Shown: positions 1-64,000 of the stretch, in pieces
Layout: every line of letters begins with the position of its first letter
Position numbering within the stretch: position 1 is the first letter of the stretch
Origin: Bacteroidetes bacterium GWF2_38_335
GTDB lineage: Bacteria > Bacteroidota > Bacteroidia > Bacteroidales > GWF2-38-335
Length of the DNA: 64,000 nucleotides
Direction of reading: 5' to 3'
Assembly: GCA_001769535.1 (NCBI GenBank)
Contig: MEOH01000016.1
Span: 246,776 to 310,775 of the forward strand
Program-made: the position numbers and the translations under genes
The notes under the pieces: model-generated
Database searches by the model: none
The model's input: the letters and a program-made list of their open reading frames with translations, nothing else
What the model was told of the DNA's origin: nothing

Positions 1-171
1 CGCTAGCTAGCGGACAAGGATTACCCGTTCCCGATAGCTATCGGGATCGCACCACCCGTGGACAAGCCAACGCGCAGGGCAAGTCTTCCCGATATGTTTT
101 TGTCAGGTTAAAAGTTCAATGAACCAATTTTATTTTTCAGAGGGAAATTTTTTATTATGGGCCAGTGCGCT
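1..171. repeat. 171-bp direct repeat, copy 1 (cut by window edge)
   Basis: This stretch is identical, base for base as far as I can read, to 575-745. It starts at the window edge inside the palindrome CGCTAGCTAGCG, so the true repeat probably extends further left. It contains the 16-bp perfect palindrome CCCGATAGCTATCGGG at 30-45. No coding frame is apparent. It looks like a dispersed intergenic repeat of the type common in Bacteroidota genomes; that identity is inferred. Confidence 0.9.
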
Positions 172-574
172 TGTGCTTATTGGGGGCGAGGTGTTTGGTC
201 ACTATGTTATCTACGGATTGAAATCCGTAGTTATGGCTGGGGAACCACTTCGTGGTTAGGGGGGGCCGGGGGCGAGGTGTTTATTCATTGATTTATGTTT
301 TTCGTTTTTGTGTTGCGAATTTATGGTGCAGAGCACCTTACTCTTTGTAGAATATATGGATATCGTAAAATCAAAGGTGCAGAGCACCGGGCTATTTTTT
401 TTTACATGATTGTTATAAATTGTATTTGTTGGTTATGATTTTGATTATTGGGTTGATTTAGCTTTTGTCCTCGAGCCGGACGGGCTTTTCTTTTTTGTCT
501 GCCACACAAAAAAGAAACAAAAAAAGTCACCACGGCTGAAAAACCCGGGCTAATCCTTCACGCAGGCCATTATC
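172..574. other. Non-coding region with small palindromes
   Basis: No gene is visible. The stretch holds several short inverted repeats: a 9-bp-arm hairpin around 212-231 (CTACGGATT/AATCCGTAG), two copies of the near-palindrome GGTGCAGAGCACC at 325-337 and 376-388, and an A/T-rich hairpin around 490-515 (CTTTTTTGT/ACACAAAAAAG). These look like dispersed intergenic elements rather than regulatory sites of a particular gene. Confidence 0.6.
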
Positions 575-745
575 CGCTAGCTAGCGGACAAGGATTACCC
601 GTTCCCGATAGCTATCGGGATCGCACCACCCGTGGACAAGCCAACGCGCAGGGCAAGTCTTCCCGATATGTTTTTGTCAGGTTAAAAGTTCAATGAACCA
701 ATTTTATTTTTCAGAGGGAAATTTTTTATTATGGGCCAGTGCGCT
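575..745. repeat. 171-bp direct repeat, copy 2
   Basis: Second copy of the repeat at 1-171. The match ends at GCGCT (741-745), after which the sequences diverge. The palindrome CCCGATAGCTATCGGG recurs at 604-619, and CCGCTAGCTAGCGG forms a 14-bp palindrome at 574-587. Confidence 0.9.
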
Positions 746-791
746 GGGGTTTGTTGGAGGGGGGCTGGGGATAAAGGGGTATTAAAGAAAA

Positions 792-876
792 AAACCTCCT
801 GCGGCAAATAAATAGCTATGTAGAATATTGAGAGAATAGTGTCAGTCTTTAAAGAGAGGTATGCCGCAGGAAGTTT
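792..876. repeat. Inverted repeat with 15-bp arms
   Basis: Arms 792-806 and 862-876 are complementary over 15 bases with one mismatch (core CCTGCGGCA/TGCCGCAGG), separated by 55 bases. No coding sequence lies inside. It could be a miniature inverted-repeat element or the stem of a non-coding RNA. No target-site duplication was identified. Confidence 0.6.
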
Positions 877-1048
877 ATTTTAAAGAACGTTATGACCATA
901 AAGGGTTTGTTGAATCCTTAAGGCGCGAATATACAACATATTTTTTAATATTAGTATATGTGAAAAATAAAATCAGGTGTTTTTACCTGTTTTTTATGTT
1001 TGATTTATGACGATGGATATTTTTATGATTATGCCTTTTAGTGCCCTT

Positions 1049-1103
1049 ATAGTGCCTTGATAGTGCCTTGATAGTGCCTTGATAGTGCCTTGATAGTGGG
1101 CTG
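1049..1103. repeat. 11-bp tandem repeat (ATAGTGCCTTG)n
   Basis: Four perfect head-to-tail copies of ATAGTGCCTTG occupy 1049-1092. A degenerate copy follows at 1093-1103, and degenerate units sit on either side (1038-1048 and from 1104). The unit length is close to one helical turn, so each copy presents the same face. The sequence lies about 470 bp upstream of the gene at 1573. Confidence 0.9.
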
Positions 1104-1345
1104 ATAGCACCTTAAAAGTGCTTGCTTTTGACTGAATGTGCATGTTAGTGACTGAAAAAATAATTTATTTGTTACACAACATAATTTTGTATATTTTGTT
1201 ATTATTGTATCAGCATTACTCACTCAGGTTTTTATACATAAGAATTTCTATTGACTGCATTGGATCTTTTTAGTTCATTGAATTATTTCATCGTGATGGA
1301 TAATACATGGTATTTACATCTAATTTAACACTTTTCAGTTATTAC

Positions 1346-1438
1346 TGATTTTTCAGCTTTTTGCCCCTGCCCTAAAGGGTGAATGCTGAAAAATCAACCT
1401 GTTCCCTTTAGGGATTAAGGGTAAAAACAGGTTGATTT
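1346..1438. promoter_or_regulatory. Two overlapping, mutually exclusive hairpins upstream of the 1573 gene
   Basis: Hairpin A pairs 1346-1357 (TGATTTTTCAGC) with 1385-1396 (GCTGAAAAATCA), a perfect 12-bp stem. Hairpin B pairs 1391-1403 (AAATCAACCTGTT) with 1426-1438 (AACAGGTTGATTT), a perfect 13-bp stem. They share bases 1391-1396, so both cannot form fully at once. The loops carry CCCTAAAGGG and CCCTTTAGGG. It could be an RNA switch in the 5' leader of the downstream gene, or a compound dispersed repeat; the sequence alone does not decide. Confidence 0.5.
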
Positions 1439-1572
1439 GTTAATCTGTTAAATTAGAATGACCATGCCCATTAATTGTTAAACCGGCAAATTGTCCTAAT
1501 GCTGTTTTTGTCTGTATATCCGGTAAAACGGACTGAATATGCGGAGGGGCTTTTGCCACAAATTTTAAAACT

Positions 1573-2370
1573 ATGTCGAAGAATGTTGGCCTGATTAAGA
1601 TCAAAGGCAAGGTCGGTGATCTTAGTTTTTATCAGAGAAAAGGTGAAAATCTGGTAAGAATGGCAAGTGCTATTGAAAAGAGTCGGATAATGAAAGACCC
1701 GGCTTACAAAAGAACGCGGGAGAATATGGCTGAGTTTGGAGCCAGTGCTCGTATTGGCAAATCGTTCAGAAACTGTTTCGGGATTTTTGCGAAACGGTTT
1801 GGCGGCGAAAATTATATTGGAAGGATAACGGGATTGATGCGTGAAATTATCTCGAACGGAAGTGGCAGACGTGGGGAGAGGGTTTTTGAGGTTGTAGCCA
1901 ACAAAGAAATCCTTGAGGGGTTTGAGTTCAACCCGAATGACAAGCTGCAAAACTTTTTTAGTCCGCCGTTTACCCTAACCGCCAATGCTGCAAGAAACGA
2001 GCTAACGCTCAATGTGCCTGTATTTGATACGGACATGTGGATGTCGGCGCCCGAAGCGGCTACTCATTTCAGCTTGATTTGTATTGCATCGGTTTTATCG
2101 GATTTTGCAGGCACGGGTGTTAAGAAGAAGTATGAGCCGGCAGAACCTTTGCTGAACGAGCTGAGTGCTTACCAGATTAGTGCAGCCATTGAAACAAGCG
2201 GCCTCACTACCGCCCCGGTTTCTCTTACGGCAGTATTGCCTGGTGCTCCGGTAATGACGGGCAATGTTGGTCTGCTTGCCGCGGTTGGGATAGAGTTTTA
2301 CCAGGAAATCAATGGTGAGATGTTTATCCTTGCCACGGACAATGCGCTAAAAATTATTAAAGTTCTTTGA
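1573..2370 (+). CDS. Conserved-looking Bacteroidota protein of unknown function
   Basis: A 265-residue open frame starting at ATG 1573. The N-terminus has a glycine/lysine-rich start followed by a conserved-looking segment rich in R, E and N (about residues 10-75). It resembles small Bacteroidota proteins I recall as multi-copy families of unknown function, but I cannot name a domain. There is no signal peptide or membrane segment. The second half is richer in small hydrophobics and alternating strands. The codon use and GC content look higher than in the genes that follow at 2782-13843. A strong rho-independent terminator follows at 2404-2431, so it is probably a single-gene unit. The structured region at 1346-1438 lies just upstream. 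Confidence 0.8.
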   Translation: MSKNVGLIKIKGKVGDLSFYQRKGENLVRMASAIEKSRIMKDPAYKRTRENMAEFGASARIGKSFRNCFGIFAKRFGGENYIGRITGLMREIISNGSGRRGERVFEVVANKEILEGFEFNPNDKLQNFFSPPFTLTANAARNELTLNVPVFDTDMWMSAPEAATHFSLICIASVLSDFAGTGVKKKYEPAEPLLNELSAYQISAAIETSGLTTAPVSLTAVLPGAPVMTGNVGLLAAVGIEFYQEINGEMFILATDNALKIIKVL

Positions 2371-2403
2371 TTCTGTGTGGTTGAAAATGTGTGTATTGCT
2401 GTA

Positions 2404-2431
2404 AGCCCCGGGGGAGCCTGGGGCTTTTTTT
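2404..2431 (+). terminator. Rho-independent terminator after the 1573 gene
   Basis: A GC-rich stem AGCCCC/GGGGCT with an internal GGGGGAGCC segment is followed by a run of T. It sits 34 bases past the stop codon of the 265-residue gene. Confidence 0.85.
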
Positions 2432-2596
2432 GATGTCAGATGTCAGATGGCAAATATTTCATGTCAAATGTTTGACTCCTGTAAACATTATTACATTCAT
2501 CTTATAAATAAAATGCCAATAAGAGACTATTAATCATATCATTACCACAAACAAAAACATTTGACCTTTGACTTTTGCCCTTTGACTTTTGACATC
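2432..2596. repeat. Long imperfect inverted repeat
   Basis: The 45-base arms 2432-2476 and 2552-2596 are imperfect complements, both beginning or ending with GATGTC/GACATC and built from TTTGAC/GTCAAA-like words. The spacer is about 75 bases and A/T-rich. It looks like a dispersed intergenic element. It could fold into a long cruciform or an RNA hairpin. Confidence 0.6.
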
Positions 2597-2781
2597 AAAA
2601 AAATTGTTTGAGTTGTTTTAATGATTAATAAAAATAAATATGTATATTTGGGTATTGTAGATGTATGATCAAATTGGAATGGAAAGCCCAGGTTTGTGGG
2701 GATTTATTATAGTTGGTGGTCAGTGTAAAAAGACAGAGATAACGATAAATTGAAAAGTAAACTATTGTGAAAGGACAGAAA

Positions 2782-4728
2782 ATGAATGCTCTGGAAAAAT
2801 ATTTGAAAAAGATTGATGAAAGTTCATACGATTGTAAGGACGTCCATACAATCAATTCAGAATTTCAGCAGGTCTGCAAACAACTTTTTGAAGAAGGTAA
2901 ACAAGATATTGCTGCAATTGCTGATCTTGACAGACAAGTATTTTCAGTTCAAAAATCTTTCGATAAAAACCCTGATAATGAAAAAGGAATTATTAACGGA
3001 TTAAGCTGGCAAATGAGCGGTACTCAAACTTTGGAAGATGGCAGCCAAATACCTCTCTATTGGCCTGATGTTACGAAATACACCCAACAAGATTTTGAAT
3101 ATTTTGAAAAACGTTACAACGATTACAAAAACCTATATGCAAAAACTGAATACGGTTTAATGGTGTATTTTGGTGAGAAAACTGCCACATCAAAACATAA
3201 TGATTTTAAACGTCAACTTTGTAATGAATTATTTCAGCTTAGCAAAGAGTATCAAGCTAAATCTAATAAAGGTGATGAAAAGAATCATTACGTGTTGAAT
3301 TTCTTCCATTCTTTGCGAATGGCATTTGGAGTTGCAGAAAAATCGAATCTTGAGCCTGAATTGACCAATCTAATTCAGTACATATTTGAAACACACCAAA
3401 ATTGGGATATTACTAAGGATGGCACTTTACGTATTTTACTTGACCTTTCTGGTTTGTTATCCGATTATTTTGGTTTATCAAATAAATTAATCGACTTTCA
3501 GAAAGTTGTTAATAAGAACTTGGAAGGTGCCAGGGAACTCGAAAAAACACATGTTTGGGGTGCAATGTACGCTATTGACCGCAATATTGCTATTGAGCAA
3601 AAAAGAAACAAACCTGTTATTGGTTTATTAGAATTCAAAGCGAAATTATATGAAAAATTAGCAACTGATGCAGAAAACAAGGCAAACCTTGCCTGTATTA
3701 GTTTTGCTGAAAACGCACTTCGCATCTATCAACAGATTAAACTTCCTGAGGACGTTAGTAGATTGGAGAAATATTATTCAGAATTAAGAGGTAAGTTTCG
3801 GTTATCAGAAATAAAGCAAGAACTTTCAAAAGAGCACGTTGATCACATGAATGAACGTATTTTTAAAGCTGTTTCTGATAATAATGAAAGTGGGATAATT
3901 CATCATTTCATTACATCACCTTGGTATGATACAATTCATAATATAAAAGACCGTTCTATCGAACTAAGCAAAGACACATTTTACTCCTTATTTCCAACCT
4001 CAATAATGGATAAATTCGGGAATACGGTTGATGTGTTTAATACGGATGAAGAAAAAGAAAAATACAATTTTTGGAAATCATATACTTTCAATTTCCAGAT
4101 TGGCACACAAACAATGCATAAGTTCTTTATCGAAGCCTATAAAGCTCAGAAATTAAGTTATGCATCCGTAATTTCCTATTTGGAAAACACTTGGTTTAAT
4201 GAAGTTATTGTCAGAAATTATCATGGCCAGGCAGTAGATATTAAACCTCTTGATACGCTTAAGCCAGGGTTAAAACGGTTATTCGAAGAACTTGACAGAT
4301 TTTTTGCCGACAACACTTATCAATGTGATTTTGTGACAGTAACCGATAGTTTAACTCTAAAAGTTGAAGGGCTTTTACGCAATTTCTGTGAAAAAATCGG
4401 CATTGCAACATTTAAAAGAAGGCCAAAAGGACCACATGAATTAATGATGGAAAAACTGCTTGATGATTTATTGGCAGACATTGCTCACAAACCACCTTTA
4501 AAACCTGAACAGAAAACCAATTTTGATGAGGAAGACAGAATGTTTATAAAATATGTATTAGCAGAAAAGGCCGGATTAAATTTGCGAAATGCAGTTGCTC
4601 ACAGCTTAATGGATGTATTTGAATATTCATTTGAAAATGTTGTTGTACTTTTCTGCATCATAATCAAGTTAAGCAAGTACAAATTTATTGAAACGAAAGG
4701 AGACACCAATGATAACAGTTGTAAATGA
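2782..4728 (+). CDS. DUF4209-like protein with C-terminal RNxxxH motif
   Basis: A protein of 648 residues if it starts at ATG 2782, preceded by AAGGA at about 2771; a GTG five codons upstream (2767) is possible but less well placed. It is mostly helical and has no signal peptide. Near the C-terminus (about 602-607) it carries R-N-A-V-A-H in a hydrophobic context, the signature I associate with DUF4209. The same R-x4-H spacing is used by HEPN ribonuclease folds. The function of DUF4209 is not established to my knowledge. The stop codon overlaps the antitoxin start at 4709 by 20 bases, suggesting translational coupling with the VapB/VapC pair behind it. The context suggests a defence or toxin-antitoxin role; that is inference. 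Confidence 0.65.
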   Translation: MNALEKYLKKIDESSYDCKDVHTINSEFQQVCKQLFEEGKQDIAAIADLDRQVFSVQKSFDKNPDNEKGIINGLSWQMSGTQTLEDGSQIPLYWPDVTKYTQQDFEYFEKRYNDYKNLYAKTEYGLMVYFGEKTATSKHNDFKRQLCNELFQLSKEYQAKSNKGDEKNHYVLNFFHSLRMAFGVAEKSNLEPELTNLIQYIFETHQNWDITKDGTLRILLDLSGLLSDYFGLSNKLIDFQKVVNKNLEGARELEKTHVWGAMYAIDRNIAIEQKRNKPVIGLLEFKAKLYEKLATDAENKANLACISFAENALRIYQQIKLPEDVSRLEKYYSELRGKFRLSEIKQELSKEHVDHMNERIFKAVSDNNESGIIHHFITSPWYDTIHNIKDRSIELSKDTFYSLFPTSIMDKFGNTVDVFNTDEEKEKYNFWKSYTFNFQIGTQTMHKFFIEAYKAQKLSYASVISYLENTWFNEVIVRNYHGQAVDIKPLDTLKPGLKRLFEELDRFFADNTYQCDFVTVTDSLTLKVEGLLRNFCEKIGIATFKRRPKGPHELMMEKLLDDLLADIAHKPPLKPEQKTNFDEEDRMFIKYVLAEKAGLNLRNAVAHSLMDVFEYSFENVVVLFCIIIKLSKYKFIETKGDTNDNSCK

Positions 4729-4978
4729 ACCACAAACCGAGTATAAGGTTGCAGGCTGGCAAACAGAATATAAAGGTTTTTTAATCGACGACTTTATATG
4801 CGGCATTGAAAATGAGACTGTAAAGTGTTGCGCACCAAGTGGCTCTACATTAATGATATTCACTGAAAAACCTAAAAGAAAATTATCCGCTTTGAGAGGT
4901 AAATTATCAAAACAAAGCAGTAAAGAAATTGACGATCAAATTTCAGATTTACGCAACGAATGGGACAGAAATATTTAA
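4709..4978 (+). CDS. VapB-like antitoxin
   Basis: An 89-residue protein starting at ATG 4709, with a good ribosome-binding site (AAAGGAG at about 4696-4702). The start overlaps the end of the DUF4209-like gene by 20 bases. Its C-terminus ends in a helical, charged segment (L-R-G-K-L-S ... R-N-E-W-D-R-N-I) like the toxin-wrapping tails of RelB/VapB-type antitoxins from Bacteroidota. It ends 19 bases inside the PIN-domain toxin gene at 4960. No clear DNA-binding fold can be assigned to the N-terminal half. It should neutralise the toxin and probably represses the operon, as in the family. Confidence 0.75.
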   Translation: MITVVNEPQTEYKVAGWQTEYKGFLIDDFICGIENETVKCCAPSGSTLMIFTEKPKRKLSALRGKLSKQSSKEIDDQISDLRNEWDRNI

Positions 4979-5358
4979 TTGACACTTGTACAGTTGTAAA
5001 ATATCTGGACGAAATACTACCTCCAGAAGCAATTTCATTTATGGATGCTCTGGTTGATGATGATTGTAAAGTTTCATTCATTACAAAAATTGAATTATTG
5101 GTCTGGAACCCTCCAATTGCTGAAGACATAAGAGTAAGAGAGGAGTTTTTAGCAGGTTCTGAAATTCATTACATTAATGATGAAATAATAAACATTGCAA
5201 TTCAAATAAGAAAAGCAACCCATATTAGGTTACCAGATGCTGTTATCGCAGCAACAGCCATTCACAGAGACTATGTTCTTCTATCAACAAATGATAATGA
5301 TTTTATAAAAGTGATTCCACTTGGATTAAAATATATGAATCCCGAAACAGCCTTTTAA
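4960..5358 (+). CDS. vapC: VapC-family PIN-domain ribonuclease toxin
   Basis: A 132-residue PIN domain, normal for VapC. The acidic metal-binding residues are visible: D8 in L-I-D-T-C, E45 in T-K-I-E-L-L, D93 in R-L-P-D-A-V-I-A-A-T-A, and D112/D114 in S-T-N-D-N-D-F. VapC toxins are Mg-dependent endoribonucleases that act on tRNA or rRNA. ATG 4960 overlaps the antitoxin frame by 19 bases, the usual arrangement. An attC-like palindrome follows at 5489-5613. All catalytic residues are present, so the toxin should be active. Confidence 0.9.
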   Translation: MGQKYLIDTCTVVKYLDEILPPEAISFMDALVDDDCKVSFITKIELLVWNPPIAEDIRVREEFLAGSEIHYINDEIINIAIQIRKATHIRLPDAVIAATAIHRDYVLLSTNDNDFIKVIPLGLKYMNPETAF

Positions 5359-5488
5359 AATGATTATAATAGAGTATGATAATGACAATGGTTTAAAAGA
5401 CCGGAAGACAGAACAGGGAAAAAAGAAAATTCTGCTTTAAACATCAAAAAATAAGTATCAAATAGAATACCCATAGCAAGGCGGCTTA

Positions 5489-5613
5489 CTCCAACTCGGT
5501 TTTATTAATCATTTCCTTTACCTCTTCCATTTTGTTCGCTTTTTATTGCGGCTTTTCGCCGCATTATTTTTATATTTGTTGGAAACGATTAATAAAACGC
5601 TATATAGTTAAAT
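5489..5613. repeat. attC-like imperfect palindrome 1
   Basis: Arms 5499-5516 (GTTTTATTAATCATTTCC) and 5581-5598 are complementary over 18 bases with one mismatch. Outside them lie CTCCAAC (5489-5495) and GTTAAAT (5607-5613). The latter fits the attC right core GTTRRRY; the former fits RYYYAAC except in its first base. An inner hairpin GCGGC/GCCGC lies at about 5548-5562. Size (125 bp), architecture and position between two same-strand genes all fit an integron recombination site. This identity is inferred. Confidence 0.5.
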
Positions 5614-5630
5614 GCAAATTAAAAAAAACT

Positions 5631-8315
5631 ATGGATTACATATCAAGTAAACTTAATCAAAAGATAAATTATTTAAAAGGGACTTATCAAAAAGAAATTT
5701 TGAAAGTTCACTATCAAGCAAATTTAGAATATAAATTATTTTTTATTTTAGGATATTTATGGAATAAAAATTGGGAACTTCTTGATCCTTCAGACAAGGA
5801 ATATTGTATAGAAAATACATTAAAACCTTCTATCGGTAGTATTGTTAGTTCTTCTCGAAAATTAGATTTAGAAAAAGAAATATTTGGAAATAAAAAAGAG
5901 CAAAACTTATATAATGCTATTGATAAATATCCGAATTTACGTAATGAAAGGATTGGACATGGTTATTCTTTTGAAGATGATACAGAAACTTTGTTGACAA
6001 TACTAGAAAATTTATTAGATACAATTGATGACAGTGAGAGCTTTTTGATTAAAGAAAAAAATGATTTTATATTAGTATTAAATGAAAATAATGGATTGTT
6101 TTGTGGTATTAATTTTAAATCTGATGGATTTGGTTATGTGCCATGGAAATGTTGTTCTACAGTTTTTCCATTTGAATCAAACTCTTTATATTTATTGACT
6201 TCCCAAAACGAATATTTTAAAATATCACCATTTGTAGAGATTGATGAAGAGGGTGATATTTTCATATTTTCCTCAATTCAAGAAAAGCTAACAGGACGTG
6301 TGAAGTATAATAAGTTATTAAAAACGGGGATTCTGTTAAAAGAACGAATGGTATTTAGTTCATTACTAATCTCCAATGAAAAAGATAAAAGAAAAACAGC
6401 AAATGGTACAATAATTAATAATTTTGAAAGAAATTATAAAAAATTTATAGATACAGGTGTAAAGGAGAAAATAAAAACATTCCTATTAAAAAACAAATCA
6501 ACCGTATTTGGTACAATCTGGGGGCATGGTGGTGTTGGTAAAACTGCTACAATACAAAGTCTTTGTGAAGATTTATCAAATGATGATAAGAAGTATTTTG
6601 ATTATGTGATTTTTGTTTCTGCCAAAGACAGATATTACAATTATTATAAGGGAACTATTCATGAACTAGAAAACAATATTGATTCTTTCGAGAGTATAAT
6701 TAAATACGTTAATAAAATAATTTTTGATATAGAAGCATTTGACTCAAGTAGTATAATAAATTTCGAGGGAAAACTTTTAATTATTATTGATGACTTTGAG
6801 ACATTTTCTAAAGATGAGAACAAAAATATTACAAATTTCATCAAAGAATTAAATATTAATAATCATAAGATAATACTTACAACAAGATCTGCAACCTTTG
6901 TAACAGGAGAAGAAATTAAAACAAATGAACTTTCTCCACCAGAAACAGAACAGTTCCTATTAGAGGCAATTACGATTGAAATACCTGGATTTAATATAGA
7001 TATTTTAAAAAAGGATTTACAGGTAAATGGAAATCGTGAATCTGTTCACAAAATAACTAGTGGCCGACCATTATTTATCTTTCAATTTGCAATTTTACTA
7101 GCACAAAAAGGGTCGTTAACTGAAACATTAAAACATGATATTAAATCTTCAAAAGAAGCTGTAGATTTTTTATATGACCGTATTTTTGATTATCTGTCTG
7201 CTGATGCTCGAAATATGTTTATCGCAATAGGTTTGTTAACAAAAGAAGATGATTTGTCAAACCTAATTGATAAATTAAAATTTATAACTAACAAGGAAAA
7301 ATCTGAGGATAGTTTTCAAGGTGCCTTGAATGAGTTAATAAAACTAAAAATAATAGAAATTATTGATAAAGATTTTTTCAAAGTATACTCTCCAGAGATA
7401 TTTCGATTAATGAAAAAATATTATGAAAGTAAGGGTCCAGAATATGACAGTCAAATAACAACAAGATTTCAATTAATAACCGATAATAAGACATTAGACA
7501 CCGAATGGTCATTATTGGAAAATGCTGATTTAAGCAGAGTAATTAGGTCTGAGCTTGAGGTGGAAAATAAATATCGATATATTTTAAACAGAAGTAAAAC
7601 GCCAATTGATATAAAATTAAAGGCTGTTCTAAATTTCGCCTCTTATCTAGTTACTCATAAGGGCAAAACGGAAAAAGCTATCAAACTATTTGAAGATTAT
7701 TCGCATTTGTTTTTTCAAAATCCAAATTTTGTTAAATCATTCTCTCAATACTGTTGGGTGCAAGGCTCAATTGAAAATAAAGATAAGGCTATTGAAATTT
7801 TAACCAAATTTTTCTCATCAAAAATCAAAGTTGATAATCAAGTTCAAATTGACTTATTAGGAATATTAATGATGTATCAATCAATATCATTGATAAATGA
7901 ACGAGAAGATTTAAAAGAGAGAAAGAGATATGCTGATATTGACGACAAAACCTACAAAGTAATATATAATAATCAAAAGGAGAGGTTTTATGATTTGTAT
8001 AAGAATCCTGGTCTGAAATTGTATAATAAAGTAAAAGATAACGACATCAGGGAGTTTGAACCATATGTTAGACACAGTGCTTTAGAAGGGTTGCAACATT
8101 TTGTTGAAATATGCCTTAGAAATAGAAATTTTAAAGTTGGTAAAGAAGTTTGTCAATTCGTATTAGATACATTACCCCAGAATTTTCAACAACCTTTTAT
8201 TTTTAAATTGACAAAAATTCATTCAATGGAAAACCCTAAAGCTAAAATTGATCCTTATAAAAAAGTTGAAACCGAATTTGGACAAAAATTAATGGATGCT
8301 TTAATTAAAAAATAA
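5631..8315 (+). CDS. STAND (NB-ARC-like) NTPase with N-terminal HEPN-like motif and C-terminal helical repeats
   Basis: I start this at ATG 5631 (894 residues), because the 33 codons upstream lie across an attC-like palindrome. Residues 1-135 are helical with R-N-E-R-I-G-H at 104-110, resembling a HEPN nuclease or Swt1-like motif. A P-loop G-H-G-G-V-G-K-T is at 298-305, Walker B L-L-I-I-I-D-D at about 382-388, then an arginine-containing sensor segment (I-I-L-T-T-R-S) and a G-R-P-L-F-I motif, as in NB-ARC/STAND ATPases. The C-terminal third is TPR-like helices, the probable ligand-sensing part. Such proteins often act as phage sensors that oligomerise and activate an effector; here the HEPN-like end would be the effector. 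The role is inferred; the ATPase assignment is firm. Base composition is strongly A/T-rich. Confidence 0.8.
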   Translation: MDYISSKLNQKINYLKGTYQKEILKVHYQANLEYKLFFILGYLWNKNWELLDPSDKEYCIENTLKPSIGSIVSSSRKLDLEKEIFGNKKEQNLYNAIDKYPNLRNERIGHGYSFEDDTETLLTILENLLDTIDDSESFLIKEKNDFILVLNENNGLFCGINFKSDGFGYVPWKCCSTVFPFESNSLYLLTSQNEYFKISPFVEIDEEGDIFIFSSIQEKLTGRVKYNKLLKTGILLKERMVFSSLLISNEKDKRKTANGTIINNFERNYKKFIDTGVKEKIKTFLLKNKSTVFGTIWGHGGVGKTATIQSLCEDLSNDDKKYFDYVIFVSAKDRYYNYYKGTIHELENNIDSFESIIKYVNKIIFDIEAFDSSSIINFEGKLLIIIDDFETFSKDENKNITNFIKELNINNHKIILTTRSATFVTGEEIKTNELSPPETEQFLLEAITIEIPGFNIDILKKDLQVNGNRESVHKITSGRPLFIFQFAILLAQKGSLTETLKHDIKSSKEAVDFLYDRIFDYLSADARNMFIAIGLLTKEDDLSNLIDKLKFITNKEKSEDSFQGALNELIKLKIIEIIDKDFFKVYSPEIFRLMKKYYESKGPEYDSQITTRFQLITDNKTLDTEWSLLENADLSRVIRSELEVENKYRYILNRSKTPIDIKLKAVLNFASYLVTHKGKTEKAIKLFEDYSHLFFQNPNFVKSFSQYCWVQGSIENKDKAIEILTKFFSSKIKVDNQVQIDLLGILMMYQSISLINEREDLKERKRYADIDDKTYKVIYNNQKERFYDLYKNPGLKLYNKVKDNDIREFEPYVRHSALEGLQHFVEICLRNRNFKVGKEVCQFVLDTLPQNFQQPFIFKLTKIHSMENPKAKIDPYKKVETEFGQKLMDALIKK

Positions 8316-8328
8316 ATCTGCATATAAT

Positions 8329-8455
8329 AATGTATAAAAATAATAGCCGAGTCAGTCTTAATTTAAAGGGTTGTAGGCCGCTTCAACTTTCTTGTAACTT
8401 GACAGAAAAGTGCAACGCAGTCAGCCACTATTCTTATACTTACCGTTGTAGCCAA
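8329..8455. repeat. attC-like imperfect palindrome 2
   Basis: Arms 8332-8350 and 8421-8439 are complementary at 15 of 19 ungapped positions. The right arm is followed by ACCGTTGTAGCC (8442-8453), similar to AACCGTTAGC behind palindrome 3. It sits directly after the STAND gene and before the 118-residue gene. It is weaker than palindromes 1 and 3. Confidence 0.4.
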
Positions 8456-8514
8456 TTTAAAAAATGATAGAATAGTAGATGACATAATTAGGGAAAATTA
8501 ATTGAAGTTGACGA

Positions 8515-8871
8515 ATGACAAAAGTAAAACTGACAATAATAACACAAAACCAAAAATCAAGGGAAAAAGCAGATCATTTATCAGATTTGATACAATCAAC
8601 TTTAGACATTAATGTTTCTCCAATTATAGAAAAGTACTTTAAATTTGACAATTCATATAAAATTTCATTTGATTTAAGTTCTTATACGCAGTTAAATTTG
8701 AATAATAATTTTATTGAATTCACAGATAGAATCTGTTCTCCGTGGGTTTTACGCTATCACAAAAACACAAAAAACATTGAACTGTTTTATATCAAAAAAG
8801 ATTCAAGCCAAATTCGGAAAAACGAATTTAATGTTATTTGTTGTGCAAATTTTGAAATTGAAAATGAATAA
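8515..8871 (+). CDS. Small protein of unknown function
   Basis: A 118-residue open frame starting at ATG 8515. It is A/T-rich like its neighbours, with mixed alpha/beta character. There is no signal peptide, membrane segment or motif I recognise. It has two adjacent cysteines near the C-terminus (V-I-C-C-A-N). It stands alone between two possible cassette boundaries (about 8329-8455 and 8876-8988). It may be a cassette gene or an immunity-type protein, but nothing in the sequence proves a role. An overlapping frame at 8714-8986 looks like a shadow. Confidence 0.6.
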   Translation: MTKVKLTIITQNQKSREKADHLSDLIQSTLDINVSPIIEKYFKFDNSYKISFDLSSYTQLNLNNNFIEFTDRICSPWVLRYHKNTKNIELFYIKKDSSQIRKNEFNVICCANFEIENE

Positions 8872-8875
8872 AACT

Positions 8876-8988
8876 GGCAACAGCGTGAGTATTAATTTTA
8901 TTTATGCGACCATCGGTTTGGAAAGTTCACTGCATTTAATTAGCTTTACTGCTGGCGAATGGTTAAGCGGTTTAAACCCAAGTTGAAC
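8876..8988. repeat. Weak attC-like boundary
   Basis: GGCAAC at 8876-8881 and GTTGAAC at 8982-8988 bracket about 100 bases. GTTGAAC fits the attC right-core pattern GTTRRRY. Internal self-complementarity is poor by eye. It is listed because its position and spacing match the stronger sites. Confidence 0.2.
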
Positions 8989-9027
8989 CAAAATGCCAAT
9001 CATTGATGACAATAAAAAAAGACAAAA

Positions 9028-9783
9028 ATGAGCTTCCTACTAAATTTTAAAGAAATTAATGACAAGATATTGGACACTCCAATTTATCGTGTGTTTTCAT
9101 TGGATAAATTTCTTATTTCATTAAATCAAAATTCTCTTCACCTAATAAAACCTAGATTATGGGAAGACCCATTTGAGGGATTTTTATTAAACCAAGTGTT
9201 TTGGTCAAGCAGTGAAAAAGGGAAATATTATGAATTTAATGACTTTTACCGGGAAAGATTTTATGGACAATGTTGGACTTTTAGAAATGAATCAGATTTT
9301 TTGTGGAGAATATATGCTCCAAACAAAGATGGCATAATGGTCAAATCTTCAATTCGTAGATTCAATGATAATTTTCAAGATATGCCAGGTGGAAATACGT
9401 ATTTTGGAAAAGTAAATTATCTAACCCAAGAAGAAATAGCGAAAAAGTTTTCTTTAATTGAATCTAAAGATGATTATGAAAATTTAATAATTGATTCTCT
9501 ATTGTTAAAACGTACTGAATTTATGGAGGAACAAGAGTTAAGATTATTGTACTTTTCGAAAAATTCTGCACATAAAGACTCTACTCCAATTGGATTAGGT
9601 TATGACATAAATGTAAAGAAAATTGGCGATGTACTTTTTGATGAAATATTAGTTGATCCACGAATTGACTTGGTTAGATTCGATTATCTTCGAAAAATAA
9701 TTAAAGATTTAGGATTTAATGGAAAAATTGACAGATCATTGCTTTATGACAAACCAATTATAAGGATACATATAAATGAATAA
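9028..9783 (+). CDS. DUF2971 family protein
   Basis: A 251-residue protein starting at ATG 9028. It shows the layout I associate with DUF2971: an N-terminal Y-R-V-F-S segment (20-24), L-W-E-D-P-F-E-G (44-51), then C-W-T-F ... L-W-R-I-Y-A (82-97) followed by K-D-G-I-M-V-K. The family's biochemical function is unknown to me. Members often occur in accessory islands beside defence genes. There is no signal peptide, so it should be cytoplasmic. It stands alone, followed by intron-like debris at about 9794-9905. Confidence 0.75.
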   Translation: MSFLLNFKEINDKILDTPIYRVFSLDKFLISLNQNSLHLIKPRLWEDPFEGFLLNQVFWSSSEKGKYYEFNDFYRERFYGQCWTFRNESDFLWRIYAPNKDGIMVKSSIRRFNDNFQDMPGGNTYFGKVNYLTQEEIAKKFSLIESKDDYENLIIDSLLLKRTEFMEEQELRLLYFSKNSAHKDSTPIGLGYDINVKKIGDVLFDEILVDPRIDLVRFDYLRKIIKDLGFNGKIDRSLLYDKPIIRIHINE

Positions 9784-9793
9784 TAATTTATTG

Positions 9794-9905
9794 CCACCAG
9801 TCGAGTAACCAGCCCCATCACCAATACCAACAGGACTCTCCCCTCGTAGCCCTCACACAAGTCTCACACCACCGCACCTGTGGTTTTCCCGTAAAGCAGA
9901 TCAGT
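9794..9905 (-). mobile_element. Group II intron-like 3'-end scar, copy 1
   Basis: The sequence runs TCGAGTAACCAGCCCC, then CTCTCCCCTCGTAGCCCTC, then ACAAGTCTCACACCACCGCA and a short GGTTTTCCCG segment. Read on the minus strand this matches, from memory, the conserved GGTGGTGTGAGA-type region near the ends of bacterial group II introns and their relics. No reverse-transcriptase frame is present. A degenerate copy lies at 13860-13935 and a related one at 18770-18850. The assignment rests on recollection. Confidence 0.45.
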
Positions 9906-9982
9906 TTATCCATTCACATTTTCCCGGAATATTTATGCTTAAATAAAATAATCTCTATCTAAACCCATTTCAGGAGAAAAAC

Positions 9983-10054
9983 ATGGCAAAGAAAAGTTTT
10001 TTCTTAAATTTGAATGGTTATTAGACGAACTGCCGTTTGGCGCAATACTACACC
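9983..10054 (+). pseudogene. Possible remnant of a broken small ORF
   Basis: ATG 9983 opens a 13-codon frame (M-A-K-K-S-F-F ...). One base shift inside it would continue as K-F-E-W-L-L-D-E-L-P-F-G-A before a stop near 10057. It follows a purine-rich AGGAG sequence. It may be the start of a lost gene, such as a transposase, but I cannot identify it. Confidence 0.2.
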
Positions 10055-13000
10055 ATGTATAGCATAATAGAAATGGAAATTAAAAAACTAATTGGAAAAA
10101 TTAAAGAATTCGAACCAGAGATGTTCTTTAAGTGGATAAATATCCTGTCCATTCACCCATCAAATCAATCAAAACTAAATAGGTTTGAATTAATATTATC
10201 AGTGTTTTTTAAAATCAAAGAGGATGAATTTTTACAAAAGAAAAATAACAGAAATGATGTGGTAGAATTTTTAAATGTAATATCTGACGATTTTGACAAG
10301 ATGTTTTGTATGATTGAGGATTATACTCCTTTTAATCAAAACAAATTAATCCCATTATTTATCAATGGTAAGAGTTACTATTTCTTTTATGGACTTATCG
10401 AAAATCCGTACACAAGGATAAATGTATTGTCAAAAATTATTGAAGAAACTGAAGGTGAAAGATATTCGACATTAGATGAGCTAAAGTCGGACTTCTTTAA
10501 AAGTTTAGATCTCCAAACTACTATTCTTTCTGAAATAACAACAGATTCAGAAAGCAATGAAGAAAACAAAGCCATTTTTGTTCCAAGTCAAGCATATTAT
10601 GACAAATACTCTGTTTTATTAGGTACATCTTATCAAGCCAACAGTGATTATTGCAACCTAGGCTTCATTGAATTAGATAATAAAAAATTGATTAATGAAT
10701 GTTTTAATTTAAGAACGCCCTACTTATTTAAAAAACCATTTGCCTTAATTAATGATAATTGTTACATAATTCTACCACACATTCATATCGAATATTTTGG
10801 ATATTTCTTCAAAAACATAGTTAATAAAGAAAAGGAATATAAAAAAATATGGGATAAAATAAATGTCCAGTTTCAAGTTAGAGTTGATAAATTGTGCTCT
10901 AAGTTTTTCACTATTAATTCAAAAATATTTGCAATCCTAGCAAGCGAAGAGTCTACTACAAATTTGTTAGAGAAATATGAAATAGCTAGTTGTTTTTTAA
11001 TCGACCAGAATAAATTACTCTTGTTTAAAACAGTTAAGCATAGTGAAAATAAAGATTTTAAATCTACAATCGAGGTTATAAAATTAGCTCAACAAGAGCT
11101 AACTGATTTTAATAAAGAAATTTCAGAAAATGAAGTAATTGGGTTTGGACAACATAAATACGGCCATTTTTTTGGTATTAAAACGGAGGTTTTAGAAATA
11201 TGGAATATTCTTGTAAAGGAGAACATCTCATTGGAGATGGAAGTTATTTTCCAAGATAAGGATGAAGCCAATAAACATTTTGTTGAAATAGGAGACTTAG
11301 CTTTTGTTTTTGATAAATTTTTTGAATTTAGAAGTGATGCCCCTATGCATTTTGTGAAGTTTTTACAAAATGACAGAGATTTATTGGATTCACCGAATAG
11401 AATGCTCACCACGAATTATACAGATAGAATTGCAATGTATATGAGTGGAGATAACTATTATTTTAAATTTGGGAAAAGTCCTGATTTTATTAATATTGTC
11501 CCATATCAAGGTAATGAATTTGAAAGTGAATATTATTTTAAAAAGTATCAGAATACTGTTTATAAAACTGTAGAAAGAAAATTTCCAGATAAATTTAATG
11601 TAATTGAACATGTAGAAAACAATACTTACCGTCTTGTTGATACAGCATTAATGCATGTTACTTACTTGGTTGATATTAAAGAATATCCAATTTTTATTTA
11701 TCCACCTATGGAAACCTCTGTTTTACCAGAGATAGATAATAAATTTCTGGTATTAATGTTCCCTCAACTTTTTACTTATTACATTGATAAATTTAAAGTA
11801 GAGTTTATTTCCATTCTAAAAAACGAACACATTTACCCAAGAAACTATAGTATTTTAATCACGTCCAATAAAGCACTTAACCAAAAAGAAAATATGCTCC
11901 CATATCTAATACCTTATGCAAATATTGCAGAAGATATTCCTTTTTACATTACTACAAGACTAATGCAAAATGGTTCAGTTAAGACATTTATAATTGCAAA
12001 TACAAATCATGTAAATTGTTTAATTGAACTATTTAAGCCAGAAAATAATTCTTCAGAACAGTATTGTATTAAAGAACTTATTAAAAGCATACTTGAGTTT
12101 AGTAAAAATGATAGTGCAGAGCAATTAGCTAGTAAGTTTATACTGCAGCATCTACCATTATCAAAGAAAAGTTTTTCATTTAATTTGTTTTATACAGATA
12201 ATCCACACTTGGATAAATATACTTCTCCTATTAAAATAAATACATCAGACATTGGTAAAGTTAATAAGCTATTTGCAGAATATTTAGCTCAAAAGAGAAT
12301 AAAACCAGGGGAGTATACTGATCTTGAAGCTAAAGAGATTAATGGAGATATTTTCGACTATTTACAAAACTTACTTGAAACGACTGTTAAAAAATTCAAT
12401 AATGATGTAGTACTTTATGCATATCGGCAATTGGAATTAGCAGAAGGGAAAAGAGAAATGAATAGTATTAATTATGGCATGAATACCAATAGAGCTATTC
12501 GTTACGATTTGAAAGAAAAGGTTAGCGATGAAATCCAAGAAGTAATACTACAATCCTTATATTCAAAACAAATAATTCACACAATATTAAAGGTAAATCC
12601 GAATGGAGATAAAACTATAACAGAATCTGATTGGACATTCTTATTAGGGATTGTTGCCGCGTTAACAGAAACCTCTCAGATTTATGAATACATTCATTAT
12701 GATTTAAGCCCTCATAAAATGATAATTTCGGATTTATTCGAAATTACTACTAAAAAAATATCGGATAAGGTAAATCATGCAAAATGGCAAAATGAATTTG
12801 TAGAACATCAAATAGAAAACTCAAAACATATTTACAAAAAAGCAATAGAAGAACCAACTCAAATACTGAATAATCAACAATTAAGTAAAGAAAAGAACAA
12901 TTATAAAGATTTATTATTTCAACAAATTGATAAACTTGATATTATATTCAAAAATGAGTATGGGTATTCATTAAAAAATTCACTAGATATAATCTATGCT

Positions 13001-13843
13001 CTTTTTCGTTCCAATTTTAATAAATCTGCATATTTTCCTGTCTTTATTGTTAGCATTGCAGAAATAATATCATATATAAATGAAGTCCTTCCTGAGATTG
13101 AAGATAATGAAATTAAAAAAATTGTAAAGAATTTTTCTCTTTCATATTGCGTGTATTCAAAAGAAGATAGATTAATTCCTACAGAACTACTTAGAAGTAA
13201 AAAAAGACTTAACGTTAGTCCAATTATTCAGATAAATGAAGATGAATATATTTTTGGGAATCAATTGTGTAGTTTCTCCTATAAACTTTGGTGGAATGAT
13301 ATTTTAGAAGGAGATTTTCCTTTTAAAGTAGATAATAAAATGGTTTCAGGTGTCTTAAATGAAATTCATAAAGTAAATAGCAAAACATTAGAAGAAGAAA
13401 CTTCTAAATTACTAAAAACAATACTTGGAAACGATTACGTTATTTTGAACCTAAAAAAATTCAATATAATATCAAAAGACTTTCCTAAAAATCCTCCTTG
13501 TGGAGAAATTGATATTCTTTGCATTAATCCTAACACGAAGACAGTTTTTATACTTGAAGCGAAATCTGTACTTCAACAAAACCGACCATATAATATTAAT
13601 CAGATATTTAAAGATTTCTTCGGGAAAGAGGGAAAGAAATACTATGTAAAACTAAATAAGAAGTATGATTTTGTAAATAATAATATTTCCCTATTTGTTG
13701 AGTTTTTCAAATGTAAGTATGATTCAGATTGGAAAGTAAAAAAGGCATTCATTGTAGATAAAAGAATATTTGCCGCTTATCATACTGATTATAAGGTTGA
13801 TTTTCTTCAAATTAGTGAACTTGAAAAATATATTAATGAATAA
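10055..13843 (+). CDS. Very large protein with C-terminal PD-(D/E)XK nuclease-like motif
   Basis: About 1262 residues from ATG 10055; ATG 10073 is equally plausible, and neither has a strong ribosome-binding site. Most of the protein is unlike anything I recognise, is A/T-rich and shows no membrane segment. Near the C-terminus, G-E-I-D-I-L (E1151, D1153) is followed 15 residues later by F-I-L-E-A-K-S (E1168, K1170). This is the spacing of a PD-(D/E)XK restriction-endonuclease-like core, followed by helices. A long sensor or scaffold region with a terminal nuclease is typical of single-gene anti-phage systems; that role is inference. The gene is bracketed by two related intron-like scars (9794-9905 and 13860-13935), which suggests it arrived as a unit. 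Confidence 0.7.
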   Translation: MYSIIEMEIKKLIGKIKEFEPEMFFKWINILSIHPSNQSKLNRFELILSVFFKIKEDEFLQKKNNRNDVVEFLNVISDDFDKMFCMIEDYTPFNQNKLIPLFINGKSYYFFYGLIENPYTRINVLSKIIEETEGERYSTLDELKSDFFKSLDLQTTILSEITTDSESNEENKAIFVPSQAYYDKYSVLLGTSYQANSDYCNLGFIELDNKKLINECFNLRTPYLFKKPFALINDNCYIILPHIHIEYFGYFFKNIVNKEKEYKKIWDKINVQFQVRVDKLCSKFFTINSKIFAILASEESTTNLLEKYEIASCFLIDQNKLLLFKTVKHSENKDFKSTIEVIKLAQQELTDFNKEISENEVIGFGQHKYGHFFGIKTEVLEIWNILVKENISLEMEVIFQDKDEANKHFVEIGDLAFVFDKFFEFRSDAPMHFVKFLQNDRDLLDSPNRMLTTNYTDRIAMYMSGDNYYFKFGKSPDFINIVPYQGNEFESEYYFKKYQNTVYKTVERKFPDKFNVIEHVENNTYRLVDTALMHVTYLVDIKEYPIFIYPPMETSVLPEIDNKFLVLMFPQLFTYYIDKFKVEFISILKNEHIYPRNYSILITSNKALNQKENMLPYLIPYANIAEDIPFYITTRLMQNGSVKTFIIANTNHVNCLIELFKPENNSSEQYCIKELIKSILEFSKNDSAEQLASKFILQHLPLSKKSFSFNLFYTDNPHLDKYTSPIKINTSDIGKVNKLFAEYLAQKRIKPGEYTDLEAKEINGDIFDYLQNLLETTVKKFNNDVVLYAYRQLELAEGKREMNSINYGMNTNRAIRYDLKEKVSDEIQEVILQSLYSKQIIHTILKVNPNGDKTITESDWTFLLGIVAALTETSQIYEYIHYDLSPHKMIISDLFEITTKKISDKVNHAKWQNEFVEHQIENSKHIYKKAIEEPTQILNNQQLSKEKNNYKDLLFQQIDKLDIIFKNEYGYSLKNSLDIIYALFRSNFNKSAYFPVFIVSIAEIISYINEVLPEIEDNEIKKIVKNFSLSYCVYSKEDRLIPTELLRSKKRLNVSPIIQINEDEYIFGNQLCSFSYKLWWNDILEGDFPFKVDNKMVSGVLNEIHKVNSKTLEEETSKLLKTILGNDYVILNLKKFNIISKDFPKNPPCGEIDILCINPNTKTVFILEAKSVLQQNRPYNINQIFKDFFGKEGKKYYVKLNKKYDFVNNNISLFVEFFKCKYDSDWKVKKAFIVDKRIFAAYHTDYKVDFLQISELEKYINE

Positions 13844-13859
13844 AAAAAGTAAAGCGCTT

Positions 13860-13935
13860 AATCGAATAGCCAGCCCCACCAGCAAGACCGTCAGAAAGTG
13901 CTTCTTCCAACCATTAAACAAGTCTCACTTTACTG
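13860..13935 (-). mobile_element. Group II intron-like scar, copy 2 (degenerate)
   Basis: TCGAATAGCCAGCCCCACC aligns with TCGAGTAACCAGCCCCATC of copy 1, and AACAAGTCTCAC recurs in the same order about 50 bases on. The middle has drifted. Together with copy 1 it forms direct repeats flanking the large nuclease gene. Confidence 0.4.
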
Positions 13936-14037
13936 CCAAGTTATATCAGTCTAACAAACAGAGCCAACACGCGATTTATTAACAAAATTAATTTTGTCAG
14001 GAAAAAATATTAATTTAGTCCGTCAAAATAAAACAAA

Positions 14038-14901
14038 GTGAAAACCACGATTGAACACTTACCGATAATAAACCAGACCGAAATAAACGGGATTGTTTCG
14101 GTGATAAGGAAAAAACTTCCTGCCCAAATGATTATTTTGTTTGGGTCGTATGCACGGGGTCAACAGGTAAGCGACAAGTATGTTGAAGACGGCATTACCT
14201 ACGAGTACCAAAGCGATTATGATATTTTGGTGGTGATGGACAGCGAGAGTCAGGCCATTGCAAAGGAAGCAGAAAAACGGTGGAAACAGAAAATAAAAAG
14301 CGTTACACCCAAAGACACCCCACTGAATATTATTTATCATGGCATTGAATACCTGAACGCTGAAATTGAACAGGGAAACTACTTTTTTACAGATATTTTA
14401 AAGGATGGGGTTTTGCTTTACGACAGCGGAAAACACAAGCTGGCTAATCCCCTGCCCCTTAACGAAAAACAGAGAAGGGAAAAAGCTAAGTTGTATTTTG
14501 AGAAGTGGTTTGTGAGTGCTACAAATTTTTTGTTCTTGTATGAACAAGCAATAAAAGCCAACATATTTAAAGAGGCCGCTTTCATGCTCCACCAAGCCAC
14601 CGAGCGATATTTCATGACCGTATTATTGGTCTATACCGACTACAAGCCCAAGGTACACGACCTGGACCAGCTAAACAGGATGATTTGTAAGCTTGACAGC
14701 CGGTTTAAAACGGTTTTTCCACGCACGAATGCTGAGGAGGAACGGTTGTTTAATTTGCTTAAAAGGGCTTATATTGATTCGCGGTATAAACTTGACTACT
14801 GCATTACCAAAGAGGATTTGGAATATCTTTCGGCACAGGTAAATGAGCTTAAGGGGCTTACTGAAAGGACTTGTTTGGGGAAAATAAACAGTTTTGGATA
14901 A
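14038..14901 (+). CDS. HEPN-nucleotidyltransferase (MNT) single-chain protein
   Basis: A 287-residue protein, apparently starting at GTG 14038; an in-frame stop lies 9 bases upstream and the next ATG would cut into the domain. The N-terminal nucleotidyltransferase fold shows F-G-S-Y-A-R-G (35-41) and S-D-Y-D-I-L (59-64; D60, D62). The third carboxylate is not obvious: P-L-N-I-I at 95-99 may place N97 there. From about 150, a HEPN domain shows A-A-F-M-L-H-Q-A-T-E-R-Y and K-V-H-D-L-D-Q-L, ending with a D-S-R-Y segment. Separate HEPN and MNT proteins form toxin-antitoxin pairs in which MNT AMPylates HEPN; here they are fused. GC content is higher than in the nuclease gene before it, so its origin is probably different. 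Confidence 0.8.
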   Translation: MKTTIEHLPIINQTEINGIVSVIRKKLPAQMIILFGSYARGQQVSDKYVEDGITYEYQSDYDILVVMDSESQAIAKEAEKRWKQKIKSVTPKDTPLNIIYHGIEYLNAEIEQGNYFFTDILKDGVLLYDSGKHKLANPLPLNEKQRREKAKLYFEKWFVSATNFLFLYEQAIKANIFKEAAFMLHQATERYFMTVLLVYTDYKPKVHDLDQLNRMICKLDSRFKTVFPRTNAEEERLFNLLKRAYIDSRYKLDYCITKEDLEYLSAQVNELKGLTERTCLGKINSFG

Positions 14902-15095
14902 AAGGTATGTATATGAAACCAACCCAAATTAACCTTAATGTTTTTTGGTCTGTTTTTTTTTTGGTAGTATTGTTGGGAAATAATCATAAATAAACCTTAA
15001 CGAAAATGGGTATTTTTAAAAAATGAAATAAACCCAACTTTTTTATGGTTTTAAAGTTACATGGCATTTAAAGAAGCGACTTTTTAACTAAAATA

Positions 15096-15126
15096 TTTTA
15101 CAAAAAAAAATTATTCTTTATCTTTG
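15096..15126 (+). promoter_or_regulatory. Bacteroidota-type promoter before the methyltransferase gene
   Basis: TTTT at 15096-15099, 19 bases, then TATCTTTG at 15119-15126, fitting the TTTG-N19-TAnnTTTG consensus. A leader of about 150 bases follows, without obvious structure. The rest of the gap 14902-15285 is A/T-rich and holds nothing else I can identify. Confidence 0.6.
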
Positions 15127-15285
15127 CAGTGTTTTGAAAACTTTATAATACATATCTAAATCCCTATTCAGGGAAAACACGCTAAGACGATGATTATCAG
15201 TTCATCATTAATTTTAATGTGTGTATATTTTAAGTAACAATATTTTATTACAACTCTCATAAAGAGAGATCTAAAATTTATTCAA

Positions 15286-16128
15286 ATGAAAATTTCAGAT
15301 ATTATATTAAAGTCAGAGAAGCCTACAATTTATGAAAAAGGGAACTCTTTTATGTGGACAGACCTACATATTTCAAAGCAATTACTACAAGTCCATTTAA
15401 ATCCTGATATTGACCTTGGTAGTCGAAAAAAAACAACTATCGAAAAAACTGCAAGTTGGATTTTAGAAACTCAAATAGGAAAAGGCAAACTAAATATTTT
15501 GGATTTAGGGTGCGGACCTGGTTTATACACTGAAATTTTTGCACAAAATGGACATAATGTGACAGGAATTGACATTTCTAAAAACTCGATTGATTATGCC
15601 ACTAAAACTGCTAAAGGAAAAGCATTAAACATTAATTATCAAAATGATAGTTATTTAGACATTGATTTTGAAAAAGAAAAATATGATTTGATTGTTCTTA
15701 TATACACAGACTTTGGGGCTTTATTGCCAACAGAAAGAGAAATCCTCCTGCCAAAGATTTATGAAGCATTAAAGAAAGGTGGTGTTTTTATTTTCGACGT
15801 ATTAAAGGACAAAAATTTAAACGAAAAATTATCGCCAAAAACTTGGGAAGCTAATAAAGCTGGATTTTGGAAAGAAACACCTTATTTAGCATTATCTCAA
15901 TCGTTTCTTTACGAAAAAGAAAAAGTAATATTGTTTCAAAATACAATAATTGACAATGATGAAAATTTGGAAACCTACCGATTTTGGACACATTTTTTTT
16001 CACAAGCAGACGTGATAGGAATGTTAGATCATTTCAACTTCGAGAACATTGAATTTAGGGAAGATATTTTGCCTGAAAGTGATTTATGGAATGGAGATAA
16101 TGTAATATTTTCAAAATGTAAAAAATAA
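15286..16128 (+). CDS. Class I SAM-dependent methyltransferase
   Basis: A 280-residue protein starting at ATG 15286. The SAM-binding motif I (I-L-D-L-G-C-G-P-G) lies at about residues 69-77, followed by the acidic motif II in V-T-G-I-D-I-S. Motif IV-like D-L-I-V-L-I-Y-T-D-F and the post-motif G-G-V-F-I-F-D-V are also clear. It fits the Methyltransf_11/25 group acting on small molecules, with no sign of a DNA-methyltransferase NPPY motif. The substrate is unknown. The gene has its own promoter and is followed by an attC-like palindrome, so it may be a cassette gene. It looks intact. Confidence 0.9.
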   Translation: MKISDIILKSEKPTIYEKGNSFMWTDLHISKQLLQVHLNPDIDLGSRKKTTIEKTASWILETQIGKGKLNILDLGCGPGLYTEIFAQNGHNVTGIDISKNSIDYATKTAKGKALNINYQNDSYLDIDFEKEKYDLIVLIYTDFGALLPTEREILLPKIYEALKKGGVFIFDVLKDKNLNEKLSPKTWEANKAGFWKETPYLALSQSFLYEKEKVILFQNTIIDNDENLETYRFWTHFFSQADVIGMLDHFNFENIEFREDILPESDLWNGDNVIFSKCKK

Positions 16129-16141
16129 TAAATTAAAGAAA

Positions 16142-16290
16142 AACGCCCTGAAAAAAAGGCTATATGCAATAAGGGTTTTTGTGGTATGCGAAGCTCATCA
16201 CCCGCATCTTTTCTCCGTTTCGGTTGATAAGAAAATCGGCTGCAATCCCTTACTGCATATAGCCTCGAGCATTAGCGTCAACCGTTAGCA
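16142..16290. repeat. attC-like imperfect palindrome 3
   Basis: Arms 16158-16175 (GGCTATATGCAATAAGGG) and 16247-16264 are complementary at 17 of 18 positions. AACG lies outside on the left (16142-16145), and CGTT on the right (16283-16286, within AACCGTTAGC). The 71-base loop can form smaller hairpins. It sits just behind the methyltransferase gene. Arm length, single mismatch and outer AAC/GTT cores mirror palindrome 1. Confidence 0.5.
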
Positions 16291-16697
16291 ACAAAAGGTA
16301 AAAAAAGACAGAAGAAAGGAAAACTGTATAGCATTTCAACTTAACAAATAAATGACAGAAAACAAAAAAAGCCGACATTCAAGCCAACGCAAAAGTTTAA
16401 ATTTTTACCCTACCGCACTTTTCGCCAAAGGCGTTTAGGCTATCTTGTTTTGTAGAACATTGTCAAGCCGCACAAGCCAACATACAAACCAAAGCTTGCC
16501 AAAGAGCTACAATTTCCAACCCGCAGACTTTTCAAAAATATTGTGTGGAAATTGCAACCCTTCTTAAAATATCTTGTCTTTATTCACAAACGCATAATAT
16601 AACTTGTAATAATAAAATAAATATAGGGTACAATAAATTTCATCATATAATAAGAACAATACTTGTAATTCTTTAACACATAGAAAGAAATTAAATT
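16291..16697. other. Non-coding gap with a conserved-loop hairpin
   Basis: No gene is apparent. At about 16463-16498 a CAAGC/GCTTG stem encloses a loop that includes CGCACAAGCCAAC (16469-16481). The same loop recurs at 18554-18566 with a different, compensated stem. The remainder is A/T-rich and leads into the secreted-protein gene at 16698. Confidence 0.5.
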
Positions 16698-17309
16698 ATG
16701 AGGACATTAATTATGATTCTGTCATTTTTCGCTTATACATCTTTAAGTTATTCCCAAAATAATAAAGATAGCATAGCCAAGTATTCTTTTCCGATAATGA
16801 TTGCTTTTAGCGCCCATTCCTATTCATGGCCGATATTAAAATCTTTTGTCACCCCAATTCAACCAGGCTTTAAAACTGGTACTGAGTATATGTATTCAGC
16901 AAAAAAAAATCATAAAATACTCCAAACTCTAACCTTAGGGTATTTTCGAAATCCTGAGTTTCTTGAGGCCTATTATCTTAATTCTTATTTTACCTATAGA
17001 TACACTGCTCCATTCCACCTGTTTGTTGACGGAGCCATCGGTGCGGGATATTTTCACCGAAGGCATACGAGGGAAGTATTTAAAGTAAATGACAAAGGTG
17101 TGTTTGAAAGCAAAACCGATTGGGGTAGTCCTGGTGCTCAGGTAGGTTTAAATCTGGGCGCAGGGTATGCTTTCAATTTGAAAAACAAACAATTGGACTT
17201 GTTTATTAATTACGAATGGTTTATAAACTATCCTCATGTTAAGGGCGATATACCATTCCTCTCTCATTCTTTATATCATATTGGAATCAAATATTATCCA
17301 TTTAAATAA
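16698..17309 (+). CDS. Secreted, probably outer-membrane beta-barrel-like protein
   Basis: A 203-residue protein starting at ATG 16698 with a clear signal peptide (about residues 1-19, ending L-S-Y-S-Q). The mature part has many alternating aromatic/polar strands (for example Y-L-N-S-Y-F-T-Y-R-Y and L-D-L-F-I-N-Y-E-W-F) and ends in an aromatic-rich strand (I-G-I-K-Y-Y-P-F-K). This suggests a small outer-membrane beta-barrel. Function is unknown. It lies 7 bases upstream of the serine hydrolase lipoprotein gene and is probably co-transcribed with it. Confidence 0.75.
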   Translation: MRTLIMILSFFAYTSLSYSQNNKDSIAKYSFPIMIAFSAHSYSWPILKSFVTPIQPGFKTGTEYMYSAKKNHKILQTLTLGYFRNPEFLEAYYLNSYFTYRYTAPFHLFVDGAIGAGYFHRRHTREVFKVNDKGVFESKTDWGSPGAQVGLNLGAGYAFNLKNKQLDLFINYEWFINYPHVKGDIPFLSHSLYHIGIKYYPFK

Positions 17310-17316
17310 AACTATC

Positions 17317-18504
17317 ATGAAACATCATATTTTTATAAAACTATTAGGAATAATAATCTTGTTATCATCATGTCACAAAGAAGTAATTGTTCCTGTCGAG
17401 GATATTAGTTTTGATATGCCGATCAATACTCATACAAATGGTATAGAATTTCAAAATGTATTAGACAAGTATACAAAAAATGGATTGGTAGGTGTCTCTT
17501 TGGCAATTGATGACCCTGTATATGGTTTTTGGGCTGGTGCATCAGGGATGGCATGTCTCGAAACAGGACAACCAATGACAAAATATCACATACAACGAGG
17601 AGGAAGCATTCCTAAAATGTATACAGGTACAGCAATTATGTTATTATATGAAGAAGGATTGATTGACCTGGATGCAAAAATGAATACTTATTTGCCAAAA
17701 AGCATTTGTGACAATATTACAAATGGGAATGAAATTACAATTAGGCAATTATTAACTCATTCTTCCGGATTATATGAGTACTCAAGCAACCCTCAATATT
17801 ATTTCGACATTATGAATAACCCGGGTGAAATTGATTATACCCCTTTGGAATTAATTGAGTTTATGTATGGCAAACCTGCTGATTTTAAACCTGGTGAATA
17901 CACCTACTATTGCGACAGCAATTTTCTTCTTTTGGCTGTAATAATTGATTATATCATCAATGGAAATCATGCACAATATTTTAAAGAAAAGATGTTTGAT
18001 CCAAATGGATTAACCCATACTTACTATAAAGTGCAAAATGGTTACCCTAATATTCCGGGGACGCCAAATTGTTATTCCGATTGGTATGGAAATGGCAAAT
18101 ATATAAACATTTCTGACATACAAAATAAATGGGATGTGATGGTTGGAGATGACGGAATGTATGCTTCAACATACGACTACCTTCAATTTGCAAAGTTACT
18201 TTGCGAAGGGCAAATTGTAAAACAATCCTCTCTTGACATGATGAAAGATTGGATAGAATTTGATGATGATGATGAGGATGTCTCTAAGGTAGGTTTATCC
18301 TTACTTCATTGGCAAAATAAGACAAAAGATATTTGGGGAATGGGGCATGGTGGTAATTCTCAGGGTACGGGAGGATATTTATTTTATTTTCCTGATAGAG
18401 GAATAACAATAGCCTTGTTCACAAATACCGATACCGAAAGAGGTGAAGGAGGAAAAATATTTAAAGAATTATGGGAAGAAATTGTAGCAGTAGCAATGAA
18501 ATAA
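17317..18504 (+). CDS. Beta-lactamase-fold serine hydrolase, lipoprotein
   Basis: About 395 residues from ATG 17317; an upstream in-frame codon at 17236 overlaps the preceding gene and would bury the lipoprotein signal. A hydrophobic N-terminus ends in L-L-S-S-C, a lipobox, so the protein should be membrane-anchored. The class C/esterase motifs are S-I-P-K (S97, K100; the S-x-x-K nucleophile motif), a Y-C-D-S-N segment where many relatives have Y-S-N, and G-H-G-G-N in the H-x-G position. Family members are esterases, peptidases or beta-lactamases, and the substrate cannot be told here. A structured repeat at 18535-18605 follows. Confidence 0.85.
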   Translation: MKHHIFIKLLGIIILLSSCHKEVIVPVEDISFDMPINTHTNGIEFQNVLDKYTKNGLVGVSLAIDDPVYGFWAGASGMACLETGQPMTKYHIQRGGSIPKMYTGTAIMLLYEEGLIDLDAKMNTYLPKSICDNITNGNEITIRQLLTHSSGLYEYSSNPQYYFDIMNNPGEIDYTPLELIEFMYGKPADFKPGEYTYYCDSNFLLLAVIIDYIINGNHAQYFKEKMFDPNGLTHTYYKVQNGYPNIPGTPNCYSDWYGNGKYINISDIQNKWDVMVGDDGMYASTYDYLQFAKLLCEGQIVKQSSLDMMKDWIEFDDDDEDVSKVGLSLLHWQNKTKDIWGMGHGGNSQGTGGYLFYFPDRGITIALFTNTDTERGEGGKIFKELWEEIVAVAMK

Positions 18505-18534
18505 ATTAAAACGCAATAAACACTTTGCACAATG

Positions 18535-18605
18535 TCAAGCACATACTGCAAACCGCACAAGCCAACCAAAACCAAAGTTTGCAGCAAGAGCTTGCCATTT
18601 TCCAC
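18535..18605. repeat. Conserved-loop hairpin, second copy
   Basis: CTGCAAAC pairs with GTTTGCAG around a loop starting CGCACAAGCCAACC (about 18554-18567). The loop is shared with 16469-16481, while the stem has changed on both sides (AAGC/GCTT there, AAAC/GTTT here). It is followed in both places by AGAGCT and an ATTTTCCA-like word. Confidence 0.5.
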
Positions 18606-18733
18606 GCACTACCATCAGAAACAAAAACAAAAAAATAAAAAATCCCTTCATTTCTGTAAAAATTTAAACGTGACATGCAATCCGACCCAGTCAAAAACTT
18701 TTTGACAGTTGACAGCAAAACTGGAAATAGTAG

Positions 18734-18741
18734 TATCTTTG
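18734..18741 (+). promoter_or_regulatory. Possible promoter -7 element
   Basis: TATCTTTG fits TAnnTTTG, with a TTGAC about 21 bases upstream. It points into only an 8-codon frame from ATG 18747 and then debris, so it may be the relic promoter of a lost mobile gene. Confidence 0.3.
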
Positions 18742-18769
18742 TGACATGAAAGACAAGAACCGCCAGCTA

Positions 18770-19290
18770 AGCTGACGGGGAGAGTCTCCGCCGGTAGTCG
18801 GACAAGTCTCACACCACTGTACGTACGGGTCTCGTATACGGCGGTTCATTAGGTATCAGCAAGTCCGCTCTTCACACCGGAATTACCTTGGTTTTAGCTT
18901 AAGAAAAGGCTAGTATCCGCCGGTTGGCGGATTAGACCTCCAAATTAAATTTTTAACCGTCTAATGTTCAGTCCTTTCCGCCGGTTGGCGGATGAGCCCT
19001 CCGACTGTCTATTTCGGCTCGTTTCTGCAACTACTATGACCTCTGCTTAGTTACTCCCTTCGGTCGTGGTCTTAGCTTCACTACGACTCTTGGCTCATAG
19101 AAAACCGAATCTATTCCAAGACCTCCTCCCCCCTAACCTGTCCCGTACACTTGTATCGGGATAAGAGCTTCTTCCATTTGTCAATCGCTGCCGGATTGTT
19201 TTTATTATTTGGACTTTATAATGCTGTGCTTGATCACCAGTTCTTTCATGCCTCATATCCGATTTTAAACATGGATAAAAAAAAGTCATA
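18770..19290 (-). mobile_element. Relic of a mobile element, intron-like
   Basis: It begins with CGCCAGCTAAGCTGACGG, then GGGAGAGTCTCCGCC and ACAAGTCTCACACCACTGTACGTACGG..CTCGTATACGGCGGTTC. The minus strand of this is the GTGGTGTGAGA-type sequence I remember from group II intron ends. Beyond it the text (TTCTGCAACTACTATGACCT, then AGACCTCCCCCC, then ATGCCTCATATCCG) resembles a widely dispersed non-coding companion of such elements. CCGCCGGTTGGCGGAT is repeated at about 18917 and 18978. No intact reverse transcriptase is present. The 64-codon minus frame inside is probably spurious. Confidence 0.45.
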
Positions 19291-19402
19291 AGCTGGTTAC
19301 TATCTGGCGACCTATATTAGCAGAACTTAAAGAAAAAACAGATTATATAAAACTCTATAACTAAAAATAGTAAAAAAAACAACTTCATATCGAAAATTTG
19401 TA

Positions 19403-19410
19403 TATTTTTG
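19403..19410 (+). promoter_or_regulatory. Putative ilv operon promoter -7 element
   Basis: TATTTTTG fits TAnnTTTG and lies 20 bases before the first leader-peptide start codon. The expected upstream TTTG box is not clear. It is still the best placed candidate for the operon start. Confidence 0.4.
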
Positions 19411-19429
19411 TGTCATTAAAACAAGAAAA

Positions 19430-19489
19430 ATGAAAAAGTTTAACATCATTATCTCAATTATTATATTCAGCATTATTGTGAAATGTTGA
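19430..19489 (+). CDS. Isoleucine-rich leader peptide 1 of the ilv operon
   Basis: A 19-codon open frame with the translation MKKFNIIISIIIFSIIVKC and a TGA stop. Eight of 19 residues are Ile and one is Val, arranged in runs, as in the leader peptides of ribosome-mediated attenuators. It is followed immediately by a self-complementary segment that can form an antiterminator or a terminator (19491-19561). When charged tRNA-Ile is scarce, a ribosome stalled at the Ile runs would leave 19491-19501 free. I found no ribosome-binding site beyond A-rich sequence, as usual in this phylum. Confidence 0.8.
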   Translation: MKKFNIIISIIIFSIIVKC

Positions 19490-19490
19490 G

Positions 19491-19561
19491 GGAGAATGGT
19501 GTTATAAATTTAAGCAAAAATATACGGCACTGTTCTCCAAAAAGAATGGTGCTTTTTTTTT
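19491..19561 (+). terminator. Attenuator 1: antiterminator/terminator pair
   Basis: Antiterminator: GGAGAATGGTG (19491-19501) pairs with CACTGTTCTCC (19528-19538). Terminator: GCACTGTTCT (19527-19536) pairs with AGAATGGTGC (19543-19552), followed by nine T. The two structures share 19528-19536 and exclude each other. A ribosome that reaches the leader stop at 19487-19489 would mask the antiterminator arm and so favour termination. Confidence 0.8.
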
Positions 19562-19576
19562 AATGGATTATTGATT

Positions 19577-19642
19577 ATGATCAAACATCTGATAGCAAAT
19601 ATTATTATAGTCATTATTATTCTTACCTATCCCCCGGGGTGA
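19577..19642 (+). CDS. Isoleucine/leucine/valine-rich leader peptide 2 of the ilv operon
   Basis: A 21-codon open frame starting M-I-K-H-L-I-A-N and continuing with I-I-I-V-I-I-I-L before T-Y-P-P-G and a TGA stop. It has eight Ile, two Leu and one Val. It begins 16 bases after the T-run of attenuator 1 and overlaps the first arm of a second antiterminator. A P-P-G end is a known ribosome-slowing context, but that may be chance. Confidence 0.8.
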   Translation: MIKHLIANIIIVIIILTYPPG

Positions 19643-19705
19643 GCAGGACGTTTAGTGACTATAAACAAAAAAGCCTTTCTCTCCCCAGCAGAGAAGGGCT
19701 TTTTT
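19636..19705 (+). terminator. Attenuator 2: antiterminator/terminator pair
   Basis: Terminator: AGCCTTTCTCT (19672-19682) pairs with AGAGAAGGGCT (19690-19700), 11 pairs including one G-T wobble, followed by TTTTT. Antiterminator: GGGGTGAGCAGG (19636-19647) can pair imperfectly with CCTTTCTCTCCCC (19674-19686), which uses up the terminator's left arm. As in attenuator 1, the leader stop codon lies at the antiterminator's first arm. Confidence 0.75.
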
Positions 19706-19761
19706 GTTTCATACCAGAAATTAAAGATTAGAACATAAATCAACTATAAAAAGCAAATATT

Positions 19762-21570
19762 ATGAATGAATTAAAAAGCAAAAGGGTAACCGAAGGCAGA
19801 GAGAAAGCTGGAGCAAGAAGCCTGTGGCGGGCTAATGGCATGAAAGAAAGCCATTTTGGGAAACCAATTATTGCCATTGCCAATTCCTTTACCCAGTTTG
19901 TACCTGGCCATGGGCACCTGAAAGATGTTGGACAAAACGTTAAAGCTATTTTTGAAAATGCAGTTTTTTTTGCTGCTGAATTCAACACCATTGCCATAGA
20001 CGATGGCATTGCCATGAGCCACAGCGGCATGTTGTACTCCCTGCCATCCCGTGATCTTATTGCTGATAGCGTAGAATATATGTGCAATGCCCATTGTGTT
20101 GATGCACTGTTCTGTATCAGCAACTGCGATAAAATTACTCCAGGAATGCTCATGGCTGCCATGCGCCTGAATATACCAACTATTCTCGTATCAGGAGGAC
20201 CAATGGAAGCTGGTAGCGTAAATGACAAAAGCGTTGATTTAACAGACGCTATAACTGAAGGAGGAAAAGATACAACTGACCCAGTATATCTGAGAGAATT
20301 GGAACTCAATGCATGCCCCACTTGCGGATCATGTTCAGGGATGTTTACAGCCAATTCCATGAATTGCCTCACAGAAGCATTGGGTTTGGCTTTGCCCGGC
20401 AATGGTACTTTGCTGGCAACACATAAATTCAGGTGGCAACTTTTTGAGGATGCAGCAAAAGAATTGTTAAAGGTTACAAATGAATATTATTTTAGAGGCA
20501 ACCGCTCTGTTTTACCAAGAAGCATCGCTACCAGAGAAGCATTCCTTAATGCGCTGGCATTGGATATTGCTATGGGCGGCTCTTCAAATACCATATTGCA
20601 CCTCCTTGCAATAGCCAATGAGGCAAATGTTGAACTTTCGATGCAGGATGTTAATGAATTGTCAAAAAAAGTACCTGTTTTGTGCAAAGTTTCACCTAGT
20701 TCGCAATATCATATAGAAGATGTACACAAAGCCGGCGGGGTAATGGCTATCATGCATGAGTTAGATAAAAACAACCTGATAAATTCAAATGTTTCCAGGG
20801 TTGATGGAAAAACACTAAAAGAAACCATCAACGAATACAACATTATATCTGGACAAAAGCATGCGATCTATTATTCTGCACCTGGCAATTACCATAACCT
20901 TAAGTTTGCCAGTCAGGGCAATATGTTCGAAGATCTTGACAATGATAGAGTGAATGGTTGCATAAGAAGCATTGAAAATGCCTATATGAAAGATGGGGGT
21001 CTGGCGGTATTATATGGCAACATAGCTTGTAATGGTTGTATAGTAAAAACTGTAGGTGTTGATAAATCAATATTCTATTTCAAGGGTAGGGCAAAAGTAT
21101 TTCATTCGCAGGAAGATGCCTGTGATGCTATCCTTAATAACCGGATTGTTGCAGGCGATGTAGTCATAATCATTTATGAAGGCCCTGCCGGTGGGCCGGG
21201 GATGCAGGAAATGCTTTTCCCTACTTCTTATTTAAAGTCCAAAAATCTTGATAAAGTTTGTGCGCTTATCACCGATGGAAGGTTTTCCGGTGGTACATCT
21301 GGCTTATCCATAGGGCATGTTTCGCCGGAAGCAGCAGCAGGTGGTGAAATTGCTTTACTGAAGGATGGGGATTTAATAGAAATCAATATTGAACAACGGG
21401 CAATAAATGCGCTAATCAGCACAACAGAATTAAAGAGCAGAAGAGAGCAGGAAGTAAAAAAAGGAGATATTGCATTCAACCCTGAAAGGAAAAGAAACAT
21501 TCCCAAGTCGCTTCAGATATATTCAAAACACGTAAGTTCTGCCGATAAAGGTGCAATCAGGATACTATAA
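19762..21570 (+). CDS. ilvD: Dihydroxy-acid dehydratase
   Basis: A 602-residue protein, close to the usual 610, starting at ATG 19762. It catalyses the third common step of Ile and Val synthesis, dehydrating 2,3-dihydroxy acids to 2-oxo acids with an Fe-S cluster and Mg. The cysteine motifs are intact: N-C-D-K-I-T-P-G (C122) and [12 protein letters not shown] (C185, C188, C191). The C-terminal active-site region [14 protein letters not shown] is also present. It is the first structural gene after the two attenuators, and ilvB follows 12 bases later. Nothing suggests damage. Confidence 0.97.
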
Positions 21571-21582
21571 AAATGGTACATT

Positions 21583-23325
21583 ATGAAAAAAAATAAACAA
21601 AAAAATTACACTGAAAAGATAAAGGTAACAGGAGCAGAAGCAGTAGCCTTATCGCTGATCGGGGAAGGAATAAAGCATGCATTTGGTTACCCGGGCGGAG
21701 CAATAATGCCAATCCATGATAGCTTATATAAGCATAAAAATAGCATCGATCATTTGGTGGTAAGGCATGAGCAAGCTGCTGTTCATGCGGCACAAGGCTA
21801 TGCCAGATCAACAGGGAAAGTAGCTGCGGTTTTTGTCACTTCCGGACCGGGAGCAACCAATTTAATAACAGGTCTTGCTGATGCCTTTGCAGACTCTACT
21901 CCATTGGTATGCATTACCGGTCAGGTAACTGAAGCATTGCTTGGATCTGATGCCTTTCAGGAAGTAGATATAATTAGTATCTCTGCTTCTGTAACCAAAT
22001 GGAATTACCAAGTTACAAAAGCCCGTGAGGTACCAGAAATTGTTGCCAAAGCATTTTATATTGCAGGATCAGGAAGGCCAGGGCCGGTGCTTATTGATAT
22101 TACCAAAAATGCACAATTGAGCGAACTGGATTTCAATTATGTGAAATGCAAAGGTATACCAGGATATACCCCCTACCCTGTCCCGGATAAAAACCATATA
22201 GAAAAGGCCGCAGCATTAATCAACAGTGCTTTCAAACCAATGGTGCTTATAGGACAGGGAATCCTGCTAGGAAAAGCAGAAGGGGAATTACTCAAATTTA
22301 TAAACAAAACAGGTATGCCTGTTGCTTCAACATTGCTTGGTTTGTCAGCAATACCAACCACCCACCCTCAGTTTGTCGGGATGTTGGGGATGCATGGCAA
22401 TTACAGCCCAAATATTAAAACAAATGAATGCGATTTGCTCATAGCCATAGGCATGCGTTTTGACGACAGGGTAATTGGAGACCCAAAGAGGTACGGAATA
22501 AATGCAACAGTAATCCACATAGATATAGACCAGTCTGAAATCGGGAAAAACATCAGGGCTCACATTCCTTTAACAGGAAATGCAAAAGATGTTTTAAGCT
22601 GGCTTAATAAATTGGTGATTAAAAGGGACCATCAGGAATGGTTATTGGAATTTGCCAATTGCTTTGAGAAAGAATTCCGGGAGGTAATCAGCAATGATAT
22701 TAATAGCAGTAGTAGCGAAATTAATATGGGCGAAGTGATGGATACGATAAATAAGAATAGTAGCGGAAACGAAATTTTTATTATCGATGTGGGACAACAC
22801 CAGATGATTTCAGCGAGGTACCTCAAATTATCCGTTCCCAGGAGTTTTATTACTTCAGGGGGGCTTGGTACTATGGGTTTCTCCCTGCCGGCAGCTATTG
22901 GGGCAAAAACAGGCAGCAAAGATAAAAGTGTAATAGCAATAATGGGCGACGGAGGTTTCCAGATGAATATACAGGAACTGGGAACAATAGCCCAGTCAGG
23001 TTTACCAATAAAAATCATTATTCTTAACAACTCCTATTTAGGTATGGTGAGGCAATGGCAGGAAATGTTCTTTGATAAAAGGTATGCATTTACAGAAATG
23101 AAAAATCCCGATTTTGTAAAAATTGCTGAAGGTTATGGCATACAAGGCAAACGGCTGACAGAAAAAACTGATCTGGATGGCTCAATTAAAATTCTTCTTG
23201 ATTCCAAAGCCCCATTTTTACTCGAAATAGCTGTTCAGAAACTGGGCAATGTATTTCCAATGGTACCGGCGGGTGCCTCAGTAGATCAGGTTATACTGAA
23301 ACCGGCTGATAATAAAGATATTTAA
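21583..23325 (+). CDS. ilvB: Acetolactate synthase large (catalytic) subunit
   Basis: A 580-residue ThDP-dependent enzyme that condenses two pyruvates, or pyruvate and 2-oxobutyrate. The N-terminal Pyr domain shows G-Y-P-G-G-A and the catalytic glutamate in R-H-E-Q (E63), followed by S-G-P-G-A-T-N. The C-terminal PP domain has the ThDP/Mg motif G-D-G-G-F-Q-M-N (from 455) ending in N-N-S-Y-L-G-M-V-R-Q-W. It lies 12 bases after ilvD and 52 bases before ilvN, in one operon. I use ilvB for the large subunit; the exact paralogue name (ilvB, ilvG or ilvI) is arbitrary here. Confidence 0.96.
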   Translation: MKKNKQKNYTEKIKVTGAEAVALSLIGEGIKHAFGYPGGAIMPIHDSLYKHKNSIDHLVVRHEQAAVHAAQGYARSTGKVAAVFVTSGPGATNLITGLADAFADSTPLVCITGQVTEALLGSDAFQEVDIISISASVTKWNYQVTKAREVPEIVAKAFYIAGSGRPGPVLIDITKNAQLSELDFNYVKCKGIPGYTPYPVPDKNHIEKAAALINSAFKPMVLIGQGILLGKAEGELLKFINKTGMPVASTLLGLSAIPTTHPQFVGMLGMHGNYSPNIKTNECDLLIAIGMRFDDRVIGDPKRYGINATVIHIDIDQSEIGKNIRAHIPLTGNAKDVLSWLNKLVIKRDHQEWLLEFANCFEKEFREVISNDINSSSSEINMGEVMDTINKNSSGNEIFIIDVGQHQMISARYLKLSVPRSFITSGGLGTMGFSLPAAIGAKTGSKDKSVIAIMGDGGFQMNIQELGTIAQSGLPIKIIILNNSYLGMVRQWQEMFFDKRYAFTEMKNPDFVKIAEGYGIQGKRLTEKTDLDGSIKILLDSKAPFLLEIAVQKLGNVFPMVPAGASVDQVILKPADNKDI

Positions 23326-23377
23326 CAATATATGAATAAAATCACTGAATCAAATTAATCATTTAAACTCAAAAACA

Positions 23378-23764
23378 ATGGAAGAACAATTTTTAATCAA
23401 TGTCACCACCGAAAAGCAGCATGGTCTGCTAACACGAGTCCTCAACAATTTCAACAAGAAAAGGCTCAGTATCGAAAACCTGGTTGTTACAAATGCAAGG
23501 AAGCTTGGATATCAAAAATACAGCATTGTTGTAGAATCAAATCAGGAAACAATAGAAAAAGCCGTTTTACAGATTCGAAGGGTAATCGGGGTCCATGATG
23601 TTTCGTATTATCCTCAAAAAGAAGTGAATAATAAAGAAATTGTCCTCTACAGGCTCACTGCCCAGCAGCTAATCGAAAACTTCGGCTTTTATGAAAACCA
23701 GACCAGTACTAATTCTTATGCAATTAAAGACAGCCCGGTAAAGAGGCATAAAGTGTTATGCTGA
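23378..23764 (+). CDS. ilvN: Acetolactate synthase small (regulatory) subunit
   Basis: A 128-residue ACT-domain protein starting at ATG 23378. The ACT fold is visible from residue 4 (F-L-I-N-V-T-T-E-K-Q-H-G-L-L-T-R-V-L-N) to about 80 (I-G-V-H-D-V-S-Y-Y). It binds Val or Ile and confers feedback inhibition on IlvB. It is shorter than the roughly 160-190 residues common for IlvN/IlvH, so the C-terminal domain is reduced. It follows ilvB in the operon and precedes ilvC. Confidence 0.9.
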   Translation: MEEQFLINVTTEKQHGLLTRVLNNFNKKRLSIENLVVTNARKLGYQKYSIVVESNQETIEKAVLQIRRVIGVHDVSYYPQKEVNNKEIVLYRLTAQQLIENFGFYENQTSTNSYAIKDSPVKRHKVLC

Positions 23765-23847
23765 ATCTTTAATAAATTATGAATACAAATAGTATAGATA
23801 TTTTAAAAACAATGATAACAGATTATTTAAAACAAAAAATTAAAACT

Positions 23848-24885
23848 ATGACACAAATAAATTTTGGAGGCACAATTGAAACTGTAATTACAAGAGCTGA
23901 ATTCACGCTTGATCAGGCTCGTAAAGCATTACAAAACGAATCAATTGCAATCCTAGGCTATGGGGTTCAAGGTCCAGGGCAGTCATTAAATCTCAAAGAC
24001 AATGGATTTAATGTAATTATTGGCCAGCGAAAAGGAACAGACAGTTGGAAAAAGGCTCAGAAGGATGGCTGGAAAGAAGGTATAAACTTGTTTGAACCGG
24101 ATGAAGCATGCTTTAAAGCCAGTTTAATATCAAATTTATTATCTGATGCAGGCCAGATATCCAACTGGCCAGTTGTAAACAAACATCTAACCAAAGGAAA
24201 AACATTATGTTTTTCGCATGGGTTCGGGATAACATTTTCAGAAAAAACTGGTATTATCCCTCCTAAAGACATTGATGTAATCCTTGTTGCACCCAAAGGC
24301 TCAGGCACAAGTGTACGAAGGTTGTTCCTCCAAGGAAAAGGGATTAATTCCAGTTATGCAATTCATCAGGATTATTCAGGAAAGGCTAAAGAGAAAGTAC
24401 TTGCAATGGGCATTGGTATTGGGTCAGGTTATTTATTTGAAACAAGCTTTGAAAAGGAAGTATACAGTGACCTGACAGGTGAAAGGGGTGTATTAATGGG
24501 GGCACTTACCGGGATAATGGAAGCCCAATACAATGTTCTCCGCAGGAATGGGCATTCTCCATCCGAGGCATTTAATGAAACTGTTGAGGAACTAACCCAG
24601 AGCCTTATGCCATTGGTTGCAGAAAATGGCATGGATTGGATGTATGCAAATACTTCAACCACAGCGCAAAGAGGTGCTCTCGACTGGAGACATCGGTTCA
24701 GGGATGCCGTTGAACCTGTATTTAATGAATTATACAACAGCGTTATTTCGGGTAAAGAAGCAGAAATAGTAATAAAGGCGAATAGTAAAAACAATTATAA
24801 AGCACAATTGGAAGAAGAACTCAACGGGATCAGGGATTCTGAAATGTGGCAATCAGGGCTACAAGTGAGGAAACTAAGGTCATAA
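23848..24885 (+). CDS. ilvC: Ketol-acid reductoisomerase
   Basis: 345 residues from ATG 23848, which gives the family-typical start M-T-Q-I-N-F-G-G. An in-frame ATG at 23779 would add 23 unusual residues and lies 14 bases past ilvN. The Rossmann motif G-Y-G-V-Q-G-P-G-Q binds NADPH at about residues 36-44. The C-terminal knotted domain shows the metal-binding E-x-x-x-D-L-T-G-E-R-G and a conserved V-E-E-L-T-Q segment. It isomerises and reduces acetolactate or acetohydroxybutyrate. A hairpin with a short T run follows at 24898-24935. Confidence 0.96.
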   Translation: MTQINFGGTIETVITRAEFTLDQARKALQNESIAILGYGVQGPGQSLNLKDNGFNVIIGQRKGTDSWKKAQKDGWKEGINLFEPDEACFKASLISNLLSDAGQISNWPVVNKHLTKGKTLCFSHGFGITFSEKTGIIPPKDIDVILVAPKGSGTSVRRLFLQGKGINSSYAIHQDYSGKAKEKVLAMGIGIGSGYLFETSFEKEVYSDLTGERGVLMGALTGIMEAQYNVLRRNGHSPSEAFNETVEELTQSLMPLVAENGMDWMYANTSTTAQRGALDWRHRFRDAVEPVFNELYNSVISGKEAEIVIKANSKNNYKAQLEEELNGIRDSEMWQSGLQVRKLRS

Positions 24886-24897
24886 TTATCTAACTAC

Positions 24898-24935
24898 GAG
24901 GGTTGACTGGCTGATATTTGCATTCAACCCTCTTT
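24898..24935 (+). terminator. Hairpin after ilvC, weak terminator
   Basis: GAGGGTTGA (24898-24906) pairs perfectly with TCAACCCTC (24924-24932), followed by TTT. It would end or attenuate transcription between ilvC and the ilvA relic. Confidence 0.65.
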
Positions 24936-24952
24936 AATAAAAACAATAAATA

Positions 24953-25473
24953 ATGGATACAAAACCAGGTACAGAGCCATTTTTGGCAGGAATAAAAGAA
25001 ATTGGGAAAGCTTCAGCTAAACTAAAAAAGATTATATATAAAACCCCGTTAATGCTGAATGAGAGGCTATCTGGAGAATTCAATGCGGATATATTCTTTA
25101 AAAGGGAAGATAAGCAGGTTGTAAGATCATACAAAATAAGAGGTGCGTATAATAAATCAGCAGTCTTAATAGTAAAAGCCTCAAAAAGGGGATAATTTGC
25201 TCAAGTGCCAGTAACCACGCTCAGGGGGTTGCTTATGCCTGCAATAAGCTGAATGTAAAAGGGATAATTTATATGCCAATAACCACGCCTTTACAAAAAA
25301 TAGATCAGGTAAACTATTTTGGTAAAAAAAGTATTGAAATTATCCTTACAGGCAATACTTATGACGGTGCACAACAGGCAGCAATGGCTCACAGCATAGA
25401 AAGCAATATTGAGTTTATAAATCCATTTGATGATCTGAAGGTGATTGAAGGGCCAGCTACTGTGGGTATGTAA
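24953..25473 (+). pseudogene. ilvA: Broken, truncated threonine dehydratase
   Basis: An ATG at 24953 opens a frame with F-K-R-E-D-K-Q and S-Y-K-I-R-G-A-Y-N-K, the PLP-lysine region of biosynthetic threonine deaminase. It runs to a stop at about 25195. A +1 shift at the A5-G4 tract near 25185-25191 restores the protein: I-I-C-S-S-A-S-N-H-A-Q-G-V-A, then M-P-I-T-T-P-L-Q-K. This frame ends at 25471-25473 after G-P-A-T-V-G-M, where intact homologues continue for about 250 residues. The gene therefore has both a frameshift and a C-terminal deletion. The cell would need another ilvA or a different 2-oxobutyrate source. Confidence 0.9.
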
Positions 25474-25522
25474 ATAGCAAATGATGCAACCTCCCATATT
25501 TAAATAAAATTATTATAATAAC

Positions 25523-27184
25523 TTACATTTTTATAAACCTTATTTTTAAAGCATTTGATGAACTATTCGCTTCCAGAATGTATAAACCAGATGGAAGTCC
25601 TGAAACATTAAGAGACATTTTCTTTGAAATACCAGAATGTAAATAAACATTTCTTCCATTTATATCATAAATTTTTATTTCGATTAATTCTTTGCCGTGC
25701 TTTAAATCAATTATAATTATATCTGTTACTGGATTTGGATAAACTAATATAGATGAATTCATATCTTCTTTCGCAATTCCTTCAGGATCATCAACCATAT
25801 CAGTAAGTATATACCAATTATCAGGAGTTCCATTATTTATTCCGAGTTTAGTGTCCGGAATTGTAAGAGTACTGTCAGAAAATACACCTAGGCCTAACTT
25901 TGTTGCGCCAGAGGTAAAAGGAAATGAAAAGTCTGCATTCTCATTGGTTGTTTGAAATGGAGCCCAATTTATCGGATTAATCGCCGGAAGACGAATAGTC
26001 TGTAATACATTATAATCATTATCCAATAATGCAAGCTTTACACAACCAGTAGAATTTTTTATGCATTGTCTGGCTACTCCATCATTTTTTACTGAAAAGG
26101 TTAAGATTCCATAAGTTCCATTAGCTAAATCGCCGGGAAAAGTTGCTGAAGTTATTTTAAACCAATAGCCCATTTTATTTTGCCATTCATCTATCAGATA
26201 TTCTTTTTCTGCTAAAAAAGTATTTGCTTCAGTACCATTCCATTGACCAAAATTCTGATAACTATAATGTGAACCTAAAACAGCCTCAGAAACCATTTGG
26301 TCAGACCAAAATTCTCCAGTCCAGCCGGCTCCGGCTTCTAAGTTTGCATATGAGGTACTCCATTCAGCGACATTTGGGGCATATTCTGATGATAAAGAAC
26401 AAACAGTCCATCGTTCTTCATCATCAGACGAATCTTCTCTCCATCCCATATTATATGTATCCCTAGCGTAATAAGCAAACCCTCCTTCATAACTTCCTTC
26501 TCCACCAGAGTTTGGTTGAATTATAAATGTTTTATCAAATATTGAGAACATATCAACAAATGAATTCTTAATTAAATCACCGGGATCACTTCCTCCAATA
26601 AGGTATAAATGCCACTCACCCCAGTTACCATATATTCTGTTATCTATGAAAGCAATATTTTTATTTCCATTATAACGTAAACTAAGGGCATTTACGAATT
26701 GTTGGATTTTATCTATAAATATTGAATCGTTCCAGACAGGGATTTTGCAATCAGGCGCACCTGAAGCTAAATAATATTGTGCTCCGGCATCTATTACCCA
26801 TTGAGGCATTGATGCGTAATTGCTTGACGAATTAACATTGCAGGACATCACACCGAATGCAAAGAGTTTTCCTCTGTTTATGCAATCGTTCAATGCATTG
26901 TCAATTATTGACCAATTATATGTATTTTCAGCTATATGTATATCCTTCCAGTCGAAACGGGTATATCCGACTGAAGCTTTTGCCCAAGCTGAAGAATCTG
27001 CATTGCTGAAATTTGAATATATGACCCATCCTTTCCCCGGATTGATGAGATAATTATCATTAGAAACAGGAACTACAGTGATTTGGGCCTTACATACCAA
27101 ACATAAGCATGATGTAAGAACTACTAAAATAATTGTCTTACGAAAAGAGAACTGACCAATTAGGAATTCGATATTTTTTTCCAT
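25523..27184 (-). CDS. Secreted glycoside-hydrolase-like protein with T9SS sorting domain
   Basis: A 553-residue protein with a signal peptide at about 16-33. The region from about 45 has N-P-G-K-G-W and F-D-W-K-D-I-H-I-A-E-N-T-Y-N-W, the start of a TIM barrel of the beta-galactosidase/DUF4832-DUF4874 kind, with G-N-W-G-E-W later holding a candidate catalytic glutamate. A beta-sandwich domain follows. The last 80 residues are a type A T9SS sorting domain (Y-P-N-P-V ... I-Y-D-I-N-G-R ... G-L-Y-I-L). The substrate is unknown. It is probably surface-exposed or released. It is convergent with the ilvA relic. Confidence 0.8.
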   Translation of the reverse strand: MEKNIEFLIGQFSFRKTIILVVLTSCLCLVCKAQITVVPVSNDNYLINPGKGWVIYSNFSNADSSAWAKASVGYTRFDWKDIHIAENTYNWSIIDNALNDCINRGKLFAFGVMSCNVNSSSNYASMPQWVIDAGAQYYLASGAPDCKIPVWNDSIFIDKIQQFVNALSLRYNGNKNIAFIDNRIYGNWGEWHLYLIGGSDPGDLIKNSFVDMFSIFDKTFIIQPNSGGEGSYEGGFAYYARDTYNMGWREDSSDDEERWTVCSLSSEYAPNVAEWSTSYANLEAGAGWTGEFWSDQMVSEAVLGSHYSYQNFGQWNGTEANTFLAEKEYLIDEWQNKMGYWFKITSATFPGDLANGTYGILTFSVKNDGVARQCIKNSTGCVKLALLDNDYNVLQTIRLPAINPINWAPFQTTNENADFSFPFTSGATKLGLGVFSDSTLTIPDTKLGINNGTPDNWYILTDMVDDPEGIAKEDMNSSILVYPNPVTDIIIIDLKHGKELIEIKIYDINGRNVYLHSGISKKMSLNVSGLPSGLYILEANSSSNALKIRFIKM

Positions 27185-27245
27185 TATTTTTTTTGTTTAA
27201 GTAAAATATAAAAAGTTTTAGTTGAATGTTTTTATTTGATGCCAA

Positions 27246-30200
27246 TTATCTAATTAAAGTTACATACCCTGCTTTTTCGTGTCTATTTCCATTACTATCC
27301 ATATATTTCACAAGCCATGAATATACGCCAGTTGGAGCAAATTCATTTCCTTTAACCCGACCATTCCATCCATAACTTTCAGGTATTTCAGAGCTATACA
27401 AATTTGTATTATAAATGGCTTCTCCCCATCTATCATATATTACCATTGAAAAGTCATCTGCTTCAATCCCTCTTCCTTTGATAAAGAAATATCCATTTTG
27501 ACCAGCTCTACCCGGGCAAAAAGCAGTTGGAGCCCAAAATATGAACTCATCCCTAATGTATATCTTTGAATCAACAGTATCTGCACAACCAAAAGAAGAT
27601 TCAGCTATCAAAACAACATTATATTCCCCAATTTCTTTATACTTATGTGATGGTTGATAGCAGTTTGAGGAATCGGTATCTCCAAAAAACCAGTAAAATT
27701 GACCTGCTCCAAGAGAATTATTTTCAAAAAAAACAACAGGATCGACAATTGACGCAAAAACAGGATCAGGATTAAAAAGTGCAGTTGGTTTTGGATGTAC
27801 AGTTATGAAATCATTAATCAAAGATGTTGCTTTACAACCATATTTGGAAGTAAGTGTCAATGAAACATCATAAACCCCGAATTGCTCATACGTGTATTCA
27901 GGATTTTGAACATTTGATGTGTTAAAATTTTCGTTGTCACCAAAATTCCATTCAAATGACATACCATCTTCCAGATTAGTATTATAGAAATCAACAGTAA
28001 AGGGCTCACAACCCGAAGTTGAATTAGCAAAAAAGCTTACTGAAGGTAATAGCATAACACTTACTTCTATGCTGTCTGAAGCAGTTGGAGAACCACATTG
28101 ATCATGGGCTGTCAGAATAATTAATGAATTGTTTAGAGGTATTATTGAATTTGGGTCTTCAACATTATTTCCATACAGATCGGTTAGTAAATATGGCCCC
28201 CCATTACCACCGTTGACAAAAACGTTAATTTCTAAATTTTCACCTAAGCAAATGGTGTCAATATTTGGTGTAATGGAAATAGAAATTGGTGGATAAACAT
28301 TTATGGTTATTTCTTCGATCGTGCTTTTGCAATTATTTTGATCAAAACAGTACACTTGATATTTATTGGTAGTATCTGGGTTAACTGTTATTGATGGAGT
28401 ATTGAAAACCTCTCCTGATGACATATCAGTCCAAAAATAGGAGTACCATGGCATACCCCCGGTTGCCGAAGAAGCAAGACTTATTGATTGCCCTATGCAA
28501 ATCCAGTCATCTTCTGGAGCATCAATATATACCCTACTCGGATTATTTATTGTTACACTATTTGAAATTACACAATTGTTTTTATCTGTAATATGAACTG
28601 TGTACATACCAGCAGATAATGAATCAATAGTTACTGATGTGCTATGTGAAGAATCAGTCCATAAGTATGAATAGGGAGAAGTGCCACCTGAAACACTGAC
28701 AGAGGCAGAACCTTCATTCCCATTAAAACAAAGAGGACCTATACTTGAAATTATAGCCGATAATGATTCTGGCTCATAAATACTGATATTTTGAACAATG
28801 GAGCAACCATTTGAATCTGTTATGGTAACTGAATAGTTTCCAGCAGGAAATGGAGGGGAATATCCAGTTGACCATGCATAATTATATCCGGGTGTTCCTC
28901 CTTCAATATTTAAATTTACATAACCATTAGTTCCATTTGCACAATCAACACTATCAGTTGTATAGCTGCAAATAACAGGAGAATTGGTAATTATGGTGTT
29001 GATTGTTGTTGGGCCAGTACATCCATTTTCAATAACATATAGTGAAATTGAATGTGACCCTGCAATTGACCAATTTATCTGAAATGGTCCCTGATTTGAT
29101 CCTGAAACAATGTTTCCATCTCCAAAATTCCAAATATATTCAGAATCCTCTTGACCATTCCCGGTATATGTAATTGTTGAATTACCTTCAAAACAAGGAA
29201 CATCAGTCATTGAAAAAGTAGAGCTAGGAATATTTTTAAATGTGATAGAAACTTCATCAAAACATGTAATTCCTACAAAATTTGTAATTGTCCAAATAAA
29301 AGTATATGTGCCGAAATAAGGCACTGTGACTGAGCTATTCTGAGAGGTTGGATTACTAAAAACAACACCAGAAGAAGTACATGACCAAGTTCTTGCATAA
29401 TCAGTTTCATTAAAAGATCCATTTAATCCAAAAAACTGAAGGCCACAAATTTCATCGTCAATGCCAGCATATGATGTGCAAGGAGTACATGGGTCTGGTG
29501 CAATGTAGTCAACTGAATAGTAACATGAAGTATCCGATGAAAATGAAAAACTAATTGTATGTGATTGGCCATCTGAAATAAGATCATTCAGTACGAAGGT
29601 ATAGGGGCTTACAAATGGAGCAGTCATTGTAAAACTAATGCCTGTGTCATCTTGTATAAATAAGGTTCCTGTTTCAGGAGGGTATATAAAAGAGATGCTG
29701 CCAAGAATAGAAAATAAATCGGAGCCGGAATTGCATTCACCAACACTTAAAGAACAATCAGTGAAACTACATGTGTTTATTATGCTACAATCAGTACTTC
29801 CATCGCCACCTGTTTGTGAAAATTCAACATTTGTTGGTATGTCATCATAATTCGTAATACATAGCATATAATAATTTCCGGTAATTGCCCCACTAATATT
29901 ACAATCTTCAGCATTAGCGGGGTCAAAACTACAATCAATTACATTTGAAGCAATTAGATTACTACAGACATCAGTAAGGGTAATAAATGGGCCCCAACAA
30001 CAAAAATCAACATCACAAATACCTGGGGCTGAATTCATATGAATGTCTATTGTGCCAGGATCATCAATTTGTAAGTAATACCAAACCGGATTTGGTTGAC
30101 TTCCAAGACAGTCATAAAAAGGTCCAACTTCCGCTTCAGTGCCTGTGGCTAAAGGAAAATTGTAAGTCGTACCTGTGCAAAACGGTTCAGCAGTGGCACA

Positions 30201-30296
30201 AGTGGAAGATTGGCCATGCAAATTAGAAATGCATATGGTAAATTGTAAGAAAAACCCAAAATAAATTCTAAATTTCATTTTATTTACTTTTTTCAT
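27246..30296 (-). CDS. PKD/SprB-repeat surface protein with gliding-type (CHU_C) C-terminus
   Basis: A 1016-residue protein starting at ATG 30296 or 30278 (M-K-F-R-I-Y), with a signal peptide. It has an N-terminal cysteine-rich domain, then PKD-like Ig folds (W-N-F-G-D), SprB-type repeats (G-G-T-P-G-Y-N-Y-A-W and G-G-T-S-P-Y-S-Y-L-W) and two further PKD domains. It ends in the CHU_C domain (I-Y-D-R-W-G-E ... W-N-G ... G-V-Y-S-W-L-V), a type B T9SS signal. Such proteins are large surface adhesins. It lies 61 bases upstream of the glycosidase-like gene on the same strand, so the two may be co-transcribed. Confidence 0.9.
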   Translation of the reverse strand: MKKVNKMKFRIYFGFFLQFTICISNLHGQSSTCATAEPFCTGTTYNFPLATGTEAEVGPFYDCLGSQPNPVWYYLQIDDPGTIDIHMNSAPGICDVDFCCWGPFITLTDVCSNLIASNVIDCSFDPANAEDCNISGAITGNYYMLCITNYDDIPTNVEFSQTGGDGSTDCSIINTCSFTDCSLSVGECNSGSDLFSILGSISFIYPPETGTLFIQDDTGISFTMTAPFVSPYTFVLNDLISDGQSHTISFSFSSDTSCYYSVDYIAPDPCTPCTSYAGIDDEICGLQFFGLNGSFNETDYARTWSCTSSGVVFSNPTSQNSSVTVPYFGTYTFIWTITNFVGITCFDEVSITFKNIPSSTFSMTDVPCFEGNSTITYTGNGQEDSEYIWNFGDGNIVSGSNQGPFQINWSIAGSHSISLYVIENGCTGPTTINTIITNSPVICSYTTDSVDCANGTNGYVNLNIEGGTPGYNYAWSTGYSPPFPAGNYSVTITDSNGCSIVQNISIYEPESLSAIISSIGPLCFNGNEGSASVSVSGGTSPYSYLWTDSSHSTSVTIDSLSAGMYTVHITDKNNCVISNSVTINNPSRVYIDAPEDDWICIGQSISLASSATGGMPWYSYFWTDMSSGEVFNTPSITVNPDTTNKYQVYCFDQNNCKSTIEEITINVYPPISISITPNIDTICLGENLEINVFVNGGNGGPYLLTDLYGNNVEDPNSIIPLNNSLIILTAHDQCGSPTASDSIEVSVMLLPSVSFFANSTSGCEPFTVDFYNTNLEDGMSFEWNFGDNENFNTSNVQNPEYTYEQFGVYDVSLTLTSKYGCKATSLINDFITVHPKPTALFNPDPVFASIVDPVVFFENNSLGAGQFYWFFGDTDSSNCYQPSHKYKEIGEYNVVLIAESSFGCADTVDSKIYIRDEFIFWAPTAFCPGRAGQNGYFFIKGRGIEADDFSMVIYDRWGEAIYNTNLYSSEIPESYGWNGRVKGNEFAPTGVYSWLVKYMDSNGNRHEKAGYVTLIR

Positions 30297-30587
30297 TTTA
30301 AAAATCTCTTTTAGTAGTTACAGAAATTTTAATTGAATTTGATTTGTAATAAAAATATTACAGACATACAGTTCTTTTTATATAAAACTTAACTTAAAAA
30401 GCAAGTTAGATACATATAGCAGAACAATTGCTTCAATTTTATCAATGATGTGTAATAACTTATCAAATCCACGCTTTGAATTATCAAAATTTGAATCATT
30501 GACAATTCCAGAATATACTTTATCTTTGTTAATTGATATGGCAAAAAATGTAAAAAATTGTCAGGTTAAATGGGTTAATGAATTACC
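30297..30587. other. Divergent intergenic region
   Basis: A/T-rich gap between the minus-strand surface protein and the kinase gene. It contains the + strand promoter at 30498-30528. I see no clear minus-strand TAnnTTTG element. Confidence 0.5.
30498..30528 (+). promoter_or_regulatory. Promoter of the kinase/LytTR operon
   Basis: ATTG at 30498-30501, 19 bases, then TATCTTTG at 30521-30528. This is an excellent fit to the Bacteroidota housekeeping promoter, 60 bases before the start codon. Confidence 0.7.
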
Positions 30588-32267
30588 ATGATAAAGTATT
30601 TGGATTTAGTAATTAAATTTAATATTTGTATTCAATTGTTTCTATCTTTCAATTGCATTGCAAAAGAAGGATATATTGAAAAAGTTAAACAAAATCCTCT
30701 TCTTGTAGATGCTCAAAATAAATTCAACGAACTAGATTACAGAGGGTCAATGATAGTATTTATCCATGCAATTCAGGAATCAAAGATAAAAAATGATCAA
30801 CTTTCAGAACTAATTGCTTATAGGGGAATTGGGAAAATATTAATGGACCTAAAAGATTATGATAAAGCCGATGTCTACTTTAATAAATGTTTAGTTCTCG
30901 CAAAAAAGATCCATAATACAAATGAAATAAAACATGTTCAAAATGACATTGCCCTCTTATATACTCTTAAAAAGCAATATCATAGAGCACATAATATTTT
31001 TTCTGATTTACTAAGAAACGCAATTCTTGAAAAAGATACAGTGGGTATTTCAATGATGAATCTAAACTTGGGCTTAGTTAATCTCAATGAAAAAAAATAT
31101 ATTCAGGCATTACAGTATTACTTCACCTCACTTAAATACTCAAAAATACTAAACAACCAAGAAACACTATGCTTACTATACAGCCATATTGCATATTCAA
31201 ATTGCATGATTAATCAAGCAAAATTGGCATTGTGTTACCTTGATACAGGTAATATAATTGCCCAGAAAAGCCAAAACAAAAGTGTGCTTTTTAACAACTT
31301 ATCTTTATATGCGATGATATATGATTCCCTGCAAATGAATGACAGTGCCATAAAATACTACAGAGAAGTAATGAAAATCAATGACACCCTTAACAACAAT
31401 CAGGAAACAGCACTTATAAGCCAAATTATTCAGGAGAGCATTGAAGAAGAAATGAAAAAAGAGATTGAACTGCTGCAGCAGGAAAAAGAAATAACCAATC
31501 TGAGATACCAGCGGTTAATAATTATATTTACAGCGACAGGGGTTTTGCTAGTTCTTTTAACTGTATTTATATTTTTATATTTCAGGCAAATAAAACTAAA
31601 AAAAGAAAAACAAACACTGGTTTTGGAAAAACAAATTTTACGCCTTCAAATGAATCCTCATTTCATCTCCAATTCATTGGTTGCCATCCAGTCCTTTGTT
31701 TTTGCAGGAGAAAAAAATTATGCCTGCAAGTACATTGCAGATTTCTCAAAGCTGATGCGGATTATTTTATATAAATCAAGGTCAGAATACATAACTCTTA
31801 AAGAAGAAATTGAAATTCTTGAATACTATCTAACCCTGCAGAAATTAAGGTTTGAAAGTTCATTCAGTTATGAAATTGTCACTGAACTCTCTGCTGACCC
31901 TGAACAGATTCAGATTCCACCCATGCTCACCCAACCATTTATTGAAAATGCCATTGAGCACGGACTGGCTATGCTAAAAATTCAGGGGAATCTTATTATT
32001 AGATTTAAACAACAAAGCAACTCAATCTTATATGAAGTCCTTGACAATGGGATCGGCAGGGAAGCTTCAAAAAAAATTGCAGGTAAAACCAATAAAATTT
32101 CTCAGTCAATTAGTATTACTGAGTCCAGATTGAAACTTCTTAATAAAGGCAAAAAAGGTAAAATAACCATAGAGATAATTGATTTGTATGATAATAAAGG
32201 AGGTGCTTCAGGAACTAAAGTTTCTTTTGTGATTCCAGTTAATACAATATTTCAAAAGCAAAATTGA
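30588..32267 (+). CDS. TPR-containing LytS-type sensor histidine kinase
   Basis: A 559-residue protein with an N-terminal hydrophobic segment (signal or anchor), TPR-like helices at about 60-270, and one strong membrane helix at about 308-330. A His_kinase (PF06580) domain follows with Q-M-N-P-H-F (H358, phosphoacceptor) and the N-box in F-I-E-N-A-I-E-H-G (N454). The ATP-binding end shows D-N-G-I-G-R. The TPRs would be periplasmic and sense an unknown signal. The stop codon is adjacent to the LytTR regulator start, giving a coupled two-component pair. Confidence 0.92.
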   Translation: MIKYLDLVIKFNICIQLFLSFNCIAKEGYIEKVKQNPLLVDAQNKFNELDYRGSMIVFIHAIQESKIKNDQLSELIAYRGIGKILMDLKDYDKADVYFNKCLVLAKKIHNTNEIKHVQNDIALLYTLKKQYHRAHNIFSDLLRNAILEKDTVGISMMNLNLGLVNLNEKKYIQALQYYFTSLKYSKILNNQETLCLLYSHIAYSNCMINQAKLALCYLDTGNIIAQKSQNKSVLFNNLSLYAMIYDSLQMNDSAIKYYREVMKINDTLNNNQETALISQIIQESIEEEMKKEIELLQQEKEITNLRYQRLIIIFTATGVLLVLLTVFIFLYFRQIKLKKEKQTLVLEKQILRLQMNPHFISNSLVAIQSFVFAGEKNYACKYIADFSKLMRIILYKSRSEYITLKEEIEILEYYLTLQKLRFESSFSYEIVTELSADPEQIQIPPMLTQPFIENAIEHGLAMLKIQGNLIIRFKQQSNSILYEVLDNGIGREASKKIAGKTNKISQSISITESRLKLLNKGKKGKITIEIIDLYDNKGGASGTKVSFVIPVNTIFQKQN

Positions 32268-32272
32268 GTGCC

Positions 32273-33019
32273 ATGAAAAAGATCGTAATCATAGATGATG
32301 AAAAAAGAGCCCGGGATTCAATTCGCTCTATTCTGCAACAACACTTCAATGAAATAGAAATATGCGGCGAAGCAGATTCTGTTTCATCAGGAATTGAAGT
32401 AATTCATGAAATTAATCCCGATCTGGTATTACTTGATATTCAATTAAAAGACGGTACCGGATTTAGTTTATTAAATCAGTTAACAGAAATACATTTCAGG
32501 ACAATATTTATTACCGGTTATGAAAACTATGCTATAAAAGCAATTAAAATAGATGCCCTCGATTACATATTAAAACCAATTGATCCATTCGAACTTATAA
32601 CTGCCATAAAAAAATTCCTTGAACAGGAACCGGTTATAACAAGGAACATTGGAGTCAAGACAAATCTTATAAAAAACCTGATAACCGGACATGAAAGAGT
32701 TTCAATAAAGACCAGTGACAGCATATTTTTTGTAGAAATAAAAAGCATCATCAGATGCCAGAGCGAAAGAAATTATACAAATATTATTTTTGATACCGGC
32801 AAGAAAATGCTCACTTCAAAAACCCTTAGGGATTATGAACTTATGCTTGAAGGGTATGGTTTTTTAAGAGTCCACCAATCTCACCTGATCAACATCAGGT
32901 ACATCACAAAATTCGACAAAAGCGACGGTGGTTATTTTATCATGACCGATGGCTTTAATGTTCCTGTTTCACAGAAAAATAAAGCGGAGATTTTAGGGTT
33001 TTTGGATCATATTTTTTAA
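32273..33019 (+). CDS. LytTR-family response regulator
   Basis: 248 residues from ATG 32273, five bases past the kinase stop; the in-frame TTG at 32264 would overlap it and is unlikely. The receiver domain has D8/D9, phosphoacceptor D55 in L-L-D-I-Q, T81 and K101 (I-L-K-P). The LytTR DNA-binding domain spans about 145-248 and ends F-L-R-V-H-Q-S-H-L-I-N ... K-N-K-A-E-I-L. A decayed copy of this C-terminus lies at 36855-37102. Targets are unknown. Confidence 0.93.
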   Translation: MKKIVIIDDEKRARDSIRSILQQHFNEIEICGEADSVSSGIEVIHEINPDLVLLDIQLKDGTGFSLLNQLTEIHFRTIFITGYENYAIKAIKIDALDYILKPIDPFELITAIKKFLEQEPVITRNIGVKTNLIKNLITGHERVSIKTSDSIFFVEIKSIIRCQSERNYTNIIFDTGKKMLTSKTLRDYELMLEGYGFLRVHQSHLINIRYITKFDKSDGGYFIMTDGFNVPVSQKNKAEILGFLDHIF

Positions 33020-33054
33020 ATGTAATATTTGACTGACCGGATAAACTAATTATT

Positions 33055-33067
33055 GGGGGGGGGGGGG
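33055..33067. repeat. G13 homopolymer
   Basis: Thirteen consecutive G lie between the LytTR gene and the isochorismatase-family gene, about 48 bases before the latter's ATG. It is very unusual in this A/T-rich genome. It could be a slippage-prone tract altering promoter spacing, or a sequencing artefact. Confidence 0.85.
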
Positions 33068-33114
33068 TAAAACAAATAATTGAACTAAAACATAAAATAA
33101 AAGAAATAAATCCC

Positions 33115-33612
33115 ATGCAAAAAAAGTCCTTAGTGGTAATTGACATACAAAATGACATTACCAAGAATTATAAAGAAATCATTGACAATGTTAACCGGTC
33201 AATAGACTGGGCAGTGGAAAATGAAATTCATGTCGTTTACATAAAGCATTATAACTTATCTGACGGTACAAGGACTTTCAAACCTAATACCCGTGGGTCT
33301 GAATTGGTTTCGGACATGAAACTGGTTTCCAAAAACATTTTTGAAAAATCAAAAGGCAATGCATTGACCAGTGAAGGTTTTGCTGACTTTATCAGGAAAA
33401 ATGAAATAAGCGAATTTTACATTACAGGGGCAGATGCCATTGCCTGCGTGAAATCAACCGTATATAACATGTGCAGAGAAAACTACAAGGTTACTGTTTT
33501 ATCGGATTGTATTACAAGCTATGATAAAAGGAAAATTAACGAAATGCTGAATTATTACGAAAAAAATGGTTGTAAAATAATTGAATTGAATGATTTGTCA
33601 GGTTCTAAATAG
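33115..33612 (+). CDS. Isochorismatase-family cysteine hydrolase
   Basis: A 165-residue alpha/beta hydrolase starting at ATG 33115, with the family triad visible: D10 in V-V-I-D-I-Q-N-D, K78 in F-E-K-S-K-G-N-A-L, and C111 in G-A-D-A-I-A-C-V. The nicotinamidase, isochorismatase and N-carbamoyl hydrolase groups share this layout, and the substrate is not determinable. It has no signal peptide. A hairpin follows at 33635-33658, so it is probably monocistronic. Confidence 0.9.
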   Translation: MQKKSLVVIDIQNDITKNYKEIIDNVNRSIDWAVENEIHVVYIKHYNLSDGTRTFKPNTRGSELVSDMKLVSKNIFEKSKGNALTSEGFADFIRKNEISEFYITGADAIACVKSTVYNMCRENYKVTVLSDCITSYDKRKINEMLNYYEKNGCKIIELNDLSGSK

Positions 33613-33634
33613 TTTTCTTGCAAGCAGTAAATAA

Positions 33635-33658
33635 AAAAGCCCGGCGTAACCGGGCCTT
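33635..33658 (+). terminator. Terminator after the isochorismatase gene
   Basis: GCCCGG (33639-33644) pairs with CCGGGC (33650-33655), flanked by A6 upstream and TTT after one base. The short T run makes it moderate in the + direction; it would also work in reverse. Confidence 0.65.
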
Positions 33659-34096
33659 TCGCACTTAATTATACTCAGTCGTCATTCTGAATATTTATGA
33701 AAAAACTTTTTTAACACCACAAAGCATATAACATGCTGACAAACAACTAATCAGGTTCTTATAAAATTGGTTAAAACATTTATAATATGCATCTTACAAT
33801 ATAATTACGAAATCAATTTGTGTTATATAAGTACCTGGGATAATAACAAAAACAGTGAATTAGCTTCAATAATCAAAATTAATATCTTCACAACTAATGT
33901 CTTATTGCTAGTATTTCCCGATAATTAAATAATAAAAAATAAACCGCGATTAGATATTTGTGTAACAATCAATATTCCGCCGCATAGCACGATTGAACTG
34001 TGTGAATGATGTAACTTATTTCTAAAATGTTGCAACGGTTTCCATCATTAACATTCTCTTCTTTGTACAATAATAAATTACTAAATCATTTAACTA
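33659..34096. other. Intergenic region with no recognised gene
   Basis: A/T-rich, no ORF that looks coding. I see no convincing promoter, although a CTTCTTTG near 34053 is one mismatch pattern away from TAnnTTTG and may serve the transporter operon. Confidence 0.4.
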
Positions 34097-34221
34097 ACTA
34101 ATGAAGTTGGTGTTACTATGGGAACACTGCCTCTGTTATTGCAGCAAGAGATGAAGTAATGAATAAACAAGGGACAGAAAAAGCATATTGTCCTGTTGAA
34201 ATAATATTTACAAGTTATTGA
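34097..34221 (+). pseudogene. Possible gene fragment upstream of the MlaE-like gene
   Basis: Two frames joined by one base shift near 34126 read T-N-E-V-G-V-T-M-G-T and then A-S-V-I-A-A-R-D-E-V-M-N-K-Q-G, ending at TGA 34219-34221. The composition looks like the C-terminus of a real enzyme. A stop lies right before it, so only about 40 codons remain. I cannot identify the parent. Confidence 0.3.
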
Positions 34222-34244
34222 TCGCTGTGTAAAATAAAAAAATT

Positions 34245-35039
34245 GTGATAAATTCCATTCCACGCAAATACTTGTTTTCAAAAGGAGTTGACCAGTATTT
34301 TACTGAGGTTTATCTCGCTTATAAATTTGTGGTACGGTTTTTTAAAGAAGCTTCCCGCCCTCCCTTTCATTTGCGTGAAATTATTAATCAGTGTTTCGAA
34401 ATCGGGGTAAAATCCCTTCCATTAATTACGCTAACCGGTTTTATTATCGGAATAGTTTTCACGCAACAATCAAGACCATCGTTATCTGAATTCGGAGCTA
34501 CCTCATGGTTGCCTTCATTGGTTTCTATTGCTATTGTGAGAGCTTTGGGTGCTTTGGTCACTGCATTAATTTGTGCAGGAAAAGTAGGTTCGAGCATAGG
34601 CGCTGAACTGGGTTCGATGAAAGTAACCGAACAGATCGAAGCCATGGAAGTGTCGGCTATTAATCCGTTTAAATATTTGGTTGTTACACGCGTAATTGCA
34701 ACAACAATTACTATTCCGGTTTTAGGTTTGTGTTGTGGCTTTGTTGCATTGCTGGGTTCATACCTCAACGTTCACTCATTCGAATCAACAAGCATTGTTA
34801 GTTTTTTTAATAACGGTTTTTCAACGATTACTTTTATTGATATTTTTTCTTCTCTTTTCAAATCATTGGCTTATGGATTTACCATCGGCATTGTTGGATG
34901 TTATAAAGGGTACCATGCTGTTAAAGGAACACGAGGTGTTGGAAGAGCTGCCAATCAAGCAGTTGTTCTTGCCATGTTTCTCATATTTATTGAAGAAGTT
35001 GTGATTGTACAAATGGCCAATTGGATCAGATATTATTAA
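34245..35039 (+). CDS. mlaE: MlaE-family lipid ABC transporter permease
   Basis: 264 residues from GTG 34245. It has an amphipathic N-terminus and five to six membrane helices, with the family features G-A-x-x-A-L-I-C-A-G-K-V-G-S-S-I-G-A-E-L-G-S-M in two conserved pieces and the M-E-x-x-A-I-x-P segment. MlaE is the inner-membrane part of systems that move phospholipids between inner and outer membranes. An MlaF-like ATPase and an MCE protein follow directly, so the three make one transporter. No mlaA, mlaB or mlaC is in the window. Confidence 0.92.
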   Translation: MINSIPRKYLFSKGVDQYFTEVYLAYKFVVRFFKEASRPPFHLREIINQCFEIGVKSLPLITLTGFIIGIVFTQQSRPSLSEFGATSWLPSLVSIAIVRALGALVTALICAGKVGSSIGAELGSMKVTEQIEAMEVSAINPFKYLVVTRVIATTITIPVLGLCCGFVALLGSYLNVHSFESTSIVSFFNNGFSTITFIDIFSSLFKSLAYGFTIGIVGCYKGYHAVKGTRGVGRAANQAVVLAMFLIFIEEVVIVQMANWIRYY

Positions 35040-35043
35040 TACA

Positions 35044-35829
35044 ATGGAAGAGCAAAAACACATAACAAATGAGGAACCGGTTATTTCGATCAAAGGATTG
35101 TATAAATCATTTGATGAATTGGAGATATTAAAGGACATCAGTCTGGAAGTATTCAGAGGAGAAAATATGGTTGTGCTCGGACGGTCAGGTGCAGGAAAAT
35201 CCGTTTTGATAAAGATACTTGTGGGACTGATAACTCCGGATAAAGGAATAGTAAAGGTATTTGGACAACAGGTAAATAAGTTATCACCAAAAGATTTAAA
35301 CACGTTACGCTTACGAATGGGATTTTCATTCCAGAGCAGTGCCTTGTACGACAGCATGAATGTTCGACAAAATCTTGAGTTTCCATTAACCATGAATGTA
35401 AAAAATCTGAGCAGGCAGGAAATCAATAACAAAGTAGAAGAAGTTTTGCATGCTGTTGGCTTAATAGAGAAAATAAATGAAATGCCCTCTGATCTTTCAG
35501 GCGGACAAAGAAAAAGAATTGGAATTGCCCGAACACTAATTCTAAATCCTGAAATCATGTTGTATGATGAGCCCACATCCGGACTTGACCCAACTACCAG
35601 TCAGGAAATAAACACATTGATCAATGAAGTTCAGAAAAAGTACAATACTACTTCCATCATTATTACTCACGACCTAACCTGTGCAAAAAAAACAGGCGAC
35701 AGAATAGCTATGTTATCAAATGGGAAATTTGTAAAGATTGGGAATTTTGAAGAAGTATTTAATCCCGATAAATATCAGGAAGACGACAAACAGATAAAAA
35801 GTTTTTTCAATTACAATTTCATACAATAA
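35044..35829 (+). CDS. mlaF: MlaF-family ABC transporter ATPase
   Basis: 262 residues from ATG 35044, four bases after the permease stop. Walker A is G-R-S-G-A-G-K-S, the Q-loop follows in G-F-S-F-Q-S-S-A-L-Y-D-S, then the signature L-S-G-G-Q-R-K-R, Walker B I-M-L-Y-D-E-P-T, and H in I-I-T-H-D. The S-A-L-Y-D-S-M segment is characteristic of the MlaF/Ttg2A group. It powers the lipid transporter. A longer frame upstream overlaps the permease and is not used. Confidence 0.93.
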   Translation: MEEQKHITNEEPVISIKGLYKSFDELEILKDISLEVFRGENMVVLGRSGAGKSVLIKILVGLITPDKGIVKVFGQQVNKLSPKDLNTLRLRMGFSFQSSALYDSMNVRQNLEFPLTMNVKNLSRQEINNKVEEVLHAVGLIEKINEMPSDLSGGQRKRIGIARTLILNPEIMLYDEPTSGLDPTTSQEINTLINEVQKKYNTTSIIITHDLTCAKKTGDRIAMLSNGKFVKIGNFEEVFNPDKYQEDDKQIKSFFNYNFIQ

Positions 35830-35832
35830 ACC

Positions 35833-36777
35833 ATGAACGAGCCCAAAAATAAACGTCCGGTTATAGTAGGCCTTTTTATATTAACAGGAATATTCTTCTT
35901 AATCGGTGGAATATTGATCATCGGCAATCTCCATTCTACATTTTCAAAGAAAATAAGCATTTCAACTGTATTCGACAATGTAAATGGTTTGCAGCCGGGA
36001 AATAACATTTGGTTTTCGGGAGTAAAAATCGGGACGGTAAAAAAAATAGAGTTCTTTGGAATGTCTCAAGTGAAAGTCATCATGAATATAAATAATGAAT
36101 CCAAACAATATATACGCAAAGATGCAAAAGTAAAAATCAGCACGGATGGTTTAATCGGGAATAAAATTCTGGTTATATATGGTGGAACTTTTTCATCCCC
36201 TGAGATTGAAGAAGGGGATACTCTTTTAAATGAAAAGATTTTGTCTACTGAAGACATATTGAATACATTCCAGCAAAACAATCTGAATGTTTTAGCGCTC
36301 ACAAAAAAGTTGGCTGCCGGAGAAGGTACGATTGGTAAACTTCTGAACAACGATTCTATTTATTACAATATTTCTGAAACAATAAAATCACTTCAAAAAG
36401 CTTCGGAAAATGCACAAGTACTTCTTGCTTCTCTTTCAAATTTCAGCGAAAAAATGAACACAAAAGGAACACTGGCAAATGATTTGGTGACTGACACGTC
36501 TGTGTTTTATTCCCTGAAGACATCCGTCTTGAATTTTCAAAGAATTTCTGACTCTGCGACTGTTTTTGTAAATAATCTGAAAATAGCCACCGACAACACG
36601 AAAAGTCCGGTTGGTATATTGCTGCATGATGAACAAACAGGCACAGATTTAAAAACAACCATAAGCAATCTGAAAACCAGTTCAGAAAAACTGGATAAAG
36701 ATCTTGAGGCACTTCAACACAACTTTTTGCTAAGAAGGTATTTTAATAAAGAGGCGAAGAAGAATAAAAAACAATAA
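35833..36777 (+). CDS. mlaD: MlaD-like MCE-domain protein
   Basis: A 314-residue protein starting at ATG 35833, three bases past the ATPase gene. One N-terminal membrane helix (about 10-30) is followed by an MCE domain (about 38-115) with the conserved V-N-G-L-Q-P-G-N-x-I-W-F-S-G-V-K-I-G and D-G-L-I-G-N-K-I segments. The remainder is helical, about 190 residues, and would form the long tube or bundle that crosses the periplasm. It is longer than E. coli MlaD (about 180). Confidence 0.9.
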   Translation: MNEPKNKRPVIVGLFILTGIFFLIGGILIIGNLHSTFSKKISISTVFDNVNGLQPGNNIWFSGVKIGTVKKIEFFGMSQVKVIMNINNESKQYIRKDAKVKISTDGLIGNKILVIYGGTFSSPEIEEGDTLLNEKILSTEDILNTFQQNNLNVLALTKKLAAGEGTIGKLLNNDSIYYNISETIKSLQKASENAQVLLASLSNFSEKMNTKGTLANDLVTDTSVFYSLKTSVLNFQRISDSATVFVNNLKIATDNTKSPVGILLHDEQTGTDLKTTISNLKTSSEKLDKDLEALQHNFLLRRYFNKEAKKNKKQ

Positions 36778-36810
36778 TTACAAATTTAATACGGCGGAAA
36801 ATAAATAATT

Positions 36811-37102
36811 GACTGGTTTGAATTTTTTGGATATGGGGAATATAAGTCATTACCAGATACCAGAGCGAAAGAAATTATTTTTGATACAGGAAAACAACCT
36901 CAAAAACCCTTCGGGATTATGAATTAATGCTTGAGGGATACGGATTTCTCAGAGTTCATCAATCTCATCTGATAAACATCAGGTACATCACCAAATTCGA
37001 CAAAAGCGACGGAGGATTTTTTATAATGACCGATGGGTTTAATGTACCGGTTTCACAGAAAAACAAGGCAGAGATTTTGGGGTTTTTGGATCATATATTT
37101 TA
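36811..37102 (+). pseudogene. Fused remnants of a MORN-protein tail and a LytTR regulator
   Basis: 36811-36849 matches the last codons of the MORN gene (compare 42946-42983). About 36855-37102 is a decayed copy of the last 250 bases of the LytTR regulator gene (32760-33019), including R-V-H-Q-S-H-L-I-N-I-R-Y and the stop codon. A deletion and frame damage lie near 36875-36905. It is the scar of at least one duplication and deletion between this locus and its neighbours. Confidence 0.85.
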
Positions 37103-37138
37103 ATTGCATTATTAATAAAAGCATAAATACAGGCAAAA

Positions 37139-37163
37139 AAAAGCCGCCCAAAAGGCGGCTTTT
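37139..37163. terminator. Bidirectional terminator
   Basis: GCCGCC (37143-37148) pairs with GGCGGC (37154-37159), with A-rich sequence on the left and TTTT on the right. It serves the minus-strand SBBP gene, whose stop lies just to its right, and also blocks read-through from the left. Confidence 0.85.
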
Positions 37164-37181
37164 AATTTATGAGCAAAAATA

Positions 37182-39081
37182 TTAGTGAGAAACAACAACC
37201 TTGAAAGTTTTCATTTCAAAGCCACTGTTGAGTTTTAAGAAATAAACACCATTGTTCAGTTCAGAAACATTAATTTTTGATGATGTTTCGCCCTGGTTCA
37301 GTTGGTAATTCAATACCTCTTTTCCGGTGAGGTCAATAATTGTAACATATCCATCATTGGCACCATCGGTTTCAATTGTAAGAATGTCGTTGACCGGATT
37401 TGGATAAATGCTTATTGCATCAACTGCATTTTCTTCAACATCCAACAAAGAAGATAAACAAGGAATAGGATAAGCCCATGGATAACCAGTGCAGCCAAGC
37501 GCATCTGTAACCATTACATGAGGAGTTCCAGAATAAACAAGAACAGATTGTGTAGTTTGTCCGGTTGTCCATAAATAGCTATATGGTGATGAACCGCCGG
37601 AAGGGGTTGCAGTATATCGACATCCTCCTGTTAGTTTATCTCTGTAATTAGTTACTGAAACAGATACATTACAATCTCTGTCAATAAATTTAGCTAAAAA
37701 TGATGAAGATAAACCTGCGGTAAGGTTTTTATCATATGCAACATGGGTTGGGAGTCCCTGAGAATAAGTATATCCAACAGTATAAAAAGTATTGCCGTTA
37801 ACAGCCAGTCCTTCACACTCATCATAAGCCGATCCGCCATAATAAGTTCCCCATGAAAGAGAAGAAAGACTATTATTGAATTTGGCAACAAATCCGTCAT
37901 AATCACCACCTAAAGTTGTTTGCCATGATCCGGTAGTAGCAATGTTAGATGTAGAATTTGTTTTACCTGAAATTACTATTTCTGAAGTTGAATTCCACAC
38001 AACATCCATAGCTATGTCTGTTCCGGTTGTCTGATCACCAAAATATGTGCCGACACAAATTCCGCCGCTGGCATCGAAGCAAGATACAAATGCATCAAAA
38101 TTTGTACCTGATGATTTTGTGGTTCTGTAGCCGCCCGGCTCAGCAATTCCGCTGGTACTTTTTGTTTTACCACAGATATATACACCACTGCCCAGACTGA
38201 ATGCGCCTAATGCTTCATCATGACCGGCACCACCATAATATTTACCCCAGGTTCTGGTTCCATTAGAGCTATTAAGTTTTGCAAGTATAACATCTGCACC
38301 CCCACCCTGATAGGTATTTCCGGTAAAAGTTGAAATACCGGTTGTGCTATTGGTAACTCCGGTTATATAATATTCATTGTATAAACCTCCTGTAATATCA
38401 TTTATAGCATCCCATTGGGTACCACCATAATATGTACCCCAGGTCACTGTTCCGTAATAATCAATACATGCAATAAATCCATCGGTTGGTCCGCCACCAT
38501 AGGTTGACTGAAAACCGGTTCCATAATGAATCCCGGTAGTACTTGATGTAGAACCTACAATTGCAACAGTGCCTGTTCTTTTAGAAATTGCTGCCGGACG
38601 ATCATCACCGGGGCCGCCATAATATCTAATCCATATAATTGCACCGGTTGTTGCATCTAACTTTGCCACAAATGCATCACTATTTCCCTGATACGTTCCC
38701 AATGCACCGGGAAGGTCAAAACTAGAAGTCCAGCCAACCGCATAAACAAATGAAGACCAATAGAATATATCAACAACTTTATCTGAGGCACTGCCCGAAA
38801 TATTAGTTTGCCAAACCATCTGACCTGATGAATTAAATCTCATGACCATTCCATTTAATCCTGTACCTGCGCTCTGAGTGGTTCCACCGGTGTATACTTC
38901 GTTATTGTCACCATAAGCAACAGCAGAAGTTTCCATCCATAAATAATTATAAGTGGTTGTGAACTCTGAACCATAATAAGTTGCCCATGTTCTCCACGGC
39001 TGATGTGCTTTTAAACTAAAGCCCGAGCCAATCATCAATAAAATGATAAGTGCTGAAAAAATCCTTTTTTTTTGTTTTCAT
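37182..39081 (-). CDS. SBBP beta-propeller T9SS protein, apparent frameshift in signal peptide
   Basis: The main frame (37182-39038, 618 residues) carries many repeats of the form W-G-T-Y-Y-G-G ... D, as in SBBP propeller proteins. A PKD/SprB-like segment follows (S-P-Y-S-Y-L-W), then a type A T9SS sorting domain (Y-P-N-P-V-N-D-I ... G-V-Y-F-L-K-L). No signal peptide starts in that frame. ATG at 39081-39079 begins M-K-T-K-K, and removing one A from the A9 tract at 39066-39074 would join it as R-I-F-S-A-L-I-I-L-L-M-I-G-S-G-F-S to the main frame. The protein is thus either off by slippage, phase-variable, or mis-sequenced. Confidence 0.8.
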
Positions 39082-39580
39082 ATTAAATAATAGTTAAATA
39101 GTGCCTACTCTGTTAAAGCTTTTCGGCAAACGCTTTTTTACTTATTATTTTTTAATGTTGTTTTTTGTAATTTTTTTATATCACAATTTAATTAACATAT
39201 TCATTTCAATAATACAGTTAACGATATTTCATTCTAAACGGGGTGGGATAAAAGTAGATAAATAAACTAAGCTCATAAATAGGTATTGCAAGGTATTTTG
39301 AAATTAGTATAAATACTAAAACAAATAATATCTTAATATTTTATTTAACTATAATATTAAACGATTAATAATTAATTAATTATACTTTATTATCATATTA
39401 CTAAATAAATAAGTATCTTAATTACAAATTTTCATTTATCATTCAGTCTCAATGATTATTACAATAAATCAATGTATATTTTATTATGTATTATAAGTAT
39501 AATTACCCACATACAGGATGAAAAATGGAAATCAAAAAGAAAGCCGCACAACGCGACTATCTTTTTGATATTAAATACTA
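39082..39580. other. A/T-rich intergenic region
   Basis: About 500 bases, very A/T-rich, between divergent genes. No gene, terminator or repeat is recognised. The + promoter begins at its right end. Confidence 0.5.
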
Positions 39581-39611
39581 TTGTATAATTGAAAAAAAAA
39601 TCTTACATTTG
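39581..39611 (+). promoter_or_regulatory. Promoter of the FG-GAP gene
   Basis: TTGT (39581-39584), 19 bases, then TACATTTG (39604-39611), fitting TTTG-N19-TAnnTTTG. It is 87 bases before the start codon. Confidence 0.6.
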
Positions 39612-39698
39612 AAATCGGTAGTACAAATTTAGTCCCGGTTTTTGGGTGACATTTTTTTGTTTTACCACATATAGCAAAAATTTCTAAACAGTTTATGT

Positions 39699-41408
39699 AT
39701 GAAAAAAGTAATTATAACTCTGGGTTTATTATTCCTGCTAATTAGTCCATCTATATCTCAGGTAATAGATGAAAGTTATTTCTCAAGTATGATGCTTGGG
39801 AAAGAAAATATTGATGCATGGACAGAAGTTTTGCCTGATATTTGGGGAATTTCACATCCAAACTGCCCAATTTATGTCAAGTATAATTATATGTATTTGT
39901 ACCAAGTTTATGAATTGGAGGCTTCTGATGCCTCGTGGAATTGGACCGGCGATTCATTATACGTCTTTCCCGTTGATAACCCTGAAAACATAAAGGTATA
40001 TAAAGAAACGGGCGGAAGGTCTATCTCAACCGGGGATTTTAACGGAGATCTGTTGCCGGATATTGCAACAATAACATCTACTGATTCATTTTGTTATATC
40101 TATTTCGGAAACAGTGAGTTTTCCACATTCCCGAGTCAAATCATTAATGCTCATAAAAAAAATACCTATATTGCTTCAGTTGGGGATGTAAACGGGGATG
40201 GATACGATGACTTACTGATGTCACTCTGGTGGGAAATTAATGAAGTTTATCTTTATTTTGGCTCTGAAGAGGGAATTGATGAGTCCTCAAAAATAACCCT
40301 CACAGATTATTCCAATTCCGGGTTTGGACATGAGATATCTAAAAAACCCGGAGATATAAACGGGGATGGATATGATGATCTCTTAATAGGAGGTACTGGC
40401 CCAAAAACCTGTTATTTATATTATGGAAACGCAGACGGTCTTTTTTTAAATCCCGACCATCAAATTTTATTTCCTTTAACTTCTTCCTTGAATACTCCTT
40501 TATCATTTGTTGGAGATTTAAATAATGATGATTTTGATGATTTTGCTGTTTCACTAGGGAACAAACATTCAGATAATATTATTAGTGTTATTATTTATTA
40601 TGGATCGTCAATCGGGCCTGACACATTAAACAGTCAATTAATTGATATTTTCTATGAAGAAAGCAGACCCATTAATTGTGATTTATATATTTCTAAAGCC
40701 GAAGATGTTAATAACGATGGAATTGATGATTTAATACTTGGAGACCAATATAAAGATGGTTTATACGATCACGAAGGTGCGGTTTATGTTTTTTATGGAT
40801 CTACTGAAGGTATTAATCATATCCCCGATGTGATAATTCATAATCCAATACCCGAAGATAATGATCGTTTTGGCAATGAACTTGATGGGGTTGGTGATGT
40901 TAATAATGATGGGTTCAATGATATAGCCATTGGCTCTCCATATGCAAATAAAGCTTTTGTTTATTATGGGTCTCCTGTCGGAATTTCGAATACATGTTAT
41001 ACTGCTTTTCACAATCAAAATTACAACTATTTTGGATGGTCTGTTACATCGGCTGGAAACATTTATGATGATGGTAAAAATTATTTTCTTATCGGTGAAG
41101 AAATAGGAAACTCTATTTTGTACGTCTATGATAGTCCCCAAACTCAAATACAATCTGATTTGCACAAAAGTGCCCTGGAAAATAATGCTTTGACAATATA
41201 CCCTAATCCAGCCAGTAATTATATCTCAATAGATTATGATCAGAGCCCGATAGAAACAGTTAAGATTTTTTCAACAGACGGAATTAAATTAATTGAAGAA
41301 AAACAAAAAAATACAATTAATATAAGGAGATTAAATAAGGGGCTTTACTTCGTGCAAATCACAACGGACAAAGGCCAATTATTGGTTGGGAAATTTATTA
41401 AGTATTAA
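39699..41408 (+). CDS. FG-GAP repeat surface protein with T9SS sorting domain
   Basis: 569 residues from ATG 39699 with a signal peptide (about 1-20, I-S-P-S-I-S-Q). At least five FG-GAP/integrin-alpha-like repeats follow, each with a calcium-loop D-x-N-x-D-x-x-D-D-L (for example V-G-D-V-N-G-D-G-Y-D-D and P-G-D-I-N-G-D-G-Y-D-D). A type A T9SS domain ends the protein (Y-P-N-P-A-S-N-Y ... G-L-Y-F-V-Q-I). It would be a calcium-binding beta-propeller at the cell surface. It is divergent from the SBBP gene. Confidence 0.9.
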   Translation: MKKVIITLGLLFLLISPSISQVIDESYFSSMMLGKENIDAWTEVLPDIWGISHPNCPIYVKYNYMYLYQVYELEASDASWNWTGDSLYVFPVDNPENIKVYKETGGRSISTGDFNGDLLPDIATITSTDSFCYIYFGNSEFSTFPSQIINAHKKNTYIASVGDVNGDGYDDLLMSLWWEINEVYLYFGSEEGIDESSKITLTDYSNSGFGHEISKKPGDINGDGYDDLLIGGTGPKTCYLYYGNADGLFLNPDHQILFPLTSSLNTPLSFVGDLNNDDFDDFAVSLGNKHSDNIISVIIYYGSSIGPDTLNSQLIDIFYEESRPINCDLYISKAEDVNNDGIDDLILGDQYKDGLYDHEGAVYVFYGSTEGINHIPDVIIHNPIPEDNDRFGNELDGVGDVNNDGFNDIAIGSPYANKAFVYYGSPVGISNTCYTAFHNQNYNYFGWSVTSAGNIYDDGKNYFLIGEEIGNSILYVYDSPQTQIQSDLHKSALENNALTIYPNPASNYISIDYDQSPIETVKIFSTDGIKLIEEKQKNTINIRRLNKGLYFVQITTDKGQLLVGKFIKY

Positions 41409-41607
41409 ATGAATACCTACATTTATCTTTTATTTCTTTACAAGATATTTTAAAAATATTTTTCAACCTGTTGATTAGTAAAAAAAAAGTAAACTCTACT
41501 TTTTCATACCAATTTGAATTTATTAAACAAGTGACTTTTTTATTGAAATTTCTTACCTTTACTGAGAAATTCAAAAATCAAACTGGCACATTAAAAATTC
41601 ATCTTGT

Positions 41608-42981
41608 ATGAAAAATAAACTGATACTTTTATTGATTCTTCTTTGTTCAGTCCTGAATATTATTGCCCAACCCAAAACAGGCAAATGCAAAAAAGGTGAT
41701 TGTATTAACGGATACGGCGAATATGTTTATGGATTTAATAACGGAGACAGGGTTGGAGATAAGTATGAGGGTGAGTGGGTTAATGGCATTTATTCCGGTA
41801 AAGGCAAATATTACTGGGTCAATGGCGATTCTTATGATGGCGATTGGGTAAATGGCAATATGACCGGAAAAGGAAAACTTGTATGGGCCAACGGATCATC
41901 ATACGAAGGCGACTTTGTTAATGGCCAACGGACTGGTGCAGGTACCTATATTAATGAATACGAAGTATCGTATGTCGGATATTTTGATAACGGTAATTAT
42001 ATTGGCAAAACCAAACCCGGATGTCAGAGCGGTAATTGTATTGATGGAACCGGCTTAGTTTTATATGAAAATGGCAGTACATATGAAGGTGAATTCAAAA
42101 ACGGAAAACCAAACGGAAAAGGAGTCCTTACATGGCCGGCTTACACGCATTCCGGCGAGTTCAAAGATGGTGTTCCCAATGGTGTCGGAACTGAAAAATG
42201 GGGAGACGGAAGAACATTTTCAGGAAACTATGTAAATGGTTTTTTGCGTGGAAAATCAGTAAAAATCGATTCGGACGGAAGCAGATACGAAGGATTCTGG
42301 GGTGACCACGGAATGGAAGGATATGGCGAATATTATTCTGCCGATTCATCTGTATCCTATAAAGGAGAATGGTCATACAGCATGTACAATGGACATGGCA
42401 CCCTTACTTACACAACTTACTCGTATACAGGCTCCTTTGTTGACGGAAAATATGAAGGACAAGGTGTATTAACCTGTAATGACGGAAGTGTGCAAACCGG
42501 TAATTTCTCAAAGAACCTTGCTGATGGTCATGGAGTTAGAATTAATAAAGATGGCACAAGAGAAGAAGGAACCTGGAGGTATGGCGACCTGGTATCAAAT
42601 GTAAATAGTGTAAGTGATAAAAAACCTGAAGAAAAACCGGTTGAAGTACAAAAAACTGAAGAATTTCCCCTCGAAACATCTTACGAAATTGTCCAGGGAA
42701 TTATGAGCAACCGTGACCCATCACCCTATTCACTGCAGATAGAAATAGTTCATCGGAAAGTAAAAACTTCAGTATCATGGCTCATGACAACAGAGATTGT
42801 TTCGATAAAAGCCGTTTCTTTTAAAGTATCAGGTTCAGCCGGAAGTTGGCAGGATATAACAAATGCCCCTGCATACCTTCTTGAAAAGAAATATTCCTAT
42901 AATAATAAAACCTATATTTTCGAAACTCAATTAAATGGTATAGATATCTGGTTTGAACTTTTTGGGTATGGGGAATATTAG
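41608..42981 (+). CDS. Secreted MORN-repeat protein
   Basis: 457 residues from ATG 41608. A signal peptide (about 1-20, ending N-I-I-A-Q) is followed by about 12 MORN repeats (Y-E-G-E-W-V-N-G ... G-K-G-K type) to residue about 330. A unique beta-rich C-terminal domain of about 110 residues follows, after a P/E/K-rich linker. MORN repeats commonly act as scaffolds or bind lipids. Its last codons are found again as debris at 36811-36849 and 49232-49273. It precedes the kinase gene by 86 bases but a separate promoter seems likely. Confidence 0.9.
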   Translation: MKNKLILLLILLCSVLNIIAQPKTGKCKKGDCINGYGEYVYGFNNGDRVGDKYEGEWVNGIYSGKGKYYWVNGDSYDGDWVNGNMTGKGKLVWANGSSYEGDFVNGQRTGAGTYINEYEVSYVGYFDNGNYIGKTKPGCQSGNCIDGTGLVLYENGSTYEGEFKNGKPNGKGVLTWPAYTHSGEFKDGVPNGVGTEKWGDGRTFSGNYVNGFLRGKSVKIDSDGSRYEGFWGDHGMEGYGEYYSADSSVSYKGEWSYSMYNGHGTLTYTTYSYTGSFVDGKYEGQGVLTCNDGSVQTGNFSKNLADGHGVRINKDGTREEGTWRYGDLVSNVNSVSDKKPEEKPVEVQKTEEFPLETSYEIVQGIMSNRDPSPYSLQIEIVHRKVKTSVSWLMTTEIVSIKAVSFKVSGSAGSWQDITNAPAYLLEKKYSYNNKTYIFETQLNGIDIWFELFGYGEY

Positions 42982-43067
42982 TCTTGTTATGTCCACTTCA
43001 CCGCCCCTTTTTCACCTTTCAACCAGAAAATTCAACTTTTTCCCAATACATTTCATAAATTTGTTTT

Positions 43068-44195
43068 ATGGAATCATACAGTACCGGCAAACTTCTCAGG
43101 ATTGCACTTTTCACATCAACCGCAATCGGCCTGATCACCATTGGTCCGTTTTATGCATTATCCATGGCCTTCGGAAACATGTCACAAGATATTCTTTTGC
43201 TGATCATCGGTATTTCTGTTCTGGGTGTTTCTCTGATGGTTTTTTCTTTTTGGGCTTTTAATATCTTTTTTTTTAGATTCCTCGACCAAAGAAATATTCT
43301 TGAAGGAAATGAAAAAATCAGGATCATTCTTAGTTTTGCAATATTACTGCTGGTTCTTCACCTTATTAAATTTGCTGCCTCTTATTATTTTTTGGAAAAT
43401 GAAATGACCGAAAGGATTTTAAACTGGAAAATAAGGGAGTTTGGTCTTGAAAATGATTCCATGGTGGTCGAAAGGTTTAAAAATCCGGCTTTTACTAATG
43501 TTATCCTTACTTTCGTTGTGATATCTGTAAATTCAGTAATTCTTATCGTTTACAGGTTTTTGCAATTAAACCGAAAAAAGAAAAAAATAGAAAATGAAAA
43601 CATGGCATTGCGAATCAAAAACATTGAAGCGCAAAATCAAATTCTTGTTCAGCAACTTCAACCCCATTTTCTCTTTAATTCGCTCAGCACATTAAAATCT
43701 TTAATAAAAAAGAATCCTGAAAATGCCGAAAAGTATTTACTGAAATTATCGGATTTCCTCCGGGCTTCCATATCTTTCAAAGACAACAAACTCATTAAGG
43801 TCTCAGAAGAATTGAAACTCTGCGCCGATTACCTCGAAATGCAGAAAATGCGCTTTGGTCAATCCTTGACTTTCTCTTTTGATATTGATGAAAAAATCAA
43901 CGATAAAAACATTCCCGTTTTCGCCGTCCAGATTCTTCTTGAAAACGCCATTAAACACAATTCTTTCTCCGAATCCTCACCTTTGCAAATCAATATCAAC
44001 GCAAAAAGTGACTCCCTGACCGTGACAAATAACCTCTGCAAAAAAAATCAACCGGAATATTCAACCGGAACCGGACTCATAAACCTGTCAGAAAGATACA
44101 AAGCAATTTCCGGAGATGAGGTAAAGATTTTATCCTCGGATAAGGAATTTTCAGTCACCATTAAAGCCCTGGAACATGAAAATAGTAATCATTGA
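43068..44195 (+). CDS. LytS-type sensor histidine kinase
   Basis: 375 residues from ATG 43068. It has four membrane helices in the first 165 residues, then a short coiled coil. The His_kinase domain has Q-L-Q-P-H-F-L-F-N-S (H200) and the N-box I-L-L-E-N-A-I-K-H. The C-terminal G-x-G-L box is T-G-T-G-L. A TAAATTTG element at 43056-43063 fits a -7 box just before the ATG, so the mRNA may be nearly leaderless. The 3' end overlaps the response regulator by 20 bases. Confidence 0.92.
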   Translation: MESYSTGKLLRIALFTSTAIGLITIGPFYALSMAFGNMSQDILLLIIGISVLGVSLMVFSFWAFNIFFFRFLDQRNILEGNEKIRIILSFAILLLVLHLIKFAASYYFLENEMTERILNWKIREFGLENDSMVVERFKNPAFTNVILTFVVISVNSVILIVYRFLQLNRKKKKIENENMALRIKNIEAQNQILVQQLQPHFLFNSLSTLKSLIKKNPENAEKYLLKLSDFLRASISFKDNKLIKVSEELKLCADYLEMQKMRFGQSLTFSFDIDEKINDKNIPVFAVQILLENAIKHNSFSESSPLQININAKSDSLTVTNNLCKKNQPEYSTGTGLINLSERYKAISGDEVKILSSDKEFSVTIKALEHENSNH

Positions 44196-44937
44196 AGACG
44201 AAAAACTCACCGCCGAGGATTTAAAGGAAACTCTTGAAGGAATTTCTCCCGAAATACACATCATGGCTATGCTCCATTCGGTAGCTGAAGCTAAAGTATG
44301 GTTTGCAAATGATCATTTTCCCGATCTTATTTTTAGCGACATCCAACTGAACGATGGCTTGTGTTTTGACATTTTTTCATCGGTTGAAATCAATGCTCCT
44401 GTCATATTCTGTACCGCTTTCGACGAATATGCTATTTCAGCTTTTAAATCAAATGGAATTGATTATATTCTTAAACCATTTGACAGCACAAGTATAAAAA
44501 AATCTATTGAAAAATATCAACAATTAAAATCCATTTTGGGCAAGGAAAATGACCTGCTAAAAAAAGCCATGCACTTGTTTGCATCAAACCAAAAGCCAGC
44601 CCATCAAAGCATTCTGGTGAACCAAAAAGACAAGATCGTTCCTGTCAGATTTGAAGATATTGCCCTCATTTACATCGAATGTGAAACCCTTTTCCTGATT
44701 ACTTTTGACCAGAAAAAATACGCTCACTATGGCACCATGGAAGAAATGGAAGAAAAAGCAGGATACAATTTTTTCAGGGTAAACAGGCAGTTTTTAGTCA
44801 ACCGTCAAGCTATCAAGGAAGCATCAAGATATTTTGAAAGAAAACTCTCCCTCAACCTTAAAATAAATTTTAGCGAGCCCATTACCGTTAGCAAAAACAA
44901 GGTAACCAGCTTTCTTCAATGGCTTGAAGGAGTTTAA
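44176..44937 (+). CDS. LytTR-family response regulator
   Basis: 253 residues from ATG 44176. The receiver domain shows E7-D8-E9, phosphoacceptor D55 in I-F-S-D-I-Q, and K in I-L-K-P-F-D. The LytTR domain (about 150-250) shows N-F-F-R-V-N-R-Q-F-L-V-N and ends with V-S-K-N-K-V-T-S-F. It is co-translated with the kinase (20-base overlap), and the ABC transporter genes 101 bases downstream are its likely target or output. Confidence 0.93.
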   Translation: MKIVIIEDEKLTAEDLKETLEGISPEIHIMAMLHSVAEAKVWFANDHFPDLIFSDIQLNDGLCFDIFSSVEINAPVIFCTAFDEYAISAFKSNGIDYILKPFDSTSIKKSIEKYQQLKSILGKENDLLKKAMHLFASNQKPAHQSILVNQKDKIVPVRFEDIALIYIECETLFLITFDQKKYAHYGTMEEMEEKAGYNFFRVNRQFLVNRQAIKEASRYFERKLSLNLKINFSEPITVSKNKVTSFLQWLEGV

Positions 44938-45038
44938 ATCGGCTTATTCAACCCCGGTTTTGTCCAATTCACCGCGGTTTATCTTTTATCTGTTTACTGT
45001 ATTCAATAATTTTACAGAGAATTTAAAACCATATCATT

Positions 45039-45944
45039 TTGGAAACAACAATCATTACCGAAAACCTCACCAAAAAGTACGGAAACGCCGAAGTGGTTTC
45101 TGATGTTTCACTGCACATCCGCAAAGGTGAGATTTATGGCTTTCTGGGACTCAATGGTGCCGGAAAGACTACCACCATCAGGATGATTCTGGGGCTTGTG
45201 AATCCCAGCAGGGGAAAAGTTTTCATCAAAGGAAAGAAAGTTGGTCCGGGCAGTGAGTCCATCTTAAAAGACATTGGCTCACTGGTTGAGATGCCCTACT
45301 CCTATCCCAATCTCACAGTTAGAGAAAATCTGGAGATGGTGAGGCAATTAAGAGGCATAAAAAACAAAAGCGCTGTGACAGAGGTGATCAAAAAACTTGA
45401 TTTGGGCATCAATGAAAATAAAATTGCGAAAAAACTCTCTTTAGGCAATGCCCAGCGACTTGGTCTGGCCAAAGCACTCATCCACAAGCCCGAAATCCTT
45501 ATCTTGGACGAGCCCACTAACGGGCTGGATCCTGCCGGAATTTTTGAAATAAGAGAAATGCTCAAAAATCTGGCTGAAAAAGAAGGCGTAACCATTTTTG
45601 TCTCGAGCCACATTTTAAGCGAAGTATCCAGGTTTGCATCGCGCATCGGCATCATCCATAAGGGGATTATTATCCAGGAAATCAACACAGAAGATCTTGA
45701 AAAACACTTCAAAAAAGTATTGATAGTTAAAACAGCAAAGCCGGCTGAAGCTTGCGAATTTCTAAAAGAAAAGGGCTATCAGTCAGCACTGATCCATGAT
45801 GGAGCCATCGAAATCAAAGCAAGCAATGCCATTGACAACTCCCATATCATTGCCACAGAATTGGTTTATGCGGGTTATCCTCCATCAATATTAATGATTG
45901 AGGAAGAAGGATTGGAATCGTATTTTTTCAGAAAAATCAGTTAA
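45039..45944 (+). CDS. ABC-2 type transporter ATPase (BcrA-like)
   Basis: 301 residues if it starts at TTG 45039 (M-E-T-T-I-I-T-E-N-L-T-K-K-Y-G), the position that fits the family N-terminus. Walker A is G-L-N-G-A-G-K-T-T-T, the signature is L-S-L-G-N-A-Q-R with an N/A change from the usual L-S-x-G-Q, and Walker B is I-L-I-L-D-E-P-T-N-G-L-D-P-A. The C-terminal extension of about 80 residues is typical of BcrA/lantibiotic-type exporters. It pairs with the permease 11 bases behind it, and the kinase-regulator pair in front suggests regulated export or resistance. Confidence 0.9.
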   Translation: METTIITENLTKKYGNAEVVSDVSLHIRKGEIYGFLGLNGAGKTTTIRMILGLVNPSRGKVFIKGKKVGPGSESILKDIGSLVEMPYSYPNLTVRENLEMVRQLRGIKNKSAVTEVIKKLDLGINENKIAKKLSLGNAQRLGLAKALIHKPEILILDEPTNGLDPAGIFEIREMLKNLAEKEGVTIFVSSHILSEVSRFASRIGIIHKGIIIQEINTEDLEKHFKKVLIVKTAKPAEACEFLKEKGYQSALIHDGAIEIKASNAIDNSHIIATELVYAGYPPSILMIEEEGLESYFFRKIS

Positions 45945-45955
45945 AAAAACAAATC

Positions 45956-46738
45956 ATGAACACAGTATTTATATCATTTAAGTCAGAACTGACCAAGCTA
46001 AAAAGATCCAGGGTTTTTTGGATCACAACAATCATTTTTATCATATTACCCATGATGACCGGTTTTCTTGTTTACTTGTCGAAACATCCTGAGATAGCCA
46101 GCAAATTGGGGATGATGGGAACGAAAGCTCAAATATTAAAAACCAATGACTGGCAGGGCTATTTCAATCTGGTACACCAATCCTGTTCCAGTTTGGGACT
46201 CATCGGGTTTGGATTCATAGCCGCATGGGTTTTTGGCAGGGAATATACCGATCGCACCATTCGGGAAATGTTGGTACTTCCCATACCCAGGGCAAGTTAT
46301 GTATATGCCAAATTGTTGTTGGTGGCACTGTGGTCGCTGATGTTGGTTTCGATCATGTACCTTGTTTTTATAGTCATTGGAATGAATCTTGGTCTGGAAG
46401 GTTGGAACAACCATGCATTCATTGATTTTAACACCCGTTACTTTGTTGCGGCACTTCTGACAGTTTTATTGAGCACACCAATAGTTTTCATCAGTTCAGT
46501 CACCCGTGGTTTTTTTGCCCCGATCGGTTTTGTATTTCTTACCATGATGCTGGCGCAATTTGCCGGGGTGGCCGGAGTTGGTCCCTATTTCCCATGGTCA
46601 GTGCCGGGATTGTATGCCATGAACCAAGCCGCAGAAGGAATGCAGATAACTGCAGCCAGTTTTGTTATTGTTGGGATTTTTTCAGTCATTGGTTTAATGG
46701 GAACCCTTTGGTACTGGAGGAAGGCGGACCAGCATTGA
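45956..46738 (+). CDS. ABC-2 family transporter permease
   Basis: 260 residues from ATG 45956 with six predicted membrane helices. Typical ABC-2 features are the N-terminal E-L-x-K-L-K-R-S-R and the E-Y-T-D-R-T-I-R-E segment after the second helix. With the ATPase it should form a homodimeric transporter. The exported substrate is unknown; relatives include peptide-antibiotic resistance exporters. A terminator follows at 46849-46872. Confidence 0.9.
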   Translation: MNTVFISFKSELTKLKRSRVFWITTIIFIILPMMTGFLVYLSKHPEIASKLGMMGTKAQILKTNDWQGYFNLVHQSCSSLGLIGFGFIAAWVFGREYTDRTIREMLVLPIPRASYVYAKLLLVALWSLMLVSIMYLVFIVIGMNLGLEGWNNHAFIDFNTRYFVAALLTVLLSTPIVFISSVTRGFFAPIGFVFLTMMLAQFAGVAGVGPYFPWSVPGLYAMNQAAEGMQITAASFVIVGIFSVIGLMGTLWYWRKADQH

Positions 46739-47052
46739 GGTTTTGATATTAAAACCAAAAAACCATATTATTATCCATGTTCCAAGTTAAAAACAATGTT
46801 CCAAGTTAAAAACTTGGAACAGCGTGGGACAGCGTGGGCAGAGATATTGAACCCGCTTTGGGGTTCTTTTTTCCACGCATAATTTTCCGTAGGTTGCACC
46901 TACGGCTAATGTTGTTCAACCCGCTGGCCAGCGGGTTAGGCGTTCCAAATAATATTGAGTAACAGCAAAAAAATATTAGCGCCCATTCGCGCCATTAGCG
47001 GCAAAAAAAAATAACCGCAAAATGCCCAAAGATAAAACCCAACAGAATAAAT
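46739..47052. other. Intergenic region with small repeats
   Basis: GTTCCAAGTTAAAAAC occurs twice near 46779-46813, and CTTGGAACAGC follows as part of an inverted pair. GGGACAGCGTGGG-like words and the hairpins CGTAGGT/ACCTACG (about 46889-46905) and AACCCGCTGGCCAGCGGGTT (about 46919-46938) are also present, besides the terminator. No gene is seen. Confidence 0.5.
46849..46872 (+). terminator. Terminator after the ABC operon
   Basis: GAACCC (46849-46854) pairs with GGGTTC (46861-46866), followed by TTTTTT. Confidence 0.85.
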
Positions 47053-49140
47053 TCACGCTTTTACTATTCTTTTCGTGTAAAAAACGCCTTTATTTTTGAT
47101 CCTCAGTAAATACAGACCTTTAGAAAAACTTGAAATATCTATAACAGACCCGGAATTTACATTTTCTGAAATTAGTAGTTGTCCTGTCGGACTATAAATC
47201 TCGGCATGAACAAAAACACCAGCAGGCAAAGCAATTTTTATATAATCACTTGCAGGGTTTGGATATATTAAAATGTCTGACAGTTTATCAATACTTTGTG
47301 TTGAATTAAAATAATCTATTCTGGACAATCCATCGCATCCAATCCACAAACGACCAATATCATCAGTGAGCATAGTGCTGACAACATTTCCTGCTAAACC
47401 ATCATCTGTTGTATAATTTGAAAAACTATACCCATCATAGTATGTAATTCCTGTGGATAAAGTGCCAATCCATATATTATAAAGACTGTCTTCTGCAATT
47501 GCATTTATCCCGTAACTTTCTGAAATCCATGGATATCCCGAAAAAGACTGATAATATCCATCATCATAATTGTGAACAGTTAGATTACAATCCTGTCCTA
47601 TCCAGATATTATTAAAGTTATCCGTATATATTGAAAGATTGTTTGTACAAAGTCCTCCGTAAAATATTTCCCAACCTGTGCCCTCATATCTGTAAAGGTA
47701 ATTCTGATAAGAAACGCAAAGAAAACCATTATTGTCAATGGTTATATCTGTAAAAACAGTTTGTGAAGAAATTGCAGGAATATCAGTCCAGGCGCTCCCA
47801 TCAAACATACACAATCCATTTTGTGTCCCAAACCAGATATTTCCCTCAGCGTCGGCTTTAATATCATACACAGTGTCATTGCTCAAACCATCGGCGGTGG
47901 TATAAGTTATCCAATCAGAATTATCATAAAATATTACCCCTGAATTGGTCCCAAACCATTTGTTTCCTTCATTATCAACTTCAACTGAATGTATAAAGTT
48001 ATCGGGGAGGCCATCGGCCGGACTATAATTGGTCCAGTTTTCATCATAAAATCTGGATATTCCGTATCTGGTACCAAACCATAATGATCCATCCGTGTCA
48101 AGATCAGATGAATAAACATAGTTGCTAAGCAGGCAATTTTCCTGTTGAAGTGAGTTCCACCAGTTTATATTGTCAAATTTGGATACCCCTCTGTCTGTTC
48201 CAAACCATTTGTTCCCATATATGTCAATAGCAATAGACCACACATTTTCACAGGCAAGTCCGTCGTGTGGCATAAAATTAGTCCATTCAGTACCATCAAA
48301 TTTATATATACCGTCCCAAGATGAAGAAAACCACATATTTCCATCAGAATCCTGATTGATGGCCTTAACACTTGAAAAACTAAACCCTGATGTTAATGAA
48401 TAATCCTGAAAAAAAGAACCATTGAATTTTGCCAGACCATAGTTTCCAATCCACAAATTATTATCATTATCTACAAATAGCTCATTTATATGATTGTCAT
48501 TCAGACCATCACTTTCATCATAACTTATCCAGGTTGAACCGTCAAATTTTGACAACCCATAGACACTGGAACCAAACCATTTATTATTATCCTGATCCAC
48601 TGCGACCGACATTATTTGTGAAAAAACCAAACCATCGTCAACAGAATAATTAAACCAATCGGAACCATCAAACATTAGGGCACCACCGGGAGCCGGACCG
48701 CCAATTGGTGTACAGCCGGTACCAAACCATACATTACCATCAAGGTCTTCGGCTATTGCTTCAATTACGGAGCATTCCAGCCCATTACTTTCATTAAAAT
48801 GTTTCCAAATGGTGCCATCAAACATTGAAAGCCCATAGCAGGCATATCCATATCCGCACCACAATTTACCATGACTGTCGATCAGGATTGATTTCACTTT
48901 ATCATAGAGTAGTCCGTTTGAACTGGTATAAGTTTGAATTAAACTGCCATCAGTCACAAGTCTTTTTTCCAGTCCGCGTGATGTCCCCATCCATAACGTA
49001 TCCCCATTAGTATCCTCACAAAAAACAATATAATCGCAGTCACTGTAGTTTGTAAAACTAATTTGTGCATTTGAGTAAATTCCAGGGCAAAAAGTTAAAA
49101 AAAGCAGAACCAATATTTTATAAAGAGTATTTTTTTTCAT
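47053..49140 (-). CDS. Two-component-regulator-type propeller protein with T9SS sorting domain
   Basis: 695 residues, with a signal peptide at 1-25. About a dozen or more Reg_prop repeats follow (D-x-x-G-N-x-W-F-G-T-x-x-G-L-x-x-F-D-G-S ... W-x-x-Y), enough for two seven-bladed propellers. The end is a type A T9SS sorting domain (I-Y-P-N-P-A-S-D-Y-I ... G-L-Y-L-L-R-I). In hybrid two-component systems such propellers are the sensor domain; here there is no Y_Y_Y, kinase or regulator part, so it is a stand-alone secreted propeller. The ligand is unknown. Confidence 0.9.
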   Translation of the reverse strand: MKKNTLYKILVLLFLTFCPGIYSNAQISFTNYSDCDYIVFCEDTNGDTLWMGTSRGLEKRLVTDGSLIQTYTSSNGLLYDKVKSILIDSHGKLWCGYGYACYGLSMFDGTIWKHFNESNGLECSVIEAIAEDLDGNVWFGTGCTPIGGPAPGGALMFDGSDWFNYSVDDGLVFSQIMSVAVDQDNNKWFGSSVYGLSKFDGSTWISYDESDGLNDNHINELFVDNDNNLWIGNYGLAKFNGSFFQDYSLTSGFSFSSVKAINQDSDGNMWFSSSWDGIYKFDGTEWTNFMPHDGLACENVWSIAIDIYGNKWFGTDRGVSKFDNINWWNSLQQENCLLSNYVYSSDLDTDGSLWFGTRYGISRFYDENWTNYSPADGLPDNFIHSVEVDNEGNKWFGTNSGVIFYDNSDWITYTTADGLSNDTVYDIKADAEGNIWFGTQNGLCMFDGSAWTDIPAISSQTVFTDITIDNNGFLCVSYQNYLYRYEGTGWEIFYGGLCTNNLSIYTDNFNNIWIGQDCNLTVHNYDDGYYQSFSGYPWISESYGINAIAEDSLYNIWIGTLSTGITYYDGYSFSNYTTDDGLAGNVVSTMLTDDIGRLWIGCDGLSRIDYFNSTQSIDKLSDILIYPNPASDYIKIALPAGVFVHAEIYSPTGQLLISENVNSGSVIDISSFSKGLYLLRIKNKGVFYTKRIVKA

Positions 49141-49230
49141 AGAAGATTCATAATATTCAGGTTTGCAATTAAGACGTAAAAGTCGGAGACTGGTTGTCTA
49201 AAATAAACATAATTTCAAATTATTTCACTA

Positions 49231-49273
49231 CTTGATATCTGGTTCGAACTTACCGGGTATGGGGAGTATTAGT
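49231..49273 (+). pseudogene. MORN-gene tail fragment
   Basis: TTGATATCTGG..CGAACTTACCGGGTATGGGGAGTATTAGTCT-type sequence matches the last codons and the bases just past the stop of the MORN gene (42943-42984) with a few changes. It is the third copy in the window, after 36811-36849. It is not translated into anything recognisable here. Confidence 0.7.
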
Positions 49274-49397
49274 CTGATTACAAAATAAAATGGTTTGAAA
49301 AACTAGGAAATTGCACTATATATTACAAAACACCTTTCTTTTTAACTGATTTGCTATCTTGTTAATATTGTTTTACTCCATTTTTTTCAGTTGTATA

Positions 49398-49428
49398 TTT
49401 TTTCATTGTGAAAATTCATGTAAGTTTG
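49398..49428 (+). promoter_or_regulatory. Promoter before the YD-repeat-like gene
   Basis: TTTT (49398-49401), 19 bases, then TAAGTTTG (49421-49428), 24 bases before the start codon. Confidence 0.6.
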
Positions 49429-49451
49429 AATGAATTTAAAATAATACTTAT

Positions 49452-50282
49452 ATGAAAAATTCAGGGAAAATATTATTACTTGTTTTTTGCTTATTCTTTG
49501 CATTTATAATTAATGGAAATTGTCAAACTCAGGATGATACTAAAACAGATTGGAAATCTGATGGATTAATAGGAAAAGTAAAAAGCATAAAAACAGTAAA
49601 ATACATTATTAATGATACATCCGGAGAAATATTACCCGGGGAAATAAAATGTAGCGAAAGTGCTGAGTATAATGAAAACGGGGGGAAAATCGAATCTGAT
49701 GACCAGTATTCAAACAACTCAAAATACAAATATGATGACAAAAACAAATCAGTTGAATGTACAACATTGAAACTTGATAAATCAATTAATGTCATTATTT
49801 CAAAATTTGATGCGAAAGGAAATGAAACAGCCACTTATAAGAAATGTCCAAATGATTCAATCATACTCAGAACAATTGTAAAAAACGTTTATGATGAAAA
49901 GGAAAATCTTATAGAGAAAAGTATTAACAATTCTGATGGATCACTAAATTATAAGTATACTTATAAATATGATGATAAAGGAAATATGATTGAAAAATGT
50001 GGTTCATGTTGTGGAAATTATAGTGATAAAAGAATCTATATTTATAATGAAAAAGGCATTGCAATTGAAATGAGCTTCTATAATTCAAATGGCAAACTTG
50101 AAACCAACGAGAAATATGATGACAAAGGTAATCTGATTGAAATGACCTGGTACAAGCCTAATGGTAAAAAAATATCAGGAAAGAGCTCCATTCAATATGA
50201 ATATGACCAAAAAGGAAATTGGATCAAATCTATTCAAAAAGATGGGCCTTATATTACACTTCGGGAAATTGTTTATTATTGA
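49452..50282 (+). CDS. Secreted protein with YD/RHS-like short repeats
   Basis: 276 residues from ATG 49452. A signal peptide (about 1-24, ending N-G-N-C-Q) is followed by repeated segments of the type Y-K-Y-D-D-K-G-N-x-I-E and N-E-K-Y-D-D-K-G-N-L-I-E. These resemble the units of RHS/YD-repeat proteins, in a short form that is frequent in Bacteroidota. No toxin or enzymatic domain is visible. It may be a small periplasmic or surface beta-sheet protein. It has its own promoter and is convergent with the next gene. Confidence 0.75.
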   Translation: MKNSGKILLLVFCLFFAFIINGNCQTQDDTKTDWKSDGLIGKVKSIKTVKYIINDTSGEILPGEIKCSESAEYNENGGKIESDDQYSNNSKYKYDDKNKSVECTTLKLDKSINVIISKFDAKGNETATYKKCPNDSIILRTIVKNVYDEKENLIEKSINNSDGSLNYKYTYKYDDKGNMIEKCGSCCGNYSDKRIYIYNEKGIAIEMSFYNSNGKLETNEKYDDKGNLIEMTWYKPNGKKISGKSSIQYEYDQKGNWIKSIQKDGPYITLREIVYY

Positions 50283-50372
50283 TCTCCACATTGGCATCTT
50301 TGGAGCAAGAATTGAAAAACAAGTTAACTATAAAATAATCTCATAACAACATTTTTGAAACATCATCAAAAA

Positions 50373-51050
50373 TTATCCCGTTTTTGAAGATATTTTTCTC
50401 ATGATACCTGGCTTTATCAATCCATTTAATTCCATATCATAATAAACCGTATCGCCTTTAATATCAATAATTTTAATCATACTTGACTGTCCAATCATAT
50501 ATTTATCTTGAATGCAATCTGTTTCTAGCATTACCAATTTATATTTACAATCATCCAACCATACTACTTCTGATAGAGAGTAACAATTTAAATCATTGAT
50601 AATGTTAATGTTTTTGTTTCCTTTTCTTATTATTCTTACATTTATATTCACACCAACAAGGGCATACTCTCCGTCAGTAAAAAACTCTTTGCATTTCGAA
50701 GGATTGATTTTGGTGTTAATAGACGTTTTCCTCCATTTACTAAACATATCTTTGGTAACCAGATTTGGACAATTTTCGTTCAAATAATTTTTAACTTTTT
50801 CATTTAACACTAAAATTCCTGACGAATCCAAATTCATTTTTACCATATTTAACGAATACTTGATAAGACACTCATCCAATTTCACTTTTAATTCATCCTC
50901 GCTTTTATAATCAGTTTTCTTAATGCTATCTACACAATGACAAAAATCTATAGCCATGTCCTCAGCCATTTTTTCCATGGGGCATTGTTGTTCACAGGAT
51001 AGAAAAATGATTATACTAAAAAAGAAAAGCCATTTAATATTTCCTAACAT
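50373..51050 (-). CDS. Predicted lipoprotein of unknown function
   Basis: About 225 residues from ATG 51050, which gives a lipoprotein signal M-L-G-N-I-K-W-L-F-F-F-S ... F-L-S-C (lipobox at about 19). The frame extends 14 codons further upstream to 51092, but that would displace the signal. The mature part has several cysteines and an F-C-H-C motif, then a mixed region. No domain is recognised. It would be anchored in the inner or outer membrane. Confidence 0.7.
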   Translation of the reverse strand: MLGNIKWLFFFSIIIFLSCEQQCPMEKMAEDMAIDFCHCVDSIKKTDYKSEDELKVKLDECLIKYSLNMVKMNLDSSGILVLNEKVKNYLNENCPNLVTKDMFSKWRKTSINTKINPSKCKEFFTDGEYALVGVNINVRIIRKGNKNINIINDLNCYSLSEVVWLDDCKYKLVMLETDCIQDKYMIGQSSMIKIIDIKGDTVYYDMELNGLIKPGIMRKISSKTG

Positions 51051-51137
51051 GACATTAATTGTTTTTATTACTTTTTTAATTGAAAAATACATAAAATATT
51101 AATCAGTAAATTCAATTTATTATTTGCAAATCTGCTT

Positions 51138-51153
51138 CCCGATAGCTATCGGG
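51138..51153. repeat. Palindrome CCCGATAGCTATCGGG
   Basis: A perfect 16-bp palindrome identical to those at 30-45 and 604-619, here between mutS2 and the lipoprotein gene. It is a dispersed motif in this genome; as the stem of an RNA it could act in termination. Confidence 0.85.
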
Positions 51154-51175
51154 ACTGCAAATCAACTAATCACCA

Positions 51176-53659
51176 TCACCTAAACTTAACCACAGTAATC
51201 CCCGCCCCCCCAAATTCCAGATGCTCATCGCCAAACCAGGTTACAATGTTTGAGGAACGCAGGTAATCCCTGATGAGCTGCCTCAGCACGCCGTTTCCCT
51301 TTCCATGCAATATTTTCACTTCAGACGCATCACAAATAAATGCTTCATCAATAAAGTGCATCACTTCCTGCAGGGCTTCTTCGGCACGCTTGCCTCTAAG
51401 GTCGATATGGGGCTTGAAATTTAGTTTTCTGTCGCGCACACTGAGCATTTCCGATGGGGTGGATTGCTGCGCCACACGAACATTTTTTTTGTATTCTCCT
51501 GTACTGACTTTTACAAGTTTGTCTGTTTCAATGGTGGTAATCATGTTTCCAAAGGCAACCACCATGTTTTTCGGGCCTTTGTCGATAATTTCTCCGTAGG
51601 TGTCACGGTCTTTCAGTTTTACTTTATCTCCTATTGAAATCTGGTCATCATCAATTTTTATCGTTTCTTTTTTCTCCGGTTCATCGCCTCTTTTTTGCTT
51701 TCTTTCTTCAGCCCTGGCCTGCCTTTCCTTGATTTTTTCGATGGTGACATTGATTTTTTCTTCTTCTTCCTTTTGTTTGTTCAGCAGTTCGGTTTTAAAC
51801 TCTTCGGCTTCGCGGCGTATCTGTTTCGTCTTTTCTTTTTCGGCCTGTGACTCTCTTATTTCGCTGATGGTATTTTCAATTTTCTTATTGATGGTTTTCA
51901 GAAGTTCTTCGGCTTGCGCTTTACTATCCTTCAATATGTGCTTTTTTTCTTTTTCAAGCTGTGCCGACTCCCTGCTCACTTTTTCCACAAGGTCATCAAG
52001 TTTTTTTTCTTGCTGTTTAATCTGCTTGCGTTTGTTTTCCCAGTATCTTTTATCGCGCAGCACATCTCTTAAATGCTTATCAAAATCAATATGTTTTTGC
52101 CCCACTTTTTCGGTAGCAGTATTTATTATTGAAGCCGGTAGTCCGATTTTTGCAGCAATCTCAAAGGCAAATGAGCTTCCCGGCTGACCCATCTGCAACT
52201 GGAACATCGGCTGCATGCGTTGGTTATCAAAAAGCATTGCTCCGTTTTCAATACCTTCTGTTGATGCAGCAAAATGTTTAAGATTTGTATAATGTGTAGT
52301 AATAATTCCAAATGTTCCCAAACTATTTAGCTCTCCCAGAATAGCCTCGGCAATTGCTCCGCCCAGCATGGGTTCAGTTCCGGTACCAAATTCATCGATC
52401 AGCACCAGGGTGTTTGCTCCGGCATTTTTCAGGAAGAACTTCATATTTACCAGATGCGAGCTATAGGTACTCAGATCATTTTCAATGGATTGCTCATCAC
52501 CAATATCCATGAATATGCTTTGGAAAATTCCCATTTCTGTGGCTCCGCCTACCGGGACTAATAATCCGCATTGAAGCATATACTGTAGCAACCCGGCGGT
52601 TTTTAAACAAACAGATTTACCACCGGCATTGGGTCCGGATATCAGTAATATCCTTTTTTCGATATCAAGATGAAGGGTTAATGGGACCACCTCCCGGCCA
52701 TCCTTTTGAAAAGAAATATAAAGCAAAGGATGTCTGGCATTGCTCAAACTCATCAATGGTTCATTGATAATGGCCGGTTTAATGGCATTCAGTCTGATGG
52801 CCAAACGAGCCCTGGCTCTTATAAAATCAATATTTCCAAGAAAATCATAGGCTACAAAGAGGTCATCGAGATACGGACGGATATCATCCGAAAACTTCAC
52901 CAGAATGCGCACAATCTCGCGTTTTTCGGCATATTCAAGCTCTCTGATCTCATTGTTCACCTCAACAATTTCCTCCGGTTCGAGGTAGGAGGTTTTGCCG
53001 GTTGCCGATTCATCATGAACCAGTCCTTTAATTTTTCTTTTATAGGATGAAATGACCGGAATCACCATTCTTCCATTTACCATGGTAACCCCAAGATCGC
53101 TTTCAGCCCATCCCTCGCCCTGCGCATTTTTCAGAATTGAGGCCAGTTTTTTGGAAACTCCCGCCTGCTTCGACGCCAGATCAATTCTTATATTCTGTAA
53201 CTCAGGTGATGCATTATCCTTAATTTTTCCCTGTTTATTGATGATGGCATCACATCTGTCCAAAATATATTTATGGATAACCACATTTCCGGCCAATTTC
53301 TTCAATCTGGGATAAATTTCTTCTGTTTTTCCCTTAAAAAATTTTGTAATGCTCCAAATGGTATCCAAAGAACGTTTCAAATTAAATAGCTCATCAGTAT
53401 CCAGAAAGGTGCCATCAACCTTAAGCTTTCTGAGCGAAGGTGTTATATCAAAAAAATAATTTACAGGAAAATTCTCATCCTGCATAAGCAGTGTTCTGAA
53501 TTCATCTGCAAGTTCAACCTCTTCGATGATCCTGTTGTAATCAGTGAGGAATCCCATATCAGCCACTTTTGTTTGTCCGAGCGGACTGAGGCAATTTTCA
53601 TTCAGAAGTTCCCTTATTTTATCAAATCCTGTTTTTATTTCTATGTTTTTCTGAATCAT
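51176..53659 (-). CDS. mutS2: MutS2 (Smr-domain MutS homologue)
   Basis: 827 residues, near the family length. The N-terminal helical region leads to the ATPase with Walker A G-P-N-A-G-G-K-S (342-349), then M-D-I-G-D-E-Q-S-I and L-I-D-E-F-G-T-G-T-E-P. A long coiled coil (about 525-650) follows, then a KOW-like segment, and the C-terminal Smr nuclease domain (about 745-827) begins with H-I-D-L-R-G and shows I-L-H-G-K-G-N-G. MutS2 proteins act on recombination intermediates or rescue collided ribosomes rather than in mismatch repair. Sequence and length look intact. A TAACTTTG-like -7 box lies upstream on the minus strand at 53716-53723. Confidence 0.95.
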   Translation of the reverse strand: MIQKNIEIKTGFDKIRELLNENCLSPLGQTKVADMGFLTDYNRIIEEVELADEFRTLLMQDENFPVNYFFDITPSLRKLKVDGTFLDTDELFNLKRSLDTIWSITKFFKGKTEEIYPRLKKLAGNVVIHKYILDRCDAIINKQGKIKDNASPELQNIRIDLASKQAGVSKKLASILKNAQGEGWAESDLGVTMVNGRMVIPVISSYKRKIKGLVHDESATGKTSYLEPEEIVEVNNEIRELEYAEKREIVRILVKFSDDIRPYLDDLFVAYDFLGNIDFIRARARLAIRLNAIKPAIINEPLMSLSNARHPLLYISFQKDGREVVPLTLHLDIEKRILLISGPNAGGKSVCLKTAGLLQYMLQCGLLVPVGGATEMGIFQSIFMDIGDEQSIENDLSTYSSHLVNMKFFLKNAGANTLVLIDEFGTGTEPMLGGAIAEAILGELNSLGTFGIITTHYTNLKHFAASTEGIENGAMLFDNQRMQPMFQLQMGQPGSSFAFEIAAKIGLPASIINTATEKVGQKHIDFDKHLRDVLRDKRYWENKRKQIKQQEKKLDDLVEKVSRESAQLEKEKKHILKDSKAQAEELLKTINKKIENTISEIRESQAEKEKTKQIRREAEEFKTELLNKQKEEEEKINVTIEKIKERQARAEERKQKRGDEPEKKETIKIDDDQISIGDKVKLKDRDTYGEIIDKGPKNMVVAFGNMITTIETDKLVKVSTGEYKKNVRVAQQSTPSEMLSVRDRKLNFKPHIDLRGKRAEEALQEVMHFIDEAFICDASEVKILHGKGNGVLRQLIRDYLRSSNIVTWFGDEHLEFGGAGITVVKFR

Positions 53660-53935
53660 TTCTTAAAAAGAGCATGGTTTAAATAATGATAAAACTACCT
53701 TGTTTATGGCAGGTACAAAGTTATTAAAATATTTGTTTCTATTGAGAAAATTGAATTTTACAATATCAAATCCATTCCCCTCCAGGGCAGCATTTATAAA
53801 ACATCTTTGCATGGTTGTCAATAAAAAATAATTATTAGTGTAATTTTTATTAAACCATTTACTAATATTGCCGTATAAGGTGTGTTGATAATTGAAAACA
53901 GAGTAACTGATATAAGAAAAGACCCGTGATTTGAG

Positions 53936-55948
53936 ATGATGAGACTAACAATTTTGAGTGTAATTATTTTAATTACAATATTTCCGGTAAATTCAGATTC
54001 ACAAAAGGTTCTTCTGAATAAAAAACAGAAAAAACCGCTTATTTGTGCAAGATTTTCTCCTACAGGAAATTATTTTGCCAGTGTGGGATCTGATAAAACC
54101 GTTAAAATATGGAGTACAGCTGATGGAAGCCAGATAAAATCCTTTTTTGACAACCAGGAGGGGGAAATATCGGTTGACTTTAGTCCGGACGGCGAACATT
54201 TCGTTACCGGAGGATGGGACAACGATGTAAAAATCTGGAATTTTAACACCGGGGTTGTTGAAAAAAGGTTTAAGGGGCACACCAAATCCCTTCGGACAGC
54301 TGTTTATCATCCAAACGGGCAGTTGATTGCCAGTGCGGGATGGGACAATGAAATAATTATCTGGTATGCCGAGACCGGGGTTATATACAGAAAACTAACC
54401 GGTCACACCCAATGCATCCGCAGTCTGGCATTCAGTCCGGATGGCCGTTACCTCGCCAGTGGAGGATACGACTTAATGGTAAAAGTATATGACATTATTA
54501 CAGGCGAGCTGGTGCACGATATCAAAGCACATAAAATGCCTGTCGAATCACTCGATTACAGTCCGGATGGTAAATACATAGCCACAGGAAGCACCGATAA
54601 CACCATTAAAATCTGGAATGCCCAAACAGGTATTCTCTCCAAATCCCTAAAAGGTCATAACAGCAGCGTTTACTGGGTATCATATAGTCCAGACGGCAAA
54701 TACCTGGCAAGTTGCGCCAATGATTACACAATAGCCATTTGGGATGTAGAGACAAAAGATCAAAAAATGATGTTTAAAGAGCATGAACTTGCTGTAAAAT
54801 CAGTAGAATTTAGTCCCACCGGCGAAACCCTGCTTTCTGCCAGCTTTGATAAATCAATCAAACTGTTTGACGTGTCATCATTGAAATCAACAGTCGGCAA
54901 TTTTCCAATGATTGTATTACCTCAGGAAACAGGGAAAGATAAGGAACTACTGACATTTGAAAGCATAAAATCAAAAATGTACGAGCGCGAACTAACCATA
55001 AAAGCAACGCTCAACGATGATTCCTTCAATAAATTCAGGCTTTTTGTAAATAAAACCGAATACATGCAATATGACGGGTACAACAAATACCTGATCAAAT
55101 CAGAAGTGCAGGTTAAAGGAGATAAAACCGAATTATATTATAAGATTTATCTGCAGGAAGGTGACAATGAAATACAGGTTTGCCTAGAAAAAGAAGGCGG
55201 TAAATTTTACCATTTCAGCAAACCAATCGTTATCAATTACACCGATCTTTCCAAGCAGGCAAAAATGTCGAAAATGTATGCGTTCATGTTCAATCCTTCA
55301 TCATACATTGACAAAAAGATTAATAAGGACTATGTGCCTGGTGATGCAACCGGAGTTAAAGAAAAACTTCTGGTCCAAAAAGGGGTTTTGTACAATGATG
55401 TTTTATTTACTGAACTAAAAGACCCTCCCACCCCCATCATGGACAATATCAACACCGAAATGGCTGCACACCAGGTCAAAGCCACTACTAACGATGATAT
55501 TTACCTGTTTTTATCGGGAATAATCACCAAATGCGACGATTATTACCTTATGCCATCGGATGTTGACCGGACCAACGTAAAAGGTACTGCCATAAAATTA
55601 AAGGATTTGATCAAGTTTTTTGCCATGAAGGGAAAGAATATTAATGTGTTTATTGATCTTTCAAATAAAACTGAAATAAAAGGTTGTGAAGACATTAACC
55701 CTCTTGAAATAGAAGCCCTTGTCAGGGATGAATTAAAAGGAACCACCGAAAACTTCGCCTTTCTTATGTATAATGGAAATGACAAAGGCCAGCTATACAG
55801 TTTGCTTGAAAAAATAATCAAGGAAAAAACAGATACCGATCAAAACGGGTTCATTGATTTTAAAGAGTTGATTGCCTCATTAAATGAAAATATAATTTTC
55901 GACTACGGAACCAATAATAATTTTGTATTGATTAAAAAATTTGAATAA
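53936..55948 (+). CDS. Secreted WD40 protein with degenerate caspase-like domain
   Basis: 670 residues from ATG 53936 or 53939, with a signal peptide (about 1-22). Seven WD40 repeats (about 30-320) follow, with F-S-P-D-G-x-Y-x-A-S ... V-K-I-W-N signatures. A beta-rich middle domain leads to a C-terminal region (from about 520) that mirrors the caspase/C14 fold: D-I-Y-L-F-L-S-G-I ... Y-Y-L-M-P-S-D-V-D ... I-N-V-F-I-D-L-S. The usual catalytic His (G-H-G) and Cys (D-A-C-H-S) are replaced, so it should be proteolytically dead. It lies 8 bases before the PAS-receiver gene. Confidence 0.85.
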   Translation: MMRLTILSVIILITIFPVNSDSQKVLLNKKQKKPLICARFSPTGNYFASVGSDKTVKIWSTADGSQIKSFFDNQEGEISVDFSPDGEHFVTGGWDNDVKIWNFNTGVVEKRFKGHTKSLRTAVYHPNGQLIASAGWDNEIIIWYAETGVIYRKLTGHTQCIRSLAFSPDGRYLASGGYDLMVKVYDIITGELVHDIKAHKMPVESLDYSPDGKYIATGSTDNTIKIWNAQTGILSKSLKGHNSSVYWVSYSPDGKYLASCANDYTIAIWDVETKDQKMMFKEHELAVKSVEFSPTGETLLSASFDKSIKLFDVSSLKSTVGNFPMIVLPQETGKDKELLTFESIKSKMYERELTIKATLNDDSFNKFRLFVNKTEYMQYDGYNKYLIKSEVQVKGDKTELYYKIYLQEGDNEIQVCLEKEGGKFYHFSKPIVINYTDLSKQAKMSKMYAFMFNPSSYIDKKINKDYVPGDATGVKEKLLVQKGVLYNDVLFTELKDPPTPIMDNINTEMAAHQVKATTNDDIYLFLSGIITKCDDYYLMPSDVDRTNVKGTAIKLKDLIKFFAMKGKNINVFIDLSNKTEIKGCEDINPLEIEALVRDELKGTTENFAFLMYNGNDKGQLYSLLEKIIKEKTDTDQNGFIDFKELIASLNENIIFDYGTNNNFVLIKKFE

Positions 55949-55956
55949 TTTTCGAT

Positions 55957-57954
55957 ATGACTGACAACCACAGTGTACCGGAAGAAGAAAAAAAATATAC
56001 CGAAATATTAAGGGAACTTCACCTCGAGAACAGATTTAAGTCCCTGCGTACTGAGATATGGAAGCTGGCCAGTCAGCCCATACAGAACGAAATCAGTTTT
56101 TTTTACGAAGCATTCAGAATATTAGGACAGGAAATACAACCCTCGCGCATTTCACTAAACAGGTTTAACCGCAGCAATGAATCATACATTGTTTGTGAAT
56201 GGCTCAAACCCGGCAGCACACCTTCTCCGGATATTTTACTTCCCGAAGACCTGTGGAGATTTTTTTATGATCAGAATGATGTTGATTATATCACTCATGA
56301 TATGCTCATTTCACTGTGCGAACAAAATGAAACCATCACCAAGTATTGCAGTCTGATTAAAGAAGGACTTAGAGAAGCTGATATTGAGAACTTTATTTAT
56401 TTCACTTTCAGGGTAAACAATAACCTTGACGGATATTTTGTTTTTGACTGGTGTAAAAAAGAAGGACAGGACAGACAATGGAATAAGCATGAAATTGAAA
56501 TTGGAATTGAATTTGCACGAATCATTTCCGGAATTATAGAAAATTACCGGTCAAAACGACGTTTGCTTGAAAGTGAGGAGCATTATAAATCACTTCTCGA
56601 AAACGCGGGTGATTATGCAATTTTCAGATTGAAAACCACAAAAAACCAACTGGAACCAAATATTCAGAAAATAAGTCCCTCCCTGCTTTCCTTTCTTGGA
56701 TTAGATGATAAACAGGTGTATTCATTTGATAAATGGCTTGAAAAAATTCATTCCGACGACAGAGGAAAAATAATTTCTGCGATTCAACTGGCATGTAAAA
56801 AACCGTATCGTTTTAATGAATTTTTCAGGGTTAATCATCCTGAGAAAGGAATCCAATGGTTGCATATGCGTTTTAATGGCATTGAAAACATTTATGGCGA
56901 ACTGGAGTATTTTAACGGATTGATTACCGCTGGAACTCCCGAAAACGAAGCCATGCATACTTTAAGCAGAATTGATGAAAAGATTAAACAACTTGTATTC
57001 AACCTTTCAGATCCGTTTCTTTGCCTTAAAGAACTGATCATTTCTGATTTAAATGAGCATGCCGAGATTTTGTTCGGACAGAAAAAAGAAGAGTTGATAA
57101 ACCATCCCTTTATTGAATTTACGGTTGCCAGACAAAAAAACGGAGCTGATTCTTCAACATTTCTCTCACAAAAAATAGTTGAGGCAATTGAATGTGGCTA
57201 TATAAATTTTGATCTGGTTATTTTAAATAAAAAAGGCGAACAAATTGACCACACAGTTTACCTGCTTCACCCGTACAATTCGGGATCGGGAACTGTTTAC
57301 GCCATGCTCAGACCAAAAAGAAGTCGTCTGTATTCCTATGAACTGGAAAAAAAGGAAGGCATTCAACTAATGCATGAGCGGATTAAATTAGCCCTTGACC
57401 GCATTATCAATTTGAAAAACAATCTGGCCGCTGATCCGGAAATTTCATACTCAAATAAACAAAACCTTGAAGAAATTGACCAAAACGTTTCAAAGATACT
57501 GGCTGCTTTCAAAGAATACTCTCAAATAGGCCAAATCGAAGAAAAATCCGAGTTCTCGATTCCTGCAGATATTTCAAGGATGAACATACCCGATTGGCAC
57601 GAAAAAACCATTTTGATTGTTGAGGATGAGGAAGCCAATTACTACTTTCTTTTCGAAGCACTCCGAAAAACAAAAATTAACATTATTTGGGCAAAAGATG
57701 GAAAAGATGCCATTGAAAAGTTTAGAAGAAATGCCGTAAATGCTGTTCTTATGGATATTCAATTGCCTGTTCTTGACGGATATAAATCAACCGAAATTAT
57801 CAAAGCGCTCAACAGGAATATTCCAATAATTGCCCAAACAGCTTATGCAATGCCCGAAGACAGGGAGAAATGTTTTGCTGCCGGTTGTGATGAATACCTT
57901 ACAAAACCTATTAAATCAAAAAAACTGATTTCGGTTTTGACTAAATATCTTTAA
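55957..57954 (+). CDS. PAS-domain protein with C-terminal receiver, no kinase domain seen
   Basis: 665 residues from ATG 55957. A GAF-like region (about 30-200) and one or two PAS folds (about 210-330 and 345-460) are followed by a helical linker. The receiver domain (about 545-665) has E-D-E-E, phosphoacceptor D600 in V-L-M-D-I-Q-L-P-V-L-D-G, and K in Y-L-T-K-P-I-K. I see no H-box or ATP-binding N/G motifs between, where a hybrid kinase would have them. It may be a diguanylate-free response module phosphorylated by another kinase. It follows the WD40 gene by 8 bases. Confidence 0.85.
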   Translation: MTDNHSVPEEEKKYTEILRELHLENRFKSLRTEIWKLASQPIQNEISFFYEAFRILGQEIQPSRISLNRFNRSNESYIVCEWLKPGSTPSPDILLPEDLWRFFYDQNDVDYITHDMLISLCEQNETITKYCSLIKEGLREADIENFIYFTFRVNNNLDGYFVFDWCKKEGQDRQWNKHEIEIGIEFARIISGIIENYRSKRRLLESEEHYKSLLENAGDYAIFRLKTTKNQLEPNIQKISPSLLSFLGLDDKQVYSFDKWLEKIHSDDRGKIISAIQLACKKPYRFNEFFRVNHPEKGIQWLHMRFNGIENIYGELEYFNGLITAGTPENEAMHTLSRIDEKIKQLVFNLSDPFLCLKELIISDLNEHAEILFGQKKEELINHPFIEFTVARQKNGADSSTFLSQKIVEAIECGYINFDLVILNKKGEQIDHTVYLLHPYNSGSGTVYAMLRPKRSRLYSYELEKKEGIQLMHERIKLALDRIINLKNNLAADPEISYSNKQNLEEIDQNVSKILAAFKEYSQIGQIEEKSEFSIPADISRMNIPDWHEKTILIVEDEEANYYFLFEALRKTKINIIWAKDGKDAIEKFRRNAVNAVLMDIQLPVLDGYKSTEIIKALNRNIPIIAQTAYAMPEDREKCFAAGCDEYLTKPIKSKKLISVLTKYL

Positions 57955-58006
57955 AATAGCTTTGTAAAAATCAATATGCTAAAACCAGAGTTGCAGAATC
58001 AGGTAT

Positions 58007-60184
58007 CTATACTTCAACTCCAATAACACAAATATCATCAATCTGCTCTGTGTCCTTCATCCAGTCAACAATGGTATCGTTTAGGAATGCCTTTTGGTCG
58101 TGAATTGGCATATCAATTTTTTCGAGCAATAACTTTTTAAAAGTAGCGTATTTGAATTTCTTGTTTTCTGAACCACCAAACTGGTCGCAATAGCCATCAG
58201 AGAATACATAAATCCGATCGCTTTTTTGCAAGTCAAATACATGATTGACAAAGTTTTTGGTATCCTCAGTGGCACCGATAGGCTGCTTGGTGGCTTTGAT
58301 TTCAAACAATACATGGTCAACGCCTTCCTTATCGGCTTCGAATTCCTTTTTATCGGTTATCAGGTTCGCTCCTTTTCGGCGGATAAGGTACATCGGATTG
58401 TTAGCCGCAGCAAACATTCCTTTCATGTGTTCAAGGTCTAATCCTACCAACGCAATATCCATCCCGTCCTTTACCTCGGTCTTGTCAGTCTGGCGCAAGG
58501 TTTCGCGCACCCGCTCATTGAGTTTATCCAGAATTTTACCGGGTTCGGTGATGCCGTATTCATTAACGGCCTGACTAAGTCCGCTGTGCCCAACAATACT
58601 CATAAATGCACCCGGCACACCGTGACCGGTGCAGTCAACAGCAGCGAACAAAATAATGTTGTCGCGGGTTTCCATCCAGTAAAAATCGCCCGAAACGATG
58701 TCTTTGGGTTTAAAAAAGATAAATGAGTTTTCGAGGTTTGACTTAACAACTTTATCCGGAGGAAGAATGGCTTCCTGAATGCGCTTGGCATATTTGATGG
58801 AGTCCATAATGTCGCGGTTCTTTTCCTCGATAACTTCCTTTTGGTGTTTTATTTCATCATTTTGCTGTGACAGTTTTACATTGGCTCTTTTTTTCTGATG
58901 GTAGCTTCTGAGGACTACAATTGCCAAGACCAGAATAAGCAGGAATCCGGCTGACAGTGCAATTAATTGAGTGGCCTGGCGACGCGATTTTTCATCAGCT
59001 TTTTCAAGTTCAGAATCTTTCAGTTGATTGTTCTTTTTCAGCAGCTCGTTTTCTTTTTCCCTTTGCTCGGCATTATACAGTTCGAGCAGCTCCGCAATTT
59101 GCTTGTTGCTTTTTTCTCCCAAAATGGAATCTTTGTATTCGGTAAAATATTTGTAATAATTGAGGGCAGATTTAAAATCACTGCTTGCTTCATAAATTCC
59201 CGATAAAGTGGCATAGGCCTCTTTCATACCGAATTTATTTCCCAGCGATTCATAAAGATTCAGCGATTTATTCACATAATCCATAGCCATCCCAAAATTT
59301 CCCTGATCCTGATACATTATTCCGATGTTAGCGTAAGTGCGCGCAATACCTTCCTGGTCGCCAAGCTGCTCATTTAGTTTCAGCACATCATCGTAATATT
59401 TTTTTGCCTGAGTGTATGCGCCATCCTTCGAATAAAGGTTACCTATATTGGTAAGGCATAACGCCACACCATATGGATTATCAATTTCCTGCTGAATTGT
59501 CAGTGCTTTCTGATAATTGTCCATGGCTTTGGAAAAGTCATTTTTCTTATCATAAGCCATACCAATATTATTCAGTACAATTGCTTTGGCATAAGGATTA
59601 TCGATTTTTTGCAGTTGTTCCTGCGCTTTATTGAAATATTTCAGGGATTCCTCAACCTTGTCCTGTAGAAAATAAATATGACCAATTCCGTTGTTGCATG
59701 AAGCAATTCCCTGATCATCCTTAGCTTTTTCAAAAAGCTTCATAGCCGAAAGATAATGCGAAAGTGCTTTATCATATTCACTCTGACTTTCATACAAAAA
59801 ACCAATGTGCTTTTCAGAATCGGCATGCCCCGAAATATTTTCAAGCTTTGAATACAGTTCCACTGCATTTTGAAAGTGCTTTTCGGCCTTGATGTATTCC
59901 CCTTTTATTTCGGCAGCTTTGCCAAGAAAAAATTCAGCCTCGGCTAATCCTTTTTCATTTGCAATCCTTTTAGAAAACTTCCAGTAGTTTTTTGCGATAA
60001 CTTCTGCGGTATCCGGGTTTTCATTCAGAAAGTAATTAATCAGTTCCTCATATGCAGGCTGAACCTGTTCAAAGGTAAGCTTGCTGTTATTAATAATTTT
60101 GCCCAGACTGTCGGTGTATTGCTGTTGGGAATGCAGAATGACAACTGAGAAAAGCAGAGAAAATATTAATATACTTTTTTTCAT
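58007..60184 (-). CDS. TPR and SpoIIE-type PP2C phosphatase
   Basis: 725 residues. A signal peptide at about 1-19 (V-V-I-L-H-S-Q) is followed by eight or more TPRs (about 30-370). A membrane helix at about 405-425 and a coiled coil (about 430-470) lead to the PP2C-like SpoIIE/RsbU domain (about 480-725) with D-I-V-S-G-D-F-Y-W and A-A-V-D-C-T-G-H-G-V-P-G-A-F-M-S. The catalytic aspartates are present. The TPRs would be periplasmic and the phosphatase cytoplasmic. Such proteins dephosphorylate STAS-type anti-anti-sigma factors; no partner is encoded nearby. Confidence 0.92.
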   Translation of the reverse strand: MKKSILIFSLLFSVVILHSQQQYTDSLGKIINNSKLTFEQVQPAYEELINYFLNENPDTAEVIAKNYWKFSKRIANEKGLAEAEFFLGKAAEIKGEYIKAEKHFQNAVELYSKLENISGHADSEKHIGFLYESQSEYDKALSHYLSAMKLFEKAKDDQGIASCNNGIGHIYFLQDKVEESLKYFNKAQEQLQKIDNPYAKAIVLNNIGMAYDKKNDFSKAMDNYQKALTIQQEIDNPYGVALCLTNIGNLYSKDGAYTQAKKYYDDVLKLNEQLGDQEGIARTYANIGIMYQDQGNFGMAMDYVNKSLNLYESLGNKFGMKEAYATLSGIYEASSDFKSALNYYKYFTEYKDSILGEKSNKQIAELLELYNAEQREKENELLKKNNQLKDSELEKADEKSRRQATQLIALSAGFLLILVLAIVVLRSYHQKKRANVKLSQQNDEIKHQKEVIEEKNRDIMDSIKYAKRIQEAILPPDKVVKSNLENSFIFFKPKDIVSGDFYWMETRDNIILFAAVDCTGHGVPGAFMSIVGHSGLSQAVNEYGITEPGKILDKLNERVRETLRQTDKTEVKDGMDIALVGLDLEHMKGMFAAANNPMYLIRRKGANLITDKKEFEADKEGVDHVLFEIKATKQPIGATEDTKNFVNHVFDLQKSDRIYVFSDGYCDQFGGSENKKFKYATFKKLLLEKIDMPIHDQKAFLNDTIVDWMKDTEQIDDICVIGVEV

Positions 60185-60197
60185 TATTTATTTCTAA

Positions 60198-60220
60198 AAA
60201 AAAAGCCCCCGCAGAGGCTT
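60198..60220 (-). terminator. Terminator after the 60239 gene
   Basis: On the minus strand AGCC pairs with GGCT around a GC-rich loop, followed by nine T. It sits just before the TPR-phosphatase gene's ATG, separating the two genes. Confidence 0.7.
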
Positions 60221-60238
60221 TAAATAAGTTTTATATTT

Positions 60239-62014
60239 TTATGGCTGATCGGGTAATCTGACAACAGAGAATGTTCCTGTAAGATGCACGCCATCACTTG
60301 TTCCATATACATCATAAACACCTTCAATCAGTCCGCCAACTTCATCGATTCTGGTAATTGTCATTGTACCACCAGGTTGGAATCCTGCCGTAGTATATGG
60401 AGGATCTGTCAGTCCCATAGAACCGCCACAATTTGTACCTGTTATGTATGTTCCCAAAGTAGTACCATAAAAATGCAGAGCAATATCGTCAGTGCTGGTG
60501 GAACTAACTCTGCCTGATATGCTAAATTCCTCTGCACCAACACTAAAATAACCATATTTTGCATATCCGAAATTGACCTGTTCATTTACAAAAGTCATAG
60601 GGCCTCCATTTAAATACACATACATTGGTCCAGTTAATGGTGGATCAGCCGGAGGACAAAGTTCAACAAAACCAAAACTGACATCTGCAGTTGCAGGAAT
60701 TGTATTGGATAACATGGCACCGTTTCCATGAATATAAACATCAACTGATGGTGAAGATGGCACCTGAACAGCAAACTCTCCGCTTGAAGTATAGGTTTCA
60801 ATAACCAATGAGCCATTTTCAATAATGATGTTTGCTGCAGTCGGGTTTCCGTCACAATCAACAAATGTCCCTGACAAGGTTACCAGTGTTGGAACGTTCA
60901 GGTCAACCACAGTATTTCCATAAGGAGTGATGGTTGTTGAAACTGCAGTACCAAAGTAAGTCGGGAAAATTCCCACATCAATTTGTTGTCCTGAGGCCAC
61001 TGACCTTGAATAAAATCCTTGTTCATCGGTAATCACATTGGCTTGTCCTACGGTTACCAGAACACCCGGAACACCATTTCCGTTGCCATCAATTACATGA
61101 CCTTTAACTGTTGAGTATGAAGTATAGGCAAGCTCGCAACCAATGTAGGAGAAATGACCCAAAGCACCCTGATACCTGCCTGATGTTTTGTTGGCAGTGG
61201 AATTGGTACCGGTTGGAGAAGCAACGTTAGCTGACTTAAGACCAGAATTGTCATCAAAACTCCATGTTTCAATTACGTCAGGCGCAGCTGCAGCCAAAGA
61301 GCCGGGAATAGTCAGTTCAAATGTTGCACTGGCTTTGGCGCTTGGATTCAGGTTAAGATGGTTTCCGGCATCATCAGTAATTTCCACAAACATACTGACA
61401 AAAGCCTTTAAAAAGACATCCTGATCGAGATGGTTTTCACCCATCTGATCGCCACCAAAATTGAAATATGGGAAACTTGATAATGAAGGATCAACATAAG
61501 CTGCTTTAACATTTACGTTTCCGTTATATACCGCACCCGACTCTGTAATGAAATTATTGGCCGGAAAATTAACTGTGAGTAGTCCGGGTATATCAGCAGT
61601 TCCTCCGTCGCCCGAAGCAAAAGTTACACTTACTGCACTCGGACTGCCATCGGCTATCATGGCTATTCTGATTACTGAAGGGATTCCCGGAGTAACCAAT
61701 TCAGATTTAGTAACATTAAAGTATCCTGATTTTTCAAATTTCACAATATACCTGTCACCAGTAACAGTAAGGTTATCAAACAAAAAGAAACCATTGTTTC
61801 CGGTAACATATGTCTGTCCATGAGCAAAAACAGTTACCCCTGCAACGGGGAGCCCTGTCTCATCAACCACCACACCTGACAAAGTCTGGTATGCAAAAAT
61901 CTTTACAGAAGGCTTTGCCTCAAATGGCGTATCATCCTTTTTGCATCCTGAATACACCAGAGCCAAAGCAACAAGAACCAGTAAAAACTGAAAATATCTT
62001 TTCATAATATTCAA
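60239..62014 (-). CDS. Lipoprotein with carboxypeptidase-regulatory-like domains
   Basis: 591 residues from 62014; ATG at 62005 (M-K-R-Y-F-Q-F-L-L) gives a standard lipoprotein start, with lipobox V-Y-S-G-C. At least two CarboxypepD_reg-like folds are visible: L-S-G-V-V-V-D-E-T-G-L-P-V-A-G-V near 45 and V-K-G-H-V-I-D-G-N-G-N-G-V-P-G-V near 310, each followed by a G-F-F or G-F-Y turn. The rest is beta-rich. It is likely exposed on the outer face or in the periplasm, with a structural or binding role. A terminator follows. Confidence 0.85.
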   Translation of the reverse strand: MNIMKRYFQFLLVLVALALVYSGCKKDDTPFEAKPSVKIFAYQTLSGVVVDETGLPVAGVTVFAHGQTYVTGNNGFFLFDNLTVTGDRYIVKFEKSGYFNVTKSELVTPGIPSVIRIAMIADGSPSAVSVTFASGDGGTADIPGLLTVNFPANNFITESGAVYNGNVNVKAAYVDPSLSSFPYFNFGGDQMGENHLDQDVFLKAFVSMFVEITDDAGNHLNLNPSAKASATFELTIPGSLAAAAPDVIETWSFDDNSGLKSANVASPTGTNSTANKTSGRYQGALGHFSYIGCELAYTSYSTVKGHVIDGNGNGVPGVLVTVGQANVITDEQGFYSRSVASGQQIDVGIFPTYFGTAVSTTITPYGNTVVDLNVPTLVTLSGTFVDCDGNPTAANIIIENGSLVIETYTSSGEFAVQVPSSPSVDVYIHGNGAMLSNTIPATADVSFGFVELCPPADPPLTGPMYVYLNGGPMTFVNEQVNFGYAKYGYFSVGAEEFSISGRVSSTSTDDIALHFYGTTLGTYITGTNCGGSMGLTDPPYTTAGFQPGGTMTITRIDEVGGLIEGVYDVYGTSDGVHLTGTFSVVRLPDQP

Positions 62015-62186
62015 TTAAATTTTGCCGAAATATAGCTAAAATATGCAGTATATTAAAATCGGATGACTTGTTTTTTTGACAAATGCCTGTTAAATGTGTT
62101 TTAGTTTATTGTAAGTATTTATTAAACAAATTGCTTTGAATGGTATTGAAAACAAAAAAAATTGATGTTTAAAAGTCCAACACTCA

Positions 62187-64000
62187 TTAGAAAACAATTA
62201 CTTTTTTTACAAACTCTGTTTCTTTATATTTCACAACCAAATAATAAGTTCCCGGGGATAAAACCTCAATTTCTGAAATCGTAACTTTCTGAACTTCCAA
62301 TGACTCTTTATTCAGTTTTTGATATACTTGTTTTCCAAGAGGATCCATAAGCATTATTGAAACGGGCAACAACTCATCTGTGTGATATTCTATTGAAATA
62401 TAATCATCTATTGGGTTTGGATAGGTTTTCAGATAAAAACCATATTTGTTTTCACTTAAAAAGTCTGTTTCATCAATATTTAATGTATTGCACGGGGCAA
62501 TGGAATCACTAAGGAAAGTCACATAAACTGTAGTGTCGTAATTACAACCAAAATCATCGGTAACAAAAAGTAAAAATGGCTGAACAGTTGTTGAATCTCC
62601 AAATCCGCTGTAAGTGCCTGTGTTATCCGAAAGCATCTCGCCTCCTTCGACCAATGCTGCCCAGTATTTAAGCGGATATGTGTTATGAAACTCCCAGTCA
62701 GCGGGTAAAAGATCTTCTTCAAAACATATCCACCAGCTAAAGATATAACCATCATCAACACTCCAGTTGTCGGTTACTGTTAAAGTCCAACCTCCATTTA
62801 AGGTACAGCCAACTAATGGATCAAGTGGTTCTGAAGTGATATAGCTTCCAGAGGGAAGTGTGGAAACCGAACCTGCATAATCGCCCATATCCTGTAAATA
62901 ATCAGCATCTGCCGGAATTGTCCAGCAATATTCCCAGCCAACACCAGGACCACCACCTCCCATATCATCAATAGGTACGCCAAGATAAGTTCCTCCCCCA
63001 TGCTGTTCTTCCAAAACAACAGTGGTTGGCAAACCGGTCAATGTGTTATATGGACAAGTAATTTCAATGGTAAGATCGCCCAAAAATGAGTGTTCCATAA
63101 TGGCACAAATCCCACACAAATCATTGATATTTTGCAACGTTGTACCTGATTCAAAATAATCAAAAAACAATATTGACTCGTAAGATTCACCACTACCATC
63201 AGGCAGGTAAAAAGTATCACTTACAATATATGGCTCAAAATAATTGACATACTCAATTGAATGAATAGTTGGATGCAAGGTTATTACCTCAGTCTGACAA
63301 GCAATTACCGGATCGGCATAAACACTGGAAAAATCGGGCGGACCAGAAACCCTGACCCTTAATTTCACACTGTTGTTGCTTGGGCAATTCATTGTGTCTG
63401 CAACAACCAAATCAACTTCATATCCACCCGGAGTAAAATAAATGTGGCTGGTATTGATTCCTGTTGCGGTACCCCCGTCCCCAAAATTCCAAACAAAGGT
63501 CGATGACTCATCAGATTGTGGGTAAGTAAGGCTTGGATAAATGCCGGTGCCTTCAAAATGAACAGGATAACCCTGACAAGCATCAATGTAATAGTAACCG
63601 GATTCCAATACGGATGAAGGGGTTGTTGATGCAACCGCGGCATCATGCTCCTGGCAAGGAATACTGCAGCCAACCTGAACAATAAAACTTTCGTTTGGAA
63701 TGGAAGGATCAAATGATAAAGTCAAACAACCCGTCACGTTACCTATAGAAGCAATAAAAGTTTCGCCCATATCAAAATTATCGCAATCGATCAAGGGAGC
63801 TGCAATACTCATTCCATCGTAAATACATACTGTTCCCTCTTCAACCAAAAAAGATTCAAAGGTTAGTGAAGCATAATGATTTGCCGAATCACTAGAACAA
63901 AAAGTAACTGCATACTCGTCAGTTGGAGAATAATATCCTGATTCAAACTCCAAATCACATACCTCAAGTACATCACCATTATTTATTGCCATGGAATACA
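62187..64000 (-). CDS. Secreted CUB/PKD/P-domain-like protein with T9SS sorting domain, partial
   Basis: The frame is open to the window edge, so the true start, and a signal peptide, probably lie outside; the ATG at 63992 is only the first inside. About residues 1-115 resemble a CUB-like fold (V-C-I-Y-D-G). A PKD domain follows (W-N-F-G-D-G-G-T-A-T-G). Then comes a region like the proprotein-convertase P/Homo B domain (S-F-L-G-D-L-T-I-E-I-T ... G-G-W-T-L-T-V-T-D). The end is a type A T9SS domain (T-Y-P-N-P-I-D-D-Y-I). P domains often accompany secreted subtilisins, but no protease domain is visible in this part. Confidence 0.85.
   Translation of the reverse strand, partial: YSMAINNGDVLEVCDLEFESGYYSPTDEYAVTFCSSDSANHYASLTFESFLVEEGTVCIYDGMSIAAPLIDCDNFDMGETFIASIGNVTGCLTLSFDPSIPNESFIVQVGCSIPCQEHDAAVASTTPSSVLESGYYYIDACQGYPVHFEGTGIYPSLTYPQSDESSTFVWNFGDGGTATGINTSHIYFTPGGYEVDLVVADTMNCPSNNSVKLRVRVSGPPDFSSVYADPVIACQTEVITLHPTIHSIEYVNYFEPYIVSDTFYLPDGSGESYESILFFDYFESGTTLQNINDLCGICAIMEHSFLGDLTIEITCPYNTLTGLPTTVVLEEQHGGGTYLGVPIDDMGGGGPGVGWEYCWTIPADADYLQDMGDYAGSVSTLPSGSYITSEPLDPLVGCTLNGGWTLTVTDNWSVDDGYIFSWWICFEEDLLPADWEFHNTYPLKYWAALVEGGEMLSDNTGTYSGFGDSTTVQPFLLFVTDDFGCNYDTTVYVTFLSDSIAPCNTLNIDETDFLSENKYGFYLKTYPNPIDDYISIEYHTDELLPVSIMLMDPLGKQVYQKLNKESLEVQKVTISEIEVLSPGTYYLVVKYKETEFVKKVIVF

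Follow-up and report, generated by a model that had tools for sequence, protein, structure and literature searches.

Two predicted isoleucine-responsive attenuators in series before an ilv operon of Bacteroidales

We describe two Ile-rich leader peptides, each followed by its own antiterminator and terminator, that lie one after the other before ilvD, and we consider it very probable that they act as two ribosome-mediated transcription attenuators in series on a single ilv transcript. The window (the whole stretch of 64,000 nucleotides that was analysed) lies on contig 16 of a genome of 5.27 Mb that is assembled in 29 contigs and 96.7% complete, and both leaders are followed by the genes ilvD-ilvB-ilvN-like-ilvC (19762-24885; Table 1), of which ilvD, ilvB and ilvC pass their NCBIfam cut-offs and the ilvN-like gene scores under its own. 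An earlier note on this DNA had placed two leader ORFs with eight Ile codons each in tandem before ilvD, which was confirmed base for base, and the four pairings it had proposed were refolded and correspond to the helices of Table 1 or to their cores.

Table 1. Features of the tandem leader region and of the ilv genes that follow it, in window coordinates
Feature	Position	Strand	Basis
Candidate Bacteroidota promoter -7 element TATTTTTG (TAnnTTTG)	19403..19410	+	motif match
Leader peptide 1 MKKFNIIISIIIFSIIVKC, 19 codons, 8 Ile + 1 Val	19430..19489	+	sequence; predicted ORF
Gate 1 protector (1:2) helix, 19436-19455 with 19490-19511	19436..19511	+	RNAfold
Gate 1 antiterminator (2:3), 19491-19511 with 19518-19538	19491..19538	+	RNAfold, 19 bp
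Gate 1 terminator (3:4), 19526-19536 with 19543-19553, T run to 19561	19526..19561	+	folding
Leader peptide 2 MIKHLIANIIIVIIILTYPPG, 21 codons, 8 Ile + 2 Leu + 1 Val	19577..19642	+	sequence; predicted ORF
Gate 2 alternative (protector-like) helices, 19606-19616 with 19653-19663 and 19620-19628 with 19637-19646	19606..19663	+	RNAfold, leader 2 to terminator 2
Gate 2 antiterminator, 19636-19647 with 19674-19686	19636..19686	+	folding
Gate 2 terminator, 19668-19682 with 19690-19704, T-rich tail 19700-19709	19668..19709	+	folding
ilvD, dihydroxy-acid dehydratase	19762..21570	+	NF009103 961 bits, cut-off 710
ilvB, acetolactate synthase large subunit	21583..23325	+	TIGR00118 687 bits, cut-off 538
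ilvN-like acetolactate synthase small subunit, short (128 aa)	23378..23764	+	TIGR00119 47.5 bits, below cut-off 56.9
ilvC, ketol-acid reductoisomerase	23779..24885	+	TIGR00465 320 bits, cut-off 226

By folding, gate 1 carries the complete trp-like set of 1:2, 2:3 and 3:4 helices behind a leader that opens with ATG at 19430. Its antiterminator (-18.5 kcal/mol, z -4.6) was matched by 0 of 200 shuffles and equalled only once when leader end and spacer were mononucleotide-shuffled 1000 times, and 0 of 200 shuffles were as good as its 11-bp terminator (-13.3 kcal/mol, z -4.6), the tail of which has nine T (19553-19561). Leader 2 (ATG at 19577) starts 15 nt 3' of the gate 1 T run, without the A-rich lead-in of leader 1, and its protector-like helices are weaker in RNAfold than the clear 1:2 helix of gate 1. 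The gate 2 antiterminator, 10 bp with a mismatch and a bulge, reaches -16.1 kcal/mol (z -1.9; 6/200 shuffles as good; equalled in 6/1000 mononucleotide shuffles of leader end/spacer), and the 15-bp terminator reaches -18.7 kcal/mol (z -3.7; 1/200 shuffles as good). As the earlier note had claimed, the first arm of each antiterminator overlaps or abuts the leader stop codon, since it starts at 19491 in gate 1, just 3' of the TGA at 19487-19489, and at 19636 in gate 2, where the TGA lies at 19640-19642. At both gates the antiterminator and U-tract terminator helices are predicted to be mutually exclusive, and pairing between the gates is not negligible (a1:b2 -14.0 and a2:b1 -14.8, versus -19.2 and -15.6 for the cognate pairs). 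Leader 2 closes with Pro-Pro-Gly-stop at 19631-19642, which we take to be a possible slow, EF-P dependent site that would hold the ribosome over the antiterminator arm.

We propose a model in which RNA polymerase would initiate a few bases past 19410 and reach gate 1 first, on a transcript of which we infer that both leaders are translated. When charged tRNA-Ile is short, the ribosome would stall at the Ile codons of leader 1 and leave the RNA 3' of it free; antiterminator 1 would then sequester the terminator 1 5' arm, allowing polymerase to continue. When Ile is plentiful, the ribosome at the stop codon would cover the antiterminator 1 arm, and terminator 1 would form. Polymerases that pass gate 1 would face an equivalent Ile test at gate 2, so that read-through would be roughly the product of two Ile-dependent probabilities, resulting in a lower basal expression and a steeper response.

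The switching of the gates was examined with a decision-state model, in which the ribosome footprint is set to reach 12 nt downstream of the first nucleotide in the A-site codon, and transcription has yet to make the 3' arm of the terminator. With the ribosome on the ILV run, the terminator 5' arm is held by the antiterminator with a median of 0.83, compared to 0.17 at the stop, and 121 of 122 single-gate loci shift by more than 0.2 as expected, with 0 in reverse. Gate 1 of the window stands at 0.98 through Val17 and at 0.20 at the stop, and gate 2 at 0.54 on codons 8-18 and at 0.02 at the stop; since antiterminator 2 is modelled to form with the ribosome on codons 8-18 only, Ile2 and Ile6 would not count. 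At both window gates, the modelled footprint of a ribosome stalled on the codon run frees the antiterminator arm, and the stop position masks it. This expected switching, together with the recurrence of the tandem arrangement (below), supports the doubled trp/ilv-type attenuation that the earlier note had read here. Any arm close to the stop codon would give part of the decision-state result, so the sharper test is whether the place where the ILV run ends agrees with the modelled switch point. Among 127 distinct leaders the two correlate with rho 0.43 (p 5e-7, an optimistic value as the leaders are related and not independent), at a median offset of 4 nt; 99 leaders fall within -3 to +12 nt versus 74 expected, and 0 of 2000 permutations were as tight, with at most 89 leaders in that range. 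This set was drawn up after removal of the eight spurious extra calls (below), five of six Marinifilaceae loci, repeated peptides and non-ATG leaders, as well as gates with a spacer outside 12-62 nt or a maximum below 0.3. Full-length equilibrium folding gave for gate 1 a terminator probability of 0.00 on codons 6-17 and 1.00 at the stop, and for gate 2 a probability of 1.00 at every ribosome position; as its terminator dominates at equilibrium, gate 2 must act kinetically. Over 133 loci, 44 shifted by more than 0.3 in the expected way and 0 in the opposite way, equilibrium folding being uninformative for most gates.

A single transcript through both gates is suggested by the position of TAnnTTTG, which we take to be the Bacteroidota -7 promoter motif. 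Its one exact match in 19250-19770, a candidate promoter element, starts 27 nt before the leader 1 ATG and not downstream of 19705, where a transcription start would speak against the earlier note's reading; no clear -33 box was seen at this candidate promoter. Of 123 single-gate loci, 99 carry the motif between -60 and -8 relative to the leader ATG, compared to 2-9 in control windows. The layout with a motif above leader 1 and none from there to ilvD is found in the window, in 10 of the 11 first-set tandem loci and in 17/17 tandem loci of the family search, six of which are identical in their last 150 nt to first-set loci. Above leader 1, the motif start stands at 29-33 nt in L034, L094, L138 and L161, at 66 nt in L011 and, beyond the usual distance, at 81-118 nt in the Marinifilaceae tandem loci. 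The sole tandem locus with a promoter motif after leader 1 is L011, in which the entire unit is duplicated together with the motif.

The window's IlvD was searched against genome contigs, from which the best 80 loci were taken (63-68% identity), and against 295 genomes belonging to the order; 125 of these, counting the window's own, had a match. The resulting 189 upstreams were reduced to 179 unique ones by merging those identical in their last 150 nt. Of these 179 Bacteroidales-type ilvD upstreams, a strict detector left 40 without any leader-plus-terminator call and gave one or more to 139; among the 139, there was one call in 122, two in 16 and three in 1, the single calls being taken as the detector gave them. 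Thus, long-form ilvD usually has one ILV-rich attenuator before it. Beyond the order, the class-level search returned only divergent IlvD matches (31-49% identity per piece).

Both helices of the attenuator recur in these relatives, as the earlier note's reading implies. In a scan of 2080 8-bp helices over a structure-blind MAFFT alignment of 134 ilvD-proximal leaders, which were preselected for the terminator and not by antiterminator energy, the terminator came first (z 6.3, 95% paired) and the antiterminator second (z 4.4, 87% paired), the two having columns 51-56 in common. The next helices (z 3.9, little under 4.4) join the T run to the antiterminator arm. Antiterminator pairing taken over 12 bp was 0.75 versus 0.71 with rows permuted (0/200 permutations reach 0.75), and for 114 of the 134 antiterminators no more than 5 in 100 mononucleotide shuffles of spacer and leader end did as well. 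In the consensus of the 134 leaders, a primary sequence similar to TGAGAAaGGTaTGTA includes or follows the leader stop, and its last part is partly outside the helix. Among 129 single terminators, the form CCTTTCT occurs in 65 and CCATTCT in 20.

Two gates were found after inspection in 11 of the 179 loci, plus the window. Nine came from the strict detector (L011, L028, L033, L039, L045, L050, L072, L034 and L094), and L161 and L138 were added by eye or by a relaxed scan. Marinifilum fragile and Labilibaculum are among the carriers of the tandem. Among the 17 loci with at least two strict calls, eight (L008, L021, L035, L102, L126, L137, L150 and L183) were judged spurious, because the ORFs lay far upstream or because two hairpins had been given to one leader; the third strict call in L033 was also judged spurious. 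A family-wide search, seven loci of which share their last 150 nt with first-set loci, showed how the arrangement is kept. In family f117, ilvD was present in 4 of 6 genomes with two gates in 4/4, one of them (L257 = L138) with a weak gate 1. Family f106 has ilvD in 23 of 39 genomes: 14, which make up every ilvD-bearing genome in six genus codes, are clearly tandem, two (L272 = L161, and L274) have a poor U-tail, and seven are non-tandem by scan. In L272 and L274 gate 1 is clean, and a second leader with a strong hairpin is conserved, followed by CTTCTTCGC and not by a T run; this second hairpin may have ceased to be a terminator, or it may belong to a gate of a different type. G001, of the same genus as the window's genome and the only other genome of its family examined (95% complete), had no IlvD match.

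A quick IlvD tree was made from 104 rows, of which 11 are tandem (the window and L161 among them, L138 left out); on it, the tandem label needs at least six changes, and the starred branches force at least two; the window sits on a long, unplaced branch. Since L161 and the Marinifilum-type loci share the family code f106, five or six lineages are a fair reading and two a firm minimum. In L011, positions -720 to -1 of ilvD hold a near-identical duplicated attenuator unit with promoter motif, possibly a snapshot of how a tandem originates. In three lineages (the window, f117 and L034), gate 1 arms read AATG(G) and gate 2 arms A(A/G)GG, a contrast which may limit cross-pairing or reflect common descent. 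Part order and arm contrast agree between these three, and their best gate 1 nucleotide matches may reflect Ile-codon repeats instead of common descent.

The two leaders of the window rank among the most Ile-biased, with an Ile share of ILV codons of 0.89 and 0.73, versus a median of 0.30 in 117 single leaders, only two of which reach at least 0.73. The six tandem lineages have mean Ile shares of 0.38-0.81, above the singles (p 0.0005 in a post hoc comparison), and in the tandem lineages other than the window's, leaders 1 and 2 alike mix I, L and V codons, Ile making up a sizeable part. In six Marinifilaceae loci, pN/pS was 1.0 for leader 2 versus 0.46 for leader 1 (first 17 codons), hence the leader 2 peptide outside its Ile blocks appears unconserved.

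Several other explanations have to be weighed against two gates in series. Ile is favoured by A+T-rich codons, and chance Ile-rich ORFs in A+T-rich DNA beside ordinary terminators of upstream transcripts would look similar. A covariance model of leaders, R1 (51 single-gate leaders with no tandem lineage, from 55 of 73 diverse ones chosen out of 102), had the two gates as its best matches in the window (E 9.6e-5 and 1.5e-4) and, with E allowed up to 0.5, recovered the pair in 8 of 10 tandem loci, but its genome-wide best match (48.5 bits) scores above both gates, and all eight other inspected genome matches, the best included, resemble ordinary gene-end terminators; for this reason R1 was set aside as a test of membership. 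In 19665-19749 terminator 2 is near-symmetric, and the leader model also matches the minus strand there. Against chance, when 19361-19761 was dinucleotide-shuffled 2000 times, two gates never appeared, one gate appeared once, and a leader-like ORF with at least eight Ile appeared four times. A background test (at least 7 ILV in 9 codons, antiterminator at or below -10) on 1.53 Mb strand-bases from 109 loci (L005-L113) and the window placed 95 matches upstream of ilvD, at 89 loci counting the window, and 4 elsewhere; easing the criterion to at least 6 ILV gave 104 and 12. With the agreement of codon run and switch point, the position of the promoter motif and the conservation also opposed to it, a chance origin is very improbable. 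A T-box, a riboswitch or a known Rfam leader is harder still to credit: Thr_leader, whose gathering score is 55, gives sub-threshold matches with 20.6 bits (E 0.21) at gate 1 and 30.0 bits (E 0.0012) at gate 2, but the leader region holds no Rfam family at gathering score and no T-box to E 5, nor does the window hold a T-box at gathering score. Among 20 related upstream loci, two matched Rfam, with an SRP RNA (L127) and a tRNA (L116), neither of them a leader family.

More weight belongs to readings that accept the gates but not their joint Ile test. The gates could sense different inputs, gate 1 Ile and gate 2 either Ile with Leu/Val or translation stress via its Pro-Pro-Gly end. Such a second input at leader 2 had been raised in the earlier note, and the Leu and Val codons it pointed to are there, in a peptide ending in TYPPG; moreover, the tandem of Salmonella mgtCBR reads two signals (PMC3641672). 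Yet 2 Leu and 1 Val are a weak signal beside 8 Ile, which make up 8/11 of the branched-chain codons of leader 2, the modelled switch point of gate 2 falls after the Ile run, and the leaders of other tandem lineages are mixed in both gates and not in the second alone, with Ile predominant in both leaders of the window, so that we regard different inputs as rather unlikely. Somewhat less likely again, and in our view improbable, is that one gate is active and the other a leftover of unit duplication, neutral or in decay. The near-identical unit of L011, promoter motif included, the weak gate 1 of L138/L257, the gate 2 without a clean U-tract of L161/L272 and L274, and the preference of the window's gate 2 for its terminator at equilibrium would all fit such decay. 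The window's gates are nevertheless both intact, and its leaders 1 and 2 differ, from which the doubling would not be recent; two gates are kept in the 14 ilvD-bearing f106 genomes of six genus codes and in the four of f117, and Ile blocks are retained in the six loci compared.

Two attenuators acting in series on Ile supply thus remain the preferred reading. A broader proposal, to which we give an even chance, is that this is a recurrent Bacteroidales solution, in which a doubled single-amino-acid attenuator forms a multiplicative filter with an unusually steep, low-leak response to tRNA-Ile charging, and in which the codons have shifted to Ile. In the genome at hand, no leuA was seen among the four PF00682 matches (two HMG-CoA-lyase-like neighbours below the cut-off of the HMG-CoA-lyase model, and two partial ones), hence an operon serving only Ile and Val would fit. 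A simple scan of the adjoining stretches at hisG, homoserine dehydrogenase, a chorismate-binding gene and the HMGL-like pair found no leader of the matching amino acid. Elsewhere in the window, a DUF805b RNA (RF02914) lies at 39102-39136 on the minus strand (48.5 bits, over gathering score). In the usual view an attenuator is a single gate, with leak and sensitivity set by one terminator; series gating, if true, would multiply read-through, reduce leak and steepen the response. With more than 100 one-gate relatives for comparison, natural two-gate, Ile-rich leaders would make it possible to test directly how a second gate affects leak, steepness and robustness, and Bacteroidales, including gut genera such as Parabacteroides (L047, L066), would be a place to study ribosome-mediated attenuation.

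Leader-peptide attenuation is a classical mechanism, and in the enterobacterial trp, his and ilv attenuators a leader ORF with codons for the product amino acid precedes an antiterminator that competes with an intrinsic terminator. The product-codon run and this competition are common to the leaders described here, and gate 1 has the 1:2, 2:3 and 3:4 helices; in contrast, the window has two complete units in series for one amino acid, a Bacteroidota promoter motif, and antiterminator arms that start at or near the stop codon. In searches of an open-access literature collection we found no same-amino-acid attenuators in series, and the comparative paper Lopatovskaya 2010, cited in PMC4833913, may bear on this point.

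Within Bacteroidota, leader-peptide attenuation has been suggested for amino-acid operon leaders of Flavobacterium psychrophilum in a report whose main text does not contain the words ilv or isoleucine (PMC9723704), and attenuation has been hinted at for long 5' UTRs of B. thetaiotaomicron (PMC7366714). The earlier note had called a tandem version in this phylum notable; given that earlier suggestion and a single leader attenuator usual before ilvD in the order sampled, the doubling alone is unusual. The ilvBNC attenuator of Corynebacterium, according to PMC11857589 and PMC10272879, also controls a branched-chain operon through a leader, in another phylum. The closest tandem systems appear in PMC3641672, which also describes trp leader-peptide attenuation. 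There, the metE SAM/B12 tandem riboswitches likewise form two terminator-bearing gates, but sense metabolites directly, without translation. The tandem attenuators of Salmonella mgtCBR, called a 'singular example', read ATP and proline and resemble the present leaders in having two short ORFs per leader, each with its own alternative stem-loops (PMC3641672). The mgtCBR stem-loops are unlike intrinsic terminators, whereas both gates of the window combine an Ile-rich leader with a predicted U-tract terminator.
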